Made by a program: the position numbers and the translations under genes
In this document: in pieces, positions 1 to 64,000 of the stretch
Layout: each line of letters opens with the position of its first letter
Numbering within the stretch: position 1 is the stretch's first letter
Notes under the pieces: generated by a model
Database searches by the model: none
What the model saw: the letters and a program-made list of their open reading frames with translations, nothing else
Told to the model about the DNA's origin: nothing
Assembly (NCBI RefSeq): GCF_000832065.1
Contig: NZ_JXQM01000001.1
Location: 124,001-188,000 of the forward strand
DNA length: 64,000 nt
Direction of reading: 5' to 3'
Source: Nitrosospira sp. NpAV
GTDB lineage: Bacteria > Pseudomonadota > Gammaproteobacteria > Burkholderiales > Nitrosomonadaceae

Positions 1-123
1 AAAAATACCGTCATAACCACCGTGCAAATAGCTGATCGGCGAGGCGGTACTTTCCATGATCTCGCCGGCCGAATCAAGAAGCTCATAAGTGAGGGATACC
101 ACCGTGTCTTTTTCAATACGCAT
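1..123 (-). CDS. SlyD-like FKBP-type peptidyl-prolyl isomerase (5' part only)
   Basis: Reading leftward from an ATG at 123, the frame stays open to the window edge and gives 41 residues starting MRIEKDTVVSLTYELLDSAG, followed by a stretch containing SPISYLHGGYDGIF. This matches the start of SlyD-type FKBP prolyl isomerases, where the early strands and the Y-L-H-G-G turn precede the inserted chaperone flap. Such proteins are cytosolic folding helpers, and some also bind metal through a C-terminal tail that lies outside this window. It is on the same strand as rnhB, 173 bases downstream of it, and probably has its own promoter. Because only the N-terminus is visible, the subtype (SlyD or FkpB) is uncertain. 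Confidence 0.8.
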   Translation of the reverse strand, partial: MRIEKDTVVSLTYELLDSAGEIMESTASPISYLHGGYDGIF

Positions 124-296
124 ATTATTCAGGTCTGTGAGGTAAGTTACTACAAATCGGTGCGCATAATCGCTTCTTGCACCCGCGCTTAAAATACCAC
201 TGACTCATCCATCGCTCTACGCTTCAAGCATGCTGGCAGCAGTAAATATTATATTAGTAATACGAAATGAAATAAGGTTCCTTCTCGAACAGGGGA

Positions 297-899
297 CTAA
301 ATTTTTGCCACTTGAGCTTTACCATTTATTATCAATTCCCTGACTGGCGCAAAATGACGACGATGTATCACTGATGCTCCATGGACCCGCAAGGCCGCAA
401 TATGTTCAGTGGTGGAATATCCTTTATGGCGATCAAAACCATAGTGCGGAAAGCGCTGGTGCAATGCCACCATTTCAGCGTCGCGCGCCGTTTTGGCAAG
501 GATCGACGCGGCGGAAATTTCCGGTATCAGACTATCGCCCCCAACAATAGTGGTAACGGGCCACCTCAAACGAGGGCTATGGTTCCCATCCACCAGTACT
601 CTGCCAGGAATAATTGACAGGCTTTCCACTGCACGTTTCATGGCAAGCAGACTTGCCTGCAGAATATTTAACCTATCAATCTCTTTAACAGATGCGGAAC
701 CAATAGCCCAAGCCACCGAATAGGCTTTAATGGCAATGGTCAGCCTGTTACGTTGAGCCTCGCTGAGTGTTTTTGAATCCGCCAACCCTTCTATGCCATG
801 ATCTGGACCAAGCACCACGCAAGCGGCAAACACCGGACCCGCTAGCGGCCCTCTGCCAGCCTCATCGACGCCGCAAACCCAGTTAATCCCTTCCACCAT
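297..899 (-). CDS. rnhB: Ribonuclease HII
   Basis: This enzyme cleaves the RNA strand of RNA/DNA hybrids and starts removal of single ribonucleotides from DNA. The N-terminus carries the type 2 RNase H signature [15 protein letters not shown], with catalytic Asp12 and Glu13. Further acidic residues lie in LVDGNHSPR and after [14 protein letters not shown] place the start at the ATG at 899 because a GGAGG ribosome site lies about 8 nt upstream. A TTG at 914 would add five residues but would absorb that site. The product is 200 residues, a normal length. It is the last gene of the envelope block. In many proteobacteria lpxA and lpxB sit between fabZ and rnhB, but here only about 76 bases separate them. 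Confidence 0.96.
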
Positions 900-975
900 T
901 CTAACAGCCTCCAATTCTCAGTCAACGAGGATGAAGGTAACCGTCAGTATCAAAACTGCGACCCCATGCAACCCG

Positions 976-1416
976 CTATGGCTGCTTGCTTCGCACGGTA
1001 CACATCAACTCGGCCTCGGTGACAATGCGGCCATCCACTTCCGCCTGGGTGGAATACTTCCAGATGCCGATCCGCTGCCGCTCTATGGTTGCCTTGAGTA
1101 TCAACTGGTCACCCGCCTGGACCGGCTGCTTGAAACGAGCCCTGTCTATGCCGACAAAATAATATATCGAATTCTCGTCGACTTTCACATTCATGGTCTT
1201 GAGCGTTAGAAGCGCAGCAGCTTGCGCCAGCGCTTCAATAATTAACACGCCCGGCATAACCGGGTGATGAGGAAAATGACCGCCGAAGAAAGGTTCGTTA
1301 ATCGTTACGTTCTTGAGCGCGGCGATGTTTTTCCCAGGTTCACAGGATAGAACGCGATCCACCAGAAGAAAAGGATAGCGATGGGGCAAATATTGCAGAA
1401 TTTCATGTATATCCAT
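976..1416 (-). CDS. fabZ: 3-hydroxyacyl-ACP dehydratase FabZ
   Basis: FabZ dehydrates 3-hydroxyacyl-ACP in type II fatty acid synthesis and competes with lipid A synthesis for 3-hydroxymyristoyl-ACP. The 146-residue hot-dog-fold protein has the family start [12 protein letters not shown] and the active-site segment [14 protein letters not shown], with catalytic His47 and Glu61 in EALAQ. The ATG at 1416 is the only sensible start. It lies 86 bases after skp. In the usual gene order lpxD occupies that place and lpxA follows fabZ; neither is present, and no broken copy is visible in the short gaps. Co-transcription with the block is likely from spacing and orientation. Confidence 0.97.
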
Positions 1417-1502
1417 AATCCTAAATCCGGTTAGTGGTCAGGGTGAAGTGTGTGTTATCAAGATCGGGCCGAGATACAACGACGCAACCTCCAGTCAATA
1501 CT

Positions 1503-2036
1503 CTATTTATCCGCCAGCGCCTTGATAACCTTCTCGGTAATGTCCATGCGCTGACTACGGTAAACCAGGTCACGCAGGGGCAATATCAGGTCATACTTCT
1601 CTGTTTCCGCGATAACCTGAATAGCTTTACTGGCGCTCAGTTGCAGGATGGCGACTTCATCATTCTGACGCAGACTCAGGTCTTCGCGCATCTGCCGTTG
1701 GGCGCGCTGATGTTCCCGATTGAGTATGGCGAGATCACGCTCTTTGTTACGCCGATCCGCCTCCGGCATGGTCTTACCTTCTGTCTCCAGAACCTCCTGA
1801 AGCACCTTCGCCTGCGATGCCATCTTCTTGATTTCTTGATCGCGCGGCAGGAATTCCTTTTCTATCTTCTTCAACGCCCTGACCGCCGGCGCCGATTCCG
1901 CGAGTATTCTCTCGGTATCGACCACACCAATCTTGATATCATTCGCATGGACGTCAAAGAATCCGCTGGCAGAGGCAATAATTACGCATGCTGCCATGAC
2001 AGTTCGCCGCCATTGCCATTGAACCTTATGTTTCAA
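1503..2036 (-). CDS. skp: Periplasmic chaperone Skp/OmpH
   Basis: Skp is a trimeric periplasmic chaperone that holds unfolded outer-membrane proteins for delivery to BamA. The sequence shows a signal peptide (basic start, then VMAACVIIASASGFF, cleavage probably after VHA), the family segment IKIGVVDTERILAESA, and a long charged helical middle (about residues 50-130) that would form the tentacles. I favour a TTG start at 2036, since a GGGAG ribosome site sits 6 nt before it and it gives a sensible signal peptide. A TTG at 2078 would add 14 residues and overlap bamA by 17 bases. It directly follows bamA, as in most proteobacteria. Confidence 0.9.
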   Translation of the reverse strand: MKHKVQWQWRRTVMAACVIIASASGFFDVHANDIKIGVVDTERILAESAPAVRALKKIEKEFLPRDQEIKKMASQAKVLQEVLETEGKTMPEADRRNKERDLAILNREHQRAQRQMREDLSLRQNDEVAILQLSASKAIQVIAETEKYDLILPLRDLVYRSQRMDITEKVIKALADK

Positions 2037-2061
2037 TCTTATCTCCCGATTATCCGTTTGA

Positions 2062-4353
2062 TTAGAACTGCTGTCCAAATTGAAACTGGAATCGCTGTAA
2101 GTTATCCCCGGGCTGGTTATTTATCGGTTGGGCGATGCTGACTTTAAGCGGCCCCATCGGAGAAATCCAGGTAACAGCGATTCCCGTGGAATAACGCAAT
2201 CCTTCGAGCTCCGGTCTCACTCCGTCGGGACCCCATACGGTACCACCGTCCACAAACGCGCTCAAGCGCACTGATCTGTCGTTCCGCATGCCAGGCATCG
2301 GAAACAGAATTTCAACGCTGCCCACCGCGCGTCTATTGCCCCCCAGCGTTCTATTATTGGCATCACGAGGACCTAACGAGCTGATGTTGTAGCCACGCAC
2401 CGAGGTATTGCCGCCGGCAAAGAAATTCTTGAAAAAAGGCAGCTCTTTTCCATTGTAGCCGTCACCATAGCCGAGCTCCCCGTTCAGCATGAGTGTGAAA
2501 ATATTTGTGAGTGGATAATACCACCTGAGTTGATAATCCAATTTGTAATAAGTCAGGTCGCCGCCTGGCAAACCCGTTTCCGCGAACACCCGCTGGGTGG
2601 TACCCGAGGTGGTCCAGATGGCGCTATCGCGACCATCACGCCGCCAGCTCAGCGTCAACGGTATGTTGATGGTACTGCTTCCGAATTTTTCCACAAAATC
2701 GATGTTACGTTGCGGACTGTTCGGACCCAGGTCGATTTTCGTATTTTCCAGGCCAAGGCCGGCCATGATACTGTCATTCTCGTTCAGTGGAATGCCCAGA
2801 CGCAACCCGGCACCCGTGGTATCGGTATTAAAAGTGCTTACCGAGGAGAGGGAGCGTGTATTGAGCACACGCTTGTAAATATCAAAGCCGCCGGTTACCC
2901 CATTGCGCGTGAAATAGGGGTCCGTGTACGAGAGCGAGTAGGTCTTGTTCACACTGCCCGTATTGACCATGAGATTGACAAATTTTCCGGTTCCGAATAT
3001 GTTGTCCTGGGCAACGGAACCGCTCAGTATCAGTCCTTCCATGTTGGAATAGCCCGCTCCAAACATGACGGCGCCTGTCGCCTTTTCCTTGACTTCGACG
3101 TTTACATCGATCTGATCGGTGGCGTTAGCAACGGCCGGCGTTTCCAGGTTAACAGCATTAAAATAATTCAACCTGTCCACACGCAGCTTGGATTGGTTGA
3201 TTTTGGAGGTTGAATACCATCCTCCCTCAAATTGCCGCATTTCCCGTCGAATCACTTCATCCCTGGTACGGTTGTTGCCCGTGATGGTAATCCGTCTTAC
3301 GTAAACCCGCCGGCCCGGATCAATAAAAAAGGTGAACGCTACCTGGTGTTTTTCCTTATCCAGCTGCGGCGAGGCGTTGACATTTGCAAACGCGTAACCA
3401 TCGTCTCCAAGCCGGTCGGTAATAAGCTTGACGGATTCGGTCAGTTTCTCCCGTGCAAACACGTCACCTGGGGCCAATTTTACAAGCTTGCGCAATTCGG
3501 GCTCCGGCAACAGCATTTCACCGGCAAGCTTGATCTCGGACACCGTGTATTTGTCGCCCTCGACGATATTTATCGTAATGTAAATATCCTGCATGTCGGC
3601 GGTAATGGATACTTGAGTCGATTCAATACTGAATTCCAGATAGCCGCGATTAAGATAAAATGAGCGCAACGACTCCAAATCGGCAGCCAACTTCTGTTTC
3701 GAATATTGATCTTCCTTGGTAAACCACGTCAGCAAGCCCGGCGTTCGCAGTACTATCGCACTCAGCAGTTCCTTTTCCTCGAAATTTTTATTGCCGACGA
3801 TATTGATTTTGCGGATCTTGGCGGTTTTTCCCTCATCCACCTGAAAGTCGATGCCCACCCGGTTGCGGTCCAGCGGAGTTGTCGTGGTGGTGATCTTTAC
3901 AGCATATTTCCCTCGGCTGAGGTATTGTTGCTTCAGTTCCTGCTCGGCCTTCTCCAGCATGGAACGATCAAAGATGCGCGATTCTGCCAGGCCTGCCTGT
4001 TTCAGGCCTTCCTTCAGCTTATCCTTCTCGAACTCCTTGGCCCCGGAAATGGTGATCTGTGCAATGGCCGGCCGTTCTTCCACCACGACAAGCAAAACCC
4101 CATTGTCGGACTCTAGTCGAACATCTTTGAAGAAACCGGTCGCATAGAGTGTCTTGATGGCCGTCGCGGCTTTTTCATCATCCAGTGTATCGCCCACCTT
4201 AACCGGTAAATAACTGAACACTGTGCCCGCTTCAGTGCGTTGTATCCCTTCCACCCGTATGTCCTTAACTACGAATGGCTCAAGAGCCCATGAAACCGGA
4301 GCGCAAAGAACAGAAACAAGCGCCACGAGATATTTGACTTTCATACTTGACAT
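2062..4353 (-). CDS. bamA: Outer-membrane protein assembly factor BamA
   Basis: BamA is the essential Omp85 insertase that folds beta-barrel proteins into the outer membrane. The 763-residue protein has a signal peptide ending near SWA, five POTRA repeats (roughly residues 24-425; the first begins FVVKDIRVEGIQRTEAGTVF), and a 16-strand C-terminal barrel with the conserved VRGY segment (SVRGYNISSLGPRD) and a terminal aromatic residue in QFGQQF. The ATG at 4353 lies 7 bases after the rseP stop; an ATG at 4344 is an alternative. Its presence beside skp and rseP shows a true outer membrane. Sigma-E-type control is common for this locus elsewhere, but I did not identify such a promoter. Confidence 0.97.
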   Translation of the reverse strand: MSSMKVKYLVALVSVLCAPVSWALEPFVVKDIRVEGIQRTEAGTVFSYLPVKVGDTLDDEKAATAIKTLYATGFFKDVRLESDNGVLLVVVEERPAIAQITISGAKEFEKDKLKEGLKQAGLAESRIFDRSMLEKAEQELKQQYLSRGKYAVKITTTTTPLDRNRVGIDFQVDEGKTAKIRKINIVGNKNFEEKELLSAIVLRTPGLLTWFTKEDQYSKQKLAADLESLRSFYLNRGYLEFSIESTQVSITADMQDIYITINIVEGDKYTVSEIKLAGEMLLPEPELRKLVKLAPGDVFAREKLTESVKLITDRLGDDGYAFANVNASPQLDKEKHQVAFTFFIDPGRRVYVRRITITGNNRTRDEVIRREMRQFEGGWYSTSKINQSKLRVDRLNYFNAVNLETPAVANATDQIDVNVEVKEKATGAVMFGAGYSNMEGLILSGSVAQDNIFGTGKFVNLMVNTGSVNKTYSLSYTDPYFTRNGVTGGFDIYKRVLNTRSLSSVSTFNTDTTGAGLRLGIPLNENDSIMAGLGLENTKIDLGPNSPQRNIDFVEKFGSSTINIPLTLSWRRDGRDSAIWTTSGTTQRVFAETGLPGGDLTYYKLDYQLRWYYPLTNIFTLMLNGELGYGDGYNGKELPFFKNFFAGGNTSVRGYNISSLGPRDANNRTLGGNRRAVGSVEILFPMPGMRNDRSVRLSAFVDGGTVWGPDGVRPELEGLRYSTGIAVTWISPMGPLKVSIAQPINNQPGDNLQRFQFQFGQQF

Positions 4354-4360
4354 TCATGCT

Positions 4361-5728
4361 TTAACTGGAGATGAGCCGGCTGACATCGTTATATATGGCA
4401 AAAGCCATCAGGGTGAATAACAGCGCCATTCCGACCTGCTGACCAATCTCCGTGACTCTGACAGAAAGCGGACTGCCCTTGACGATTTCGACGACATAAT
4501 ACATTAAATGACCCCCATCCAGTACCGGAATAGGTAACAAATTCAATACCCCTAGACTGATACTGATAAGCGCAAGAAATCCGAGGTAAGATGCAAGTCC
4601 CATTTGCGCCGACTTACCCGCATAGTCGGCGATGGTGATAGGTCCGCTCACGTTCTTCCACGATACTTCTCCAGCCACCATTTTCCAAAGCATCTGGAGC
4701 GTAAACACCGACATTTCCCAGGTTTTATCGACAGCCTTGACGATGGCTGATCCGGCTGGATAGCTTACTTTTATCAGCAGTTTTTCCAGTTCATCCTGAT
4801 CGATTTGCGGTCCAATACCGATCCTGCCGATTTTTTCGCCGTTTTCAGTAACCGTGTCGGGAATGACCTTTATATCGATAGTTGTATCGCCACGTTGAAT
4901 TTCCAGGTCGAGCGGTATTCCGGGGCTGACTCGTATCCTTTGCACCACGTCTTCCCAGAGTGGGGTCTTATTCCCGTTCACCGCCAGGATCTCGTCACCT
5001 GGCAGCAAACCGGCGCGGTTGCCTGCACTGTCCGAAGTTACCTTCGCGATAATGGGCTTTATTGCTGGTTGATAGCTGCTCAAACCAATCTTTCGCAAAA
5101 AATCTCCATCCAGATCGCCAGCTTGCATACCGCTCAGGTCCAACTGCCGCGAGACTATCTCCCCACTGCGGCCAAGTGTCTCGACGGTTACGGAAGGCGA
5201 TCTTTCCACCGCATGCGATAGCAGCACCCAGCGCGCATCCTGCCAGGTAGCGATGGGTTCGGTTCCGATTTTTACTATTGTCTCTCCCGTCTCGAAAGCT
5301 GCAAACGCGGCGGGGGTCGCAGGAGCGACCGGTCCCAACATGGGCTTCATGCCGCTGACACCCAGCATGAATAGCAGCCAGTACAACAGGATCGCCAATA
5401 AGAAATTCGCTATCGGCCCTGCCGCGACGATTGCAAAGCGGTATCCTACCGGCTTGCGGTTGAATGATCGCGGCAAATCCCCGGGCGCAACCTCGCCTTC
5501 ACGCTCGTCAAGCATCTTAACGTAACCGCCGAGGGGAAAGGCAGCCACCACCCATTCGGTTTGATCGCTTCCCCAGCGCTTCTTCAATAATGGCTGGCCA
5601 AAACCGATGGAAAAACGCAGCACCTTCACTCCGCACCAGCGCGCCACCAGGTAATGGCCGAATTCGTGAAATACGATCAGCAATCCCAGGGCAATGATAA
5701 AAGCGATAATTGTGGAAAAAAAAGTCAT
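4361..5728 (-). CDS. rseP: Site-2 zinc metalloprotease RseP
   Basis: RseP cuts membrane-embedded anti-sigma factors, releasing sigma-E during envelope stress, and also clears signal-peptide remnants. The 455-residue protein has the zinc motif HEFGH in transmembrane segment 1 (about residues 21-25), two PDZ domains in the periplasmic part (the second around SAGNRAGLLPGDEILAVNG), and the second metal-binding motif LDGGH near the C-terminus (PIPVLDGGHLMYY). The length matches the family. It precedes bamA by 7 bases, so the two are probably translated from one message. A 285-base non-coding gap separates it from dxr, which may hold an internal promoter or processing site. Confidence 0.97.
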   Translation of the reverse strand: MTFFSTIIAFIIALGLLIVFHEFGHYLVARWCGVKVLRFSIGFGQPLLKKRWGSDQTEWVVAAFPLGGYVKMLDEREGEVAPGDLPRSFNRKPVGYRFAIVAAGPIANFLLAILLYWLLFMLGVSGMKPMLGPVAPATPAAFAAFETGETIVKIGTEPIATWQDARWVLLSHAVERSPSVTVETLGRSGEIVSRQLDLSGMQAGDLDGDFLRKIGLSSYQPAIKPIIAKVTSDSAGNRAGLLPGDEILAVNGNKTPLWEDVVQRIRVSPGIPLDLEIQRGDTTIDIKVIPDTVTENGEKIGRIGIGPQIDQDELEKLLIKVSYPAGSAIVKAVDKTWEMSVFTLQMLWKMVAGEVSWKNVSGPITIADYAGKSAQMGLASYLGFLALISISLGVLNLLPIPVLDGGHLMYYVVEIVKGSPLSVRVTEIGQQVGMALLFTLMAFAIYNDVSRLISS

Positions 5729-5946
5729 ATCAGCGCACCACGACAGGATCGCGGGGCAAAAGAGATTTCATTAAAGGAACAATCCGCATTGTCGTCTCAT
5801 AAAAACGAGATCGAAACCGCAAAACGGAGGGAAAGATCAAGCGGGTGACAAGCGGAGAACGAAAAAGGACGCGTAGATTTGTTAATGATGGATTTGCTGC
5901 CCATTTACCAGAGGCACGATGACCCGCTTCTCGCCCCGGTCGGCTT

Positions 5947-5965
5947 CGCCGGCGGCACGCCGGCG
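5947..5965. repeat. GC-rich hairpin in the dxr-rseP gap
   Basis: Two copies of CGCCGGCG, itself a self-complementary octamer, are separated by GCA. The site can form an 8-bp stem with a 3-nt loop. It lies in the 285-base gap between the dxr stop and the rseP start. No T-run follows on either strand, so a classic intrinsic terminator is unlikely. It could be a transcript-stabilising or attenuating hairpin; this is inference. Confidence 0.5.
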
Positions 5966-6013
5966 CGTGAAACGGCCATCTGGCCCATTCCGGCAGCCAA
6001 TAAGCCAAGTACC

Positions 6014-7201
6014 TTATACCAGACACGCCAACCATTCATGCGCGGCTTCACGCGCCATACCATCAGCTGTCAACACATCACTAAGCGTTGTGATGTCCTT
6101 GCGGCTAACGGCTTCCATAACATGTTCAATCATGACTGGAATGGCGGTAAATGGCATCCGGCACTTGAGAAATGATTCTACTGCCACTTCGTTGGCGGCA
6201 TTGAGGATCGCCGGTGCGCTGCCCCCAGCAGCCAACGCCTGATATGCAAGTCCCAAACAGGGGAAGCGTTTAAAGTCGGGAGCCTCAAAATCCAGCCGCG
6301 CCACTTTGAACATGTCCAGAGGCGTCACGCCGGTCTCAATTCTCTCAGGAAAACCCAAGGCATGGGCAATCGGAGTGCGCATATCGGGATTGCCAAGCTG
6401 TGCGAGTACCGAACCATCCACGTATTCCACCATAGAATGAATAATGCTTTGCGGATGGATAACCACCTGTATCTGCTCGGGCACCGCATCAAACAACCAG
6501 TGCGCTTCAATGACTTCCAGACCCTTGTTCATCATGGTGGCGGAGTCAACCGAAATCTTCTGCCCCATCACCCAATTGGGATGAGCACAGGCCTGCCCCG
6601 GCGTTACATGATCCAGCGCGCTTAGCGACAATCGCCTGAATGGTCCGCCAGAGGCGGTCAATAGAATTCGGCGCACGCCGGCCGCCTTCAGGTCTCCGGA
6701 GAAACTCTGCGGCAGCGACTGGAAGATGGCATTATGTTCGCTGTCTATCGGTAGGAGTGTGGCGTGATTCTGTTTAACGACATCCATGAAGATCCGACCG
6801 GCCATCACCATGGTTTCCTTGTTGGCAAGCAGTACGTGCTTACCCGCGCCAGCGGCGGCAAATGTGGGGCGGATGCCGGCAGCACCGACAATCGCCGCCA
6901 TCACCGTATCCACATCGGGCAGGGAAGCTACCTTTTCCAGCGATTCGACACCGGAGAGCACTTCGGTGGCAAGTTCGGCCGCACGAATTTCCGACCGCAG
7001 CCGTTCGGCGCTGTCCGCATCCAGCATCACTGCATAACGTGGCTGAAAATAACGACATTGTTCCAGCATTTTTTTTACATTGTTATTAGCGGTAAGCGCA
7101 ACAATGCGAAACCGGCCGGGATGGCGTGCCACCACGTCCAGCGTATTCACGCCTATGGTACCGGTGGAGCCAAGGATTGTGAGATGACGAATGGCTATCA
7201 T
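6014..7201 (-). CDS. dxr: 1-deoxy-D-xylulose 5-phosphate reductoisomerase
   Basis: Dxr catalyses the NADPH-dependent conversion of DXP to 2-C-methyl-D-erythritol 4-phosphate, the committed step of the MEP isoprenoid pathway. The 395-residue protein has the N-terminal nucleotide-binding segment [15 protein letters not shown], the metal/substrate motif [11 protein letters not shown], and [13 protein letters not shown] in the catalytic domain. The ATG at 7201 overlaps the cdsA stop by four bases (ATGA), which indicates translational coupling. Its isoprenoid product feeds UppS, encoded two genes earlier, so the order is metabolically coherent. The C-terminal segment is of ordinary length, and nothing is unusual. 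Confidence 0.97.
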
Positions 7202-8019
7202 AGTTCGGACTGTAAAAATAAGAGTGACAAAGCAGCGATCGGCAGGGTTGACGTTAGCGCATCGATGCGATCAAGTATACCACCGTGGCCCGGCAAAATA
7301 TTGCCGCTATCCTTAACTCCGGCATGGCGTTTCATCAATGACTCGAACAAGTCCCCGATAATACCCATCACGACAAGTACCAGCAGCAACGGAACAAGTA
7401 ATATGGAAGGAGCTTTCTCTCCGGCGATATAACTCCACGCCACAGCATAAAAGGCGACCGCCACCAGCGCTCCCGCCACGCCTTCCCAAGTCTTCCCGGG
7501 GCTGATGCCGGGAGCAAGCTTATGTTTTCCCCATGCACGCCCCGTGAAGTACGCCGCCGTATCAGAAATCCAGACCGTAGCCATGAAACCCAGCAGGAGC
7601 AACGGGTCGATGGCTCGCAGCTGGAACAGGGCAAGACAAGTAGGCAATAGTAATATCCAGCCTATCAGTGTCAATAAAACTGGATTCCTGATGGGCCGAT
7701 TCAATCTGAGTAAACCGGTAGCGCCCAGCGCCCAGAATACCGACGAAGCGACGTAAAGCCAGAGAAATAATGGGGAATAGGGATCGGCCAAAACCGCTTC
7801 GCCCAAGGTAAATAACAACTCTCCCCCCAATAGGGCGGTAAGCAGCAGATAAGTGATGGAATAAATGAGGGAGAATCTTGCGAGCTTACTCCATTCCCAT
7901 GCGCCAGCCACAGTCAGGGCGAGCAACAATATCATCCAGAAAATTGCTGATAGGGAGAACAATGCGGCCAGAAACAGAAGCAGCATGATGACGGCGGTTA
8001 AAATCCGGGTCTTAAGCAT
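7198..8019 (-). CDS. cdsA: Phosphatidate cytidylyltransferase
   Basis: CdsA makes CDP-diacylglycerol from phosphatidic acid and CTP, the precursor of all bacterial phospholipids. The 273-residue integral membrane protein has about eight hydrophobic segments, beginning [20 protein letters not shown]. The C-terminal signature includes [19 protein letters not shown], and the central loop reads [18 protein letters not shown]. The start ATG at 8019 lies 35 bases after the uppS stop. The stop codon overlaps the dxr start. Order and spacing are the same as in most proteobacteria. Confidence 0.96.
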
Positions 8020-8054
8020 GGAGAGGGCTGGACAAAAACAGGCCGAGCAACAAG

Positions 8055-8861
8055 TTACTGAAACTTCACCACTCTCTCGGCGGCAATCTCTTGTAGCTCT
8101 TTGGTGGATGAGGCCATTTGAAGTTGCTCGCTGGTGCGTCCAAAACGGCGCTCGCGTTGCTGATAGGATTGAATGGCCAAATTCAGTGCCTGCGCATCAA
8201 AATCCGGCCACAGGGTATCGGTGAAATACAACTCGGTATAGGCAAGCTGCCATAGCATAAAATTGCTAATGCGTTTTTCACCGCCGGTACGAATAAATAA
8301 ATCAGGTTCCGGGGCATAGTTCAACGCAAAATATTGCATTAAATCTTTTTCGTCGAAACAAGTCGCTAATTCCGGGTGTTGCTGCAGCATCTTGCGAACA
8401 GCTTGCATGACATCCCAGCGCCCGCCGTAATTGGCCGCAATGGTTAGGGTAAAGCGTGTGTTGCTGGCGGTCAGCGCTTCTCCATTGCAAATAAACTCGA
8501 CTATTTTTGGTTCGAATTTTGAAAGGTCGCCAATCACTTTAAAGCGAATGCCGTTCTCATGCAATTTGACGACCTCTTGTTCCAGTACAGAAATGAAGAG
8601 TTGCATGAGGAACGTGACTTCCTCCGCCGGCCGGCGCCAATTCTCACTGCTGAAGGCGAACAAAGTGAGGTATTCCACCCCGCGATCGACGCAAGCCTTG
8701 ATTGCGGTCCGCACCGTCTCGACTCCACGCTTGTGCCCCGCCACCCGAGGCATAAAACGCTTTTTCGCCCAACGTCCGTTACCATCCATAATGATGGCAA
8801 TATGTCGGGGAATCATCCCGGTTTCAGGTATTTCTCGCGTTGAGCTGGTGGTAAGAGGCAT
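8055..8861 (-). CDS. uppS: Undecaprenyl diphosphate synthase (cis-prenyltransferase)
   Basis: UppS condenses farnesyl diphosphate with eight isopentenyl units to make the lipid carrier for peptidoglycan and O-antigen. The 268-residue protein has the P-loop and catalytic Asp segment [23 protein letters not shown], the substrate motif [11 protein letters not shown], and the C-terminal [17 protein letters not shown] with ELYF. The N-terminal extension before [11 protein letters not shown] is about 16 residues; an internal ATG at 8816 is an alternative start. Neither start has a strong ribosome site. The gene links dxr (isoprenoid supply) with the polysaccharide genes further along, which use the carrier. 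Confidence 0.96.
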
Positions 8862-8939
8862 GGAAGGAACACAATGAGTTAAGGGGTGCTCAGTTTGCGG
8901 ATGGCCTGCCTACCCTGCGTTATGGTAATACCTGATGTC

Positions 8940-9497
8940 TCAGATTGCCATTAACTCTGTTTCTTTGACCTGCAGCAGCTTGTCTATCTCCGCAATGTGG
9001 CGGTCGGTAAGTTTCTGAATTTCATCCTGCCCGCGGCGCTCGTCATCTTCTGCGATCTTCTTTTCCTTGAGCAGGTCTTTCAGATGGGCATTTGCATCAC
9101 GCCGAATATTGCGCATCGCTACTCTCGCGGTTTCAGCCTCATGCTTGACTACCTTGGTGAGGTCACGGCGGCGTTCCTCGGTAAGTGGCGGCATGGGAAC
9201 ACGGATTATTTCACCGACGGTGACAGGATTCAACCCCAGATCTGAATTCCGGATCGCCTTTTCAATCGCGCTCAGCATCTTCTTTTCCCAAGGTGCGACG
9301 GTGATTGTACGAGCGTCCGCCAAATTGACGCCGGCTACCTGGCCAATGAGCGTGGGAGTTCCATAGTAATCGACGGTAATGTGATCGAGCAGACCGGTAT
9401 GAGCCCGACCAGTTCGCACTTTGCCAAGATCCAGTTTCAATGCTTCAAGGCTTTTCTGCATTTTCTGTTCAGTAGATTTCTTGATATCGGCGATCAT
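8940..9497 (-). CDS. frr: Ribosome recycling factor
   Basis: RRF works with EF-G to split post-termination ribosomes. The protein shows the three-helix bundle pattern, with [21 protein letters not shown] and the [22 protein letters not shown] segment. I choose the ATG at 9497 because it gives exactly 185 residues, the canonical family length. A TTG at 9509 would add four residues. It lies between pyrH and uppS, 55 bases after pyrH, as is standard in proteobacteria. Confidence 0.97.
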
Positions 9498-9552
9498 GGT
9501 ATTTGACAATTACGGTAAGGACAAAATACTTTCTTTGTATTCAATCTTGAAT

Positions 9553-10275
9553 TTAAATCTGCACCAGCGTTCCCTCGTCTTCGCCCATCACTACCCGTTT
9601 CAGCGCCCCCGCCTTGAAGATACTGAATACATTTAGCGGCAACTTCTGATCGCGGCAAAGAGTCAAGGCGGTGGCGTCCATCACTTTCAGGTTCTGAGCG
9701 ATAGCTTCATCAAACGACAGATTGTGGTAGCGTATGGCATTGGGGTCTGTTTTGGGATCGCTGGTATATACACCATCCACCTTGGTGCCCTTGAGCACAA
9801 TATCCACATTCATTTCCATTCCACGTAGCGCAGCGGCGGTATCAGTGGTAAAGAAAGGATTACCGGTACCCGCAACGAAGATTACCACCTTCCCTGTTTC
9901 CAGATAGCGCATTGCTTTACCGCGAATGTAGGGTTCCACCACCTGATCAATACGCAACGCAGACTGCACCCGGCTTACCAAGCCGGCACGCCGCATGGCA
10001 TCCTGCAGTGCCAGGCCATTCATGACTGTGGCTAACATACCCATGTAATCCGCAATGGCACGATCCATCCCTTCGCCCGAGGATGTCATGCCACGGAAAA
10101 TGTTGCCACCGCCAATAACTACTGCGATCTGAACACCCAGTCGGCTCACATCTGCAATTTCGGCGACAATTCGCTCTATGACATCGCGGTTGATGCCATA
10201 GCTGTCCTCACCCATCAGGGCCTCACCGGAAAGCTTCAGCAGAATACGCTTATAGACAGTACTCGTCATGAACAT
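9553..10275 (-). CDS. pyrH: UMP kinase
   Basis: PyrH phosphorylates UMP to UDP and is a hexameric, GTP-activated enzyme of the amino-acid-kinase fold. The 240-residue sequence has the phosphate-binding start [13 protein letters not shown], the glycine loop [11 protein letters not shown], and the acceptor region [20 protein letters not shown] in split form around residue 135-155. The start is either the ATG at 10275, two bases after the tsf stop, or the ATG at 10269. Coupling to tsf is likely given this spacing. Confidence 0.97.
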
Positions 10276-10277
10276 CT

Positions 10278-11186
10278 TTAATTTGGCTGTGAGGCCTGGC
10301 CTTCCTTCATTTGGCTCACCTGAGCCATCACCTCGGCAGCGAAATCGCCAGATTTCTTTTCGATGCCCTCCCCCACGATGAACAAGGTAAAAGCATTAAC
10401 CTTGGCTGATTTCGCTGCAAGCAATCTTTCCACTGTCTGATCCACATCCTTGACGAAAGGTTGACCAAGCAATGTCACTTCAGCAAGATATTTAGCAATA
10501 CGTCCATCCACCATCTTTGCGACGATGTCGGCGGGTTTGCCGCTCTCCGCCGCTTGCGCGGTATAAATCTGCCGTTCACGCGCCAGCAGCTCCGGTGAAA
10601 CCTGCTCACGCGAAATGCAAATCGGCTTGCTGGCCGCGATATGCATGGCCAGATCCTTGCCCAGTGTATCGTCACCGCCGGTGTAATCGATCATGACGCC
10701 CATTTTCGCGCCATGCAAATATGAAGCAAGATGCCCTTCTGCAATATAGCGCACGAAACGGCGTACACTGATGTTTTCACCCAATTTCATCACCAGCGCT
10801 TTTCGGAACTCATCCACATTTTCGCCACCCGGCAATACAGCGGCTGCCAACGCCACGGTATCTGCAATGCTATCTGTCGCTACCAGCTGCGCCACACTGC
10901 GGGAAAATTGAATGAAATCCTCGTTCCTCGCAACGAAATCGGTTTCGCAATTGACTTCGACCAACGCGCCAAGCTTGCCATCGGGTGCAATATACGCCGC
11001 CACCATTCCTTCCGCAGCGACGCGTCCGGCTGCCTTGCTTGCCTTGGCGCCACTCTTGATCCGCAACAGATCTTCCGCTGCCTTTATGTCACCACTGGTT
11101 TCAGTCAGTGCCTTTTTGCACTCCATCATGCCCAGGCCGGTCATGTCGCGCAATTCCTTTACCATTTGTGCGGTAATGTCCGCCAT
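10278..11186 (-). CDS. tsf: Elongation factor Ts
   Basis: EF-Ts is the nucleotide-exchange factor that recharges EF-Tu. The N-terminal helical domain reads [19 protein letters not shown], with the TDFV motif ([13 protein letters not shown]) near residue 80 that contacts EF-Tu. The product is 302 residues from the ATG at 11186, which has a TGGAG ribosome site a few bases upstream; a GTG at 11192 is less likely. It follows rpsB by about 109 bases. Regulation by the rpsB leader is expected by analogy with other proteobacteria. Confidence 0.97.
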
Positions 11187-11295
11187 ACTCACTCCAGATA
11201 CAAAATTAGTAAAACCGCTGCCTTACATTCGCCGGCAGCTATTATAAAATCAGTGCTGCCGACAGCCTGTGCGAAAGTTGCAGCCCAAGCTGATG

Positions 11296-12036
11296 CTACT
11301 CCGCGGCGATCGTCTCATCCATCTCCACAGATTCGTTTGTGATGATTTCCTGAACAATCTGGTTACGCCCCTCCAGAATCGCATCGGCCACCCCTCGTGC
11401 ATACAAGCGTATGGCCTGGCTGGAATCATCGTTACCGGGAATTACGTAATCCAGCCCTTCAGGGCTGTGGTTGGTATCAACTACGCCAACAATGGGGATA
11501 CCGAGTTTTTTGGCTTCCGTGATTGCACCTTTCTGATAGCCCACGTCAATCACGAACATGGCATCGGGAATTCCCTTCATATCCTTGATACCACCCAGGC
11601 TGCGATTGAGTTTTTCCAGTTCACGCTGAATATCCAGCGCCTCTTTTTTGGAAAGCTTGTCCAGCGTGCCATCCTCCATCATTGCTTCCATGTCGTGCAG
11701 GCGCTTGACGGATTGCTTTATTGTCTTGAAATTGGTCAGCATCCCGCCGAGCCAGCGCTGATCGACATAGGGGGCTCCGCAGCGGATCGCTTCCTCTCGC
11801 ACGATATCGCGCGCCTGACGCTTGGTGCCAACGAAAAGGATCGTGCCCTTGTTAGCGGATAATTGACGCACGTACTTCATCGCATCCTGGTACATCGCCA
11901 GGGTTTTTTCCAGATTAATGATGTGTATTTTGTTACGATGGCCAAAGATATACTGAGCCATCCTGGGATTCCAGAAACGGGTCTGATGTCCAAAATGAAC
12001 GCCCGCTTCCAGCATTTGCCGCATCGTTACTGACAT
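11296..12036 (-). CDS. rpsB: 30S ribosomal protein S2
   Basis: S2 joins the 30S subunit late and is needed for bS1 binding. The 246-residue sequence begins [20 protein letters not shown], a family hallmark, and has the [17 protein letters not shown] and [15 protein letters not shown] segments. The ATG at 12036 has a strong AAGGAG site 6-7 nt upstream. It heads the translation and envelope block. A near-consensus promoter lies 143-172 bases upstream, leaving a leader of about 135 nt that could carry S2-dependent autoregulation. Confidence 0.98.
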
Positions 12037-12178
12037 GAGTTTCTCCTTTGGGTTGAGCCTCTATCCGCCATCGTCGCTCTACCGGAGAGCACCCTTGGAA
12101 TAGGCGGATATGTGAATTTAATCCGATTTTAAGCTGATTTTCACAACAGGATCAGCAGTAAAGCCAGATTAGCGCAGT

Positions 12179-12208
12179 ATTATAGCATTGTTGCGCAGGT
12201 TCGCTCAA
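12179..12208 (-). promoter_or_regulatory. Sigma-70 promoter for the rpsB-tsf block
   Basis: On the minus strand a -35 hexamer TTGAGC (12208-12203) and a perfect -10 TATAAT (12184-12179) are separated by 18 bases. Transcription would start near 12172, giving a 5' leader of about 135 nt before rpsB. Leaders of this size before rpsB often mediate feedback by free S2; whether this one does is inference. Confidence 0.75.
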
Positions 12209-12637
12209 TTTGAACCTACGTGGAACAGAAGATGCTCCTTGGAATTCGAAACTGTCTTTCCTCTACCAACCCATTCGGTTTATCGATTACACCGGCCCTA
12301 AAGTGTATAGTAACGAACTACAGATGAGATAATCGAACAAGCCCAGATAATCCCCCAGGCCACGAGAGGATGGCGAAGCGAGTGCGAGACAGTTTGCCGA
12401 TTGGAAGAAGTCCATAGCTTGATCCATGGATCCCCGGCAAGCGGCAAAAACAGCCCCAAACTGACCGCCAGCTCTCGGGTAGGTCCGCAGAGCCGCCTGA
12501 TTGGATATCTGGGATGAAGCACAAATCGATTTTATTATGTGTGTCAACGTACATACCCGTATTGCTAATTGCGGGAAACTGGTATTTCATTCGTGCTGAA
12601 AGCACCGCATACTTTCCACTAAAAAAAGGAGTCAACC
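12209..12637. other. Divergent intergenic region between rpsB and the DUF883 gene
   Basis: About 430 bases lie upstream of the rpsB promoter and before the plus-strand DUF883 gene. Short open frames exist on the minus strand but lack ribosome sites and any recognisable protein character. The last bases hold a strong ribosome site (AAGGAG) for the gene at 12638. I see no RNA gene or repeat here. Confidence 0.5.
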
Positions 12638-13051
12638 ATGGCAACCAATACTTCCCGGACTAAAACAGATGAAGCACAGGCTGAGTTGAAACATATGACG
12701 CACCGCGCTAGTACTGCGGCATACAAGGTGGGTGACGCCGCCAAATCGGCTGGCAAGCGGGCTGGTGCCGTCGCCAGCGAGGAATTGGCCAATCTCCGGG
12801 CCGATCTGGGTGATCTGATCTCCCGTATCTCCAGTTTATCGGAAGCCGAGGTGGAAGAAGCCAAGGAAAAGCTGCTGGCAAAAATTGATTCTACCCGAGA
12901 GGCCGCCACCGAGATGGCGAATGATGCCCGTGAACAGTTCGATCATGGCGTCGAGTATTCCAAGGACTACGTAAAAGAGCATCCCATGCAATCGGTCGGT
13001 TATGCGGCGCTGGCCGGCTTTCTGCTTGGCCTGTTGATTACCCGTCGTTAG
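12638..13051 (+). CDS. DUF883 family protein (YqjD/ElaB-like, ribosome/membrane-associated)
   Basis: The 137-residue protein has a Lys/Ala-rich helical body (about residues 10-105) and a C-terminal segment VGYAALAGFLLGLLITRR that forms a glycine-rich membrane anchor followed by arginines. This is the layout of the DUF883 family, whose E. coli members YqjD and ElaB bind the inner membrane and associate with ribosomes in stationary phase. The motif YVKEHPMQSVGYAALAG before the anchor is typical. An AAGGAG site 6 nt before the ATG supports the start. The next two genes are homologous in layout to E. coli yqjE and yqjK, so this is a conserved cassette. Confidence 0.9.
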   Translation: MATNTSRTKTDEAQAELKHMTHRASTAAYKVGDAAKSAGKRAGAVASEELANLRADLGDLISRISSLSEAEVEEAKEKLLAKIDSTREAATEMANDAREQFDHGVEYSKDYVKEHPMQSVGYAALAGFLLGLLITRR

Positions 13052-13090
13052 TTGATTCTGGCGCTGGCATATTAGTCGAGACAAATCGCC

Positions 13091-13459
13091 ATGTTTGAAA
13101 CCATCAAAAAAGCCAGGCACTTGGCCGTCATTGCGCTGGAACGCATCGACGATTATCTTGAGTTGGTAAGAATATCCGTGGAGATTCAGGAGCAGAGTTT
13201 AAAAAAACGGATAATCAGTTTTGTGGTGGTAATGCTTTTCGCTATCTTGAGCTTGATTTTCCTGGGTCTTGCCATCATCGTTACTTGCTGGGATACCCCT
13301 TATCGGGTGGCCGCCGCATGGGGCGTAGCGGCTTGTTATACCTTGATCGCCTTCGCGGCTTATATGGGAAGCCAAGGTAAGACAAGCCCTGCTTCCACTT
13401 TTGATACCCTGCGTGACGAATTGCGGCAGGATGTCAAATTGATGAAGGATGTAGTATGA
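13091..13459 (+). CDS. YqjE-like phage-holin-family membrane protein
   Basis: The 122-residue protein has an N-terminal amphipathic region (residues 1-40), then two transmembrane segments: FVVVMLFAILSLIFLGLAII and, after DTPYRV, WGVAACYTLIAFAAYMG. The C-terminus is a charged helix. This matches the holin-fold superfamily that includes YqjE, found beside DUF883 proteins. Its function is not established; the family name reflects topology and not proven holin activity. It lies 39 bases after the DUF883 gene, and its end overlaps the next gene by four bases. Confidence 0.85.
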   Translation: MFETIKKARHLAVIALERIDDYLELVRISVEIQEQSLKKRIISFVVVMLFAILSLIFLGLAIIVTCWDTPYRVAAAWGVAACYTLIAFAAYMGSQGKTSPASTFDTLRDELRQDVKLMKDVV

Positions 13460-13824
13460 GCGCTTCCCTTGAAGATGAAAAAAAAGCGCTATTGGATCGG
13501 ATGCACGCCAGCCGGGACGCCTATCGGTCCAGGTTCAGCCACATGGAAGAAGAGGATGTTCCTGCCGATGCCTTGCATGTATTCCCGCGCAGCCATACGT
13601 TCAAGTTTCTAACGCGCCACCCCTATTCCGCTGCCTTGGGATTGGTGGCGGTGCTGGCGATAATGCCCCGTGGATCCCTGCGCAGGGCAACAAGAACCGG
13701 CGCCGCCGTTACGGCGGGACTACTGGGTGGCAAGGCCAAAACATTGATGATACGGCAAGTGTTGCCCTCAGTGGTGCATTTGTTACGCTCGCATAACCAG
13801 CGCTCACGCACGCGCTTTCCATGA
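13456..13824 (+). CDS. YqjK-like hypothetical protein
   Basis: The start codon overlaps the stop of the YqjE-like gene (ATGA), which indicates coupled translation. The 122-residue product has a charged N-terminal half with an acidic patch (MEEEDVPADAL), a hydrophobic stretch HPYSAALGLVAVLAIMPRGSL in its middle, and a strongly basic C-terminus ending RSHNQRSRTRFP. Similarity to YqjK is judged mainly from position and size. It probably associates with the inner membrane together with the two upstream products. I cannot assign a molecular activity. Confidence 0.75.
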   Translation: MSASLEDEKKALLDRMHASRDAYRSRFSHMEEEDVPADALHVFPRSHTFKFLTRHPYSAALGLVAVLAIMPRGSLRRATRTGAAVTAGLLGGKAKTLMIRQVLPSVVHLLRSHNQRSRTRFP

Positions 13825-13908
13825 CGGGGCGATTATCGGGGATAAATATGCTATGAAGATGCAAGATCCAATAAGTTTTCTCTCAAGCTTTTTCTCAGGA
13901 GAACTATT

Positions 13909-13986
13909 ATGGGTAAATATTTTCTCGCCTGGATTCTAGGCGTACCTGCGTCTGTTTTAGTAATAATCTACCTTTTAATGAATTGA
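13909..13986 (+). CDS. 25-residue single-span membrane peptide
   Basis: An ATG at 13909 opens a 25-residue frame beginning MGKYFLAWILGVPASVLVII and ending YLLMN. It is almost entirely one hydrophobic helix with a Lys near the N-terminus. An AGGAG site lies 7 nt upstream, which is unusually good for chance. It sits 84 bases after the YqjK-like gene on the same strand. Very small hydrophobic proteins of this shape occur beside stress genes in many proteobacteria, but I do not know its function. It is too short for most gene callers. Confidence 0.65.
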   Translation: MGKYFLAWILGVPASVLVIIYLLMN

Positions 13987-14031
13987 GGGATCTTTATCCG
14001 CATCCTCACCGATGGTTATTCAGGAGACACA

Positions 14032-14316
14032 GTGAATCACTTTCCGGCATTACGAAAGAAAACGGGACCCTTATCGGCAATACTAATTGTCGGCATCTCG
14101 TCGTTGGTTCATGCTCAAACACCTGCAGAATCAAGCGAGAAAGGTATAAACCCTCCTTGGGAATTATATGACACGGATAATGATGGCTACATAAGCGCGC
14201 AAGAAGCCGAGAAGCAAAAAATGCCGGCTCAGGTTTTCAAGAGTTTGGACGTTGATCGGGATGGGAGGCTGAGCAAGGAGGAGTTCAGCAAAGCGCCCCT
14301 CATCCGGGCGGATTGA
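14032..14316 (+). CDS. Exported EF-hand domain protein
   Basis: This 94-residue protein probably starts at a GTG (14032) preceded by a CAGGAG site. It has a basic start and hydrophobic stretch ending SSLVHA, a likely signal peptide. Two canonical EF-hand loops follow: D47-T-D49-N-D51-G-Y-I-S-A-Q-E58 and D73-V-D75-R-D77-G-R-L-S-K-E-E84, each with the expected acidic ligands and glycine. It should bind calcium in the periplasm. Small EF-hand proteins of this kind are common in betaproteobacteria, and their partners are unknown. It lies 45 bases after the tiny membrane peptide and may share its transcript. Confidence 0.88.
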   Translation: MNHFPALRKKTGPLSAILIVGISSLVHAQTPAESSEKGINPPWELYDTDNDGYISAQEAEKQKMPAQVFKSLDVDRDGRLSKEEFSKAPLIRAD

Positions 14317-14512
14317 CGAAAACCTTTCCTGCATGTAACCTCGCCCGCGTTGCCAGCCCCCAAAATCCGGTCTTGCTTCCGTAGCAAGTCATAATCGGCC
14401 AATTGTGCTCTTATCCCGCATACCAGCGCTGCTTACAGCGCCTGGATTCTCAAGCTCGATCGTGCCTTTGTCTGTATGTGCGCGCTATGGTATTTCCGCT
14501 ACAATTGCATGT

Positions 14513-15124
14513 ATGGATTCCACTAATGCAAGACTGGCGTCAGAAAAAACCGAGAACGGTGGCGCAAATGAAACGAGCGGTAACATTTTCCTGGTGGGCA
14601 TGATGGGCGCAGGGAAAACCACTATCGGCAAATTACTGGCTCACTTTCTAGACAAAACTTTTTTTGATTCGGATCGCGAGATCCAGAAACGCACCGGAGT
14701 CAACATTCCTGTAATTTTTGAAATTGAAGGCGAAACTGGTTTTCGCAAGCGTGAAACCGAGATGTTGACAGAGCTGCTGAAAAGCGAAAATATCGTGCTT
14801 GCCACGGGAGGTGGGGCGGTGCTCAGTATCGAAAATCGTGAGATGTTAAAACGCAGTGGTACGGTAATTTATCTAAGGGCGACCGTTGACGACTTATGGC
14901 GGCGTACCCGGCAGGACAAGAACCGGCCATTGCTTCAAACTTCGGATCCTCGCAGGAAACTGGCTGAACTTTATGCCCAACGTGATCCGCTTTACCGGGA
15001 AACAGCACATATCATCGTCGAAAGCGGGAAACGAAGTGCCCGTCACCTGGCCCAATTATTAGCGCAGCAGCTCGCCTGTTCCGATTTGATAGTGGATGAA
15101 AAACAGATTAGCCAGACCGGCTGA
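14513..15124 (+). CDS. aroK: Shikimate kinase
   Basis: Shikimate kinase phosphorylates shikimate with ATP in aromatic amino acid synthesis. The protein has the P-loop GMMGAGKTT, the DSD shikimate/metal motif (FFDSDREI), GETGFRKRE, the Walker B-like ATGGGAV, and the lid around RTRQDKNRPLL. I start at the ATG at 14513 (203 residues); an upstream TTG/ATG extension adds 36 residues with no family similarity. No ribosome site precedes this ATG, and a TACAAT hexamer lies only 8-13 bases upstream, so a very short leader is conceivable. The usual partner aroB does not follow; the next gene converges. Confidence 0.93.
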   Translation: MDSTNARLASEKTENGGANETSGNIFLVGMMGAGKTTIGKLLAHFLDKTFFDSDREIQKRTGVNIPVIFEIEGETGFRKRETEMLTELLKSENIVLATGGGAVLSIENREMLKRSGTVIYLRATVDDLWRRTRQDKNRPLLQTSDPRRKLAELYAQRDPLYRETAHIIVESGKRSARHLAQLLAQQLACSDLIVDEKQISQTG

Positions 15125-15157
15125 CCATTCCCGGCAAGGATTTTCGCGATCTGCTTG

Positions 15158-15691
15158 TTACTCGTCCATGGGTGCCTGACCCGGAAACAAAACGTCGGTA
15201 AAACCGAATGTCCGAAAATCCGTGACTCGCATGGGATAAAGGATACCCTGCAAGTGATCGCACTCATGCTGCACAACACGAGCGTGGAACCCCTCCACCT
15301 CGCGGTCGATAGGCCTGCCATATTGATCCAGGCCTTGATAGCGAAGCTTGGTAAAGCGCGGCACCATGCCACGCATACCGGGAACGCTCAAGCAGCCCTC
15401 CCAGTCCTGTTCCATTTCTCGCGTGAGGGGTGCTACTTCGGGATTCACCAGCACCGTATAAGGCACTTCTTCCGCATCGGGATACCTTGGATTGCGCTTC
15501 ATACCGAATATCACGACTTGAAGGCCAACTCCAATCTGCGGTGCAGCCAGCCCCGCGCCATTCAGCGCTTCCATCGTGTCATGCATATCCTGAATCAGGT
15601 CATCGAGCTCGGATGTGCCGAGTTTCTCCACTTTTCTGGCTACTTCCAACAAACGGGGATCACCCATTTTCAGCACCGGTCTAATCGACAT
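15158..15691 (-). CDS. def: Peptide deformylase
   Basis: Def removes the formyl group from nascent proteins and is a metallo-hydrolase. All three signature motifs are present: [11 protein letters not shown] (motif 1), EGCLSVPG with the metal Cys (motif 2), and HECDHLQG with two metal His and the catalytic Glu (motif 3). The ATG at 15691 overlaps the preceding phosphorylase by 11 bases and has a GGAG site. The product is 177 residues. It is not next to fmt, which is the usual partner. It lies last in a minus-strand run and converges on aroK with a 33-base gap. Confidence 0.95.
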
Positions 15692-16427
15692 CGAGCTCCA
15701 CCACCCATTCGAGAATATTCCTGACACCCACCATCGCTTTTTCTAGAACAGCATGAGCATCCTCCAGACGGATGGCATGAGCACTTGTTTCACGACCTGC
15801 AGCATGATTTGCCACGACTGCGATAGTCGCGTAGCAGAGACCTAATTCTTTTGCCAATGCTGCTTCCGGCATGCCGGTCATACCCACCATATCCACACCG
15901 TCTCGCTCCAGCCGATTAATTTCCGAAGCGGTTTCCAAACGTGGCCCTTGGGTGGCGCCATAGACACCACCGTCTATTATTTTCTCGTTTGCCCGTTTTG
16001 CCGCTTCCAGCAGGCGTTTTCGCGTTATCGGGCAATAAGGTTCGGTAAAGTCAATATGGGTAACCGGCCTGTCCGTGCCGTCGTAATAAGTATACTTGCG
16101 GCTATGGGTGTAATCAATAATCTGATCGGGGATGACAATCATACCAGGCTTGAAATCGGCACGAATCCCGCCCACCGACGCGACGGATACCACTCGCGAA
16201 AGGTTTAATGATTGCAGTGCCCAAAGATTGGCGCGGTAATTCACCGCATGGGGCGGAATGGTGTGTCCGTAGCCGTGACGCGCAAGGAACACCACTTCAT
16301 GATCGTTTATTTTGCCAAAAGTCAGAGGACCGGACGGCTCGCCATAGGGAGTTCTCATAATCTGCCGATGTGATATCTCAAGGCAGGCGAGCTGGGTCAT
16401 GCCGGTGCCACCTATTATTGCGAGCAT
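15681..16427 (-). CDS. mtnP: S-methyl-5'-thioinosine / methylthioadenosine phosphorylase
   Basis: This enzyme splits 5'-methylthio-nucleosides from polyamine synthesis into a free purine base and methylthioribose 1-phosphate. The 248-residue sequence starts [10 protein letters not shown] (phosphate loop) and has [36 protein letters not shown] and [17 protein letters not shown], all typical of the MTAP/PNP family. The purine-contact segment reads VVANHAAG, with Asn where adenine-specific enzymes usually carry Asp. In this family Asn favours 6-oxopurines, so methylthioinosine is the likelier substrate (inference). The ATG at 16427 is preferred over a TTG at 16442. A phosphoribosyltransferase for hypoxanthine is encoded just upstream. 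Confidence 0.88.
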
Positions 16428-16573
16428 ACTTTCAGGAACCAACAGTGCAAGATTTTGGAAATACGCTTATTAAGCGTAGTGGACACGCCCAAGAGATGAG
16501 CGTCAAATAATAGGATATTTCGTTAATCATAATACTGATCGACTAAATGAGCAGTCAACTGCCGGATCCGGGT

Positions 16574-17119
16574 TCATTCTTTCAACGCATATATCGCGGG
16601 CAAATTCCGCCACGCGCCATGTATGTCCATTCCAAAACCGAACGCGTAACGATTCGGCAATATGACACCAACGAAATCTGCACTGATTGGCTTGGGTCTA
16701 TCGAGATCTTTTTCGGCAAAAACCGCGCTGTAAAACGCTGCCGCATCATGACCCATGATCCAGTCGCGGATTGCCGCAAGCGTAATCCCTTCGTCAAGAA
16801 CGTCATCCAGCACCAATACTACCCTGTCTCGCACGTTTTCATGAGGCGGAACCTTCCAATTGATTTCGCCACCCTGGATTTCGTTGTCATAGCGGCTGAC
16901 GTGCAGATAATCGAAATTAAGCGGAAATTCCAATAGCGGCAATAGTTGTCCGGTAAACACCACCGCACCCCCCATCACACTCAACACCAATGGATATTTG
17001 CCCGCCAGCTCCATAGTGATATCTGCCGCCATACGTTTGACAGTCTGTGATACGGCGGCAGCGGAATATATCTGCTCTGCTCTGCCGAGGATCTTCTCTG
17101 CCTCGTCGGAAGATAGCAT
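16574..17119 (-). CDS. hpt: Hypoxanthine-guanine phosphoribosyltransferase
   Basis: Hpt joins hypoxanthine or guanine to PRPP to form IMP or GMP. The 181-residue protein carries the PRPP-binding signature VVLVLDDVLDEGITL, the early LSVMGGAVVFTGQLL loop that binds pyrophosphate, and a flexible-loop region around FDYLHVSRYDNE. The C-terminal segment ADFVGVILPNRYAFGFGMD corresponds to the base-binding Val and Asp region. The ATG at 17119 is preferred over the TTG at 17122. It lies upstream of the methylthio-nucleoside phosphorylase on the same strand, so the hypoxanthine released there can be recovered here. Confidence 0.92.
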   Translation of the reverse strand: MLSSDEAEKILGRAEQIYSAAAVSQTVKRMAADITMELAGKYPLVLSVMGGAVVFTGQLLPLLEFPLNFDYLHVSRYDNEIQGGEINWKVPPHENVRDRVVLVLDDVLDEGITLAAIRDWIMGHDAAAFYSAVFAEKDLDRPKPISADFVGVILPNRYAFGFGMDIHGAWRNLPAIYALKE

Positions 17120-17161
17120 CAATATGCAATACCTAGCAAAACCTGAAAAGGACGCCTAATA

Positions 17162-18046
17162 TCAAACCAGGGGAGCGCGGCAATCGTGCGAGTCAAGATA
17201 ATCCCCAAACTCCTTCCCTACTTCAGGATGCGCCAGTGCCAGCGCAATAGTTGCCTTAAGATAGCCGATCTTGGTTCCACAATCGTAGCGGATCCCCGAG
17301 AATTCATAGGCAAGCGCACGCTCTTCCTGCAACAGCGAAGCGATACCGTCTGTCAACTGAATTTCTCCACCGGCACCTGGTTCGACTTTTTCCAGATGGG
17401 TAAAAATTTTTGGCGTGAGAATGTAACGACCCACCACGCCCAGAGTCGAGGGCGCTTTTTCAGGCTCAGGCTTCTCCACCATTCCTGTAATGGGGTGAAG
17501 TCTATTCATTCCCGGCCCGCATTTCACGATACCGTAATTCACTGTTTCTGCCGGTGCAACATTCTGCACGGCCAGTATAGAACAGCCATTCTGTTCATAT
17601 ACCCCGGTCATCTGCTGCGTGATCGGCTCATCGCCAACCAGCAAGTCATCCGCCAGCAGTACGGCAAACGGCTCGTTGCCCACCGCTGGACGCGCGCACA
17701 ATACTGCATGGCCCAGCCCCAGGGCCTCCGACTGCCGGATATAGATACAGGAAACATTCTTCGGCAGAATGCTTCGCAATATTTTCAACGTCTCGTGTCT
17801 ACCCCGAGCTTCCAGCTCTGTTTCCATTTCATAAGCCTTATCGAAATGATCTTCGATTGCGCGCTTGTTACGCCCCGTAATGAAAATCATCTCTGTAATA
17901 CCCGCCGCAATGGCTTCTTCTACGGCGTACTGAATCAGCGGTTTGTCCACCACAGGCATCATTTCCTTGGGACTGGCCTTGGTTGCTGGGAGAAAACGGG
18001 TACCCATACCCGCTACGGGAAAAACGGCCTTGGTTATTTTTGGCAT
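17162..18046 (-). CDS. galU: UTP-glucose-1-phosphate uridylyltransferase
   Basis: GalU makes UDP-glucose, the donor for surface polysaccharides and trehalose or osmolyte pathways. The 294-residue enzyme starts with the nucleotide-binding segment [20 protein letters not shown], followed by [20 protein letters not shown] and the [10 protein letters not shown] metal site. [10 protein letters not shown] and GEIQLTDGI are also family motifs. It follows ligA with a 12-base gap and precedes hpt by 42 bases, so the run zipA-ligA-galU-hpt may be one transcript. Its product would serve the polysaccharide genes found near 49-52 kb. Confidence 0.96.
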
Positions 18047-18058
18047 AAGCTTACTCGA

Positions 18059-20146
<2,088 letters not shown>

Positions 20147-21412
20147 TCACGCAAACAGTCTCAACGCAATCTCGCTGCCGGCCGGAATGTTACGTGCCAG
20201 CATCATGGATTGAATGGCGCTCAACTGTTGTTTGATTTTGCCGATACCACTATCGCTGAGGGGTTGATGATTATCATCAACCATGATGCCCCCGAGGGTG
20301 TCGGAAAAAATCCCGGCAAGATGCATCATTTCACCGAAAATTTTCTCGCCGTTTGCCACCCGGGGCACGTCGAGTAGAAAAGTAATGCCATGAGTGGTGA
20401 CCATACGCATGCTGTCGGGAAGAAATGGAGAGGACTCATGGTTATTGAGGGAAAACAATACAGAATTGTTTTCATCGCGATAGCTGAAAGCCCCATTGGT
20501 TCCCAGCTTAAAACCTGATGCCTCGGCTAAGACCTGGATCTTGGCGCCGGTAAATACACTATTATCCCTGCTGACAATATTGATACCTATCATGACATCC
20601 ACGTCCGCGCAGAACTGATCGAGCGACAATGCGTGCGCGTACGCTTGGCGGACATCGGGACACTCCGCCACCGCGTTCACACGCGTTGCGAAGTTCTGCA
20701 CCATGTCATGGAACTCGGATAAGCTTACCTCACTTACGGGACCGGCACGATCGGCCAGCTGCAGACAGCCCTTCAAGTTAATATAACCACCCTTGCCAAT
20801 TGTTTCTATTGTAATTTCTTCCCAAGACGCGCCTAGACTTCTTTGTCCCAGCCATCGCACCGGTTTGCTGAAATCGAATTTCCGCTGCAATACCTCCGCC
20901 AGCTCTGCATCTGCGACAGATGTTCCGGCACGAATATCAGCGATATAATCGACCGTATCCACGACGCTGCCATGACTGACGGGCCCCTGTTCATAAGATG
21001 CGGCCAAACGGGTTGATGCGGTTGAACTGGCTGATGCGGTTGAACTGGCTGATGCGGTTGAACTGGCTGATGCGGTTGAACTGTCTGATGTAGGCGAATC
21101 ATCCGGTGCGGCCGTTGCGGGGGCGACAGTCAGATCCGGCTCCATAACTTCCGTCGATTCAGATTCCGCGCCTGGCTCCCCCCGCAATTCCCGTAGTATC
21201 TCCTTACCGAGTTGCGGTTCAACCCGTTCATCTTCAGTAGTTAAAGCATCCGTTTTGGCTTTTAGCAACACATCTTCATGTTTTTGTGAAAACGCCTCTT
21301 CCGCGCCGCGCCGATAGCGCCGCTGCTGCATCCAGTTAAAGAAAACCACCCCGAGTACCACCACGAAACCAATGGCGATCAGGCTGATCTGCAATTCGCT
21401 CATATCCGCCAT
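20147..21412 (-). CDS. zipA: Cell division protein ZipA-like
   Basis: ZipA tethers FtsZ to the inner membrane through a C-terminal FtsZ-binding domain. The 421-residue protein starts with one transmembrane helix (ELQISLIAIGFVVVLGVVFF), a basic stretch, a long low-complexity linker and a C-terminal globular domain (about residues 240-421; KGGYINLKGCLQLADRAG onward) of the ZipA type. The linker includes a run of Ser-Thr-Ala repeats produced by an 18-bp tandem DNA repeat. It lies five bases after smc and directly abuts ligA, the same order as in many betaproteobacteria. Similarity to gamma-proteobacterial ZipA is weak in the linker, so the domain call rests on the C-terminus and context. Confidence 0.85.
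   Translation of the reverse strand: MADMSELQISLIAIGFVVVLGVVFFNWMQQRRYRRGAEEAFSQKHEDVLLKAKTDALTTEDERVEPQLGKEILRELRGEPGAESESTEVMEPDLTVAPATAAPDDSPTSDSSTASASSTASASSTASASSTASTRLAASYEQGPVSHGSVVDTVDYIADIRAGTSVADAELAEVLQRKFDFSKPVRWLGQRSLGASWEEITIETIGKGGYINLKGCLQLADRAGPVSEVSLSEFHDMVQNFATRVNAVAECPDVRQAYAHALSLDQFCADVDVMIGINIVSRDNSVFTGAKIQVLAEASGFKLGTNGAFSYRDENNSVLFSLNNHESSPFLPDSMRMVTTHGITFLLDVPRVANGEKIFGEMMHLAGIFSDTLGGIMVDDNHQPLSDSGIGKIKQQLSAIQSMMLARNIPAGSEIALRLFA
21013..21084. repeat. 18-bp tandem repeat (four copies) inside zipA
   Basis: Four consecutive 18-base units based on CTGATGCGGTTGAACTGG run from 21013 to 21084; the first starts TT and the last ends T, and otherwise they are identical. The unit length is a multiple of three. 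On the coding strand each copy encodes six residues of a Ser/Ala/Thr-rich linker. Copy number may vary between strains without breaking the frame. Confidence 0.95.
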
Positions 21413-21417
21413 GCCAG

Positions 21418-24400
21418 TCAGGTCGCCATGGCTGTATCACTCAGTCTGACGGCTTCTTCGATTTCTACCGCAACTACGCGTGAGACGCCCTGTTCCTGCA
21501 TGGTGACACCTATCAATTGTTGCGCCATCTCCATCGTGATTTTATTGTGGCTGATGAACACAAACTGGGTATGACGCGACATTCTCTTTACCAGATTGCA
21601 GAAACGTTCGGTATTGCTGTCGTCGAGTGGCGCATCCACTTCGTCCAGCAAGCAGAATGGAGCCGGATTCAACTGGAACAGCGAGAACACGAGCGCCAGC
21701 GCGGTAAGGGCTTTTTCACCCCCGGACAGCAAATGGATAGAGCTGTTTTTCTTACCCGGGGGGTGTGCAAAGATCTGTATGCCAGAATCAAGAATCTCCT
21801 CTCCCTTTAATACCAGCTTCGCTTGCCCGCCGCCGAACATGGTGGGAAACAACTCATTCAGATGACCATTAACCTTGTCGACAGTCTCCAACAGACGCTC
21901 GCGGGTCTCACGGTCTATCCGTCGAATTGCATTTTCCAGAGTCTCCACCGCTTCTTTTAGATCCTGAGATTGCGAATCGAGATATGTTTTACGTGCCTGG
22001 GCGGACTGCAATTCCTCCAATGCCCCCAGATTAACCGCACCCAGGGCGGTTATCTCGATATTGAGACGATTAATATCACTTTGCAAGGAGGAGGGCCTCG
22101 TTTTCCCGAGAATTTGCATCAATTCCTCCTCGTCCGCTCCCGCCTCCTTTAATTGGGCGCCAAACTGATTCTCAGTAAGTCTTGCTTCCTGTTCCTTGAG
22201 GCGCGCACTGTTAATGGATTCCCGCAGCGGATGCAATTTTTGTTCGAAAGTCATGCGCTCTTGCTCTATTCCGCGCAGATCATTGGCCGCGCTTTCCAAG
22301 GCATTTCTTACCGCCGCCAGCTTATGTTCCCGTCGTTCCCGCAATGACAACCACTCCTGGAGACGATCGTTCAGCGAGGTTTCATCGAAATTGCCCTGAT
22401 CATTTTGTAATTTTTCCAGATTGGCTCTAAGTTCTATGATATTTTCGTTGATGAGTTGGATAGAATTCTCCATCTCATTGATTTTATTCTGGCAAGTTTT
22501 TTCATGAAATGCTGCTTCCTGCATTTCCTTCACCGCATTCTGGGCAAGTTGACGCTGGGTGCGGAGAAACTGTTCCGCTGCTTCACCCGCCAGTTTTTCC
22601 TCTTGCACCTGTTCCTGCAAAACTCCAATCTGGATCCGGTATTCTGCCAGCTTTGTTTCGGCATCCTGCATTCGGACAGTTTCCGCAACCGCCTGATGGT
22701 CGATTTCCGTTAGCTCGCCATCAATCTGGCTCCGGCGCTGGTTAGCCCGCTCGGCTAACTGAGTGAGTTTCAATGCCTGCATTTGTGCCTGATGGTACTG
22801 GTGCTGCAGTTCTCCAGCGTCATGACGCAGACGCGATACTGAGGATTCCAGTTCCCGGCAATTTTCTTTCGCTGACTCCAGGGTGGATTCCTCAGCAGAG
22901 AGGCTGACTTTCAGCGTATCCGCCTCGATTTTAATCTGCGTCATCTCCCGTTGCCGCGCCAATACCCCATGCAATTGCGAATCCGGCGCATAATAAGTAA
23001 GGCTGTGGGGCGTGAAAATATGACCTTCACGCGTGACCAGCATTTCGTCGGAGGAGAGTTTCGTTCGTTGTAAAAGGCCCTCCGGTATTCCCTCGATCAC
23101 AAATATTCCGCTCAGCCATTCGTCCAGCACGGACCTTATCCCCGCATTTTCACAAGAGAGATACCCATGCAGCGGTGTCCAACCTTCCTTGTTTTCTGTC
23201 ATGGCATTCATAGACTCGCGCCGTACCGGCGATCCCGCAGACTCAAACAATGCCCATTTTCCGGGAGGCGAATCATCTACCCAGTCTTGCACAGCTTCCA
23301 ATTGCTCCAACTGTGCGCTGTTAAGACGCTCTCGCAGCACTGCTTCGAGCGCATCTTCCCACCCTTTCTCGATCTGGATGCTTTGCCATAAACGCGGCAC
23401 CGCATCCAGCCGGTGTTTGACAAGCCACGCATTTAATCCCTGGCTGCCTTCGAGCCGATGCTGCAAGCGTTGCAGGGCGTTGAACCGGGCTTCCGCCTGG
23501 GTAATCTGCTGCTCCAGCATTTGCGCTTTCTGCGCCAATTCACGTTGGTCTTCGTTCGCAGCTAGCAACAGATCTTCAGTTTGCGCAAGCACTTCCTGTT
23601 TCTGTTTCAGGCCGATTGCAGTGCCTTCCGTCTCCCTGTGTAAATGGGATAACTCTGCGACATCCGGCTCGAGCAAGCCATCTCGCTCCATCATTAGTTT
23701 TGTGCGGCGGGCCTCAAGCTGCTGGAAGCTTTTCTCGGCATGAGCACGATGACTTTCTTCTAATTGGCCAGCCTGCTCAACCATGAGCAGGTTGCGCTGT
23801 GTTTCAGCCAATTTTTGCTGGCACGAACGAAAAGCTGAATCCGCTTGCGGCAATTTATCATTTTCTGCCTCGGCTTTCTGCTTGCCGGTATCGCGCTCCT
23901 GGCATGCGCGTGCAAGCTCCCCATACCAGTGGTGCAGGCCGTCACCCGTCTCCTCCACCTGTTTTTCATGGTGTGCAAGCTGACCTCTAACCATAGTGAT
24001 CTGCTGTTCCATACGCTGATGATTCTCGCGCAAGTGCCGTACCTGCTGTTCGATACGCGCGACTTCCGCGTTGGCGGCGTAAAGCTCGCCCTGAGCTTCA
24101 TGCAGGCTGTCACCGATGGCATAATGTTGGGCACGCTTGTCTTCCAAGCGCTTTTCCGCTGCGCGCAGGTTCGCCGTTTCGAATTCGAGAGCTGTTTGCA
24201 AAGACTGGGACTCTTTTTCCGCGGCGGCACGCTGCATGGCAGCTTCCTGTTTGCGTGCTCGCCACAAAAGGTTCTGCGCAGCATGCAGCCGAGCCGTCAT
24301 ATCTTTGAACTGAGAGGCAATCCTGGCCTGCTCTTCCAGATGCAGCAATTGCTTCTGCAGTTCCTGGCAAATATCGCTCATCCGCAAAAGGTTTTCGCGC

Positions 24401-24960
24401 GTATCTGCCAGACGCAGCTCCGTCTCGCGGCGGCGCTCGCGGTATTTTGATATCCCGGCCGCCTCCTCAAGAAATATGCGCAACTCCTCCGGCTTTGCCT
24501 CAATGATGCGAGAGATCATGCCCTGCTCGATGATGGCGTAGCCACGCCCGCCTATGCCGGTGCCAAGAAAAATATCGGCAACGTCACGGCGGCGCACATG
24601 AATATTATTGATATGGTAGGTCGACTCGCCCTCCCGCTGCAGCACCCGCTTGATGCAGATCTCCGCATAGCTCGACCACTGCCCCGCCGCCTTACCGAGA
24701 TTATTGTCAAACATCAGCTCGACGCTTGCGCGTCCCACCGGCTTACGATTGGCGGAACCGTTGAAAATAACGTCTTGCATGGATTCGCCGCGTAACGCGG
24801 ATGCCCGCGATTCGCCCAGAACCCAGCGGACCGCGTCGATTACATTGGATTTGCCGCACCCATTTGGGCCCACAACCCCGACTAGATCACCGGGAACGGG
24901 AATTTCTGTGGGATCGACAAAGGACTTGAAACCTGCGAGTTTGATATGAGAGAGACGCAA
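21418..24960 (-). CDS. smc: Chromosome segregation protein SMC
   Basis: SMC is the condensin ATPase that organises the chromosome. The 1180-residue protein has the N-terminal Walker A GPNGCGKSN (residues 31-39), two long coiled-coil arms, a hinge around residues 510-650 (LEAVLRERLNSAQLEQL to EGHIFTPHSLTYYA), and a C-terminal head with signature LSGGEKALTALALVF and Walker B CLLDEVDAPLDD. Translation must begin at a TTG (24960), since no ATG fits before the conserved start RLSHIKLAGFKSF. It is followed after five bases by zipA. It is divergent from queF with a 114-base gap. Confidence 0.97.
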   Translation of the reverse strand: MRLSHIKLAGFKSFVDPTEIPVPGDLVGVVGPNGCGKSNVIDAVRWVLGESRASALRGESMQDVIFNGSANRKPVGRASVELMFDNNLGKAAGQWSSYAEICIKRVLQREGESTYHINNIHVRRRDVADIFLGTGIGGRGYAIIEQGMISRIIEAKPEELRIFLEEAAGISKYRERRRETELRLADTRENLLRMSDICQELQKQLLHLEEQARIASQFKDMTARLHAAQNLLWRARKQEAAMQRAAAEKESQSLQTALEFETANLRAAEKRLEDKRAQHYAIGDSLHEAQGELYAANAEVARIEQQVRHLRENHQRMEQQITMVRGQLAHHEKQVEETGDGLHHWYGELARACQERDTGKQKAEAENDKLPQADSAFRSCQQKLAETQRNLLMVEQAGQLEESHRAHAEKSFQQLEARRTKLMMERDGLLEPDVAELSHLHRETEGTAIGLKQKQEVLAQTEDLLLAANEDQRELAQKAQMLEQQITQAEARFNALQRLQHRLEGSQGLNAWLVKHRLDAVPRLWQSIQIEKGWEDALEAVLRERLNSAQLEQLEAVQDWVDDSPPGKWALFESAGSPVRRESMNAMTENKEGWTPLHGYLSCENAGIRSVLDEWLSGIFVIEGIPEGLLQRTKLSSDEMLVTREGHIFTPHSLTYYAPDSQLHGVLARQREMTQIKIEADTLKVSLSAEESTLESAKENCRELESSVSRLRHDAGELQHQYHQAQMQALKLTQLAERANQRRSQIDGELTEIDHQAVAETVRMQDAETKLAEYRIQIGVLQEQVQEEKLAGEAAEQFLRTQRQLAQNAVKEMQEAAFHEKTCQNKINEMENSIQLINENIIELRANLEKLQNDQGNFDETSLNDRLQEWLSLRERREHKLAAVRNALESAANDLRGIEQERMTFEQKLHPLRESINSARLKEQEARLTENQFGAQLKEAGADEEELMQILGKTRPSSLQSDINRLNIEITALGAVNLGALEELQSAQARKTYLDSQSQDLKEAVETLENAIRRIDRETRERLLETVDKVNGHLNELFPTMFGGGQAKLVLKGEEILDSGIQIFAHPPGKKNSSIHLLSGGEKALTALALVFSLFQLNPAPFCLLDEVDAPLDDSNTERFCNLVKRMSRHTQFVFISHNKITMEMAQQLIGVTMQEQGVSRVVAVEIEEAVRLSDTAMAT

Positions 24961-25074
24961 TTTATCGTTCGCAAACAGTTATAATTGTGCAGCCCTAATG
25001 TAAAATCTTAACGTCATTCGTGAAAGATCCACTTGGGAGCAGACCATTCTAACCGATTTGACCGAGATAAGAGA

Positions 25075-25494
25075 ATGCCCAGTCGTCCCACAAAAGAACT
25101 GGAAATCTTCCCCAATCCCACACCGGCGCGAGATTACCATATTCATATGGAAATTCCGGAGTTTACCTGCCTCTGTCCAAAGACAGGGCAACCGGATTTC
25201 GCCACCCTGATCCTCGACTATATCCCCGATAAAAAGTGCATCGAGCTTAAGAGCCTTAAACTTTACATCTGGTCTTACCGAAATGAAGGCGCTTTCCATG
25301 AGGCTGTCACGAATCGCATTGTCGATGACCTGGCCGCCGTCTTGAAGCCAAGATACCTTCGCCTCACTGCCAAATTTTTCGTACGCGGCGGCATTTTCAC
25401 CAATATTATCGTGGAACACCGCAAATCGGGATGGAAGCCTTTACCGTTGGTAGAGCTAGGTAAATTTGAGGATCAGTCTACTACACGTGGATAA
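25075..25494 (+). CDS. queF: NADPH-dependent 7-cyano-7-deazaguanine reductase
   Basis: QueF reduces preQ0 to preQ1 in queuosine synthesis, acting with a four-electron nitrile reduction. The 139-residue protein is the short, single-domain type. It has the active-site segment [16 protein letters not shown] with catalytic Cys34 and Asp41, the QueF signature [15 protein letters not shown], and FHEAVTNRI. The ATG at 25075 is chosen because an upstream TTG adds residues with no family similarity. No other queuosine gene is nearby. A preQ1 riboswitch was looked for in the leader, but the gap to smc is short and I see no such structure. Confidence 0.96.
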
Positions 25495-25616
25495 TTTGCC
25501 ACGCAGTACCGACGGAGATTCCGTGTTTATTTGCCGTTGCATTATCGGGAGCTTATCTCAGCCCTGCTGATTTTAAAATCCACCTACACCACATTCAAAA
25601 TTACAAATCTTACAGA

Positions 25617-27104
25617 ATGGTCATGCCACTAGTCGAAAGCCCGCGAATACAACAATCCATAGTGTTCCTGATTATCAGCCTGGCGCTGACAACCGCAAAT
25701 CTTACCACCTACGCAGCAGAACCCGCTGGCCGGCCAACTTCTCAATCTATCCCGGCGGAAGCTCACGAAAAATCCGAAGATGTTCCCGTCGCGGAAAGCA
25801 ACATTGATACACCCTCTGAAGAAGCGGATAAAACGGATGATTCCACCGCCGCGATACCGGCGCCTCCAGCCGATTTATGGGAGCGTATACGTAGCGGCTT
25901 CGCCATGGCTGAAATGGATAGCGATGAGGTGCGCAATGGGGAGGATTTCTATGTCAACCGCCCCGAATATGTAAAGCGCATTGTTGAACGCAGCAAACGC
26001 TATCTGTTTCATATCGTTGAAGAGGTAGAGCGCCGCCGCATGCCCGCCGAGATCGCGTTGCTGCCTATTATTGAAAGCGCTTTCAACCCCAAGGCTTATT
26101 CTCGTAGCCATGCCTCCGGCATTTGGCAATTTATTCCATCCACCGGCAAGGACTACGGTTTGAAACAGAACTGGTGGCATGATGACAGGCGGGACATTGT
26201 CGCGGCCACCCGCGCTGCGCTGGATTATTTACAGAACCTCTATAGCATGTTCGGCGACTGGGAGCTTGCGCTTGCTTCATACAACTGGGGCGAGGGTGCG
26301 GTGGGGCGTTCACTCATGAAAAACCGCGATAATGGGCTGCCAGAGGATTTTCGCAATATCAACCTGCCGCCAGAAACCCAGAGCTATGTTCCGCGACTGA
26401 TTGCCATAAAAAATATTATCTCCAATCCAGCAATCTTTGGTATCGAGCTTGAGTCCGTACCTAATCAGCCTTATTTTGAAGAAGTCGCGACGACTCGCCA
26501 TATGGATGTAAAACTGGCGGCAAAACTGGCGGATATTTCCGTGGATGAGTTTAACGCGCTCAATCCCGCCCACAACCGGCCTGTCATAAATGTCAATGGA
26601 TCACGCATCCTGTTGCTCCCGGTCGATAAAGTAGATACTTTTACCGAAAATCTGAGGAATCACGACAAGCCCCTGGTATCGTGGCAAGCCTACCAGGCAA
26701 AAAAGGGGGAAACCGCAGAAAAAATTTCGGCACGGTACGGCATCAGCTTACAGCAATTGAAACTCGTCAATGACATTCACGGACGTGGCGGAATTATGCC
26801 GGGACAAACGTTGCTGGTACCGCTTAGCAAATATGCTGATGGTGCGGATATTTCCATTATGAACGACAAGCCCGTTGCGCCGAGAATCTTTCAACGCGAC
26901 TTCATCTATGCCGTCAAGAAGGGTGACGCGCTATCCAGCATCGCCCTGCGTTACGGTGTCACCGTCGCACAAATAAAGTCATGGAACAATGGTAACGAAC
27001 GGCTGCGGGTCGGGCAGAAACTTATACTCAAGCACTCCCCATTTGAGAAAACACCCCTCCCCTCCCCGGACAAACGCGCACTCCCGGCGAAGAAAAGCAT
27101 GTGA
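25617..27104 (+). CDS. mltD: Membrane-bound lytic murein transglycosylase D with two LysM domains
   Basis: MltD cleaves peptidoglycan glycan strands to form 1,6-anhydro-muropeptides. The 495-residue protein has a signal segment (SIVFLIISLALTTANLTTYA), a Pro/Glu/Ser linker, a transglycosylase domain with catalytic Glu153 in LLPIIESAFNPKA, followed by SGIWQFIPSTGKDYGL and LASYNWGEGAVGR, then two LysM repeats (about 348-400 and 425-475; KKGDALSSIALRYGV is one start). I see no lipobox Cys, so it may be periplasmic and not a lipoprotein. The start is the ATG at 25617 or the ATG two codons on. It is a single gene, convergent with the PEP-CTERM gene. Confidence 0.94.
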   Translation: MVMPLVESPRIQQSIVFLIISLALTTANLTTYAAEPAGRPTSQSIPAEAHEKSEDVPVAESNIDTPSEEADKTDDSTAAIPAPPADLWERIRSGFAMAEMDSDEVRNGEDFYVNRPEYVKRIVERSKRYLFHIVEEVERRRMPAEIALLPIIESAFNPKAYSRSHASGIWQFIPSTGKDYGLKQNWWHDDRRDIVAATRAALDYLQNLYSMFGDWELALASYNWGEGAVGRSLMKNRDNGLPEDFRNINLPPETQSYVPRLIAIKNIISNPAIFGIELESVPNQPYFEEVATTRHMDVKLAAKLADISVDEFNALNPAHNRPVINVNGSRILLLPVDKVDTFTENLRNHDKPLVSWQAYQAKKGETAEKISARYGISLQQLKLVNDIHGRGGIMPGQTLLVPLSKYADGADISIMNDKPVAPRIFQRDFIYAVKKGDALSSIALRYGVTVAQIKSWNNGNERLRVGQKLILKHSPFEKTPLPSPDKRALPAKKSM

Positions 27105-27151
27105 TATTTTTATTTGGAAGTTCCCTGGCAGCCTGTCGGACATTCCCCTGA

Positions 27152-28147
27152 TTAATTTCGATAGGGTTGGTTTCTCGACGCAGACGCCGTTTTGCGGCCA
27201 CGCACGATGTACATGCTCGCGAAACCGAGGCCGAGAAGCACTAATGTCGCCGGTTCCGGAATAGTGCCCACTTCGCCGGGAATGGTGGTGGGAGGATCGA
27301 CATCACCAGGACCACCGGGAATGGTGGTGGGAGGATCGACATCACCAGGACCACCGCCGCCAGGTCCAGTTCCACCACCCGGGCCATTACTACCCGGACC
27401 GTTACCACCCGGGCCATTACTACCGGGGCCATTACTACCCGAACCGTTACTACCTGGGGCGCCTCCACCTGACCCGCCGCCAGCATCACCGCTCCTGGCA
27501 GTGAGCAAACCTCGGCCCCCTCTGCTACCAGCGCCGGATGGCCCTCCTCCACCGAAACAAAGATCATCTTCCCGCAAACCGGACTTTTGCGGCTGCCCAT
27601 AATGTCGTTGGGAGCATTCAGTCCTCGCGCGGCGCGGAGTCACGGTGTTGTTGGGAGCCTGATCCGATGGGGCCTGCTGGCCAGGAGCCTCCGGGCTCCT
27701 CTCGGTTTTCCCCCAATCCGCCGCGTCGAGACCCAGAGTGGCGAGAAAGCCAATAATTGTATTTTCATCCTCGCTCGATCCGATACCTTCATCATTCGCG
27801 GTGATCTCCCCCAGGGGAAGGTCGAAGATTGTAAAGCCGGCGGCGGGCGAACTCAGCAGCGGCGCCGCAAAGGCTGAGTAGAGGCTATAAAGCAACTTGA
27901 GTCCGCTAAATTCACCTAACAGGCTATTACCGCCAGTATTTTCATTCCATGCAGAGGGATGCACAGGAAATAATACGCTATCAGCTTCCGGACGGCTCAT
28001 GCTGCCATGGTTATACTGCACGGAATAAGTACCCTCATCCGTGGCGCCCGCCGCATAGACTTGCAATATCGGGATAGCGTGGACGCTCCCGGAAAATACA
28101 ACAATCAGCAATGCCGCCGACTGCAACAAAATTTTTGATGTGTTCAT
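27152..28147 (-). CDS. Exported PEP-CTERM protein with Gly/Pro-rich repeats
   Basis: The 331-residue protein has a signal peptide (start MNTSKILLQSAALLIVVFSG, cleavage near VHA) and a C-terminal sorting tail TIPEPATLVLLGLGFASMYI followed by VRGRK. That is the PEP-CTERM signal recognised by exosortase systems, which cut near PEP and release or anchor the protein. The N-terminal half (residues 25-140) looks globular. Residues 200-295 are low-complexity, dominated by GSNGPG-like units and two copies of a 13-residue unit GGPGDVDPPTTIP. The tail after the basic residues is about 15 residues long, longer than usual. PEP-CTERM proteins often go with extracellular polysaccharide. No exosortase gene is in the window. 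Confidence 0.88.
   Translation of the reverse strand: MNTSKILLQSAALLIVVFSGSVHAIPILQVYAAGATDEGTYSVQYNHGSMSRPEADSVLFPVHPSAWNENTGGNSLLGEFSGLKLLYSLYSAFAAPLLSSPAAGFTIFDLPLGEITANDEGIGSSEDENTIIGFLATLGLDAADWGKTERSPEAPGQQAPSDQAPNNTVTPRRARTECSQRHYGQPQKSGLREDDLCFGGGGPSGAGSRGGRGLLTARSGDAGGGSGGGAPGSNGSGSNGPGSNGPGGNGPGSNGPGGGTGPGGGGPGDVDPPTTIPGGPGDVDPPTTIPGEVGTIPEPATLVLLGLGFASMYIVRGRKTASASRNQPYRN
27276..27353. repeat. 39-bp tandem duplication in the PEP-CTERM gene
   Basis: Two adjacent, identical 39-base units (27276-27314 and 27315-27353) start CCGGGAATGGTGGTGGGAGG. They encode the 13-residue unit GGPGDVDPPTTIP twice. Next to them, 27361-27460 holds degenerate 18-base units encoding GSNGPG-like hexapeptides. 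The lengths keep the frame, which suggests slippage or unequal exchange under coding constraint. Confidence 0.9.
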
Positions 28148-28392
28148 GATATGAAGCTCCCGATGCTAGGGCTATTACGCTGAAACTCAGCGTTGAGCAT
28201 GTTTGCATCGTAGCAACTTTGGCTACAGGTACAATTGGACGTTGGTACACCTCACAGCCAGTTGGGCTTGGGGAATCCAGGCAAGTGATGGGATGGAGAC
28301 AGGCTTAAGGGATGTTGAAGCCGATGGGTTCCACTGGCCCGAGCAGCATGGATCGGGACGTTTTTTTCGGGAGTGTCCCTCAAGTCCGGCAG

Positions 28393-28725
28393 CTAATGTA
28401 CAGCCGACTTTGAAAATACTTGCAAAACAACCACACCGGCAATGATAAGCACCAGTCCAATGACAGCGGGCATATCAAGTGATTGTCCAAAAACCAACCA
28501 GGCAATGAGCGTGATGAGTACGATGCCGGCACCGGACCAGATGGCGTACGCCACTCCCACCGGAATAGTGCGCAAGGTCAACGACAGGAAAAAAAAGGCG
28601 ATAGCGTAACCTGCCACCACTAAAAGCGAGGGCCACAACTGTGTAAATCCGTTACTCGCCTTCAAGGCGGAGGTCGCCACAACCTCGCTGATAATCGCGA
28701 GAGAAAGTAAAAGCCACTGCTTCAG
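28393..28725 (-). CDS. Small multidrug resistance (SMR/EmrE-type) exporter
   Basis: SMR proteins are four-helix, dual-topology proton antiporters for cationic compounds or guanidinium. The sequence has the conserved membrane Glu ([17 protein letters not shown], Glu14 if counted from the short start), the [19 protein letters not shown] segment of helix 3, and a fourth helix [17 protein letters not shown]. With a CTG start at 28725 the product is 110 residues, the exact EmrE length, beginning (M)[12 protein letters not shown]. An AGGAG site lies 7 nt before this CTG. The upstream ATG at 28794 would add 23 polar residues of no family character. EmrE-like versus Gdx-like specificity cannot be settled from the sequence alone. 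Confidence 0.88.
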
Positions 28726-29049
28726 TGCTGAGCTCCTGACAGATAAGTGCCGGCCAAAATACACAAACCCAATATCACCTTCTTCACCCCTCAATCAAAA
28801 CAGAGACTTGCGATGGAAGATGATAAGAGATCACCTTAAATTGATGTCATCAGTTTCTGTGATTTAGCAGAAATTCGCAAGCAGGCCCGCCGCTTCTCTC
28901 AGCAGGTACCGGTAATTTCAATTATTGGAAACAATACTTTGTGTGGAAGCGTACCGACATAACTCCATTTTCTCATTAATATTTTTTGGTTGCCGATGCG
29001 CTTGAACTAAACAAAACCGTTGTTCAGATCATTTAAACAGAGGTGAAGA

Positions 29050-30288
29050 ATGCCAAGAAAAAAAATATCCACGCTCTCCTGGTTATTCAGACTGTACGGT
29101 CAAAAGATGGCAGTTGCTTCAGGGTTTTTACCCATCCTTGCAGCCATTTTATTTCATCCATCCGCTGTCAGCGCTGCAATACCCGATGATTCTTATATTG
29201 CGGGTTATGCTGCGGGGGCTCTCAAACGTGATTTCAAGCTTGATCTCTCCTCCCTGATTGTACGAAACGGCGTTATTACGGTACCGGTAGGCGATTTAAC
29301 GCCGGAAGACCGAACACGAATTTTACAGATATTATCGGAAATCCCCGGCGTCACCGGTGTAATAGCGCTGGAAAGCACCAGTGAGCAGGCTATAGCAAAT
29401 CCTCAAATCATGCAGCCGGCGGACCGAAGGCCGGAAAACATCAATCAGCAGGTTATAGCCGCTCCTGCGGCACCTGGTACCCGAAGCGCCCCCGAAAGTC
29501 CACCGGAAACAGTTTTTGCGACAGGCTTTCTACCCACCGGCCATTTGTTTAAACCGTTACTGGCTGATCCTCGGTGGGCTCACTTCTCGGCCGCCTATCG
29601 CAATTATATCGGGGATAATATCGATGGAAATAACAATGGGGCTGTCAGTTTTGGTGAGACGATACCGTTTTATCGGGCAAATCTGGGGAAATCCATTGTG
29701 CAATGGGAGACGGGGCTTCAGGCTGGCGTCTTCAGTGACTTCAATCTGGATGCTCGCTCATCCGATCTCATCAATACAGATTTTATTGCATCGGTTTACG
29801 CAAGCGTTCGCGCACGTCAATTTTCCGCCTTTGGCCGAATTTTCCATCAAAGCTCACATCTTGGTGACGAGTTCCTGCTGCGAACCACCTTGGAGCGCAT
29901 AAATCTCAGCTACGAGGGAGCTGATCTCAAGCTTTCTTACGAGCTTCCGTATGGAGTACGGGTTTATGGGGGTGGGGGTGGTATTTTTCACAAGCAACCA
30001 TCGACAATCAAGCCCTGGTTAATACACTATGGCGTGGAGTTCAGAAGTCCCTGGCGCATAGAATTTGCCTCAATGCGACCGATCCTGGCGGTAGACTTGA
30101 AAAACTGGGAACAAAACAATTGGAATACCGATGTATCCGCCAGGGCCGGGGTCCAATTCGATAATTTTCAGGCCTTCGGCCGCAAGCTCCAATTTCTCAT
30201 GGAATATTTTCACGGCAATTCTCCAACCGGCCAGTTTTATAAGGAAAGGGTCGAATATATCGGTATCGGAGCACACTACCACTTTTGA
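29050..30288 (+). CDS. DUF1207 outer-membrane protein with BON-like N-terminal region
   Basis: The 412-residue protein has a long signal region ending near AVSAA, then residues 48-112 (DSYIAGYAAGALKRDFKL to IPGVTGVIAL) that read like a BON domain, a proline-rich linker (about 113-155), and a C-terminal DUF1207 domain (about 160-412; HFSAAYRNYIGDN onward, with RIFHQSSHLGDEF). The end GIGAHYHF has the terminal Phe typical of outer-membrane barrels. The ribosome site AGAGGTGAAG supports the ATG. DUF1207 proteins are of unknown function. It stands alone between the SMR gene and recJ. Confidence 0.8.
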   Translation: MPRKKISTLSWLFRLYGQKMAVASGFLPILAAILFHPSAVSAAIPDDSYIAGYAAGALKRDFKLDLSSLIVRNGVITVPVGDLTPEDRTRILQILSEIPGVTGVIALESTSEQAIANPQIMQPADRRPENINQQVIAAPAAPGTRSAPESPPETVFATGFLPTGHLFKPLLADPRWAHFSAAYRNYIGDNIDGNNNGAVSFGETIPFYRANLGKSIVQWETGLQAGVFSDFNLDARSSDLINTDFIASVYASVRARQFSAFGRIFHQSSHLGDEFLLRTTLERINLSYEGADLKLSYELPYGVRVYGGGGGIFHKQPSTIKPWLIHYGVEFRSPWRIEFASMRPILAVDLKNWEQNNWNTDVSARAGVQFDNFQAFGRKLQFLMEYFHGNSPTGQFYKERVEYIGIGAHYHF

Positions 30289-30404
30289 GTCCGACTTATA
30301 CAGTGAATGGATAACGGGTAGTTTCATTACAGGGCAACTAGAAGGAAGCGCGAATAAAGCGGTAGGCGTTATACTGGAAATTTAAGGATTCCGATAACCC
30401 GCGC

Positions 30405-32204
30405 ATGCCCAATATCATCATTCGCGAATATCCGTCGCATGCCTTCGAGGCGTTGGTCCGATATGGCTTACACCCGGTGCTGGCTCGCGTCTATGCCGCG
30501 CGTGGCGTCGAAGCGCCGAATCAACTTGACGTCGAACTGTCGCGGCTGGTTCCATTTGAACATCTGAAGAACGTTTCCATCATGGCGACGTGCCTGGCCG
30601 ACGCAATTCTTACGCGTAAGCGCCTCCTCATCGTTGCCGATTATGATTCGGACGGCGCCACCGCTTGTGCTGTTGGCATACGTGCCCTAAGAAAATTTGG
30701 CGCGATAGTGGATTATCTCGTTCCCAATCGCTTCGAATATGGTTATGGTCTCACGCCGGAAATCGTGCGGCTCGCCGCGGCCGCCATGAACCGTCCGGAT
30801 ATCCTCATCACAGTGGATAATGGCATTGCCAGCGTGGAAGGCGTAGCGGAAGCCAATCGTCTCGGTATGCAAGTATTTGTAACTGACCATCACCTGCCCG
30901 GGGATGAACTGCCGGATGCCGCCGTTATTGTAAACCCCAATCAGCGCGGTTGTGATTTTCCCAGTAAGCATCTTGCCGGAGTGGGCGTGATGTTTTACCT
31001 GATGCTGGCGCTGCGGGCGGTATTGCGCGCCAGAGGAATATTCGCGCCTCCCCGAAAAGAACCCAATCTGGCCAGCCTGCTTGACCTGGTCGCATTGGGC
31101 ACCGTAGCCGATGTCGTGAAACTTGATGACAACAATCGCATCCTGGTGCGGCAAGGCTTGCAACGCATCCGCAAAGGACGTGGCTGCGCGGGTGTCAACG
31201 CCCTGTTGCAAGTCGCGCGGCGTGATTACCGTCGGGCTTCCGCTTACGAGTTGGGTTTTATGCTTGGGCCGAGATTGAATGCCGCCGGCCGGCTCGACGA
31301 TATGGCGCTGGGGATTGAATGCCTTATCACCGATGACGAATCTCGCGCCTTGCAGCTGGCTGCGCAACTCGACGCGCTCAACCGTCAGCGCAGGGAAATC
31401 GAAGCGGATATGCAGGACAGCGCTCTGGCTATGCTGGAAACCGCCTTTTCCACGCATCATAGGCAAAATGCGGGGCAAGATACCACTGACAACTCCCTGA
31501 ATACCTATAGCTTGAGCCTATTCGATCCCGGCTGGCACCAGGGCGTGATCGGCATACTCGCATCGCGCATAAAGGACAGATTTCATCGTCCCGTCATCGC
31601 ATTCGCATCAGGTGGCGATGGAGAAATAAAAGGTTCGGGGAGATCTATTCCCGGCTTCCATCTGCGGGATGCATTGGATCTGGTTTCCAAGCGTCACCCG
31701 GGCCTGCTGCTCAAATTTGGAGGCCATGCGGCAGCTGCGGGACTGACCCTCCGTGCCATTGATTTCGAAAAATTTCGTGATGCTTTCGAGCAAATCACGC
31801 AAACATTGCTTACCCCGGCGGGTCTCGCGCTTGTTATCGAAACCGATGGGAGTCTGGATGAATCCGAATTGAATCCGGAATTGGCGTTGCATCTTACGGA
31901 ACAGGTATGGGGGCAGGGTTTCCCCCAGCCTGCGTTCAATGCCCGCTTTCGAGTGGAAACTCAGCGAGTCATCGGGGAGAAACATCTCAAATTAAAACTG
32001 AGGCGGCAGGAAACACAGCCCGGAGAACATAGCTCGAACAAATTAGGCCGTCTTTATGATGCCATGCTGTTTTTCCATACTATTCCACTTCCGGAAACAA
32101 TCGATGCGGTGTACCGGCTGGAAGTGAATGAGTTCAATGGCAACTGCACTCTTCAATTCATTCTGGACCACTGGTTTCCAACCGATTTGAGCACTGGCGC
32201 CTGA
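30405..32204 (+). CDS. recJ: Single-stranded-DNA-specific exonuclease RecJ
   Basis: RecJ degrades ssDNA 5' to 3' in mismatch, base-excision and recombination repair. The 599-residue protein has the DHH-family motifs: LLIVADYDSDGATA (motif I), TVDNGIAS (II), FVTDHHLPG (III, the DHH), a DLVALGTVADVV region (IV), and the C-terminal DHHA1 signature KFGGHAAAAGL near residue 440. The length is normal. The ATG at 30405 sits after a 116-base gap. mfd follows on the same strand after 229 bases; both serve DNA repair, but the gap suggests separate promoters. Confidence 0.96.
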   Translation: MPNIIIREYPSHAFEALVRYGLHPVLARVYAARGVEAPNQLDVELSRLVPFEHLKNVSIMATCLADAILTRKRLLIVADYDSDGATACAVGIRALRKFGAIVDYLVPNRFEYGYGLTPEIVRLAAAAMNRPDILITVDNGIASVEGVAEANRLGMQVFVTDHHLPGDELPDAAVIVNPNQRGCDFPSKHLAGVGVMFYLMLALRAVLRARGIFAPPRKEPNLASLLDLVALGTVADVVKLDDNNRILVRQGLQRIRKGRGCAGVNALLQVARRDYRRASAYELGFMLGPRLNAAGRLDDMALGIECLITDDESRALQLAAQLDALNRQRREIEADMQDSALAMLETAFSTHHRQNAGQDTTDNSLNTYSLSLFDPGWHQGVIGILASRIKDRFHRPVIAFASGGDGEIKGSGRSIPGFHLRDALDLVSKRHPGLLLKFGGHAAAAGLTLRAIDFEKFRDAFEQITQTLLTPAGLALVIETDGSLDESELNPELALHLTEQVWGQGFPQPAFNARFRVETQRVIGEKHLKLKLRRQETQPGEHSSNKLGRLYDAMLFFHTIPLPETIDAVYRLEVNEFNGNCTLQFILDHWFPTDLSTGA

Positions 32205-32433
32205 TTATCGGTTTCGAAAAGGCAGGAACCTTTGCATGCTCATTTTGCCATCTATCCCTCGTCCCCTGATCAGCCTGTTGAACCGGACGAACGGTAGCGC
32301 TACTTTTTCTGCAATAGTCAACCAGCTGTACCGAATGCCGGGTGCTGATAACTGATACATAAATTTCTTTTCAATGTGGACCGAGGGCGTTTATCATTCG
32401 CTGCCCATAGACAATAGACCATAATACCCGCAA

Positions 32434-35400
32434 ATGCCCCTTAAGCTGCCGCTACCTGCGCCCAGATCAATCATTCGCTATCCTCATTTTGACGGCTCCT
32501 GTGATGCACTCGCGCTCGCACAACTGGCGCAGCAGGCAAAACCGATAGCGATTATTACGGCGAGCGCACTTGCCGCGCAAAGATTGCTGGAAGAAATGCC
32601 TTTTTTTTCACCCGCACTGAGAACTCATCTGCTGCCGGATTGGGAAACACTGCCGTATGATACCTTCTCACCCCACCATGACTTGGTTTCCGAACGGTTA
32701 GCCACGCTTTATCAGATCATGAGTGGCGCTTGCGATATATTGATTGTACCCGTCACTACCGCGCTATATCGCATGCCTCCGCTAGAATATCTCGCTGCGC
32801 ACACCTTCTTTCTTAAGCGGGGAGAAACGCTCAATCTAAGCGCGCTACGCGGTCAGATGACTCTGGCGGGTTATACACATGTCACTCAAGTGCTATCACC
32901 AGGGGAATACAGTTTGCGCGGCGGCCTGATTGATCTGTTCCCGACGGGCAGTCCGCTTCCTTACCGCATTGATTTGCTGGATAACGAAATCGAGTCCATC
33001 CGCACATTCGACGTGGATACGCAGAGAAGCGTCTATCCCGTCAGCGAAATACGATTATTACCCGCGCGTGAATTCCCTTTTGACGAAGAAGGTCGCACTT
33101 GTTTTCGAAGCAATTTCCGCGAAAAATTCGAGGGTGATCCGTCAAGAAGCCGAATTTACAAGGATATAAGCAAAGGTGTCGCGCCTCCGGGCATCGAATA
33201 TTACTTGCCGCTGTTTTTCGCCCATACCGCGACATTGTTCGACTACTTGCCACAAACGATGCCGCTATGTCTCCACCATGATATCTACCCCGCAGTCGAG
33301 AACTTCTGGCGCGACACGCAATCGCGCTATCAATTGTTACGTGGCGACCATGACCGGCCGCTACTGCCGCCGGCAGAATTGTTTGTCCCAACAGAGGCTT
33401 TTTTTGGTGCGCTAAAGCCTTATCCTCGTGTTGAAATCCCATCCGAAGCACGAAGCGTGAATCCCGATGTCCAAAATTTGACCCGTTCGCTGCCACCCCT
33501 GCAGATCGACCGCCGTGCTGGTAATCCTGCCGAGCAACTTGCCAGGTTCATTCCGGAATTCACCGCCAGCTTCAAATCATCTTCTGGACGAACATTGCTG
33601 CTGGCGGAAAGCCTTGGTAGACGAGAGCTGATGCTGGACCACTTGAAGCAATATGGGTTATCTCCGGATATTTGCGACAGTTATGCGCAATTCCTGGCGA
33701 GTACCCAGCCTTTCATGCTTAGCGTTGCGCCATTGCATAGCGGTTTCATACTCTCCGCTGAAGGCATGGCCTTCATCACCGAAAACGAACTCTATGCAAG
33801 GCATCTGCATGGCCGCCGTGAACGCGATTCGCGCAAAGCTACCGCGGTGGGTGATGCAATGCTGCGCGATCTTTCCGAAATCAAGCCCGGTGATCCGGTG
33901 GTACATGAACAGCATGGCATCGGCCGGTACCTTGGCCTGGTAAGCATGGATGCTGGAGAAGGCGTAACAGAGTTTTTGTCGCTCGAATACGAGGGCGGAG
34001 ACAAACTTTACGTACCGGTTTCGCAACTGCATCTTATCGGGCGGTACAGTGGGGCGGCGCCGGAAGCCGCACCGCTGCATAAACTCGGCAGCGGTCAATG
34101 GGACAAAGCCAAGCGCAAAGCGATGCAGCAGGTGCGGGATACCGCCGCGGAACTGCTCAATCTGTATGCTCAACGTGCCGCTCGCCTGGGTCATGCATTT
34201 GCTTTCAGGCAACATGATTATGAAGCTTTTGTCGAAGGCTTCGGCTTCGAGGAAACACCGGATCAAGCGGCCGCGATCGAGTCGGTGATCGAGGACCTGA
34301 CTTCGGGTAAACCGATGGACCGGTTGATCTGTGGCGACGTAGGTTTTGGTAAAACGGAAGTGGCGTTGCGCGCTGCCTTCGTCGCCGTTGCCGATGGCAA
34401 GCAAGTAGCGGTACTGGTACCTACCACGCTGCTGGCCGAGCAGCACTTTCAGAATTTCTCCGATCGCTTCAGTCTGATTGCAGACGAGTGGCCAATAAAA
34501 ATTGCCGAGCTGTCACGCTTCCGTTCGGTTAAGGAGCAGGCACAAGCATTGACGGGACTGGCCAGCGGACAAATGGACATTGTTATCGGCACCCATAAAC
34601 TGATTCAGAAAGGAGTGAAATTTAAAAACCTGGGGCTGGTCATCATAGACGAGGAACATCGTTTTGGGGTGCGCCAGAAGGAACAGCTGAAAAATCTACG
34701 TGCTGAGGTCGATGTACTGACACTTACCGCGACGCCCATCCCCCGTACGCTTGCAATGTCACTGGAGGGGTTGCGCGACTTTTCCGTGATCGCCACCGCA
34801 CCCCAGCGGCGGCTTGCAATCAAAACCTTTGTCAACCGGCTTTCCGAGGGCGTCATCCGTGAAGCGTGTCTACGAGAATTAAAACGTGGCGGCCAGATAT
34901 ATTTTCTGCACAATGAAATAGGCACTATTCAGCCGATGCATGACAAGCTTGCCCGATTGTTGCCGGAAGCACGTATACAGATCGCCCACGGACAGATGCG
35001 CGAACGCGAGCTGGAGCATGTGATGAAGGATTTCTATCAACAGCGCTTCAATCTGCTGCTTTGCACCACCATCATCGAGACCGGCATTGACATTCCCACT
35101 GCCAATACCATCATCATCAATCGCGCGGACAGATTCGGCCTTGCCCAATTGCATCAGTTGCGCGGACGGGTAGGCCGCTCGCACCACCAAGCCTATGCCT
35201 ATCTTTTAGTACCAGAAGAAGAGGCGCTTGGCGCACAAGCGAGAAAGCGCCTTGAAGCCATTCAAACTATGGAAGAACTGGGAGCTGGGTTTTACCTCGC
35301 CATGCATGATCTGGAAATCCGCGGTGCGGGCGAAGTACTGGGCGAATCCCAAAGCGGCGAAATGCAGGAAATTGGCTTCAATCTCTACACCACCATGCTG

Positions 35401-35895
35401 GATGCCGCCATTCGATCGTTGAAAGAGGGCAAAGAGCCCGATATCCAGCATCCCCTAGGCGTCGCGACCGAAATTAATCTGCATGTGCCGGCCTTGTTGC
35501 CGGACGACTACTGTAGCGACGTGCATGAGCGCCTGGTACTGTATAAACGGTTGGCCAATTGCTCAAATGATGAACAGCTGGATGACATGCAAGGTGAATT
35601 GATAGACCGCTTCGGCTTGATGCCCGATCCTGTCAGAGCATTATTGGACTGCCATCACCTGCGTATTGCCGCCAAGCCATTGGGAATCAGCCGGGTAGAA
35701 GCCGGCGTTGACTACATCCAGGTGCAATTTATCCCCCATCCACCGGTAGATGTCGCCAGAATCATTGCACTCATTCAACGCAGCCGCGAATACGAGCTTT
35801 CGGGTCCGGATCGGTTAAAAATAAAGGCCAAAATTGCAGAGGTGACCGAACGAGTAAAACGGATAAGGAATTTGATCGCTGAGTTAAGCAAATGA
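32434..35895 (+). CDS. mfd: Transcription-repair coupling factor Mfd
   Basis: Mfd removes RNA polymerase stalled at DNA damage and recruits UvrA. The 1153-residue protein has the N-terminal UvrB-like module (LPDWETLPYDTFSPHHDL), an RNA-polymerase-interacting domain starting DPVVHEQHGIGRYLGL, the translocase P-loop ICGDVGFGKTEVALRAAF, DEEHRFGVRQKE, LTATPIPRTL, the TRG region, and the C-terminal UvrA-masking domain (about 1000-1153). The length matches the family. The ATG at 32434 is the only good start. It is a single gene between recJ and the diguanylate cyclase. Confidence 0.98.
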   Translation: MPLKLPLPAPRSIIRYPHFDGSCDALALAQLAQQAKPIAIITASALAAQRLLEEMPFFSPALRTHLLPDWETLPYDTFSPHHDLVSERLATLYQIMSGACDILIVPVTTALYRMPPLEYLAAHTFFLKRGETLNLSALRGQMTLAGYTHVTQVLSPGEYSLRGGLIDLFPTGSPLPYRIDLLDNEIESIRTFDVDTQRSVYPVSEIRLLPAREFPFDEEGRTCFRSNFREKFEGDPSRSRIYKDISKGVAPPGIEYYLPLFFAHTATLFDYLPQTMPLCLHHDIYPAVENFWRDTQSRYQLLRGDHDRPLLPPAELFVPTEAFFGALKPYPRVEIPSEARSVNPDVQNLTRSLPPLQIDRRAGNPAEQLARFIPEFTASFKSSSGRTLLLAESLGRRELMLDHLKQYGLSPDICDSYAQFLASTQPFMLSVAPLHSGFILSAEGMAFITENELYARHLHGRRERDSRKATAVGDAMLRDLSEIKPGDPVVHEQHGIGRYLGLVSMDAGEGVTEFLSLEYEGGDKLYVPVSQLHLIGRYSGAAPEAAPLHKLGSGQWDKAKRKAMQQVRDTAAELLNLYAQRAARLGHAFAFRQHDYEAFVEGFGFEETPDQAAAIESVIEDLTSGKPMDRLICGDVGFGKTEVALRAAFVAVADGKQVAVLVPTTLLAEQHFQNFSDRFSLIADEWPIKIAELSRFRSVKEQAQALTGLASGQMDIVIGTHKLIQKGVKFKNLGLVIIDEEHRFGVRQKEQLKNLRAEVDVLTLTATPIPRTLAMSLEGLRDFSVIATAPQRRLAIKTFVNRLSEGVIREACLRELKRGGQIYFLHNEIGTIQPMHDKLARLLPEARIQIAHGQMRERELEHVMKDFYQQRFNLLLCTTIIETGIDIPTANTIIINRADRFGLAQLHQLRGRVGRSHHQAYAYLLVPEEEALGAQARKRLEAIQTMEELGAGFYLAMHDLEIRGAGEVLGESQSGEMQEIGFNLYTTMLDAAIRSLKEGKEPDIQHPLGVATEINLHVPALLPDDYCSDVHERLVLYKRLANCSNDEQLDDMQGELIDRFGLMPDPVRALLDCHHLRIAAKPLGISRVEAGVDYIQVQFIPHPPVDVARIIALIQRSREYELSGPDRLKIKAKIAEVTERVKRIRNLIAELSK

Positions 35896-36096
35896 AAATC
35901 CAGTAAAATGAATCATGCTTACGAGTTGCATCGTATCCTGGTATGCAATACCAGCGCAAATTTCATTGAAAGTTGCTATAAATGTTGTTTTTATTGAAGA
36001 ATTTCAAGTGCTCGAGCGCTTTCAAGGAAAATCCTCCTGCATTCGGGCATGACATCCCCGCCCATTTTGACATTTTTAGAAACATTTATTTACATG

Positions 36097-37749
36097 GTGT
36101 GGTTAAAAAGTATAAAAAGCAAAATAATGGTTTTCGCCATCATAGCCACGCTCATTCCGTCATTGGGACTGGGATTACTATCGTTCCGGCAGAACGAGGT
36201 ACAGATCAGCGACAATGTTACCCGTGAGCTTCGTACGCTGACCAGTGATGCCAGCCGCGAAATAGAACTCTGGATTGATAAACGCGCCCATGAAGTGCGC
36301 GTAACATCCACTTCGAGTGCAGTCATCGATGGATTATCAGCGATTGCGCGTCCGCAAGCGAATATCCGCGCAAACGCGGCCACTAAAAATCCGCAGGCGC
36401 TGGCGCACTATCTGCGTTCAATCCAGACAAAGCTCGATACGTTACTGGAGTTGACGGTAGTGGATGCAGGCGGGCAGATTGTGGCCAGCAGTGCGGCAAC
36501 GGCAGCAGCCGCAGCCATAACGCTTCCAAACGACTGGCCGCCCCACTCGCTCACGGAGGGCCTCGTGATCGTCCCGCCTCATTGGGATGAGCAATATGCC
36601 ACTGCAACACTCAGCATTGCGGTTCCGGTATTATCATATGACAACCTATTAATGGGTGCATTGGTAGCCGTGCTTGACCTGCGTATGTTGCAACCCCACT
36701 TAAAAGACACCGCAAAATCCCCACCGGGAGAAGTACTCCTGCTGGATCGGGATGGAAGGATTCTTGTCGGCAGCCAGACTGATTCGAAAAAACTGAAACA
36801 ACTGGATGTGTCGGTCCTGCGACGCCTTGAGGAGCAACCCGGCATATCCTTGGTTTTCCGGGGAATGACACATCCAGAGGTTATCGGACTCGCCGATGTA
36901 TCCGCAAATCTGCCGGTCACTATCGTAGCGGAACGGGATCGTGCCGAGGTCTATGGCGCCTGGGTGGATCTGCGCGATATGTTTCTGGCGCTCGTGGGCG
37001 CGCTGGTTATAGTGGTGGCAGCAGTAGCCTTTCAGATGGGCCGTTCGATTGTCGGACCGTTGCAACGGCTGATCGGCGCAGCGGACAGGATTGCCAGCGG
37101 CGATCTTGAGGTGCGGCTGGCAGCGACACGAAACGACGAACTGGGTCATCTCACACAGGTATTCAACCAAATGGCGGACAAGTTGCGCCACAGTCACGCC
37201 GAAATCATGGCCGCCAATCAAGCCATGCAGCAGCAGAATCAGGTGCTGGAAACACTCTCGATAACGGATAGTCTTACCGGTCTATACAACCGCAGCAAAC
37301 TTGATGCGATCCTCAGCGATGAGCTTGCGCGTTTCAACCGCACCCAGCGAGAATTTACGTTGTTAATGATGGATATCGACTACTTTAAAACGCTCAACGA
37401 CACGTATGGCCATATCACTGGCGATGAGATCCTGGCAGCGGTAGCCAGAATACTCGTCCAGTCGATCCGCAGTATCGACTATGCAGCACGCTATGGCGGC
37501 GATGAATTCATTATTATTCTAGTGGAAACTTCAGCGGACCAGGCATTGAATACAGCGGAACGCATCCGCTCTCAGGTAGAAAATATGCGTTACAGGGCCA
37601 ATGATTCAATCATCGCAGTAACGGTGAGCATCGGTGTAGTGCAGTGCCAGTCAGCCGACATAACACCGACAGCAGTATTCGCTCGCGCCGATAGCGCACT
37701 CTACGAAGCCAAGCACGCCGGCCGCAATCGAGCATTCTGCGTTTCCTAG
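36097..37749 (+). CDS. Membrane-bound diguanylate cyclase (Cache-like sensor, HAMP, GGDEF)
   Basis: The protein makes cyclic di-GMP. It has a first membrane segment (IMVFAIIATLIPSLGLGLLSF), a periplasmic sensor of about 270 residues with a Cache-like pattern, a second membrane segment (MFLALVGALVIVVAAVAFQM), a HAMP linker (SIVGPLQRLIGAADRIASGD) and a GGDEF domain. The active site reads YGGDEF with Gly467 first, and the inhibitory RxxD site (RSID) lies the proper five residues before it, so product inhibition is expected. I start at the ATG at 36097; the ATG at 36049 would add 16 residues. No PilZ or EAL partner is adjacent. Confidence 0.93.
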   Translation: MWLKSIKSKIMVFAIIATLIPSLGLGLLSFRQNEVQISDNVTRELRTLTSDASREIELWIDKRAHEVRVTSTSSAVIDGLSAIARPQANIRANAATKNPQALAHYLRSIQTKLDTLLELTVVDAGGQIVASSAATAAAAAITLPNDWPPHSLTEGLVIVPPHWDEQYATATLSIAVPVLSYDNLLMGALVAVLDLRMLQPHLKDTAKSPPGEVLLLDRDGRILVGSQTDSKKLKQLDVSVLRRLEEQPGISLVFRGMTHPEVIGLADVSANLPVTIVAERDRAEVYGAWVDLRDMFLALVGALVIVVAAVAFQMGRSIVGPLQRLIGAADRIASGDLEVRLAATRNDELGHLTQVFNQMADKLRHSHAEIMAANQAMQQQNQVLETLSITDSLTGLYNRSKLDAILSDELARFNRTQREFTLLMMDIDYFKTLNDTYGHITGDEILAAVARILVQSIRSIDYAARYGGDEFIIILVETSADQALNTAERIRSQVENMRYRANDSIIAVTVSIGVVQCQSADITPTAVFARADSALYEAKHAGRNRAFCVS

Positions 37750-37801
37750 CCCCGGGCTTAGGAAATCGAAGCATTTTGAGTATTCGTCGTGGCGGGCAAT
37801 A

Positions 37802-38632
37802 CTATTTGCCCACTTGGGCCTCCACCAAAGTGTTCAGCACCCATCCTGACTGCCCCTCGGCCGTCTGAATTCTCAGCCAGTCACCTTGATATGACTCCGC
37901 CGTCATGGGGGAATCTTTCTTTATGATACTAAGTACCGCTGCGCCCAGCATCGGCTTCTGACGCAGATTGCTGTTGGTCGCGGCACGCAACGGGATGGGC
38001 ACGTCGAACGGCGTTGTCACCCGGCGCGGATCTGGCACCTTGAAAGTACGATTATTCTTTATCATATCGATAAATCCACGAGCATACGCGGCGTACTCCA
38101 TGGCCGCGACATGATTGTGTTCCGCATAGGACGCAGCAGCGGCGCTCAGGAAACGCTGCGCCTGGCTTTGCATCACCTGTTCGGACTCTGTAAATTGGGA
38201 TGACTTCAAGTTTTCCATGGCAACCTCAGCCTCCGCGATGGTCGAGGCAGCGGCGGGGCGCGTGGCCAACCGCCGCAACTTGACCTGGGTGTGGACAGCC
38301 TGATTGCTTGTCTCCTGCAAAGTCTTGGCCTGATCCTGCTGCCGGACCTGCTGAATGCGGATCTGCGCCTCTTTTTCCGCCAGCATCTTTTGCAGACGTT
38401 CGATTTCCTGTTGCTGTGCCTCTTTTTCCACCTCCTTTTCCACCAGCAGTTTTTGCAGACGTTCGATTTCCTGCTGTTCCTTCATGCTGGGCTCTGGGGA
38501 AATGACCGGCAGTTCAGGAGGCTGCGATTTGGGAAAGCTGCATCCCGTTATGTTCAAGCCCAGCAAAACCAGAGCTATCCAGCATGACACCGGTCTTGCT
38601 GAAACCTGTGGCAGCGTATACAGCTTATCCAT
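37802..38632 (-). CDS. Coiled-coil lipoprotein with C-terminal SH3-like domain
   Basis: The product has a lipoprotein signal peptide with lipobox LNITGC, a proline-rich stretch, a long charged coiled coil (two copies of EIERLQK-type heptads) and a helical middle (VAMENLKSSQFTESEQVM onward). The C-terminal 65 residues look like an SH3b domain (RQKPMLGAAVLSIIKKDSPM, then WLRIQTAEGQSGWV). It is probably an outer-membrane lipoprotein that contacts peptidoglycan. A 63-base imperfect duplication (around 38391 and 38454) underlies the two coiled-coil copies and equals three heptads. I start at the ATG at 38632; the ATG at 38677 would add 15 polar residues. The function is unknown. Confidence 0.82.
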   Translation of the reverse strand: MDKLYTLPQVSARPVSCWIALVLLGLNITGCSFPKSQPPELPVISPEPSMKEQQEIERLQKLLVEKEVEKEAQQQEIERLQKMLAEKEAQIRIQQVRQQDQAKTLQETSNQAVHTQVKLRRLATRPAAASTIAEAEVAMENLKSSQFTESEQVMQSQAQRFLSAAAASYAEHNHVAAMEYAAYARGFIDMIKNNRTFKVPDPRRVTTPFDVPIPLRAATNSNLRQKPMLGAAVLSIIKKDSPMTAESYQGDWLRIQTAEGQSGWVLNTLVEAQVGK

Positions 38633-38789
38633 CTCTATCGAAAATCCTTTCACTTCCTTATCTCCTGGTTCCAACACCTAAAATACACGATGTATTATCG
38701 CGCAGTTCTCATTTCACAGTTCAGCTTTATGTTATACGCATCATTATTCTGATGGGCTACCTATAATAACGGCGTAATACCCCTGGGCT

Positions 38790-40025
38790 TTACCTTAGCG
38801 CCCCACTTTTAAGCGGTATTTTTACGGGCACCACCCGGCTGGCTGCAAGTTTTGCGCGGAATCTTGCCTCGGCAGTATCGACACCATTCGCCAGCGCCAC
38901 GCCCATGCGGCGATTGAGGAACGCTTCCGGCTTACCGAATAGTCGCAAGTCGCTTTGCGGTACACGCAACGCATCGTCCACGCCACTAAACGCAATAGCT
39001 TCCTGGTTCATCTGCCCATAAATCACGGCACTCGCGCCGGGTACGCGCAAATCGGTATTCACTGGGAGGCCGAGTATAGCGCGGGCATGCAGCTCGAATT
39101 GGTTCTGAAGCTGACTGCACATCGTCACCATGCCGGTATCGTGTGGACGCGGACTGACCTCGCTGAACCAGACATGGTCACCTTTAACAAATAGCTCCAC
39201 GCCAAAAATACCCAGGCCCCCGAGGTTACCGGTGATCTTCTCGGCAATGTCACGCGCACGTCGCAACGCTAGAGGCGGCATTACCTGCGGTTGCCAGCTT
39301 TCCACGTAGTCGCCATGAATCTGAATATGGCCGATGGGTTCGCAAAAATGTGTTTCCACGTCACCATTCGCACTTACTGCACGCACGGTAAGCTGTGTTA
39401 TTTCGTAATCAAAATCGATGAAACCCTCGACAATGACCCGTCCCTGATCCACTCTGCTGCCGCTTCCAGCATCATTCCATGCGGCCTCCACTTCGCCGGC
39501 TCCATTGATTTTCGATTGACCCTTGCCAGAGGACGACATCACCGGCTTTACTATACAAGGGTAGCCGATGCCATCTGCAATTGCCGCGCGCAATTCTTTC
39601 AGGCCACTGGCAAAGGCATATGATGACGTCGGCAAGCCCAGCGTTTCAGCCGCAAGACGGCGGATTCCCTCGCGATGCATGGTAAGCTGCGCGGCGCGCG
39701 CCGTGGGAATGACGCGCGCCACACCCATCCGTTCGATCTCCACCAGCATGGCGGTATCGATCGCTTCGATTTCCGGCACAATGAGGTGGGGCTGCTCCTG
39801 TTCTATCAGTTTACGCAGCGCAGCGCCATCCGCCATATTGACTACATGCGCGCGGTGCGCCACCTGATGGCCGGGTGCGTTGGCATAGCGATCGACGGCG
39901 ATGGTTTCTATGCCCAGGCGTTGCAGGGCGATAATGACTTCCTTGCCGAGCTCACCGCTGCCTAACAACATTACTTTCGTGGCGGCGGGACTGAGCGGGG
40001 TTCCGATAATGAGCGGTTTAGTCAT
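38790..40025 (-). CDS. purT: Formate-dependent phosphoribosylglycinamide formyltransferase
   Basis: PurT is the ATP-grasp enzyme that makes formyl-GAR from GAR and formate, bypassing the folate-dependent PurN. The 411-residue protein has the N-terminal loop [13 protein letters not shown], the VPEIEAID segment, [16 protein letters not shown] (ATP-grasp lysine and glycine loop), and the metal-binding [27 protein letters not shown] region. The ATG at 40025 has no long leader. It is a single gene, divergent from serB. Whether PurN is also present cannot be seen here. Confidence 0.96.
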
Positions 40026-40391
40026 GGTTTTACCTGTTTATACATTTCGTTTTGAAAGAGGTGATGCATAATCATATGTTCCCATAACAATCCGCGGCAC
40101 GGAACTTTCTTAAGAGTGTCGGCAACTATGCTGAACGGATGATACGCATATCATCTTCAGTTTTTCGGAGACCAGGTATGGAAGTGAGTCGCGATTGCTG
40201 GCAAAATGCGGACTGTTAAAATATCGGCATTCACGCCGCCTCCGCGTTTCCCCGGAAAGTTGCTATGCAGGCGATCCACTTCCAATTGCTAGTGAGATTT
40301 CCTTATGATAATAACAAGACATGCCCTCTGTTGAGCGGGGCGCTTAACATAATCCTTCGTACAAGAAACTTCTTAACGGTCATTGACATCC
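40026..40391. other. Divergent purT-serB intergenic region
   Basis: This 366-base gap must hold promoters for both genes. I see an imperfect inverted repeat near 40135-40160 (GATGAT and ATCATC arms) and a 13-codon frame from 40179 (MEVSRDCWQNADC) with a GGAG-like site, possibly chance. No RNA family or riboswitch (for example a purine switch) was recognised. Confidence 0.4.
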
Positions 40392-41222
40392 ATGAATCTC
40401 ATTATCCAGGGCCTTGAGGTAGCTAACCATGATTTAAGGGAATTGGCAAAGCTTGCTGGCGCTAGCCAGATCGAACGCATCACCAGTGAGGCGTTCCGGC
40501 TGAAAAATGCGAGCCAGCGGGAGCACATCGCCGAATATTGTGCCGATGCCGAACTGGACTTCGCTTTTGTCGAGAACTCGATGCCCCTTGGAGATTTTGG
40601 CCTGGTTGCCATGGATATGGACTCCACGCTGCTTGCGATCGAATCCATTGATGAAATCGCCGATATGCACGGTGTAAAGCCACAAGTATCCGACATTACG
40701 CTGAGAACCATGCGCGGCGAGATCGTCTTTGCTGAGAGCTTGAGACTACGTACTGCATTACTGCAAGGACTGGACCAAAATGCGCTGCAACAGGTTTATG
40801 ATGAGCGCGTGCGATTAAGTCCCGGTGCGGAAAAGATGCTGCAACGGATGCAATCAGTAGGCCTCAGAACAATGGTCATTTCGGGGGGATTCACATTCTT
40901 TACCGATAGAATAAGAAAGAAGTTGGGGTTTGATTACGCGGCCGCCAATACGCTTGAAATCCTGGAGGGTAAACTTACCGGCAAGGTACTGGGTGAAATT
41001 ATTGGAGCCCAGGGAAAGGCCGATATACTAAAACGCGTGCGTGAGGAACTTGGATTGAAGCGGGAACAAGTGATCGCCATCGGTGATGGCGCGAATGATC
41101 TTAAGATGCTCGAAGAGGCTGGCGTCAGTATCGCCTATCATGCCAAGCCCATCGTGCAGGAAAAAGCCACCTACTCAATCAATCATGTCGGCCTTGATGG
41201 AGTAGTTAACTTGTTTGGCTGA
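40392..41222 (+). CDS. serB: Phosphoserine phosphatase
   Basis: SerB removes phosphate from O-phosphoserine in the last step of serine synthesis. It is a HAD hydrolase: motif I VAMDMDSTLL (nucleophile Asp), motif II VISGGFTFF, a Lys motif, and motif IV GDGANDLKMLEEAG are all present. The cap region MRGEIVFAESLRLRTALLQG is typical. The start is the ATG at 40392 (276 residues); a TTG nine bases earlier is less likely. The N-terminal 75 residues before motif I resemble the small regulatory domain of proteobacterial SerB. It converges with the TonB receptor gene after 98 bases. Confidence 0.95.
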   Translation: MNLIIQGLEVANHDLRELAKLAGASQIERITSEAFRLKNASQREHIAEYCADAELDFAFVENSMPLGDFGLVAMDMDSTLLAIESIDEIADMHGVKPQVSDITLRTMRGEIVFAESLRLRTALLQGLDQNALQQVYDERVRLSPGAEKMLQRMQSVGLRTMVISGGFTFFTDRIRKKLGFDYAAANTLEILEGKLTGKVLGEIIGAQGKADILKRVREELGLKREQVIAIGDGANDLKMLEEAGVSIAYHAKPIVQEKATYSINHVGLDGVVNLFG

Positions 41223-41320
41223 TCTTCGCCGCTTCGGCCCCGGCAAGGGGCAACATATCGAGCTCCGAATAGGGCATCCGGGTTAGTCGGGGGTCAACGT
41301 AAATTTGTTCAGAAGGCTCT

Positions 41321-43933
41321 CTAATAACTAAACGCGGCCTCAACAAGATAGGTACGCTGCGGATAAGGATGAAAAACAAACGCCTTATCGTTATTCAGAT
41401 TAGTTATACCAAACGAAACCCGGCTTTTCAAACCATTCTGCAACTTGAACCGGTAGCTGGTTTTGAAGTCCATGAAGAAGAAATCGCTCTGGGCACCAAA
41501 CACGTTATTTATATGATCCCTGTTATCGAGATCATTAAACGAATCACTGGTATAGCGGCCCGAGAATGAGATATCCCAGGCTTCGGTGGCATTGTAGGTA
41601 GTAAAGAAGTTTGCCCGCCAATGGGGTAAACGGATGCGTTGCTTGCCAGTAAGATCAAAATTCGCTTGCGTCCCGGTTGTTTCCGTAAAACTGATAAGGG
41701 GCCCCTTATCCACCTTCGCGTTCATCCATGTGCCGTTGAACATGAAATCAAATTTCGAACCCATAATTCGACGTTGGTCAAAAATCAGCTCAACCCCGGT
41801 GGTACTGGTCTGATCGATATTCTGGAATGAGGCTTGTGTCTGTATGCCTGAGGCCGTTAGCACCTGCTGGATGGCATCCTTGATGTCATCCCGGAAAACG
41901 TTCACGCGGGCATAACCCCTGGGCAGCGTATACTCGATCATGAAATTGTGGTGCACACCGTTCTCCGGTCTGAGCAACGCATTCGCGGTGATAATCTGGG
42001 TCGGGCTACTCAGTGACTGATAAAGCTCCGCGATCACTGGAAACCGATGCGCTCTTCCAAATGAATAACGGAGTTTCCATGGTCCTGGCTCATAACCCAG
42101 AGAAACCTTAGGTGAAAGCGCGGATTCGGTGCGATCGGGTACCGCCGTGCTTCCGACAACGCCTTTGCTGGCTCCCCACCATTCCTGCCGCGCCCCCACT
42201 GTAACATCCCAATCCGGCAAAAAACGATAGGCGGATTGGGCGAACATCGCGTGGGTCGAGGTTTGCCCATCGTTGTTTCTGTTAGCCTGCAAGGGGCCGC
42301 GCGTAAGTGTCGCGTAGTCCGTCAACGAGTACTGCCGGAAGCTTAAATTATATTGATCAAAATGATATCCCGTCAGAAATGACCATTTCTGATTGCCAAG
42401 CACTGCGGGAGTACTCAGCTTGAGATCGTAATTCAGCCAGCTGAATTTCTTGAAATCCTGAATCTGGCCGGTGGCATTCCCGTTGGGATCGCTCGGATTG
42501 AAGAACGCCGTAGCGCGGGTATCCTTGAGAACGTCAAAATTGCTGATGGTTGTATCGATATGCCAATTTTCGGTAAGCGCACCCCGCAGCTGCAGGCCCA
42601 GATTCAACGTTTCGCGTTTATCCGAGCTGAAGCCAAACCCTCTGTTTAGCACATCAAAAGAGGAACCGTTAAACGCGGCATTAGGCAGATTCGGCGGCTG
42701 AGATCCACCAAAGAATGCTTGCCCGGACGTGTCCAGCAAATAATTCCGCGGATGATTCTGGTTGCGAGTGCGATCCTCATAGGCTACCGTAAAAATCGCC
42801 TGGAGCTCGGAAGTAATGTCATAGCCCAATTTGCCCTTGAACAAGTGAGTGTTCACTTTCTCCGGACCCGTATCGCCATAGATGATACTTGGCGTGCCGC
42901 GCGTGTCGGGCGTACGAATACCGCCGGTGACAACGGTTTGCCCGCTGGTGGGAGTTCCAAGGCCCGTATTGTCGATAAAATAGGATTGCGGGTGACTCTG
43001 GGCTTCCAATCGATTGTAAGCCAGAAATACCGATAATTTGTCTTGAAACCGGTTGCCATAAGACACATATTGCCGGTCGCCTATAAACGTTCCTTTATCG
43101 GGCCCATAAAGCTTGTAGGGTTGAATGAAGAGGCTGGTCTCGACATAGAATTCCTGTTTGCGCGGCATGCGCGTTCGTATGTTTACTACGCCACCGATGG
43201 AGTTACCGCTGTATTCCGCTGAGAAAGGGCCATACACGATATCCACGGCGTCAATTTCATTGGGACCCACCATGGACCAGCGTGGCGCACCATTAAAGGA
43301 GGCCTGTAAAAAGTTGTGTATCGGCAAACCATCGGCATAGACCATATTGCGCGCCGTCGAGAACATATCCGCACCGCGGATACCGAGCACGCCGTTGGGA
43401 TCGCCGACATACCGCTGTCTTATCTGCAAACTGGGCTGATACTTGAGCACTTCTTCCGTCGTTTGCGCATTCTGACGCTCGATCTGGGTTCGTGTGACGC
43501 GAGTGGACGGCGAAGTGTAATGCGAATCGCGCTCGACCTCTCCCGTCACTACCATCTCCTTGAATACGGTTTCCTTTTGCTTGTCGGATACCGGCTCATC
43601 CTTGCTTTTTTCGTTGACTTTATCCTTGCCCTTATTTTTCCCTTCGTCCTTGTCAGGTGCTTCATTTGGCACTTCTTTTTCTACGGCACCCGCAAGCGGT
43701 ACCGCAGTCTGTGCGACCTGATTCGAGGTTTGTGCCGGCGGGATCGTTTTATTCGGTTGCGCGCTTAGTCCGCTGATGCCGCCAGTCGACTGAAATATAT
43801 CAGCGGATGGTCTGCTTTCACGGGAACCCTTCACGGAGTTTTGCGACGGAGTGTTTTTTAGTTGCTCCGAATCTTCGGCCCAAGCGGAAGAGACGCAAAA
43901 TACGCTCACCAAGGCGATAAAGATAGATTTCAT
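41321..43933 (-). CDS. TonB-dependent outer-membrane receptor with long charged N-terminal linker
   Basis: TonB receptors import metal chelates, cofactors or other ligands across the outer membrane. The 870-residue protein has a signal peptide (SIFIALVSVFCVSSAWA), then an unusually long Gln/Pro and Lys/Glu-rich segment (about residues 20-125), a TonB-box-like KEMVVTGE, a plug domain (TTEEVLKYQPSLQIRQRYVG to GGVVNIRTRMP) and a 22-strand barrel ending in the aromatic AAFSY. The substrate cannot be read from the sequence. The next gene upstream on the same strand is an exported Asp-box protein with a Cys cluster, and the pair may act on one ligand, perhaps a metal (inference). Confidence 0.93.
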   Translation of the reverse strand: MKSIFIALVSVFCVSSAWAEDSEQLKNTPSQNSVKGSRESRPSADIFQSTGGISGLSAQPNKTIPPAQTSNQVAQTAVPLAGAVEKEVPNEAPDKDEGKNKGKDKVNEKSKDEPVSDKQKETVFKEMVVTGEVERDSHYTSPSTRVTRTQIERQNAQTTEEVLKYQPSLQIRQRYVGDPNGVLGIRGADMFSTARNMVYADGLPIHNFLQASFNGAPRWSMVGPNEIDAVDIVYGPFSAEYSGNSIGGVVNIRTRMPRKQEFYVETSLFIQPYKLYGPDKGTFIGDRQYVSYGNRFQDKLSVFLAYNRLEAQSHPQSYFIDNTGLGTPTSGQTVVTGGIRTPDTRGTPSIIYGDTGPEKVNTHLFKGKLGYDITSELQAIFTVAYEDRTRNQNHPRNYLLDTSGQAFFGGSQPPNLPNAAFNGSSFDVLNRGFGFSSDKRETLNLGLQLRGALTENWHIDTTISNFDVLKDTRATAFFNPSDPNGNATGQIQDFKKFSWLNYDLKLSTPAVLGNQKWSFLTGYHFDQYNLSFRQYSLTDYATLTRGPLQANRNNDGQTSTHAMFAQSAYRFLPDWDVTVGARQEWWGASKGVVGSTAVPDRTESALSPKVSLGYEPGPWKLRYSFGRAHRFPVIAELYQSLSSPTQIITANALLRPENGVHHNFMIEYTLPRGYARVNVFRDDIKDAIQQVLTASGIQTQASFQNIDQTSTTGVELIFDQRRIMGSKFDFMFNGTWMNAKVDKGPLISFTETTGTQANFDLTGKQRIRLPHWRANFFTTYNATEAWDISFSGRYTSDSFNDLDNRDHINNVFGAQSDFFFMDFKTSYRFKLQNGLKSRVSFGITNLNNDKAFVFHPYPQRTYLVEAAFSY

Positions 43934-44243
43934 GTTGATTTTTTCCTCGCCTGTTTTCTTATAATAACCAGCTTATGGTCGCGGTTTTTATTACGCATTT
44001 TAAATACTACTTCATCAAAATTTCAGTTTTTCCGGCCAATGGGACGATTTATGTCAATCGGATTAGGCCATACCCAGGAAACTTACGAGCAATCACATCC
44101 GGGGCGTCCCATAAGGCCGCATCTGCGGCTTCGCGGGATGGGATACTTTAATGATAAGAGCAGTAACGAATGATCGTTTCCATTTATCAGGAGGCGCTGG
44201 CAAAGCACTGTACCCCTCTTGCTGAGGTTACCACCAATGGGGC
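43934..44243. other. Gap between BNR protein and TonB receptor genes
   Basis: This 310-base stretch separates two minus-strand genes. Short plus-strand frames here have no recognisable protein character. An AT-rich TTATAA-like hexamer on the minus strand about 30-40 bases before the receptor could be a -10 element. I see no terminator hairpin with a T-run. Confidence 0.4.
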
Positions 44244-45566
44244 TTACCGCACGCTCCCTGACGTCGTAGACCAAGCTACGGGATCCCTATCCGTGGGGTG
44301 CGCCATGACCACTCTGGGGTTGTCGGTGACGCGCTCCACAGAAGACTTCAAAGGTTCTCTGGCGGTAAGGCGCTCAAATGGCAGAACACGTAAGCCTTCC
44401 ATTGCTGTATTCCACACCAACAGCACCCTCTTTCCGTCGATCAGCGGTATAGGATAATCCGTCGCCCCAGCGGAATCCATCAAACGCTGCGGTTCACTCC
44501 AGGACATGCCACTATCATTCGAATACATCATCTGCGCAGAATAGGAACGTCCGTCGAATTCACGCCATGTGAGGAGAACCGTTTTGCCCTCAGCGGCCAC
44601 CGATGCATGATTTGCCTGGGCTGCGGGATCGCCGATGGCCAGCGGCTGCGACTCCCAATCGCCACCGAGACGTTTGTAAAATAGCCCTTGGCGGGTCGCG
44701 CCATTGGTAAACCAGACCAGATGCAACTGGCCCTGACGATCAGTTGCAATGCCTCCCCCATTATGAGGACAGGCATCAATTTGCCATTCATCATCCGTGG
44801 CGCGCCGCTTCCCGCCTTTATCCAGGTTTGCAATAGCAAAATCACGTGTGTTGACACCAAAAATATTCCGCCAAAACGCCACCGGACCTTCCTGCGTCCA
44901 GGTGAGTGCAATCCGGCAGCACTCGCAGGTATGCGTTTGGAATCTTCGATTCGCGCCAAAGCTGGCACCATTATCATTGGACTGCGCGGTATAAACCGAC
45001 ACCCCGGAAAACTCCCCGCCTTGTTCCCTTGCCGCATCCCGATCCCGCGCATCAAGCCATGCCACCACGACTCTGCCCGCGCCATCAATGGCCAGCGAAT
45101 CAAAACGATGGCTGGTAATGCGGCCGTCATCATTCAGGGTCACGGGTTTCGAAAAAGTCCGGCCTGAATCCGTCGAACGCGCAAAGCGGACATTGCCTGA
45201 ATATTTCTGCGGTAGGGACTGTATCCAAGTCAAAAGCACGGTGCCATCGCGGGCAATGGCGATCTTGGGGCGATTTTCTCCGTCAGCCGATATATTTTCC
45301 GGCTCAGGTGTAACAACAACGGGATTGGAGAAACTTTTCCCCTTATCGTCCGAACGGGAAACCAGCAGCCGCTGATCCTCCACTTTCGCCAACCATAACC
45401 GGCCACCCTCATCCAACGTTACACCCACTCCCAACGTTGTCTTGGGAGGCCGGGGCTTCGCATGCGCTTGATCTTCCGAGGCCGGATCCGGGTGACTTGC
45501 GTGTATGGCAGCTGAAGTGCTCAGCAAGAGCAGGGCTGCAATATGATAGATCTGTTGCCGCCGCAT
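44244..45566 (-). CDS. Exported Asp-box (BNR/sialidase-fold) protein with CxCC motif
   Basis: The 440-residue protein has a signal peptide (IYHIAALLLLSTSAAIHA) and at least four Asp-box turns of the form S-x-D-x-G-x-(S/T)-(F/W): SDDKGKSF, STDSGRTF, SNDNGASF, SNDSGMSW. It therefore forms a six-bladed propeller of the sialidase type. The catalytic Arg triad and Tyr/Glu of true sialidases are not evident, so I do not call it a sialidase. It carries C214-E-C-C217 in THTCECCRIA and a further Cys-Pro-His (266-268) in DACPHNGGG, which could bind metal. The start has a GAGAGGAAG site. A 23-bp palindrome lies 57-79 bases upstream. A TonB receptor follows. Confidence 0.85.
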   Translation of the reverse strand: MRRQQIYHIAALLLLSTSAAIHASHPDPASEDQAHAKPRPPKTTLGVGVTLDEGGRLWLAKVEDQRLLVSRSDDKGKSFSNPVVVTPEPENISADGENRPKIAIARDGTVLLTWIQSLPQKYSGNVRFARSTDSGRTFSKPVTLNDDGRITSHRFDSLAIDGAGRVVVAWLDARDRDAAREQGGEFSGVSVYTAQSNDNGASFGANRRFQTHTCECCRIALTWTQEGPVAFWRNIFGVNTRDFAIANLDKGGKRRATDDEWQIDACPHNGGGIATDRQGQLHLVWFTNGATRQGLFYKRLGGDWESQPLAIGDPAAQANHASVAAEGKTVLLTWREFDGRSYSAQMMYSNDSGMSWSEPQRLMDSAGATDYPIPLIDGKRVLLVWNTAMEGLRVLPFERLTAREPLKSSVERVTDNPRVVMAHPTDRDPVAWSTTSGSVR

Positions 45567-45622
45567 AACTTCCTCTCATAACTATACCGGGCTGTGAGGA
45601 TAATCCATTTTGGGAAGCATGA

Positions 45623-45645
45623 GAATGCGACAAATTGTCGCATTC
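45623..45645. promoter_or_regulatory. 23-bp perfect palindrome upstream of the BNR gene
   Basis: Arms GAATGCGACAA and TTGTCGCATTC are perfect inverted repeats with a single central base. The site lies 57 to 79 bases before the BNR gene start, where an operator for a dimeric repressor would be placed. I do not recognise the regulator from the motif. It is too symmetric and too compact to be a terminator, and no T-run follows. Confidence 0.65.
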
Positions 45646-45727
45646 GGCTATGCATGGTTATATCTGGGCTCCGTTGACGCGGTTATCCATTTTCCTGAGC
45701 TTTGTGAATAGACGATAATGAAATATC

Positions 45728-46579
45728 CTATTCTCTAATTTCCAGTTTATGCCGTTGCCAAGCCGCTTCTTTCTTAAGCACAATGTTAACCACCCGCATG
45801 ACGCCGGCTATATTAACGGGCTTTTTGCTGTGTTCAATCCGTCCTGTCAGGGTGATGTCCGGGTGCAGCTTGCCGCTCTGGTAGAGCGGCCATATTTCCC
45901 GCCCGTAGTCAGTGGCGAGCAATTCGGGAGCAAAGCGGCCAAAGTAGGCGGTCAGATTGTCGATGTCGCGTATCAGCATGCTTTGGGCATTACTGTTGGC
46001 TACCGCGTCAACGGCCTGAGGCAGATCAATAATGACAAGTCCGTCGCCGCTGGCGAGTACATTGTACTCAGATAAATCACCATGGACGATACCGACGCAA
46101 AGCATGCGAACCACCTGCTTGATGAGGGTGAGGTGATACTCGCATGCCTGTTCTGCCGTTAGCACCAGGTCATTGAGGCGGGGAGCGGCATTGCCATTCG
46201 CTCCCGTCACCAGTTCCATCAGCAGTACACCCTCAAAAAAATTATAAGGCCGCGGCACACGCACGCCGGCGGCGGCAAGACGACACAAGGAATCCAATTC
46301 CACGCTTCGCCACGCATTTTCCTGCGCTCTGCGCCCATAGCGAGTACCCTTCTCGATGGCACGGGCGCGGCGGCGGCTCTTCACTCTCCGGCCTTCGGTG
46401 TAATCGATACTCTGATGAAAACTGCGTACATTGGCTTCCTTGTATACTTTCGCGCAACGAATCGCCTCTCCGCAACGGACCACATACACCATGGCTTCCT
46501 TGCCACTCATGAGCTGGCAAATGACTTCATCGACGAGACCTTCCTCGACAAGCGGTTCAATTCTTTTCGGGATTTTCAT
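45728..46579 (-). CDS. RIO-type serine/threonine kinase (PA4780-like)
   Basis: This is a bacterial atypical protein kinase of the RIO/ABC1 fold. The 283-residue protein has the ATP-loop region MSGKEAMVYVVRCGEAIRCAKVYKE with the invariant Lys, the catalytic loop IVHGDLSEYNVL, and the metal motif VIIDLPQAVD that replaces DFG. Residues 60-95 form a basic insert with many Arg. Substrates of these bacterial RIO proteins are largely unknown. The start ATG overlaps the end of a small upstream frame by four bases, and no good ribosome site is visible, so coupled translation is possible. Confidence 0.9.
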   Translation of the reverse strand: MKIPKRIEPLVEEGLVDEVICQLMSGKEAMVYVVRCGEAIRCAKVYKEANVRSFHQSIDYTEGRRVKSRRRARAIEKGTRYGRRAQENAWRSVELDSLCRLAAAGVRVPRPYNFFEGVLLMELVTGANGNAAPRLNDLVLTAEQACEYHLTLIKQVVRMLCVGIVHGDLSEYNVLASGDGLVIIDLPQAVDAVANSNAQSMLIRDIDNLTAYFGRFAPELLATDYGREIWPLYQSGKLHPDITLTGRIEHSKKPVNIAGVMRVVNIVLKKEAAWQRHKLEIRE

Positions 46580-46851
46580 AGGCGTCTTCGAGCGTGCAGT
46601 ACTTGCTGCAAGCTGCTCATCTCCTTGGCAAAATTAAAAGGAATTTTCCTATACTGTGCCGGCATATCCGAATACCACCGGATCTCCACTTCACGACCGC
46701 CTGTACCTTGCTGGCTTACTGCGATTCCAGACATCAGGAACCGATCTATCCCACCGGTTATCTTTTTTTGAAGTTCCCGTATTTTTAAACTGGTGAAGAC
46801 ATGCTTCTTAGCCAACACTTTGCGATCCAAGCGAAATGCTTCCGATAGCAC
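46576..46851 (-). CDS. Possible small protein coupled to the RIO kinase
   Basis: A 91-residue frame runs from an ATG at 46851 to a TGA that overlaps the kinase start (ATGA). The product is basic, begins MLSEAFRLDRKVLAKKHVFT and ends SSLQQVLHARRRL, with no membrane segment or known motif. The four-base overlap and lack of a ribosome site for the kinase argue that it may be real. There is no ribosome site for it either, and I recognise no family. Confidence 0.35.
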   Translation of the reverse strand: MLSEAFRLDRKVLAKKHVFTSLKIRELQKKITGGIDRFLMSGIAVSQQGTGGREVEIRWYSDMPAQYRKIPFNFAKEMSSLQQVLHARRRL

Positions 46852-46959
46852 TAATCATGTGCTTTCTTTCAGTTTGGTGAACACGTCTCCCTGCTCACTC
46901 GCTGTTGTTAAACCCAGGGCATTGGATTGAATTGTAGATAGGGAAAATCAGCTTGGGAA

Positions 46960-46991
46960 TGTGACATATTGCCGCGCGGCAATATGTCACA
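46960..46991. promoter_or_regulatory. 32-bp perfect palindrome in the gap before the RIO kinase region
   Basis: The arms TGTGACATATTGCCGC and GCGGCAATATGTCACA are exact reverse complements with no spacer, giving 32 uninterrupted palindromic bases. It lies in the 437-base gap between the small frame upstream of the RIO kinase (start 46851) and the symporter stop (47289). No T-run follows on either strand, which argues against an intrinsic terminator. It could be an operator, a replication or partition site, or a recombination site. The rest of this gap shows no supported gene. Confidence 0.7.
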
Positions 46992-47288
46992 CTGCTTTGC
47001 CTCCGCATGGAAACGTTTTCGTTACGACAGCTTCTGGAACGGTGTGCGAGGGAAGGGATTTCCAAAAGTGATGGATGACTAGCAAGCATCTGAATGTGGA
47101 ATCAATCTCGCCCCACGTCCGGGAGTTAACCGCTTTTAGTTCAGCGCCATGACCCGCAACGATTTGTTGCCTTACTTGACCCGTACCTCTTAGGCGAGTT
47201 CGCTACAACTGCCGGATTCAGATTAAGTGATGCTATCTGTCCACGATGAAATACAAGGGTGCAATTCATTCTTTTGTGGGCGTCATCT

Positions 47289-48545
47289 CTAAATGCCGAT
47301 ACCATCATCATGTTCACCCCTCACCCACTTTTGCACCACCAGACTGCCCACCATATCTCCTTCGACATTGACCGCCGTGCGGAACGCATCCAGCAAGCGG
47401 TCGATTGGAAGTAGAATAGCGATGGCCTCCGCAGGCAGCCCGACCGACTGCAGCACCAGCACCATGGTTACCATGCCTGCGCTGGGAATACCTGGCGCAC
47501 CCATTGCGCCGAGCATGGCGGTGAAAAACACGATCATCTGCTGCATGAGATTGAGTTCGATACCTACCAGATTGGCGACGAACAGCGCTGCGGCGGCCTC
47601 ATATAACGCGGTCCCATCCATGTTAAGCGTGGCGCCGAGCGGTACGACGAAGCCGGCAATATCGCGTTTGACATGCAAATGCTGTTCCACACAACGCAAA
47701 GTGACAGGCAAGGTGGCCGAACTGGAACTGGTGGCAAAAGCCGTTACCAGCGCTTCGCGCGCACCGCGCCAGAACTTGAGCGGCGCCATGCCGGTTACCA
47801 GATAAAGTATCAGCGGCAGCACCACCACGCCATGCAGCAGCGTGGACCCCACCACCACCACGATAAATTTTATCAGCGTCGCAAGCAAGGCAGTATCCTG
47901 AGTCGCGACCAGCTGTAGCAGCAGCGCCATGATGCCTAATGGCGCCAGCCGCATAATCCAGCCCACTAGCATCAATATTAGTTCCAGGAATTCCCGTAAT
48001 AACACGATAATATTGGCGTAGCGTTCGCCGCCCACCACCAGGGCTATTCCCAGCAAGAGTGCAAAAACCACTACAGCCAGCACGTCACCCTGAGCTAACG
48101 CTGTTATGGGATTCTGAAATAATGAATGTAGAAAATGGGCAAAGAACTCAGGCAGAGACATCTGCTTGGCCTCAAAACCCCGCATGGCATCCTGAAACAT
48201 CGCAAGCTGCAGTCCTTCGCCAGGCCGGAATAGATTGGCGGCGGTCAGCCCCAGTATAACCGCAAGCGCCATGGAAAATATAAAGAAGCCCAGTGTTGCT
48301 TTCCATACCTTGTGTATCTGGCGGTGCGCACGCAAATTGGCAACTCCGACAGCAATGGAGGTGAATACCAGCGGTATCAGCACCATTTTCAACAAGTCAA
48401 TAAACAGCGTCCCGATCAGCCCGGCGATATAAAGTCCATTTTGTGCAATGGCTGATTCTTGTCCAAGCCCGGAAAATCCCATGCCCAGCAATATGCCAGC
48501 TAGCACACCCAATAGAATCTGCGTGTTAAGCGATGTCTTTTTCAC
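47289..48545 (-). CDS. Dicarboxylate/amino-acid:cation symporter (SDF/DAACS family)
   Basis: This family couples Na+ or H+ flow to uptake of glutamate, aspartate or C4-dicarboxylates. The 418-residue protein has eight transmembrane regions with the re-entrant loop signature ATSSSSATLPVTL (HP1), the NMDGTALYE motif of helix 7, GIPSAGMVTMVLVL (HP2), and PIDRLLDAFRTAVNVEGD in helix 8. In HP2 and helix 8, the Arg in RLLDAFRT is in the place that favours acidic amino acids or dicarboxylates. A GTG start at 48545 gives KKTSLNTQILLGV. It stands alone with no obvious partner. Confidence 0.93.
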   Translation of the reverse strand: MKKTSLNTQILLGVLAGILLGMGFSGLGQESAIAQNGLYIAGLIGTLFIDLLKMVLIPLVFTSIAVGVANLRAHRQIHKVWKATLGFFIFSMALAVILGLTAANLFRPGEGLQLAMFQDAMRGFEAKQMSLPEFFAHFLHSLFQNPITALAQGDVLAVVVFALLLGIALVVGGERYANIIVLLREFLELILMLVGWIMRLAPLGIMALLLQLVATQDTALLATLIKFIVVVVGSTLLHGVVVLPLILYLVTGMAPLKFWRGAREALVTAFATSSSSATLPVTLRCVEQHLHVKRDIAGFVVPLGATLNMDGTALYEAAAALFVANLVGIELNLMQQMIVFFTAMLGAMGAPGIPSAGMVTMVLVLQSVGLPAEAIAILLPIDRLLDAFRTAVNVEGDMVGSLVVQKWVRGEHDDGIGI

Positions 48546-48833
48546 CAGCTGATTCTGTTTATAAAATACAATTTTCGGGCGAACGACTTGAAAGGCTACC
48601 TATCTCAGCGGGATCGAATAAAGAAACGCATAGGGATACGACATGCTCGAAAACCTCGAACTTATATAAGCCGCGGGACAACGATACCAGATTTCTTGAC
48701 CAAAAAAACGGGTGATAGAGGCCTGACAGAGAATCAAATTAACGAAGAAAAATTCGCAGTTCCTTTTGTAAAGGAGAGCAAGTTCGCTTCTTGCCGCCCA
48801 CAGTAATCCGCCAGTCGCAGACAAATACAGCTG

Positions 48834-48953
48834 TTAACATTGGTCTTGCAGAAATCGCCGCACAATGTTTTGGGCAGTTATAATCCTGAAGCCAGTCGCT
48901 GATTGCTCATCTATCAATCTAGGACTATGATTCGTAGAGAATTTTTTTGCCAT
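48834..48953 (-). CDS. Possible 39-residue protein
   Basis: An ATG at 48953 preceded by an AGGTGA site opens a 39-codon frame beginning MAKKFSTNHSPRLIDEQSAT. The product is basic at both ends and has no membrane segment. It lies in the 534-base gap 48546-49079, which otherwise holds nothing I can support. The good ribosome site is the only strong point; no family is recognised. Confidence 0.3.
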   Translation of the reverse strand: MAKKFSTNHSPRLIDEQSATGFRIITAQNIVRRFLQDQC

Positions 48954-49079
48954 TTTATTCTCACCTTTTAAATGCGCCCGCTGCGGGACGGATTGCCCGG
49001 TTTTTGCGGCGCATGGCTGAGTTGTTCGCAACGCCCTGCCCTGTACCCCAAAACTGGGCGCTTAACCGGATAATTCAGT

Positions 49080-50069
49080 ATGATTGACGCCCTTTCCTTT
49101 TCACTTGCGATCCCACCGTCAATAGCGTTTATAGTAACGCTGATCCTTATTTGGTGGCTGATAAGGAGCAACGTCCTCAAGGTACTCGATCACCCCAATC
49201 CCCGCTCCCTGCATACCAGGGCCATTCGCCGCACCGGCGGGGTCGGCATGATGCTGGGCATAGGGGTTTCATGGGCCACTACCCCCGCGGCTCTGCCGAT
49301 TTCCGTATCGCTGGGCGTTGCTCTCCTGGTGCTGATCTCTTTTGCCGATGACATCTTCGGGCTGCCTGTGCTGGGACGACTGCTGATGCATGGTGCGGTG
49401 GCTATCTGGTTCTCGGTCGCATTGCTATTCGAAACACATGGGTGGATGATGGTTACAATAATCACCCTTTCGATCGTCTGGATGATCAATCTTTATAATT
49501 TCATGGACGGCTCGGATGGATTGGCGGGCGGGATGACACTCATTGGTTTCACCTGCTATGGCTTGACCGCATGGTCGGGCGGAGACGAATCATTTGCCGT
49601 CATAAACTTCTGTATTGCCGCAGCTGCCGCGGCGTTCTTGATATTTAATTTTCATCCCGCACGCATTTTCATGGGAGACGCGGGCGCGATTCCACTGGGA
49701 TTCCTGGCCGCATCACTGGGGATAATGGGCTGGATAAATGGCTCATGGCCACTGTGGCTGCCGGTACTGGTTTTTTCGCCATTTATTGCCGATGCTTCTG
49801 TTACGCTCTTAAGGCGTTGCCTGGGCGGCGAAAGATTCTGGCAGGCGCATCGCGTTCACTATTACCAGCGTATGGTGCGTGGCGGCTTTGGCCACCGCAA
49901 TACGGCCCTGCTCGGTTATATTCTGATGTTGGCCACGGGAGTTAGCGCAATGTGGGCAATGCACCAGGATATTGCCGTTCAGCTTGGAGTCGGCATGGTT
50001 TGGGGCGGAATTTATTTGAGTATGATGATTGTGTCCGAGCGGTATTTGGAGCGCCTTCCCGGCGATTGA
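49080..50069 (+). CDS. WecA/WbpL-type undecaprenyl-phosphate sugar-1-phosphate transferase
   Basis: Such proteins start O-antigen or exopolysaccharide repeats by moving a HexNAc-1-phosphate onto undecaprenyl phosphate. The 329-residue protein has about ten membrane segments, the metal-binding FADDIFGLP (equivalent of DDxxD), NFMDGSDGLAGG, the FMGDAGAIPLGF segment and a basic His loop HRVHYYQRMVRGGFGHRNTALL. The exact sugar is not readable. The dehydratase gene follows four bases later, a standard neighbour pair in WbpL-WbpM type clusters. UppS and GalU, elsewhere in this window, supply its carrier and related sugar nucleotides. Confidence 0.92.
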   Translation: MIDALSFSLAIPPSIAFIVTLILIWWLIRSNVLKVLDHPNPRSLHTRAIRRTGGVGMMLGIGVSWATTPAALPISVSLGVALLVLISFADDIFGLPVLGRLLMHGAVAIWFSVALLFETHGWMMVTIITLSIVWMINLYNFMDGSDGLAGGMTLIGFTCYGLTAWSGGDESFAVINFCIAAAAAAFLIFNFHPARIFMGDAGAIPLGFLAASLGIMGWINGSWPLWLPVLVFSPFIADASVTLLRRCLGGERFWQAHRVHYYQRMVRGGFGHRNTALLGYILMLATGVSAMWAMHQDIAVQLGVGMVWGGIYLSMMIVSERYLERLPGD

Positions 50070-50073
50070 CGGA

Positions 50074-52029
50074 ATGCCCTTACCCAAACTCAACATACGC
50101 ACCGTAATCGCTTTCGTTCACGACATCGCCGCGACGGTCGTCGCATGGGGACTCGCTTATTCGTTCCGCTTCAATTTTGAAATACCCTCTCTATACCTGG
50201 AATCGTTAAAGGAAATCCTGCCTTGGATCATCCCGATCCATGCGGCGGCATTCCTCTGGTTTGGCCTGTATCGCGGACTCTGGCACTACGCAAGCTTGCC
50301 GGATTTGCGACGTATTCTGCTTGCGGTATTGACGGCGGCGGCGACAGTGCCACTGGTGCTATTCATGCTGCAGATACTGGCCGGCACACCACGCACCGTA
50401 TTGCTGCTGGCCCCCATCCTGCTTCTGTTTATCATGGGAGGCAGCCGCCTGGCCTACCGCTTATGGAAGGAGCATCGGCTCTATGGATTAAAAGCAATCG
50501 AGGGGAATCTCGTCCTGGTATTGGGGGCGGGTGATGGTGCAATCGGTCTGGTAAAAGAGCTCGCCCGCAGCGTGCAATGGCGAGTAGTGGGATTGCTGGA
50601 TGACGATCCCGCAAAACGCGGAATGATGCTGCACGGTTTCAAGGTACTGGGTCGGATCAATGAGCTTCCTGCCATAGCGGAAAAATTGGGTGTGGCTCAT
50701 GCCATCATTGCCATGACTCCCATCGCTTCCGATCGTCGGAAAACCCACCGGTCTCAACTCGACCGCCGTCATCCTGATCGCCTTCACCGCGACCGCCGAC
50801 ATGCACTGGAAATGTGTTCAGCCGCTGGAGTGAAGGCCTTGATCGTGCCTTCTTATGACGATTTGATCAGCGGCAAAATCACAGTGTCGCAAATCCGCAA
50901 CGTCGAGCTGGATGATCTGCTGGGGCGAGATCCGGTGGTATTGGATAATGACAGACTGCATGGCCTGCTGATGGAAAGAACGGTACTGATCACCGGAGCG
51001 GGCGGTTCCATCGGATCGGAGCTATGCCGGCAGATCGCGAAGTTCGAGCCGCGACGCCTGGTGCTGTTTGAGTTGAACGAGTTCGCGCTTTACAACGTCG
51101 AACAGGAACTCCGAGTCGGTTTCCCGGAAATGCCAATGGTATTTCTGATAGGCGACATCAAGGATCAAGCCCGGCTGTCTCAAGTGTTTTCGCAATTTCA
51201 GCCCGCCGTTGTGTTTCATGCAGCTGCCTACAAGCATGTTCCGCTGATGGAGCAGGAAAATGCCTGGCAGGCTGTCCTGAATAACGTATGGGGAACTTAC
51301 GTCCTGGCACAGACGGCAATCAAGTATGAGGTGGAAAAATTCGTACTGATTTCGACCGATAAAGCCGTCAATCCGACAAACGTCATGGGTGCCAGCAAGC
51401 GGCTGGCGGAGATGGTTTGTCAGGCGCTGCAGCAATCGGTTTGGCTGACCGAAGAAAACAATCCGGATGATAAGATGAAGGAAACATGTTTTGTCATGGT
51501 ACGTTTTGGCAACGTGCTGGGCAGCACAGGCAGTGTGATTCCAAAATTCCGCGAACAGATTGCAAAAGGGGGGCCGATTACCGTCACCCATTCCGAGGTT
51601 ACGCGCTACTTCATGTCCATACCTGAAGCGGCACAGCTGGTGCTGCAAGCCGGCTTAATGGGAGGAAAAGAAGGCGGTGGCGAGATTTTCGTGCTGGATA
51701 TGGGTGAACCCGTCAAGATTGCCGACCTGGCAAAAGATATGATTCGTCTATCAGGCTTGACCGAGGGAGATATCAAGATCGTCTACAATGGACTGCGTCC
51801 TGGGGAAAAACTCTACGAAGAATTATTGGCGGACGATGAAAACACTTTGCCTACGCCCCATTCCAAACTGCGCATCGCGCAGGCCCGCCAGGTGGACGCA
51901 CAATGGTTGACGGATCTCGTGGCATGGCTGAACGAGCATCCAGTGCTTAGCGATGAGGAAGCCAAAGAGGGGTTGACGAGATGGGTACCGGAATACAAAC
52001 AAGGCATCGAACCCCTCAGCGATCAATAA
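50074..52029 (+). CDS. WbpM/CapD-type nucleotide-sugar 4,6-dehydratase
   Basis: These membrane enzymes convert UDP-GlcNAc to a 4-keto-6-deoxy sugar for polysaccharide synthesis. The 651-residue protein has four N-terminal membrane helices, a first Rossmann-like part (LVLVLGAGDGAIGLVKEL), and the catalytic Rossmann domain (LITGAGGSIGSELCRQI) with the STDKAVNPTNVMGASKR motif, which uses Asp-Lys and Met where ordinary SDRs have Tyr. Residues about 220-245 hold an Arg/His/Asp-rich stretch (SDRRKTHRSQLDRRHPDRL and following) not expected in the family. The ATG at 50074 follows the transferase stop by 4 bases; a GTG at 50029 is less likely. Confidence 0.93.
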   Translation: MPLPKLNIRTVIAFVHDIAATVVAWGLAYSFRFNFEIPSLYLESLKEILPWIIPIHAAAFLWFGLYRGLWHYASLPDLRRILLAVLTAAATVPLVLFMLQILAGTPRTVLLLAPILLLFIMGGSRLAYRLWKEHRLYGLKAIEGNLVLVLGAGDGAIGLVKELARSVQWRVVGLLDDDPAKRGMMLHGFKVLGRINELPAIAEKLGVAHAIIAMTPIASDRRKTHRSQLDRRHPDRLHRDRRHALEMCSAAGVKALIVPSYDDLISGKITVSQIRNVELDDLLGRDPVVLDNDRLHGLLMERTVLITGAGGSIGSELCRQIAKFEPRRLVLFELNEFALYNVEQELRVGFPEMPMVFLIGDIKDQARLSQVFSQFQPAVVFHAAAYKHVPLMEQENAWQAVLNNVWGTYVLAQTAIKYEVEKFVLISTDKAVNPTNVMGASKRLAEMVCQALQQSVWLTEENNPDDKMKETCFVMVRFGNVLGSTGSVIPKFREQIAKGGPITVTHSEVTRYFMSIPEAAQLVLQAGLMGGKEGGGEIFVLDMGEPVKIADLAKDMIRLSGLTEGDIKIVYNGLRPGEKLYEELLADDENTLPTPHSKLRIAQARQVDAQWLTDLVAWLNEHPVLSDEEAKEGLTRWVPEYKQGIEPLSDQ

Positions 52030-52038
52030 ATAAATGAT

Positions 52039-53793
52039 TCAAACAAAAGTTCGGGCAAGCCTGGCATAAGTACCTTCTTTTGCAAGCAATTCCCGGTGGC
52101 TGCCGATTTCTGCGATGCGTCCTCTCTGCAGCACTACGATACGGTCCGCTCTCTCCACGGTGGATAAACGATGCGCTATGACGAGCGTGGTTCGTCCTTG
52201 CATCAGGGCTTCCAATGCCGCCTGCACATGGTGGCTGGTTTCAAAGTCCAGCATCTGAAGCGTCTCGTCCATAATCAGGACAGGCGAATCTCTCAACAAT
52301 GCCCGGGCAATGGCGACACGCAGCTGTTGTCCGTCGGAAAGTTTTACGCCCCGCTCCCCTACCATCGTTTGCAATCCCTGCGGCATTTCACGAATGAATT
52401 CCATCGCGTGAGCGGCTTGCGCCGCGGCGGTAATCCTGGATTCTGTTTCACGGCCCATGGCACCATAAGCAATGTTGGCCGCCACCGTATCGTTGAATAG
52501 TGTTGCGCCTTCGGAAACCAGCGCGATATTGGCGCGCAAACTGGCTAGCGTAAGACTTGCCAAATCATGGCCATCAAGCAGAACTCTCCCTGACGTGGGA
52601 CGAATGAAACGTGGAACCAGATTAACGAGGGTAGTCTTATCGCGCTCGGAGAGACCCACCAGCGCCACCGTCTCTCCCGGTTGTATGGTCAGCGTGATAT
52701 CCAGTATCTCGCCTGTGCCGGTACTTGTTCCGGAACTTACAGAGCCACGGCAAAAGCTGGCCTGCTCGAATCGCAGTTCCCCGTGCGCACGATCAATGGT
52801 AATTGTGCCTGTGTCCGCTCTCGCATCCGGCTCAGCCGGCTGATCCAATAGCGAGAATATACTCTCCGCAGCGGTAACCTCCTGCTGTCGGGACCTTTTT
52901 ACACCGGCAATCCGCTTCAACGGCACGCTCAGCATCAACATGGCTACGACGATGGATACAAAACCGCCCGCCGTGGTTTCGTTGGCAAAGGCTTCCTGCG
53001 TCCCAAGATATAATATGACCATCAGTGCAACCGAGATTGCAAGTTGCACCAGCGGAACGCTTAAAGCCGCTATGGCAATCTGCTTCATGGTAAAGTCGCG
53101 CACCCGGCGTGCCTCCTCTCCCATACGATGGGTTTCGTAGCGCCGACCTCCGTAAAGCCTGACTACCCTATGGTTTTCAATGGATTCCTTTAATACCTGA
53201 GTGATGCTATCCGCTGTTTGCTGCACTTCCCTTTCCACACTTTGCAAGCGCTTGCCGACGGAACGTATGATCAGCAGGACCACGGATACCATCAATAAAG
53301 CCAGTACCGACAGTTTCCAGTTGAGATAGAGCATCCACGCCAATAGTCCGATAACAGTCAATGTATCTCGCACCATCACCGTTATTACGTCGATGACGGC
53401 ACGAGTGAGCTGAGTTATATCGGACGTGAGCTTGGCAACGAGACTGCTACCGGGCTGGCCGGCATAATAACAATCAGGCAGGATCAATAATTTATCGAAC
53501 ATCTCCGCCCGTAAATCCACGACCAATTTGCTGCTTACCCAGTTGATCGCATAAGTGCTGATATAGCCCGCCACACCACGCGCCGTGAACAACACAATGA
53601 TCGCCAGCAGAACCAGCTGCATTGATTCCACGTCTTTATTGACAAAAGCGCCATCCAGCAGCGGCACCGTCAGTGCGGCTATCACCGGCGCGGTTGCCGC
53701 CATCGCGATCATACCCATCAGAGAGAACACGAACACCTCCCAGTAGGGCGCAATATATTTCATCAGGCGCGAGTACAACTGGCGGCTGTTCAT
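52039..53793 (-). CDS. MsbA-like ABC transporter with degenerate ATP-binding motifs
   Basis: By fold this is a lipid A exporter-type half transporter: six membrane helices (IAPYWEVFVFSLMGMIAM onward) and one ATPase domain. The ATPase motifs are altered. The Walker A reads GLSERDKTT (380-388) where GxSGxGKTT is expected, with both glycines replaced by Glu and Asp. The Q-loop Gln is Glu428 in LVSEGATLFND. The signature is LSDGQ (485-489) and not LSGGQ. Walker A Lys386, Walker B Asp-Glu (IMDET) and the H-loop His (VIAHRLST) remain. The two Walker A changes are single G-to-A substitutions relative to common Gly codons. The start is the ATG at 53793 (584 residues). It converges with the dehydratase gene after nine bases. 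Confidence 0.9.
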   Translation of the reverse strand: MNSRQLYSRLMKYIAPYWEVFVFSLMGMIAMAATAPVIAALTVPLLDGAFVNKDVESMQLVLLAIIVLFTARGVAGYISTYAINWVSSKLVVDLRAEMFDKLLILPDCYYAGQPGSSLVAKLTSDITQLTRAVIDVITVMVRDTLTVIGLLAWMLYLNWKLSVLALLMVSVVLLIIRSVGKRLQSVEREVQQTADSITQVLKESIENHRVVRLYGGRRYETHRMGEEARRVRDFTMKQIAIAALSVPLVQLAISVALMVILYLGTQEAFANETTAGGFVSIVVAMLMLSVPLKRIAGVKRSRQQEVTAAESIFSLLDQPAEPDARADTGTITIDRAHGELRFEQASFCRGSVSSGTSTGTGEILDITLTIQPGETVALVGLSERDKTTLVNLVPRFIRPTSGRVLLDGHDLASLTLASLRANIALVSEGATLFNDTVAANIAYGAMGRETESRITAAAQAAHAMEFIREMPQGLQTMVGERGVKLSDGQQLRVAIARALLRDSPVLIMDETLQMLDFETSHHVQAALEALMQGRTTLVIAHRLSTVERADRIVVLQRGRIAEIGSHRELLAKEGTYARLARTFV

Positions 53794-53949
53794 GGCTTGG
53801 GGATCTTGCGTGAATGAAAAGATAAAAGCGGGAACCAACGGACTTTAGCAGCGTGAGCGTGACTAGGCAATGCGTGGAGTTCTGATGTGGCAATTCGGGC
53901 AAGACGACCTCGCGGCTATGCGATCCCTTCAATCGAGACTTCGGATCAC

Positions 53950-53966
53950 GTTACGGTAACCGTAAC
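53950..53966. repeat. 17-bp palindrome at the end of the BtuB-like gene
   Basis: Arms GTTACGGT and ACCGTAAC flank a single base, two bases past the receptor stop codon on the minus strand. A hairpin would need a larger loop, and no T-run follows, so terminator function is doubtful. It may be a chance or regulatory site. Confidence 0.4.
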
Positions 53967-53968
53967 TA

Positions 53969-55762
53969 TCAGAATGTATGGGATATACTTGCCCAGACTG
54001 TTCGCGGAATTCCGTTAAACCCGACTGCCGGCTGGTATTTTTTATCGAGAAGATTATCAATCTGAACGCGCAGGGTTGGGCCTTGCTGAAGCTTGTAGGA
54101 TGCGCTAAAGCCTACAATGATCATTGCCGGCAATTTGTGGAGATTCTCATTGTCGTCATATCTCGCACCCTCGCCTCTCGCTATGCCTTCCACCATGAAA
54201 TTTCCCGCCGCATATCTCATCGCCACGGTGCCGAACATTCTGGACCTGCGTGGAAGAATCGTATTGAGCTGCTGGTTGCGCGGATCCTGGAAGGTCATAT
54301 TGGTGCGTATCGTCCAGTTTTTATCAAGAGGTTGGGTTCCACTCACTTCAAATCCATCGATGCGGGCCTGGGAGATATTCTCCACTTGCGAGAACATGCT
54401 GTTAATCACTATGGCATCTTTGATGGTATTCATAAAATAGCCAAACCGATAGCTTGCCCCTCCTCCGTCATATGACACAAACGCCTCGTGCATCCGGCCG
54501 CGTTCAGGCTTGAGATTAGGATTGCCGCCGAATCCGAATAGGGTGGGGAAATAGAGATCATTGAAAGTCGGCGCCTTGAACGACGATGAAGTCAGCGCTC
54601 CCACCCGCCAGGAATCGCCCAATTTCCGCGATAGGGAAAGTGAATAAGTGTTGTAGTCCCCGAATTGGCTATTCTCGTCGTGGCGAAACATGCCTTCCAC
54701 TACATGCTGGCCGGTATCCAACTGCGTTCCCAGAAATCCCGCTACATTGCTCCTGCTGGTGGAAGTAAATTTCGTTGTGCTGTCTACACCCTGAATCTCA
54801 TGATCCATTCCGGTAAAGATCCGGCCAATTTTAAGTTTCTTTTCCAGCTGCACCGATGCCTGCAGGGAATGGCTATTGAATACGGCAGGGAAAGCACCTC
54901 GCACCGTTGATCTGTCGACGGATCCACCATATGTGGCCATCACGCTGAAATCACGGGGAAGCGAATAGATCCCTCTGACATTGGCCAGGGCGATCGATTG
55001 GTTGTTCATATCGGTGGTGACCGGCGAAGCGTCAAATGAAGTCTTGACCTCGGAACCCAAGGCAGTTGCTTCTACCTGGAAATCCGGTGTTATCCAACCG
55101 CCGGCCTTGGCCACGATTCCTAAGCGCTTCCGGGGGTCGTTATCCGGATTAAAAGCAAAAGGATTACTGCTGTTCGTTGCGGACCCCTGGCGGATAATAT
55201 CTTGTACCACGCGTACTCCTGCGTAATAGGAATCTCCCCGTATCCCGAGGCTACTGGCAGCTCTCTCCGAAAATCTCGACCCGCCCCCGGCTGAAAACAT
55301 GATCCCTTTCGGTATGTCGATATTTCCTCTAATTACCCCGCCTACCGCATTGGACCCAAATGCGGCGGATGCCCCTCCCTGAATCACATCAACAGATGAT
55401 AATAAGCCTGGTGCGATGGCGGCAAAGTTTGGCGCTCCGTTAGTGGCTGAATACATCTTGATCCCGTCAATCATAAATAGTGCCTGGTTCGAGTTGGAAC
55501 CACGCATAAACAGGGACACCGGACCGCCTGGACCGAGCTCATTGATTTGAACCTGTTCCTGCAATACCGTCTTCCAGTCGTTATCCTCAACCTTCAATTT
55601 CACCGTGTTGATCCGCAAATTGGTGAGTTCTCGAGTCATAGGAATCCGGTTGCCGCCATAGATGGTGAGTTCCGGCAGAACAGTTTTAGGTACATCGTTT
55701 GCCAGCGCCAATCCGGCCTGATTCACTATCAACCCTAGCATGAGCATGCGGCCTGATTTCAT
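53969..55762 (-). CDS. btuB: BtuB-like TonB-dependent cobalamin receptor
   Basis: The 597-residue protein has a short signal peptide (LMLGLIVNQAGLALA), a plug domain (ELTIYGGNRIPMTREL, then LFMRGSNSNQALFMIDGIKM and GGASAAFGSNAVGGVIRG), and a compact barrel of about 22 strands ending SISHTF. This size matches vitamin B12 receptors. A well-formed cobalamin riboswitch lies 290 bases upstream on the same strand, which identifies the ligand class better than the protein itself. No btuFCD transporter is adjacent. Expression should fall when adenosylcobalamin is plentiful. Confidence 0.9.
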   Translation of the reverse strand: MKSGRMLMLGLIVNQAGLALANDVPKTVLPELTIYGGNRIPMTRELTNLRINTVKLKVEDNDWKTVLQEQVQINELGPGGPVSLFMRGSNSNQALFMIDGIKMYSATNGAPNFAAIAPGLLSSVDVIQGGASAAFGSNAVGGVIRGNIDIPKGIMFSAGGGSRFSERAASSLGIRGDSYYAGVRVVQDIIRQGSATNSSNPFAFNPDNDPRKRLGIVAKAGGWITPDFQVEATALGSEVKTSFDASPVTTDMNNQSIALANVRGIYSLPRDFSVMATYGGSVDRSTVRGAFPAVFNSHSLQASVQLEKKLKIGRIFTGMDHEIQGVDSTTKFTSTSRSNVAGFLGTQLDTGQHVVEGMFRHDENSQFGDYNTYSLSLSRKLGDSWRVGALTSSSFKAPTFNDLYFPTLFGFGGNPNLKPERGRMHEAFVSYDGGGASYRFGYFMNTIKDAIVINSMFSQVENISQARIDGFEVSGTQPLDKNWTIRTNMTFQDPRNQQLNTILPRRSRMFGTVAMRYAAGNFMVEGIARGEGARYDDNENLHKLPAMIIVGFSASYKLQQGPTLRVQIDNLLDKKYQPAVGFNGIPRTVWASISHTF

Positions 55763-56054
55763 TCATTACTCCTGACGCTATTGAATACGCCCTTCACTTC
55801 AGATCGGGATGCGTTCCGATATCGGGCATCGCCCAAGGGTGCCTATACGTACCGGCACGCTTGCATTTATCGACGCATAGACTTATCAGGTATGTACGGA
55901 CCACAAAAAGCAGCCGTAAAAAACATGAATTTGGTGTTTAGCAGACACCCCGTCCACTGTTTGATAAACGGAGAATTACCGCGCAGATGTCTTGAACGAA
56001 AAGAATCGATCAGGATATCGCCCCACGCGATAGTTCCCTATACCGTATGTGTTT

Positions 56055-56262
56055 GAGGCCGGTATCCGGGCTCGCAAGATTTGACGTATCGCCTTCCCAT
56101 GAACTGGAGAATTCACAGTGGCGTCAGGCAGCTTCTGAACATACAAGAACATATTCAGAGGTTCCTTGATTGATACGCCCGCACTTGCTTACCGTTGCGG
56201 GGGCAGCTCAGGCATGTCACCTGATTCCCGTTTAACTCGACCGCATAGCGGCCAAGCACCTT
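56055..56262 (-). promoter_or_regulatory. Cobalamin riboswitch
   Basis: Read on the minus strand, the conserved pieces appear in order: GGTGCTTGG (56260-56252), GGGAATCAGGTGACA, the core CTGCCCCCGCAACGGTAAGC (56206-56187), GCCACTG, GGGAAGGCGATACGTC, and the B12 box GCGAGCCCGGATACCGGCC (56075-56057). Order and spacing fit the adenosylcobalamin class. It sits 290 bases before the BtuB-like receptor and represses such genes when B12 is bound. A short open frame crossing it on the minus strand is a coincidence of the RNA sequence. Confidence 0.94.
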
Positions 56263-56414
56263 AAACGTGGCGGGAATTCTACCAGAATCGGACCGTTTTG
56301 ATTGAATCATCAAATAGCTGATCTCCTCATATGGAATCGGCAAACCCCGAAATAACATTTGAACAATGTCCTTACCAGTTGACTCAGCAAGGATTACCGA
56401 ACTATAGTGAGCCG

Positions 56415-56615
56415 ATGGAATCCGAACTAAACTCTCTGGAAGAGAAAATTAATCAATTCGTGCGGTTGTGCCAGCAGCTGCGATCTGAGAATATTCAGTT
56501 GCGCCAGCAACTGGCGAGTGCCGCCAGCGAAAATAAACATCTGGCGGAAAAAATAAACACCGCAGCCGGCCGTCTGGAAATCCTTCTGACGCAACTTCCT
56601 GAAAACGAAAAATGA
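56415..56615 (+). CDS. ZapB-like coiled-coil division protein (TIGR02449-type)
   Basis: The ATG at 56415 gives a 66-residue protein, MESELNSLEEKINQFVRLCQ onward, made almost wholly of heptad-repeat coiled coil (QQLRSENIQLRQQLASAASE). Small coiled-coil proteins of this kind sit directly before zapA in many beta- and gammaproteobacteria. The stop overlaps the zapA start (ATGA), so the two are coupled. An upstream ATG at 56331 would add 28 residues that cross the promoter area and lack coiled-coil character. A direct role in the Z-ring is inferred from the context. Confidence 0.82.
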   Translation: MESELNSLEEKINQFVRLCQQLRSENIQLRQQLASAASENKHLAEKINTAAGRLEILLTQLPENEK

Positions 56616-56920
56616 AAGCCGCCACTACCATGGACGTCACGATTATGGGGCGCGAATTTCGCGTCACCTGCCCTGACGAGGAACGCGACGAGTTGCTGCA
56701 AGCGGTTGCTTATCTTGATAAAAAAATGCGCGAAATCAGAGATGGCGGAAAGGTGGTAGGTTCCGAGCGCGTCGCCATCATGGCGGCACTTAATATCGCT
56801 CATGAATTGCTCACCACAAGAAAAAAAGGGGGCTTTGACATGGAAGAATTTAAGCGTAGAATCGTTCACATGCAGGTGGCGCTTGATGCCGTAATGCCGG
56901 AGCAGGATAAGTTGTTTTAA
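56612..56920 (+). CDS. zapA: Cell division protein ZapA
   Basis: ZapA bundles FtsZ filaments early in division. The 102-residue protein has the N-terminal beta part VTIMGREFRVTCPDEERDEL, then LQAVAYLDKKMREIRDGGKV and the family core ERVAIMAALNIAHELL, ending in a coiled coil. The start overlaps the upstream coiled-coil gene. 6S RNA follows 110 bases downstream, which is the ancestral gene order zapA-ssrS in many proteobacteria and supports both calls. Confidence 0.95.
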   Translation: MKAATTMDVTIMGREFRVTCPDEERDELLQAVAYLDKKMREIRDGGKVVGSERVAIMAALNIAHELLTTRKKGGFDMEEFKRRIVHMQVALDAVMPEQDKLF

Positions 56921-57027
56921 TCCATGTTTACGAGGTTTCTTCAAGTCAGCCCGGCCGGGTTTCCAGTTTGCGCTCAAGGCGGAATGCAATCGGTGATTAT
57001 TCTGCCTGACGGCGGGAGCGGTAAGAG

Positions 57028-57208
57028 TTGTTCCCTGCGGTGTTTGTTTAGACCTATATTCTTTGAACCAACTTTTTTAAGAATCGGTTACGAACCAAAG
57101 TGATGCTGTTGTGCGCATCCCACAGGGAAGCGCCTGATGCATCCGGCTAGTGACCACCTTGGACCTTAAGGTTCAAGATAAATGGACTGACGGCATCTGC
57201 GGGGACTT
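57028..57208 (+). ncRNA. ssrS: 6S RNA
   Basis: The segment begins near TTGTTCCCTGCGGTGT and ends near GGCATCTGCGGGGAC, which can pair as the closing stem (TTCCC with GGGGA, then GGTG with CATC). It includes the conserved inner stretch CCTTGGACCTTAAGGTTCAAG near the 3' end. The length is about 180 nt and the place is directly after zapA, both typical of ssrS. 6S RNA mimics an open promoter and sequesters sigma-70 RNA polymerase in stationary phase. The exact ends are approximate. Here the usual downstream 5-formyltetrahydrofolate cyclo-ligase gene is absent. Confidence 0.88.
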
Positions 57209-57215
57209 TATTCGG

Positions 57216-57254
57216 AAGACAAAAAAAGCGGCCATGCCGCTTTTTTTGTCTTCG
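57216..57254 (+). terminator. Strong intrinsic terminator after 6S RNA
   Basis: A perfect 18-bp stem (GAAGACAAAAAAAGCGGC and its complement) closes a CAT loop. The 3' side includes seven T residues after GCCGC, so it works as an intrinsic terminator on the plus strand; by symmetry it can also stop minus-strand transcripts. It begins 8 bases after the end of the 6S RNA. Confidence 0.92.
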
Positions 57255-57368
57255 ATCTGACTCGCTGGTAACATGCGGCCGACTCCATGCGGAGAAACTC
57301 ATGACTTTGTCATGAAGCGAAGAGAAATTCTTTCGTGCTCTGTCCCATATAGAAGAGGATCTGGCTAT

Positions 57369-58853
57369 ATGAACCCGTCCAATTCACGCATTGATCCCAA
57401 TGGCACTCGCCTCCCCATCAAACTCGACACAACGTCGAACGGAGAATTCGAACCAGTGCCATTATCACCCGCAAATAACGCCGCAAACCGCCTCGCCCAC
57501 GAAGCTGCGACTTCCAATGCAAAGCACTTGGCTATTTCACGAAGAAATTTTCTCATCTCCGCGTGCGGCGCAGCCTCCACGCTTCTTGCTTTCAATGCGG
57601 CAAACGCCGCCGCTGGCAAGTTGGGCGGCTTTTTCGATCTACCGGCCGAAGCTGCTTTTGAGCCCTCGCTCGCGCAAGCGTCCATCGGCGGTGGCAAGGA
57701 AGAATTTATCTTCGACGTGCAAGGCCACTTCGTGGACCCAAACGGTGCGTGGCTGCGGAAACTTCCCTCCGGCAGCAATCCATTAAGCCAGATGCCCAAG
57801 GCGGGCTGTGCACTCGCGGCAGAGCCCGGCTCACGCAGCTACCTGCGTTGCCTCGGGCCCGAGGAATTCATCAAGGATGTATTCCTGGATTCCGATACCG
57901 ACATGATGGTACTTTCCTTCGTCCCCTCGAAGCCCGATGCCGAACCGCTCACCATTCAGACAGCGGATGCAGTACGCAAGATCGTCGACCGGATGGAGGG
58001 TATGCATCGATTGCTGCTCCATGGACGCGTCAATCCCAACCAGACGGGGGATCTCGACGCAATGGATGAATTGAAAGAGCGCTGGGGCGTGTCCGCATGG
58101 AAAACCTATACCCAATTCGGTCCCGGCGGCAAAGGCTATTTCCTGTCGGATGACATTGGCACCCAGTTCATCGAAAAGGCACGCAAACTCGACGTTAAAG
58201 TCATCTGTATCCACAAGGGACTACCCTTTGGCCAGCAATCCTACGAACATAGCCAATGCGGCGACATCGGCGTTGTCGCCAAACGCTTTCCCGACGTAGC
58301 TTTCCTGATCTACCACTCGGGTTTTGTCACCAGCGTTCCCGAGCGCGCCTTCGAGGGCAGAGGCGCGGATGATGGCATCGATACGCTGATTCGTTCACTC
58401 GTCGAGAACGGCGTCGCGCCCAACAGTAATGTTTACGCCGAGCTCGGCAGCACTTGGCGTTACCTGATGCGCGACCCGGAGGCTGCGGCACACGCGCTGG
58501 GCAAGCTCCTGAAGTACTGCGGCGAAAACAATGTCCTCTGGGGCACGGACTCCATATGGTACGGCTCCCCCCAGGACCAGATCCAGGCGTTCCGGGCTTT
58601 CCAGATTGCCCCTGAACTGCGAGCCAGGCATGGTTATCCTGAAATGACTCCACAGCTGCGGGCAAAAATCTTTGGACTCAACGCAGCGCGGGTATACTCG
58701 ATCAGCCCGGAGGAAGTGAGACGGTATACCCAGCGCGACCGAATCGCGCGCGAGCGGCTTGCCTACCTTGAGCATCCCGAGCCGCACTTTCTCACCTACG
58801 GACCGAAAACGCGGCGCGAGTTTCTTAGATTACCGGGAGCCGGGCAACCTTGA
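57369..58853 (+). CDS. Tat-exported amidohydrolase-2 family protein
   Basis: The 494-residue protein has a Tat signal (SRRNFLISACGAASTLLAF) after an unusually long N-terminal region of about 55 residues. The mature part is a TIM-barrel amidohydrolase (PF04909-type): an opening strand FDVQGHFVDP, metal or substrate His residues in VICIHKG and FLIYHSGF, and the terminal Asp in LWGTDSIWYG. Substrates in this family are decarboxylated or hydrolysed aromatic or lactone compounds; this one is unassigned. I start at the ATG at 57369, with a GAGG site; an upstream start adds 32 residues. It occupies the place where the folate cyclo-ligase gene often follows 6S RNA. Confidence 0.88.
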   Translation: MNPSNSRIDPNGTRLPIKLDTTSNGEFEPVPLSPANNAANRLAHEAATSNAKHLAISRRNFLISACGAASTLLAFNAANAAAGKLGGFFDLPAEAAFEPSLAQASIGGGKEEFIFDVQGHFVDPNGAWLRKLPSGSNPLSQMPKAGCALAAEPGSRSYLRCLGPEEFIKDVFLDSDTDMMVLSFVPSKPDAEPLTIQTADAVRKIVDRMEGMHRLLLHGRVNPNQTGDLDAMDELKERWGVSAWKTYTQFGPGGKGYFLSDDIGTQFIEKARKLDVKVICIHKGLPFGQQSYEHSQCGDIGVVAKRFPDVAFLIYHSGFVTSVPERAFEGRGADDGIDTLIRSLVENGVAPNSNVYAELGSTWRYLMRDPEAAAHALGKLLKYCGENNVLWGTDSIWYGSPQDQIQAFRAFQIAPELRARHGYPEMTPQLRAKIFGLNAARVYSISPEEVRRYTQRDRIARERLAYLEHPEPHFLTYGPKTRREFLRLPGAGQP

Positions 58854-58920
58854 TCCATTAAAGAATCTCAGAACAAATCCCCCATGGAATATCAGTCGTA
58901 GTCCCCTCTTTACCCTTCAC

Positions 58921-58948
58921 CGTCATTCCCGCGAATGCGGGAATCCAG
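58921..58948. repeat. REP-like palindrome, copy 1 (downstream of GIY-YIG gene)
   Basis: CGTCATTCCCGCGAATGCGG followed by GAATCCAG contains a short GC-rich stem (CCCGC/GCGGG). The same 28-base unit recurs at 59261 with one changed base and inverted at 59306. The three copies bracket the GIY-YIG gene. Confidence 0.85.
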
Positions 58949-58952
58949 CGCG

Positions 58953-59243
58953 CTAAACAATCTCCTGCCATAAATCCCTCCAGCCAGGATTGGTCTTCTC
59001 GATCAATTCAATCTTCCACGGCCGGTTCCATTTCTTGAGTTGTTTCTCGCGCCAGATCGCTTCGGTCATTTCATGGTGCATTTCGAAGTAAACCAGCATA
59101 TGCACGCCATATTTGCGGGTAAAGCCTTCCCCCAGGTTCTGCTTGTGCTCCCATACCCGCTTCACCAAGTCACTGGTCACACCGATGTAAAGTGTGCCGT
59201 TACGCTTGCTTGCAAGGATACAGACGGCGGGGTTACGTTCCAC
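58953..59243 (-). CDS. GIY-YIG nuclease superfamily protein (YhbQ-like)
   Basis: The 96-residue protein has the GIY-YIG core: GTLYIGVTSDLVKRVWEHK (Tyr and Arg of the active site), GFTRKYGVHMLVYFE and the catalytic Glu region AIWREKQLKKW. It is a single-domain type similar to YhbQ. The start is a GTG (59243) with an AGGGGG site. The gene is bounded by REP-like repeats on both sides, with copy 1 only five bases past its stop. Many bacterial copies of this family sit beside such repeats, which hints at a role in their spread (inference). It is unlikely to belong to the transcripts on either side. Confidence 0.9.
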   Translation of the reverse strand: MERNPAVCILASKRNGTLYIGVTSDLVKRVWEHKQNLGEGFTRKYGVHMLVYFEMHHEMTEAIWREKQLKKWNRPWKIELIEKTNPGWRDLWQEIV

Positions 59244-59260
59244 TCAAGTATCCCCCTAGT

Positions 59261-59330
59261 CGTCATTCCCGCGAAAGCGGGAATCCAGTAGCTCCATAAA
59301 TCGTAGATTCCCGCTTTCGCGGGAATGACG
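59261..59330. repeat. REP-like palindromes, inverted pair (copies 2 and 3)
   Basis: Copy 2 (59261-59288, CGTCATTCCCGCGAAAGCGG then GAATCCAG) and copy 3 (59306-59330, inverted) face each other across a 17-base spacer. Together they can fold into one large cruciform, like a bacterial interspersed mosaic element. They lie 18 to 87 bases upstream of the GIY-YIG start. Confidence 0.9.
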
Positions 59331-59383
59331 AAATAAATGCTCCCAATCATCGGCGCAGCCACATGGAGCTTATTCAATTTGCA

Positions 59384-60703
59384 TTAACCTGGTGATGCCC
59401 ATCGCAGCATCAAAGAATTATCGGCGCCAAGTTCTACCGAAGTTCCAAATTTTTGGCCTTCCCTGTTGAGGATATCCCTCAGCCAGGCGGTATCATTCGC
59501 AGATGCGCGATTTAGCCTGAACTTCTTCATCTGCATGGGCATCATGTGCAAACTGATCAGGTCGCCGCTCGAGAGCTCCATCCCTGCAAAATACATCAGA
59601 GACAGATCCCCCCGGTATGCCTCATGTCCTGAAATCCCCTCATAGTCATTCAAGAAATCGCCGCAGCCATAAAGGATAAGTTTTCCCTTATAAACCTCCA
59701 CTCCCTTTACGTGGTGGGACGAATGGCCATGAACGACATCCACACTGGCTTCATCAATCAATTGGTAAGCAAATTCCCGTTGCTCATGCGGAACCTCATA
59801 ACCCCAGTTGTTGCCCCAGTGAATCGAAGCAATCACAATATCGCCAGGGAGCTTCACGGATCTGATGTTATCGTGAATGCCCCGCACCATTTTGGAAGAA
59901 AAGTCACGTAACAAATTGACTCCCGGTCTTTCCACCGAAGCAGCCCAGCTCCAAGGTATGCCGCTGGTTTCAGAACCGAATGAGAATACAAGCACCCTTC
60001 CTTTCCCACGCACGGCCGACACCGCGGGAGCTTGCGCCTCCTGAATATTTACACCTGCCCCCGCCATTTTGATATCAGCCATTCTCAAGGTTTTCAGCGT
60101 CTCGGCAAGGCCAGAATACCCCCAATCCAGAACGTGATTGTTTGCAAGCACGCAGCAATCGATACCTGCCGCGATAATGCAGGCAATATTGTCCGGATGC
60201 ATACGGTAATTGACCGCCTTGTTCTCCACCTCATCGCTGCGGGTGACCGCGGTTTCGAGATTAATGACGCGCACGTCGGGCTTTCTTCGTTTCCACTCGG
60301 CAAGGGCATCACCCCAGATATAGGAAAAATCCACCGGCTTTGGAATTGGGCCGTTCACTTCTTCGGCAAGCCCCACATAGCCGGTCGCGCTTTTCATGTA
60401 CCGTTCATAAAGAACAGGGTTGCCAGGATGGGGCAGGATCTGGTCAATCCCCCTGCCTGTCATGACGTCGCCACACAGAAATAGCATAATGTCCGAAGCA
60501 TCACACTCGCGATCCTTCGCCTCGATCCCGGTTTCACCGGTGCGGGCGGTCATGTCGTGGGCCGTAATCGTCTGCGCTTCGATCGGGCGAACCATCATGG
60601 CGAATCCTGCAGCAAGCGTAGAAAGAAGAAATTCGCGACGCTCCAATCGTCGGCCAGCTGGAGCCCTTTTGGGTGTCCTCATGACAATAATCAACCATCG
60701 CAT
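59384..60703 (-). CDS. CapA-type poly-gamma-glutamate/metallophosphatase protein
   Basis: The 439-residue protein has a Tat-like signal (ERREFLLSTLAAGFAMM) and a CapA domain of the calcineurin-like fold: FLCGDVMTGRGIDQILPHPG, VINLETAVTRS, LANNHVLDWGYSG, IASIHWGNNWGYEVP and VVHGHSSHHVKGVEV carry the expected Asp, Asn and His metal ligands. In capsule clusters CapA helps poly-gamma-glutamate export; no capBC genes are here, so another phosphoesterase or ligase-like role is possible. The start is the ATG at 60703 or the ATG at 60682. It diverges from katA with a 195-base gap. Confidence 0.88.
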   Translation of the reverse strand: MRWLIIVMRTPKRAPAGRRLERREFLLSTLAAGFAMMVRPIEAQTITAHDMTARTGETGIEAKDRECDASDIMLFLCGDVMTGRGIDQILPHPGNPVLYERYMKSATGYVGLAEEVNGPIPKPVDFSYIWGDALAEWKRRKPDVRVINLETAVTRSDEVENKAVNYRMHPDNIACIIAAGIDCCVLANNHVLDWGYSGLAETLKTLRMADIKMAGAGVNIQEAQAPAVSAVRGKGRVLVFSFGSETSGIPWSWAASVERPGVNLLRDFSSKMVRGIHDNIRSVKLPGDIVIASIHWGNNWGYEVPHEQREFAYQLIDEASVDVVHGHSSHHVKGVEVYKGKLILYGCGDFLNDYEGISGHEAYRGDLSLMYFAGMELSSGDLISLHMMPMQMKKFRLNRASANDTAWLRDILNREGQKFGTSVELGADNSLMLRWASPG

Positions 60704-60795
60704 GACTGTGATCTTTATATTAGACGATAAACCAAAGCAGGTTTGATATCCGGGCAGATCTGGTACCGCCCCCTGGTTAATCTCCGGTAGCGCAC

Positions 60796-60833
60796 GTATC
60801 CAGTATTTAAGGGTTGGATACCGGTCACGTGAC
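60796..60833. promoter_or_regulatory. Paired inverted repeats before katA
   Basis: GTATCCA (60796-60802) and TGGATAC (60815-60821) form an inverted repeat with a 12-base spacer. Three bases on, GTCACGTGAC (60824-60833) is a perfect 10-bp palindrome. They lie 66-103 bases before the catalase ATG, in the promoter region shared with the divergent CapA gene. I cannot assign OxyR or another regulator with confidence. Confidence 0.35.
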
Positions 60834-60898
60834 TATGAGGAACCTGTCCAGTACACTCATCATTAAAAGCGAGCCGATTCCCAACGAAGGAGATACCT

Positions 60899-62362
60899 AT
60901 GAGCAATGACAAGAAATTAACCACCAACGCAGGCGCACCGGTTGCTGATAATCAGAATGTCATGACCGCGGGGGCACGCGGCCCGGCACTTCTCCAGGAT
61001 GTATGGTTTCTGGAAAAGCTTGCCCACTTCGACCGCGAAGTCATTCCTGAGCGGCGCATGCACGCCAAGGGTTCAGGCGCCTATGGCACGTTTACCGTGA
61101 CGCACGATATTACCCGCTACACACGGGCAAAGATTTTTTCTCAGGTAGGCAAGAAAACCGAGTTGTTCGCCCGCTTCACGACGGTAGCGGGAGAGCGCGG
61201 TGCGGCCGATGCCGAGCGCGATATTCGCGGGTTCGCACTGAAGTTCTACACCGAGGAAGGCAACTGGGATTTGGTGGGCAACAACACACCGGTATTTTTT
61301 CTGCGCGATCCGCTCAAGTTTCCGGACTTGAATCATGCGGTCAAACGCGACCCGCGCACCAACCTGCGCAGCCCGCGCAACAACTGGGATTTCTGGACAT
61401 CCCTGCCGGAAGCGCTGCATCAGGTCACCATCGTCATGAGCGACCGCGGCATCCCCGCCAGCTACCGGCACATGCACGGCTTTGGCAGCCACACATTCAG
61501 CTTCATCAATGCCGCCAACGAACGTCACTGGGTCAAGTTCCACTTCAAGACGCAGCAGGGAATACGCAATCTTACCGACGCGGAAGCCGCCGCCATCATC
61601 GGGAAGGACCGCGAAAGCCACCAACGTGATCTGTATGAAAGCATCGAAAAAGGCGACTTTCCCAAATGGACGCTGTTTGTTCAGATCATGCCGGAAAAAG
61701 AGGCGGCAACCTGCCCGTATCACCCCTTTGACCTGACCAAGATCTGGCCGCACAAAGATTATCCGCCGATTGAAGTGGGCGTGATGGAATTGAACCGCAA
61801 TCCGGAAAACTTCTTTGCCGAAGTGGAACAGTCCGCGTTCAATCCAGCCAATGTCGTGCCGGGCATCGGTTTCTCGCCCGACAAGATGCTGCAAGGCCGC
61901 CTTTTTTCATATGGCGATGCCCAGCGCTACCGGCTTGGCGTCAACCATCACCTCATTCCGGTCAATGCGGCGCGCTGCCCGTTTCACAGCTATCACCGCG
62001 ATGGCGCGATGCGCGTAGACGGCAACTATGGGGGCACGCTTGGCTATGAACCGAACAGCTACGGCGAGTGGCAGCAACAACCGGATTTCTCCGAACCGCC
62101 GTTGAGCCTCGAGGGTGCCGCCGACCATTGGAATCATCGCGTGGACGAGGATTACTACTCCCAGCCCGGCAACCTGTTCCGTCTGATGTCTCCGGCACAG
62201 CAACAAGTGTTGTTTGAGAATACCGCACGTTCGATCGGTGGTGCGCCTCGGGAAATCCAGATTCGCCATATAGGGAACTGCCTGAAAGCCGACCCGGCCT
62301 ATGGCCGGGGAGTGGCCAATGCGCTGGGAATTCCGCTTAATGAGGTATCTTGGAAAGGATAA
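60899..62362 (+). CDS. katA: Monofunctional haem catalase (clade 3)
   Basis: Catalase converts hydrogen peroxide to water and oxygen. The 487-residue enzyme is the small-subunit type. It has the distal His55 in [12 protein letters not shown], the Asn region [37 protein letters not shown], and the proximal haem-ligand Tyr338 in [22 protein letters not shown] ribosome site precedes the ATG. A short N-terminus without signal peptide places it in the cytosol. It is the only obvious oxidative-stress enzyme in the window, and two inverted repeats lie in its promoter region. Confidence 0.97.
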
Positions 62363-62448
62363 GGAAAACGGCATATTCCGTTGCGTGCACCAATCATGAT
62401 GCAGATGCTAGTTAACTGTGGCGAACTGTGCAAACACCCTCGTATTTC

Positions 62449-63636
62449 TTATGCATTCTGGCTTAATGTCACTAACAATTTAACTAGCATCGCGCGGTTT
62501 GCCGTATTCGTTTTTCCATATATGCGGTTAAGGTGGGTTTTGAGCGTATTGATGCTCAAGCCGCATTTGACGCTACTTTCCTCTAGACTCTTTCCGTCCA
62601 TTATCAATTCCGCGACAGAAATCTCTGCCTTAGTTAAGCCATACGCATTTGTCAGCAGGGTATGGTTAATTTCAACTGGTGCAGCACCATCCGTAATAAA
62701 CGCAATAGCCTTTGGATTGCTGTGCACGCCAACCGCAAAACCATGTTGGACGGGCAAGGATGAAAAATTGAGCGTAAATACCGGCTTTCCCGAGGGCCGC
62801 GATATAACCACCGTTTTTGAGAAATGTTGAGCGGACAAAATACTTGGCTTCACGGCTTCGCGTATGGCTTCGTCCATTAATTCCTGATTGCGCGTCAATT
62901 TAGCCACAAGATGTGTCCGGCAATGTTGATGATTTTGGACCTGTAAGCGTAAGCCGTCCTCCAGGCTGAGTATGCGCAATGCTGCCTGATTGCTGAATAC
63001 CACTTCTTCGTTTTCACCCATCAGCAAAATGCCGTGGTTTAACCGATCCAGTGCCGTCAGCGTATTTGCCAGCTGATATTCCGCATTGCGCAGCCGCGAC
63101 GCGACGCCCATGGCACGCGAAACGTGCGGCAACAAGAGCGAAGATTTCCACCTGTCCTGAACGCTAAAGCCGGTGTCATTCAGATTACGAAAATAGGATA
63201 TCACCGTGGGGCGATGCACCTGGGAATCGAAACCATAAACTGTATTAACAAGTACCTGCCCAATTCCGATCTTGGATAGAAATTCCTGATACCAGGTTGA
63301 TTTCGCCAATTCCTCGGTTGACACAATATCTTCACCGGTGAATATCAGGCCTTCCTGAAAGCGATTACTTTGTATTGCAGCCGTGGTCCATATATCTAGA
63401 GGTTGATAGCGAGTTCGCCACAACTCCATTGCAGCTTCCGGAATACCGTAGTTGAAATAGAAGCCCCCGTCTTGAGGCAGCATCGTCGGCGTGAACAACA
63501 TTGCCATGGGCGCTTCCAGCCACTCTGCCATGGCCGGTAAAGTATCACTCCAAGCCGATGGGTTAAGCGCCGCTTGATATACGCGATCAACCAGTCCGCT
63601 CAAATCGTTGAGTTCTGTTTGGACGATGGAAGACAC
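62449..63636 (-). CDS. LuxR-family transcriptional regulator
   Basis: The 395-residue protein ends with a LuxR-type helix-turn-helix (YGLTKAEISVAELIMDGKSL, then INTLKTHLNRIYGKTNTANR, about residues 330-390). The N-terminal 320 residues contain a possible PAS-like part (DRLNHGILLMGENEEVVFSN) after an unassigned sensor stretch. There is no autoinducer-binding domain of the classical type. The GTG start at 63636 has a GGGAG site. Related regulators in nitrifiers and pseudomonads often stand alone. A 20-bp palindrome lies about 130-150 bases upstream and could be its own operator (inference). It converges with katA. Confidence 0.87.
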   Translation of the reverse strand: MSSIVQTELNDLSGLVDRVYQAALNPSAWSDTLPAMAEWLEAPMAMLFTPTMLPQDGGFYFNYGIPEAAMELWRTRYQPLDIWTTAAIQSNRFQEGLIFTGEDIVSTEELAKSTWYQEFLSKIGIGQVLVNTVYGFDSQVHRPTVISYFRNLNDTGFSVQDRWKSSLLLPHVSRAMGVASRLRNAEYQLANTLTALDRLNHGILLMGENEEVVFSNQAALRILSLEDGLRLQVQNHQHCRTHLVAKLTRNQELMDEAIREAVKPSILSAQHFSKTVVISRPSGKPVFTLNFSSLPVQHGFAVGVHSNPKAIAFITDGAAPVEINHTLLTNAYGLTKAEISVAELIMDGKSLEESSVKCGLSINTLKTHLNRIYGKTNTANRAMLVKLLVTLSQNA

Positions 63637-63765
63637 GACTTGGCTCCCTCTAAAACGTGTCAGTTGGATTCCGATTCTTATGGAAGCAAGTTAATTAACG
63701 CTCACCTCGTTAGATATTTGTAGCACATTATTTGAAAAATATTTTAAGCAAATTATTCTGAAGCG

Positions 63766-63785
63766 CGTCACCCGAACGGGTGACG
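63766..63785. promoter_or_regulatory. 20-bp palindrome upstream of the LuxR-type gene
   Basis: CGTCACCCG and CGGGTGACG flank AA, a perfect inverted repeat of nine-base arms. It lies 130 to 149 bases before the LuxR-type gene and about 134 bases before a possible plus-strand start at 63919, so it could serve either. The surrounding AT-rich sequence contrasts with this GC-rich core. Confidence 0.45.
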
Positions 63786-63918
63786 ACATTGATGTGTCGC
63801 ATGTTTAGAATGGCATCAGAAGTTGGCTATCAATAATACTTAAAGACAAGCACTTACTCTTTGAAGACTTAGAAAAACCCTGTTACTGGCCTATTAAAGG
63901 GTGCTATCAATAAGAATT

Positions 63919-64000
63919 ATGGAAAGTATTGAATCGATCATTAGCGACGGAAGCGAAATTCTTGCAGCACTTCCTAAAGGTGACCCTCGAATTAGAGTTG
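63919..64000 (+). CDS. Possible start of a plus-strand gene, cut by the window end
   Basis: An ATG at 63919 opens a frame that stays open to the window edge (27 codons), beginning MESIESIISDGSEILAALPK. The composition looks protein-like, but no ribosome site stands out (AAGAATT precedes it), and the fragment is too short to assign. The gap 63637-63918 is otherwise AT-rich promoter-like sequence with one palindrome. Confidence 0.4.
   Translation, partial: MESIESIISDGSEILAALPKGDPRIRV

Follow-up and report, generated by a model that had tools for sequence, protein, structure and literature searches.

The window (the whole stretch of DNA that was analysed, 64,000 nucleotides from Nitrosospira sp. 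NpAV) contains an orthologue of msbA with a degenerate NBD, which we will call pseudo-msbA (Table 1). Lipid A is what usually anchors the outer membrane of Gram-negatives, and MsbA is the flippase for lipid A-core. The pseudo-msbA frame runs on the minus strand from an ATG at 53793 to a stop at 52039, with no internal stops. Upstream of it, the best model for the TonB-dependent receptor is that of the B12 receptor (TIGR01779), at 230.4 bits, which is below this model's cut-off of 599.7. The PF02719 protein on the other side is one that we take to be CapD-like. A scan for promoters and terminators found no excess over shuffled sequences. In a plasmid search that returned 77 records, no match spanned 80% of the query (at most 17% among the five matches listed).

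Table 1. Features of the window that are discussed in the text. Motif rows are numbered by the codons of pseudo-msbA.
Feature	Position	Strand	Remarks
rnhB (RNase HII)	297..914	-	left end of window
Gap fabZ/rnhB, 61 bases	915..975	.	E. coli has lpxA and lpxB there
fabZ (FabA-like domain)	976..1416	-	
Gap skp/fabZ, 86 bases	1417..1502	.	E. coli has lpxD there
skp (OmpH-like)	1503..2078	-	listed ORF starts with TTG and slightly overlaps bamA
bamA (Omp85, POTRA)	2062..4353	-	
Glycosyl transferase family 4 (PF00953)	49080..50069	+	next neighbour past the PF02719 gene
PF02719 nucleotide-sugar enzyme	50029..52029	+	convergent neighbour of pseudo-msbA
pseudo-msbA (msbA orthologue with degenerate NBD)	52039..53793	-	584 codons; TIGR02203, 620.9 bits
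H-loop His541	52171..52173	-	retained in window copy; lost in 15/23 Nitrosospira
D-loop, codons 513-516	52246..52257	-	QMLD instead of SALD
Walker B Asp509-Glu510	52264..52269	-	retained
Signature, codons 485-489	52327..52341	-	LSDGQ (L485-S-D-G-Q489)
Q-loop, codon 428	52510..52512	-	Glu instead of Gln
Walker A, codons 380-388	52630..52656	-	GLSERDKTT; outgroup GxSGxGK[ST]
Codon 35 (Ala)	53689..53691	-	equivalent of E. coli MsbA D41, a substrate-chamber acid
TonB-dependent receptor	53969..55762	-	upstream of pseudo-msbA, same strand

An earlier note on this DNA had described an MsbA-like transporter with an intact frame of 584 codons and several substitutions at its ATP sites, and all of this holds. 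The frame is open, both Pfam domains are detected, the score with the MsbA equivalog model TIGR02203 exceeds the cut-off (602 bits), and the protein is placed with MsbA in a phylogenetic tree (see below). Walker A reads G380-L-S-E383-R-D385-K386-T-T. The substitutions E383, D385, E428, and LSDGQ are all present, and K386, D509-E510, and H541 are retained, as had been reported. Beyond that list, the D-loop is changed, and the A-loop tyrosine that is found in 48/48 outgroup rows is absent. Six of the ten catalytic positions are retained, which is not the canonical set.

We compared the window protein to its relatives. (In our genome set, we take genus g1 to be Nitrosospira and family f1 to be Nitrosomonadaceae.) All 23 Nitrosospira genomes, including the window's own, have one orthologue with an open frame, and none of the 23 has a canonical Walker A, so that the alignment of close relatives proposed in the earlier note turned up no canonical copy. 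The Q-loop glutamine is present in 48/48 outgroup sequences vs. 3/23 Nitrosospira. The P-loop lysine is lost in 12 of the 23, the Walker B aspartate in seven, and His541 in 15. When five of the orthologues were scanned with TIGR02203, one passed (610.2 bits) and four scored below the cut-off (560.2, 529.3, 487.0, and 360.7). The E383/D385 pair, which gives an ExDK P-loop, is common to five Nitrosospira species (G000, which is the window genome, and G003, G007, G015, and G016). When the tree and the motif table are taken together, the losses within this clade can be put in order. G013 has GxSGxGK followed by alanine, the Q-loop glutamine, and TGGQ; G015 and G016 have ExDK, but retain the glutamine and SGGQ; G003 and G007 have ExDK, glutamate, and SSGQ; and G000 has ExDK, glutamate, and SDGQ. 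G019 (AADK, glutamate, TGGQ) belongs to the same clade, has a long branch, and fits the series poorly.

The loss of motifs extends across the family. With the window protein as the query and a threshold of 1e-90, 79 of 120 family genomes had a match; with an orthologue from genus g3 as the query and a threshold of 1e-50, 33 of the remaining 41 did, for 112/120 overall. The eight family genomes with no MsbA match are four from g3, three from g4, and one from g2. (In an order-wide search at E = 1e-150, only the window's own genome passed, out of eight family members.) Of these 112, we read 82 sequences (52 + 30), and catalytic motifs are lost in every one: canonical Walker A is absent throughout, and each sequence keeps one to eight of the ten catalytic positions. 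All ten positions are kept in 48/48 outgroup MsbA vs. 0/82 family sequences. These 48 are mostly from Gallionellaceae, Sulfuricellaceae, and Betaproteobacteria, and were taken from 77 non-Nitrosospira loci. In g2, six of eight sequences have an open frame without the P-loop, which is deleted, and without the C-terminal end (L041-L044, L049, and L050). Twelve family matches, in a sample that includes draft and metagenome-assembled genomes, carry one stop each. In a tree of 135 rows that was built with a quick method, the 82 family sequences form one clade (SH-aLRT 96), which lies on the MsbA side and away from four paralogues. Since E383/D385 recur in five species and canonical sites are found in 0/82 vs. 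48/48 sequences, we conclude that the motif loss is not due to chance or error. The earlier note had also raised a recent loss of function, which our data do not support, as motifs are lost across the whole family sample.

Three other observations concern the distribution of degenerate MsbA. L172, from a record titled as a Nitrosovibrio MAG (a name from within the family), is one of the 48 outgroup sequences and a canonical MsbA. It groups with betaproteobacterial MAGs, outside the clade of degenerate sequences; its title seems doubtful to us, and it may be mislabelled or a real exception. We also looked for degenerate MsbA in other families with low scores, but all 24 loci from the 18 genomes that we searched again, which include paralogues and fragments at contig ends, had a canonical Walker A. 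Finally, MsbA was not matched at E = 1e-110 in two genomes (G158 and G202) from f40, which is a different family of the same order.

The gene order near pseudo-msbA is partly shared with another genus. In G033, PF02719 and PF00953 genes likewise adjoin pseudo-msbA, which supports orthology across genera. G033 also has a serine palmitoyltransferase (SPT) gene about 9 kb from pseudo-msbA, with an integrase-type gene between them (L200:5576-17234), and the two genes are similarly close in G049.

A search for a second msbA had been proposed in the earlier note. None was found in the window's own genome, which is a draft in 315 contigs. At a threshold of E = 1e-150, TIGR02203 has a single match. 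Of the other full-length matches in the genome, the best is 33% identical, and a further match is 44% identical in the NBD only. Four paralogues from this genome were scanned and all are below the MsbA cut-off (one of them is a CphA-associated ABC protein, at 1396 bits with a cut-off of 880).

The sequences show purifying selection on pseudo-MsbA in a dN/dS comparison, which the earlier note had suggested. Across 19 close pairs from the family, dN/dS (NG86) is 0.148-0.355, well below 1, and is mostly similar for the NBD and the TMD, with an NBD value of 0.64 for one g2 pair. For the window gene, it is 0.173 vs. G007 and 0.148 vs. G003. In ten of ten pairs, codons with a single difference have fewer nonsynonymous changes than the neutral expectation, in both domains; for G000-G007, p = 9e-25 overall and 5e-13 for the NBD, and the weakest deficit is for the NBD of one g3 pair (p = 0.016). 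With an open frame and purifying selection, the window gene does not look like a pseudogene. Selection may be relaxed compared to that on canonical MsbA, but this is no more than a suggestion. For pairs with dS of 0.05-1.2, the median dN/dS is 0.30 (179 family pairs) vs. 0.28 (371 outgroup pairs). Among the 12 outgroup pairs listed out of 371, eight with dN below 0.12 have dN/dS of 0.057-0.096 (their dS exceeds that of the family pairs), and four with dN near 0.28 have dN/dS of 0.28-0.38. Conservation is uneven along the protein: of the columns that are conserved in the outgroup, Nitrosospira keeps 0.48 of those in ATPase motifs, 0.79 of other NBD columns, and 0.65 of TMD columns, and the deficit of the motif columns relative to the other conserved NBD columns is significant (permutation p = 0.0005).

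The family appears to be without key genes for lipid A biosynthesis, judging from searches of gene content. LpxC was found in 0/46 family genomes and LpxB over its cut-off in 0/46, with positive controls for both in E. coli and three others; very divergent genes may escape these profile searches. (Two weak, partial LpxB matches are in ORFs that resemble another enzyme, presumably UDP-GlcNAc 2-epimerase, rather than LpxB.) LpxK is present in 77/120 family genomes, all from g3. Thus, lpxC, lpxB, and lpxK were not found in the Nitrosospira genomes searched. LpxA passes its cut-off in 6/46 family genomes, all of them Nitrosospira, with full-length matches (L260-L265), and the window's own genome is not among the six. 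In G004, the one of the six that was annotated, lpxA adjoins a gene for a Wzt-type O-antigen transporter; given this neighbour, we do not read LpxA as a sign of a working lipid A pathway. In g3, the second glycine of the LpxK P-loop GGxGKT is aspartate in the six loci that we read (L097-L102), for instance EDSGKT vs. GGNGKT in E. coli, so LpxK looks like a second lipid A protein with degenerate features.

The left end of the window bears on the loss of lipid A genes. Positions 297-4353 contain bamA-skp-fabZ-rnhB, in the same order as in E. coli except that lpxD, lpxA, and lpxB are absent; we read the gaps directly. (The true start of skp is probably further in than the listed TTG.) With tblastn (E = 1e-4), none of E. 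coli LpxD, LpxA, and LpxB had a match in the window, nor in any of eight more stretches from Nitrosospira. The same arrangement is present in seven of these eight; the eighth stretch, from G022, missed the cluster. We consider the arrangement to be a readable scar of lipid A loss. Judged from genes alone, then, the host of pseudo-MsbA does not seem to make lipid A. The earlier note had argued that, if this is the only MsbA, lipid export must be unusual. It is the only MsbA that we found, but most of the pathway that makes lipid A is missing as well, so that no cargo is visible for an unusual export of lipid A. According to Opiyo et al. 2010 (PMC3087551), N. europaea has only lpxK and N. multiformis only lpxA.

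Sphingolipids probably replace lipid A in this family, given that SPT is present in 44/46 family genomes (53-56% identity to the SPT of E. coli BL21). The two genomes without it, which are 89 and 79% complete, have only a weaker relative. The window genome's SPT passes NF047599 (589.6 bits vs. a cut-off of 500). Its gene lies in a cluster (L197:9658-15925) with genes for an AMP-ligase and an epimerase/dehydratase, much like known ceramide clusters, and is followed by an ABC exporter with canonical motifs. Because an ABC exporter lies beside spt in only four of the 15 Nitrosospira compared (G000, G003, G007, and G016), we keep it only as a candidate for replacing MsbA. N. eutropha carries genes for ceramide and phosphosphingolipid synthesis, according to PMC9386255 and PMC11324152, and the latter also indicates that N. 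eutropha lacks CC_1166, the candidate flippase of Caulobacter, and that a second LptC/F/G set in Caulobacter is thought to serve sphingolipids. LptF/LptG permeases are present in 117/120 family genomes (L103-L106; at C1:456240-458353 in the window's own genome). They persist even with most of the genes for lipid A synthesis gone. Sphingomonas, which forms sphingolipids and is without lipid A (PMC11324152), is similar in having SPT and missing the lipid A genes. A possible difference from Gram-negatives of this type is that Nitrosomonadaceae keep pseudo-MsbA, and g3 keeps LpxK with a changed P-loop.

What remains of the substrate chamber hints at what pseudo-MsbA might bind. A ring of residues in the chamber of E. 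coli MsbA contacts lipid A, and these residues are named in PMC8660845. The equivalents of R78, R148 (as lysine or arginine), E149 (as aspartate), and Q256 are present in 23/23 Nitrosospira, and that of K299 (as lysine or arginine) in 21/23; at R296 and D252, the outgroup itself shows no conservation. At the D41 equivalent, the outgroup has glutamate in 48/48 sequences, eight of eight g2 sequences keep an acid, and 23/23 Nitrosospira have no acid. In g3, the chamber residues erode. PMC8660845 also reports that D41 and R78 form a pair when MsbA faces outward, and that the chamber carboxylates matter for the transport of lipid A but not for the flopping of PE in proteoliposomes. Indeed, a triple carboxylate mutant that includes D41N still flops PE in proteoliposomes (PMC8660845), so losing the D41 acid is, by itself, compatible with transport. 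Still, holding the basic residues while losing the D41 acid would fit the binding of an anionic lipid in a single conformation, without pumping.

We propose that pseudo-MsbA is a pseudo-ATPase that was stranded by the loss of lipid A and has been kept for an ATP-independent job; we think that this is the probable explanation. MsbA would have descended vertically in a family that lost lipid A biosynthesis. Once its cargo was gone, the ATPase motifs would have been freed from selection and would have decayed stepwise, in a different way in each lineage, while purifying selection went on acting on the membrane domain and on the NBD frame. We infer from the motifs that pseudo-MsbA no longer runs an ATP-driven flip cycle. 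Its retained role would then be non-catalytic, and it is most likely an ATP-independent amphiphile-binding or scaffold protein in the inner membrane. According to PMC8660845, MsbA without its NBD is active in drug transport, but lipid transport is not rescued by it in WD2, an E. coli K-12 strain with a temperature-sensitive msbA. Along with the pattern in the chamber, this favours binding or scaffolding over pumping.

We also considered that pseudo-MsbA has no job and is a slowly decaying relic. Its low dN/dS would then reflect selection against a toxic, misfolded membrane protein, or else an older constraint. The progressive erosion of motifs within its own clade (from G013 through G015/G016 and G003/G007 to G000) is what slow decay would produce, as are the stops in twelve family matches, the eight genomes with no match, and the six truncated g2 sequences. 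However, all 23 Nitrosospira frames are open, and simulated neutral drift of the window gene gives a mean of 6.9 stops at 0.16 changes per site (15.5 at 0.5). The nonsynonymous deficits in both domains of the ten pairs tested also speak against it. We consider a relic to be unlikely.

A more specific idea is that MsbA, a homodimeric ABC flippase, turned into an ATP-independent lipid protein after phosphosphingolipids replaced lipid A. The basic chamber would have been kept and the motor and the acid of the outward-facing state lost. In the inner membrane, the protein would hold an anionic sphingolipid or pass it on, and the Lpt permeases that have been retained may be where it goes. This is a speculative suggestion, and we consider it unlikely.

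Alternatively, pseudo-MsbA might be the degenerate half of a heterodimer whose other half is a canonical half-transporter encoded elsewhere in the genome. Such heterodimers, in which one nucleotide site of the ABC exporter is degenerate, are known (TM287/288, BmrCD, and TAP), and they keep one working site through their canonical half; an ABCB11-like site is reportedly another case. And the window's own genome does encode half-transporters with canonical motifs (C202, which is the CphA-associated protein; C153, beside spt; C1:106629; and C2:128353). But the two genes that flank pseudo-msbA, for the TonB receptor and the PF02719 enzyme, are not transporters of this kind, so no canonical partner adjoins it. 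Also, both Walker A and the signature are damaged in most members, which would affect both composite sites, and six of eight g2 sequences have no P-loop to contribute. Pairing with an intact half-transporter, which the earlier note had offered as an explanation, therefore seems quite improbable. Like the heterodimers, pseudo-MsbA is a retained ABC exporter whose NBD has lost catalytic residues; unlike them, it has lost motifs of both kinds and has no adjacent partner gene.

A working protein with unusual chemistry was another of the earlier suggestions; in that case, it would now be a flippase that moves a sphingolipid by using ATP or a proton gradient. The window copy does retain Lys386, Asp509, Glu510, and His541. 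Furthermore, the Lpt permeases are widespread, and N. eutropha is without CC_1166 (PMC11324152). However, some relatives have no P-loop any more, and others are without the Walker A lysine, the Walker B aspartate, or the H-loop histidine, which makes this very unlikely. Also, in PMC8660845, neither MsbA with an ATPase-deficient deletion of K382 nor NBD-less MsbA rescues E. coli WD2. Finally, an error of sequencing, assembly, or frame in this draft genome can be dismissed, as E383 and D385 are found in four other genomes, including G003 (a single contig), and two more single-contig genomes (G001 and G012) carry other degenerate motifs.

Pseudo-MsbA shares with E. coli MsbA (b0914) its orthology, by model score (TIGR02203), tree, and full-length alignment, as well as basic residues of the substrate chamber, which are mostly kept in Nitrosospira. 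It differs in that the ATPase motifs are degenerate in every family sequence read, the D41/E35 acid is lost in Nitrosospira, and most lipid A genes were not found in its hosts. That lpx genes are missing from N. europaea is already in print (2010). In the PMC literature, we found no report of a pseudo- or degenerate MsbA and, by phrase search, no statement that Nitrosomonas lacks lipopolysaccharide. "MsbA" does not occur in the main text of Opiyo et al. 2010 (PMC3087551), or in the main text of one proteomics paper that we examined.

Our results indicate that most lipid A genes are missing not just from N. europaea, but across the sampled nitrifier family, and raise the questions of what the Lpt system carries in these nitrifiers and which flippase serves their sphingolipids. 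They also provide a natural series in which an ABC exporter loses its ATPase stepwise in many lineages while selection continues to act on the protein. With this series, the function of the ABC transmembrane fold without its motor becomes testable.
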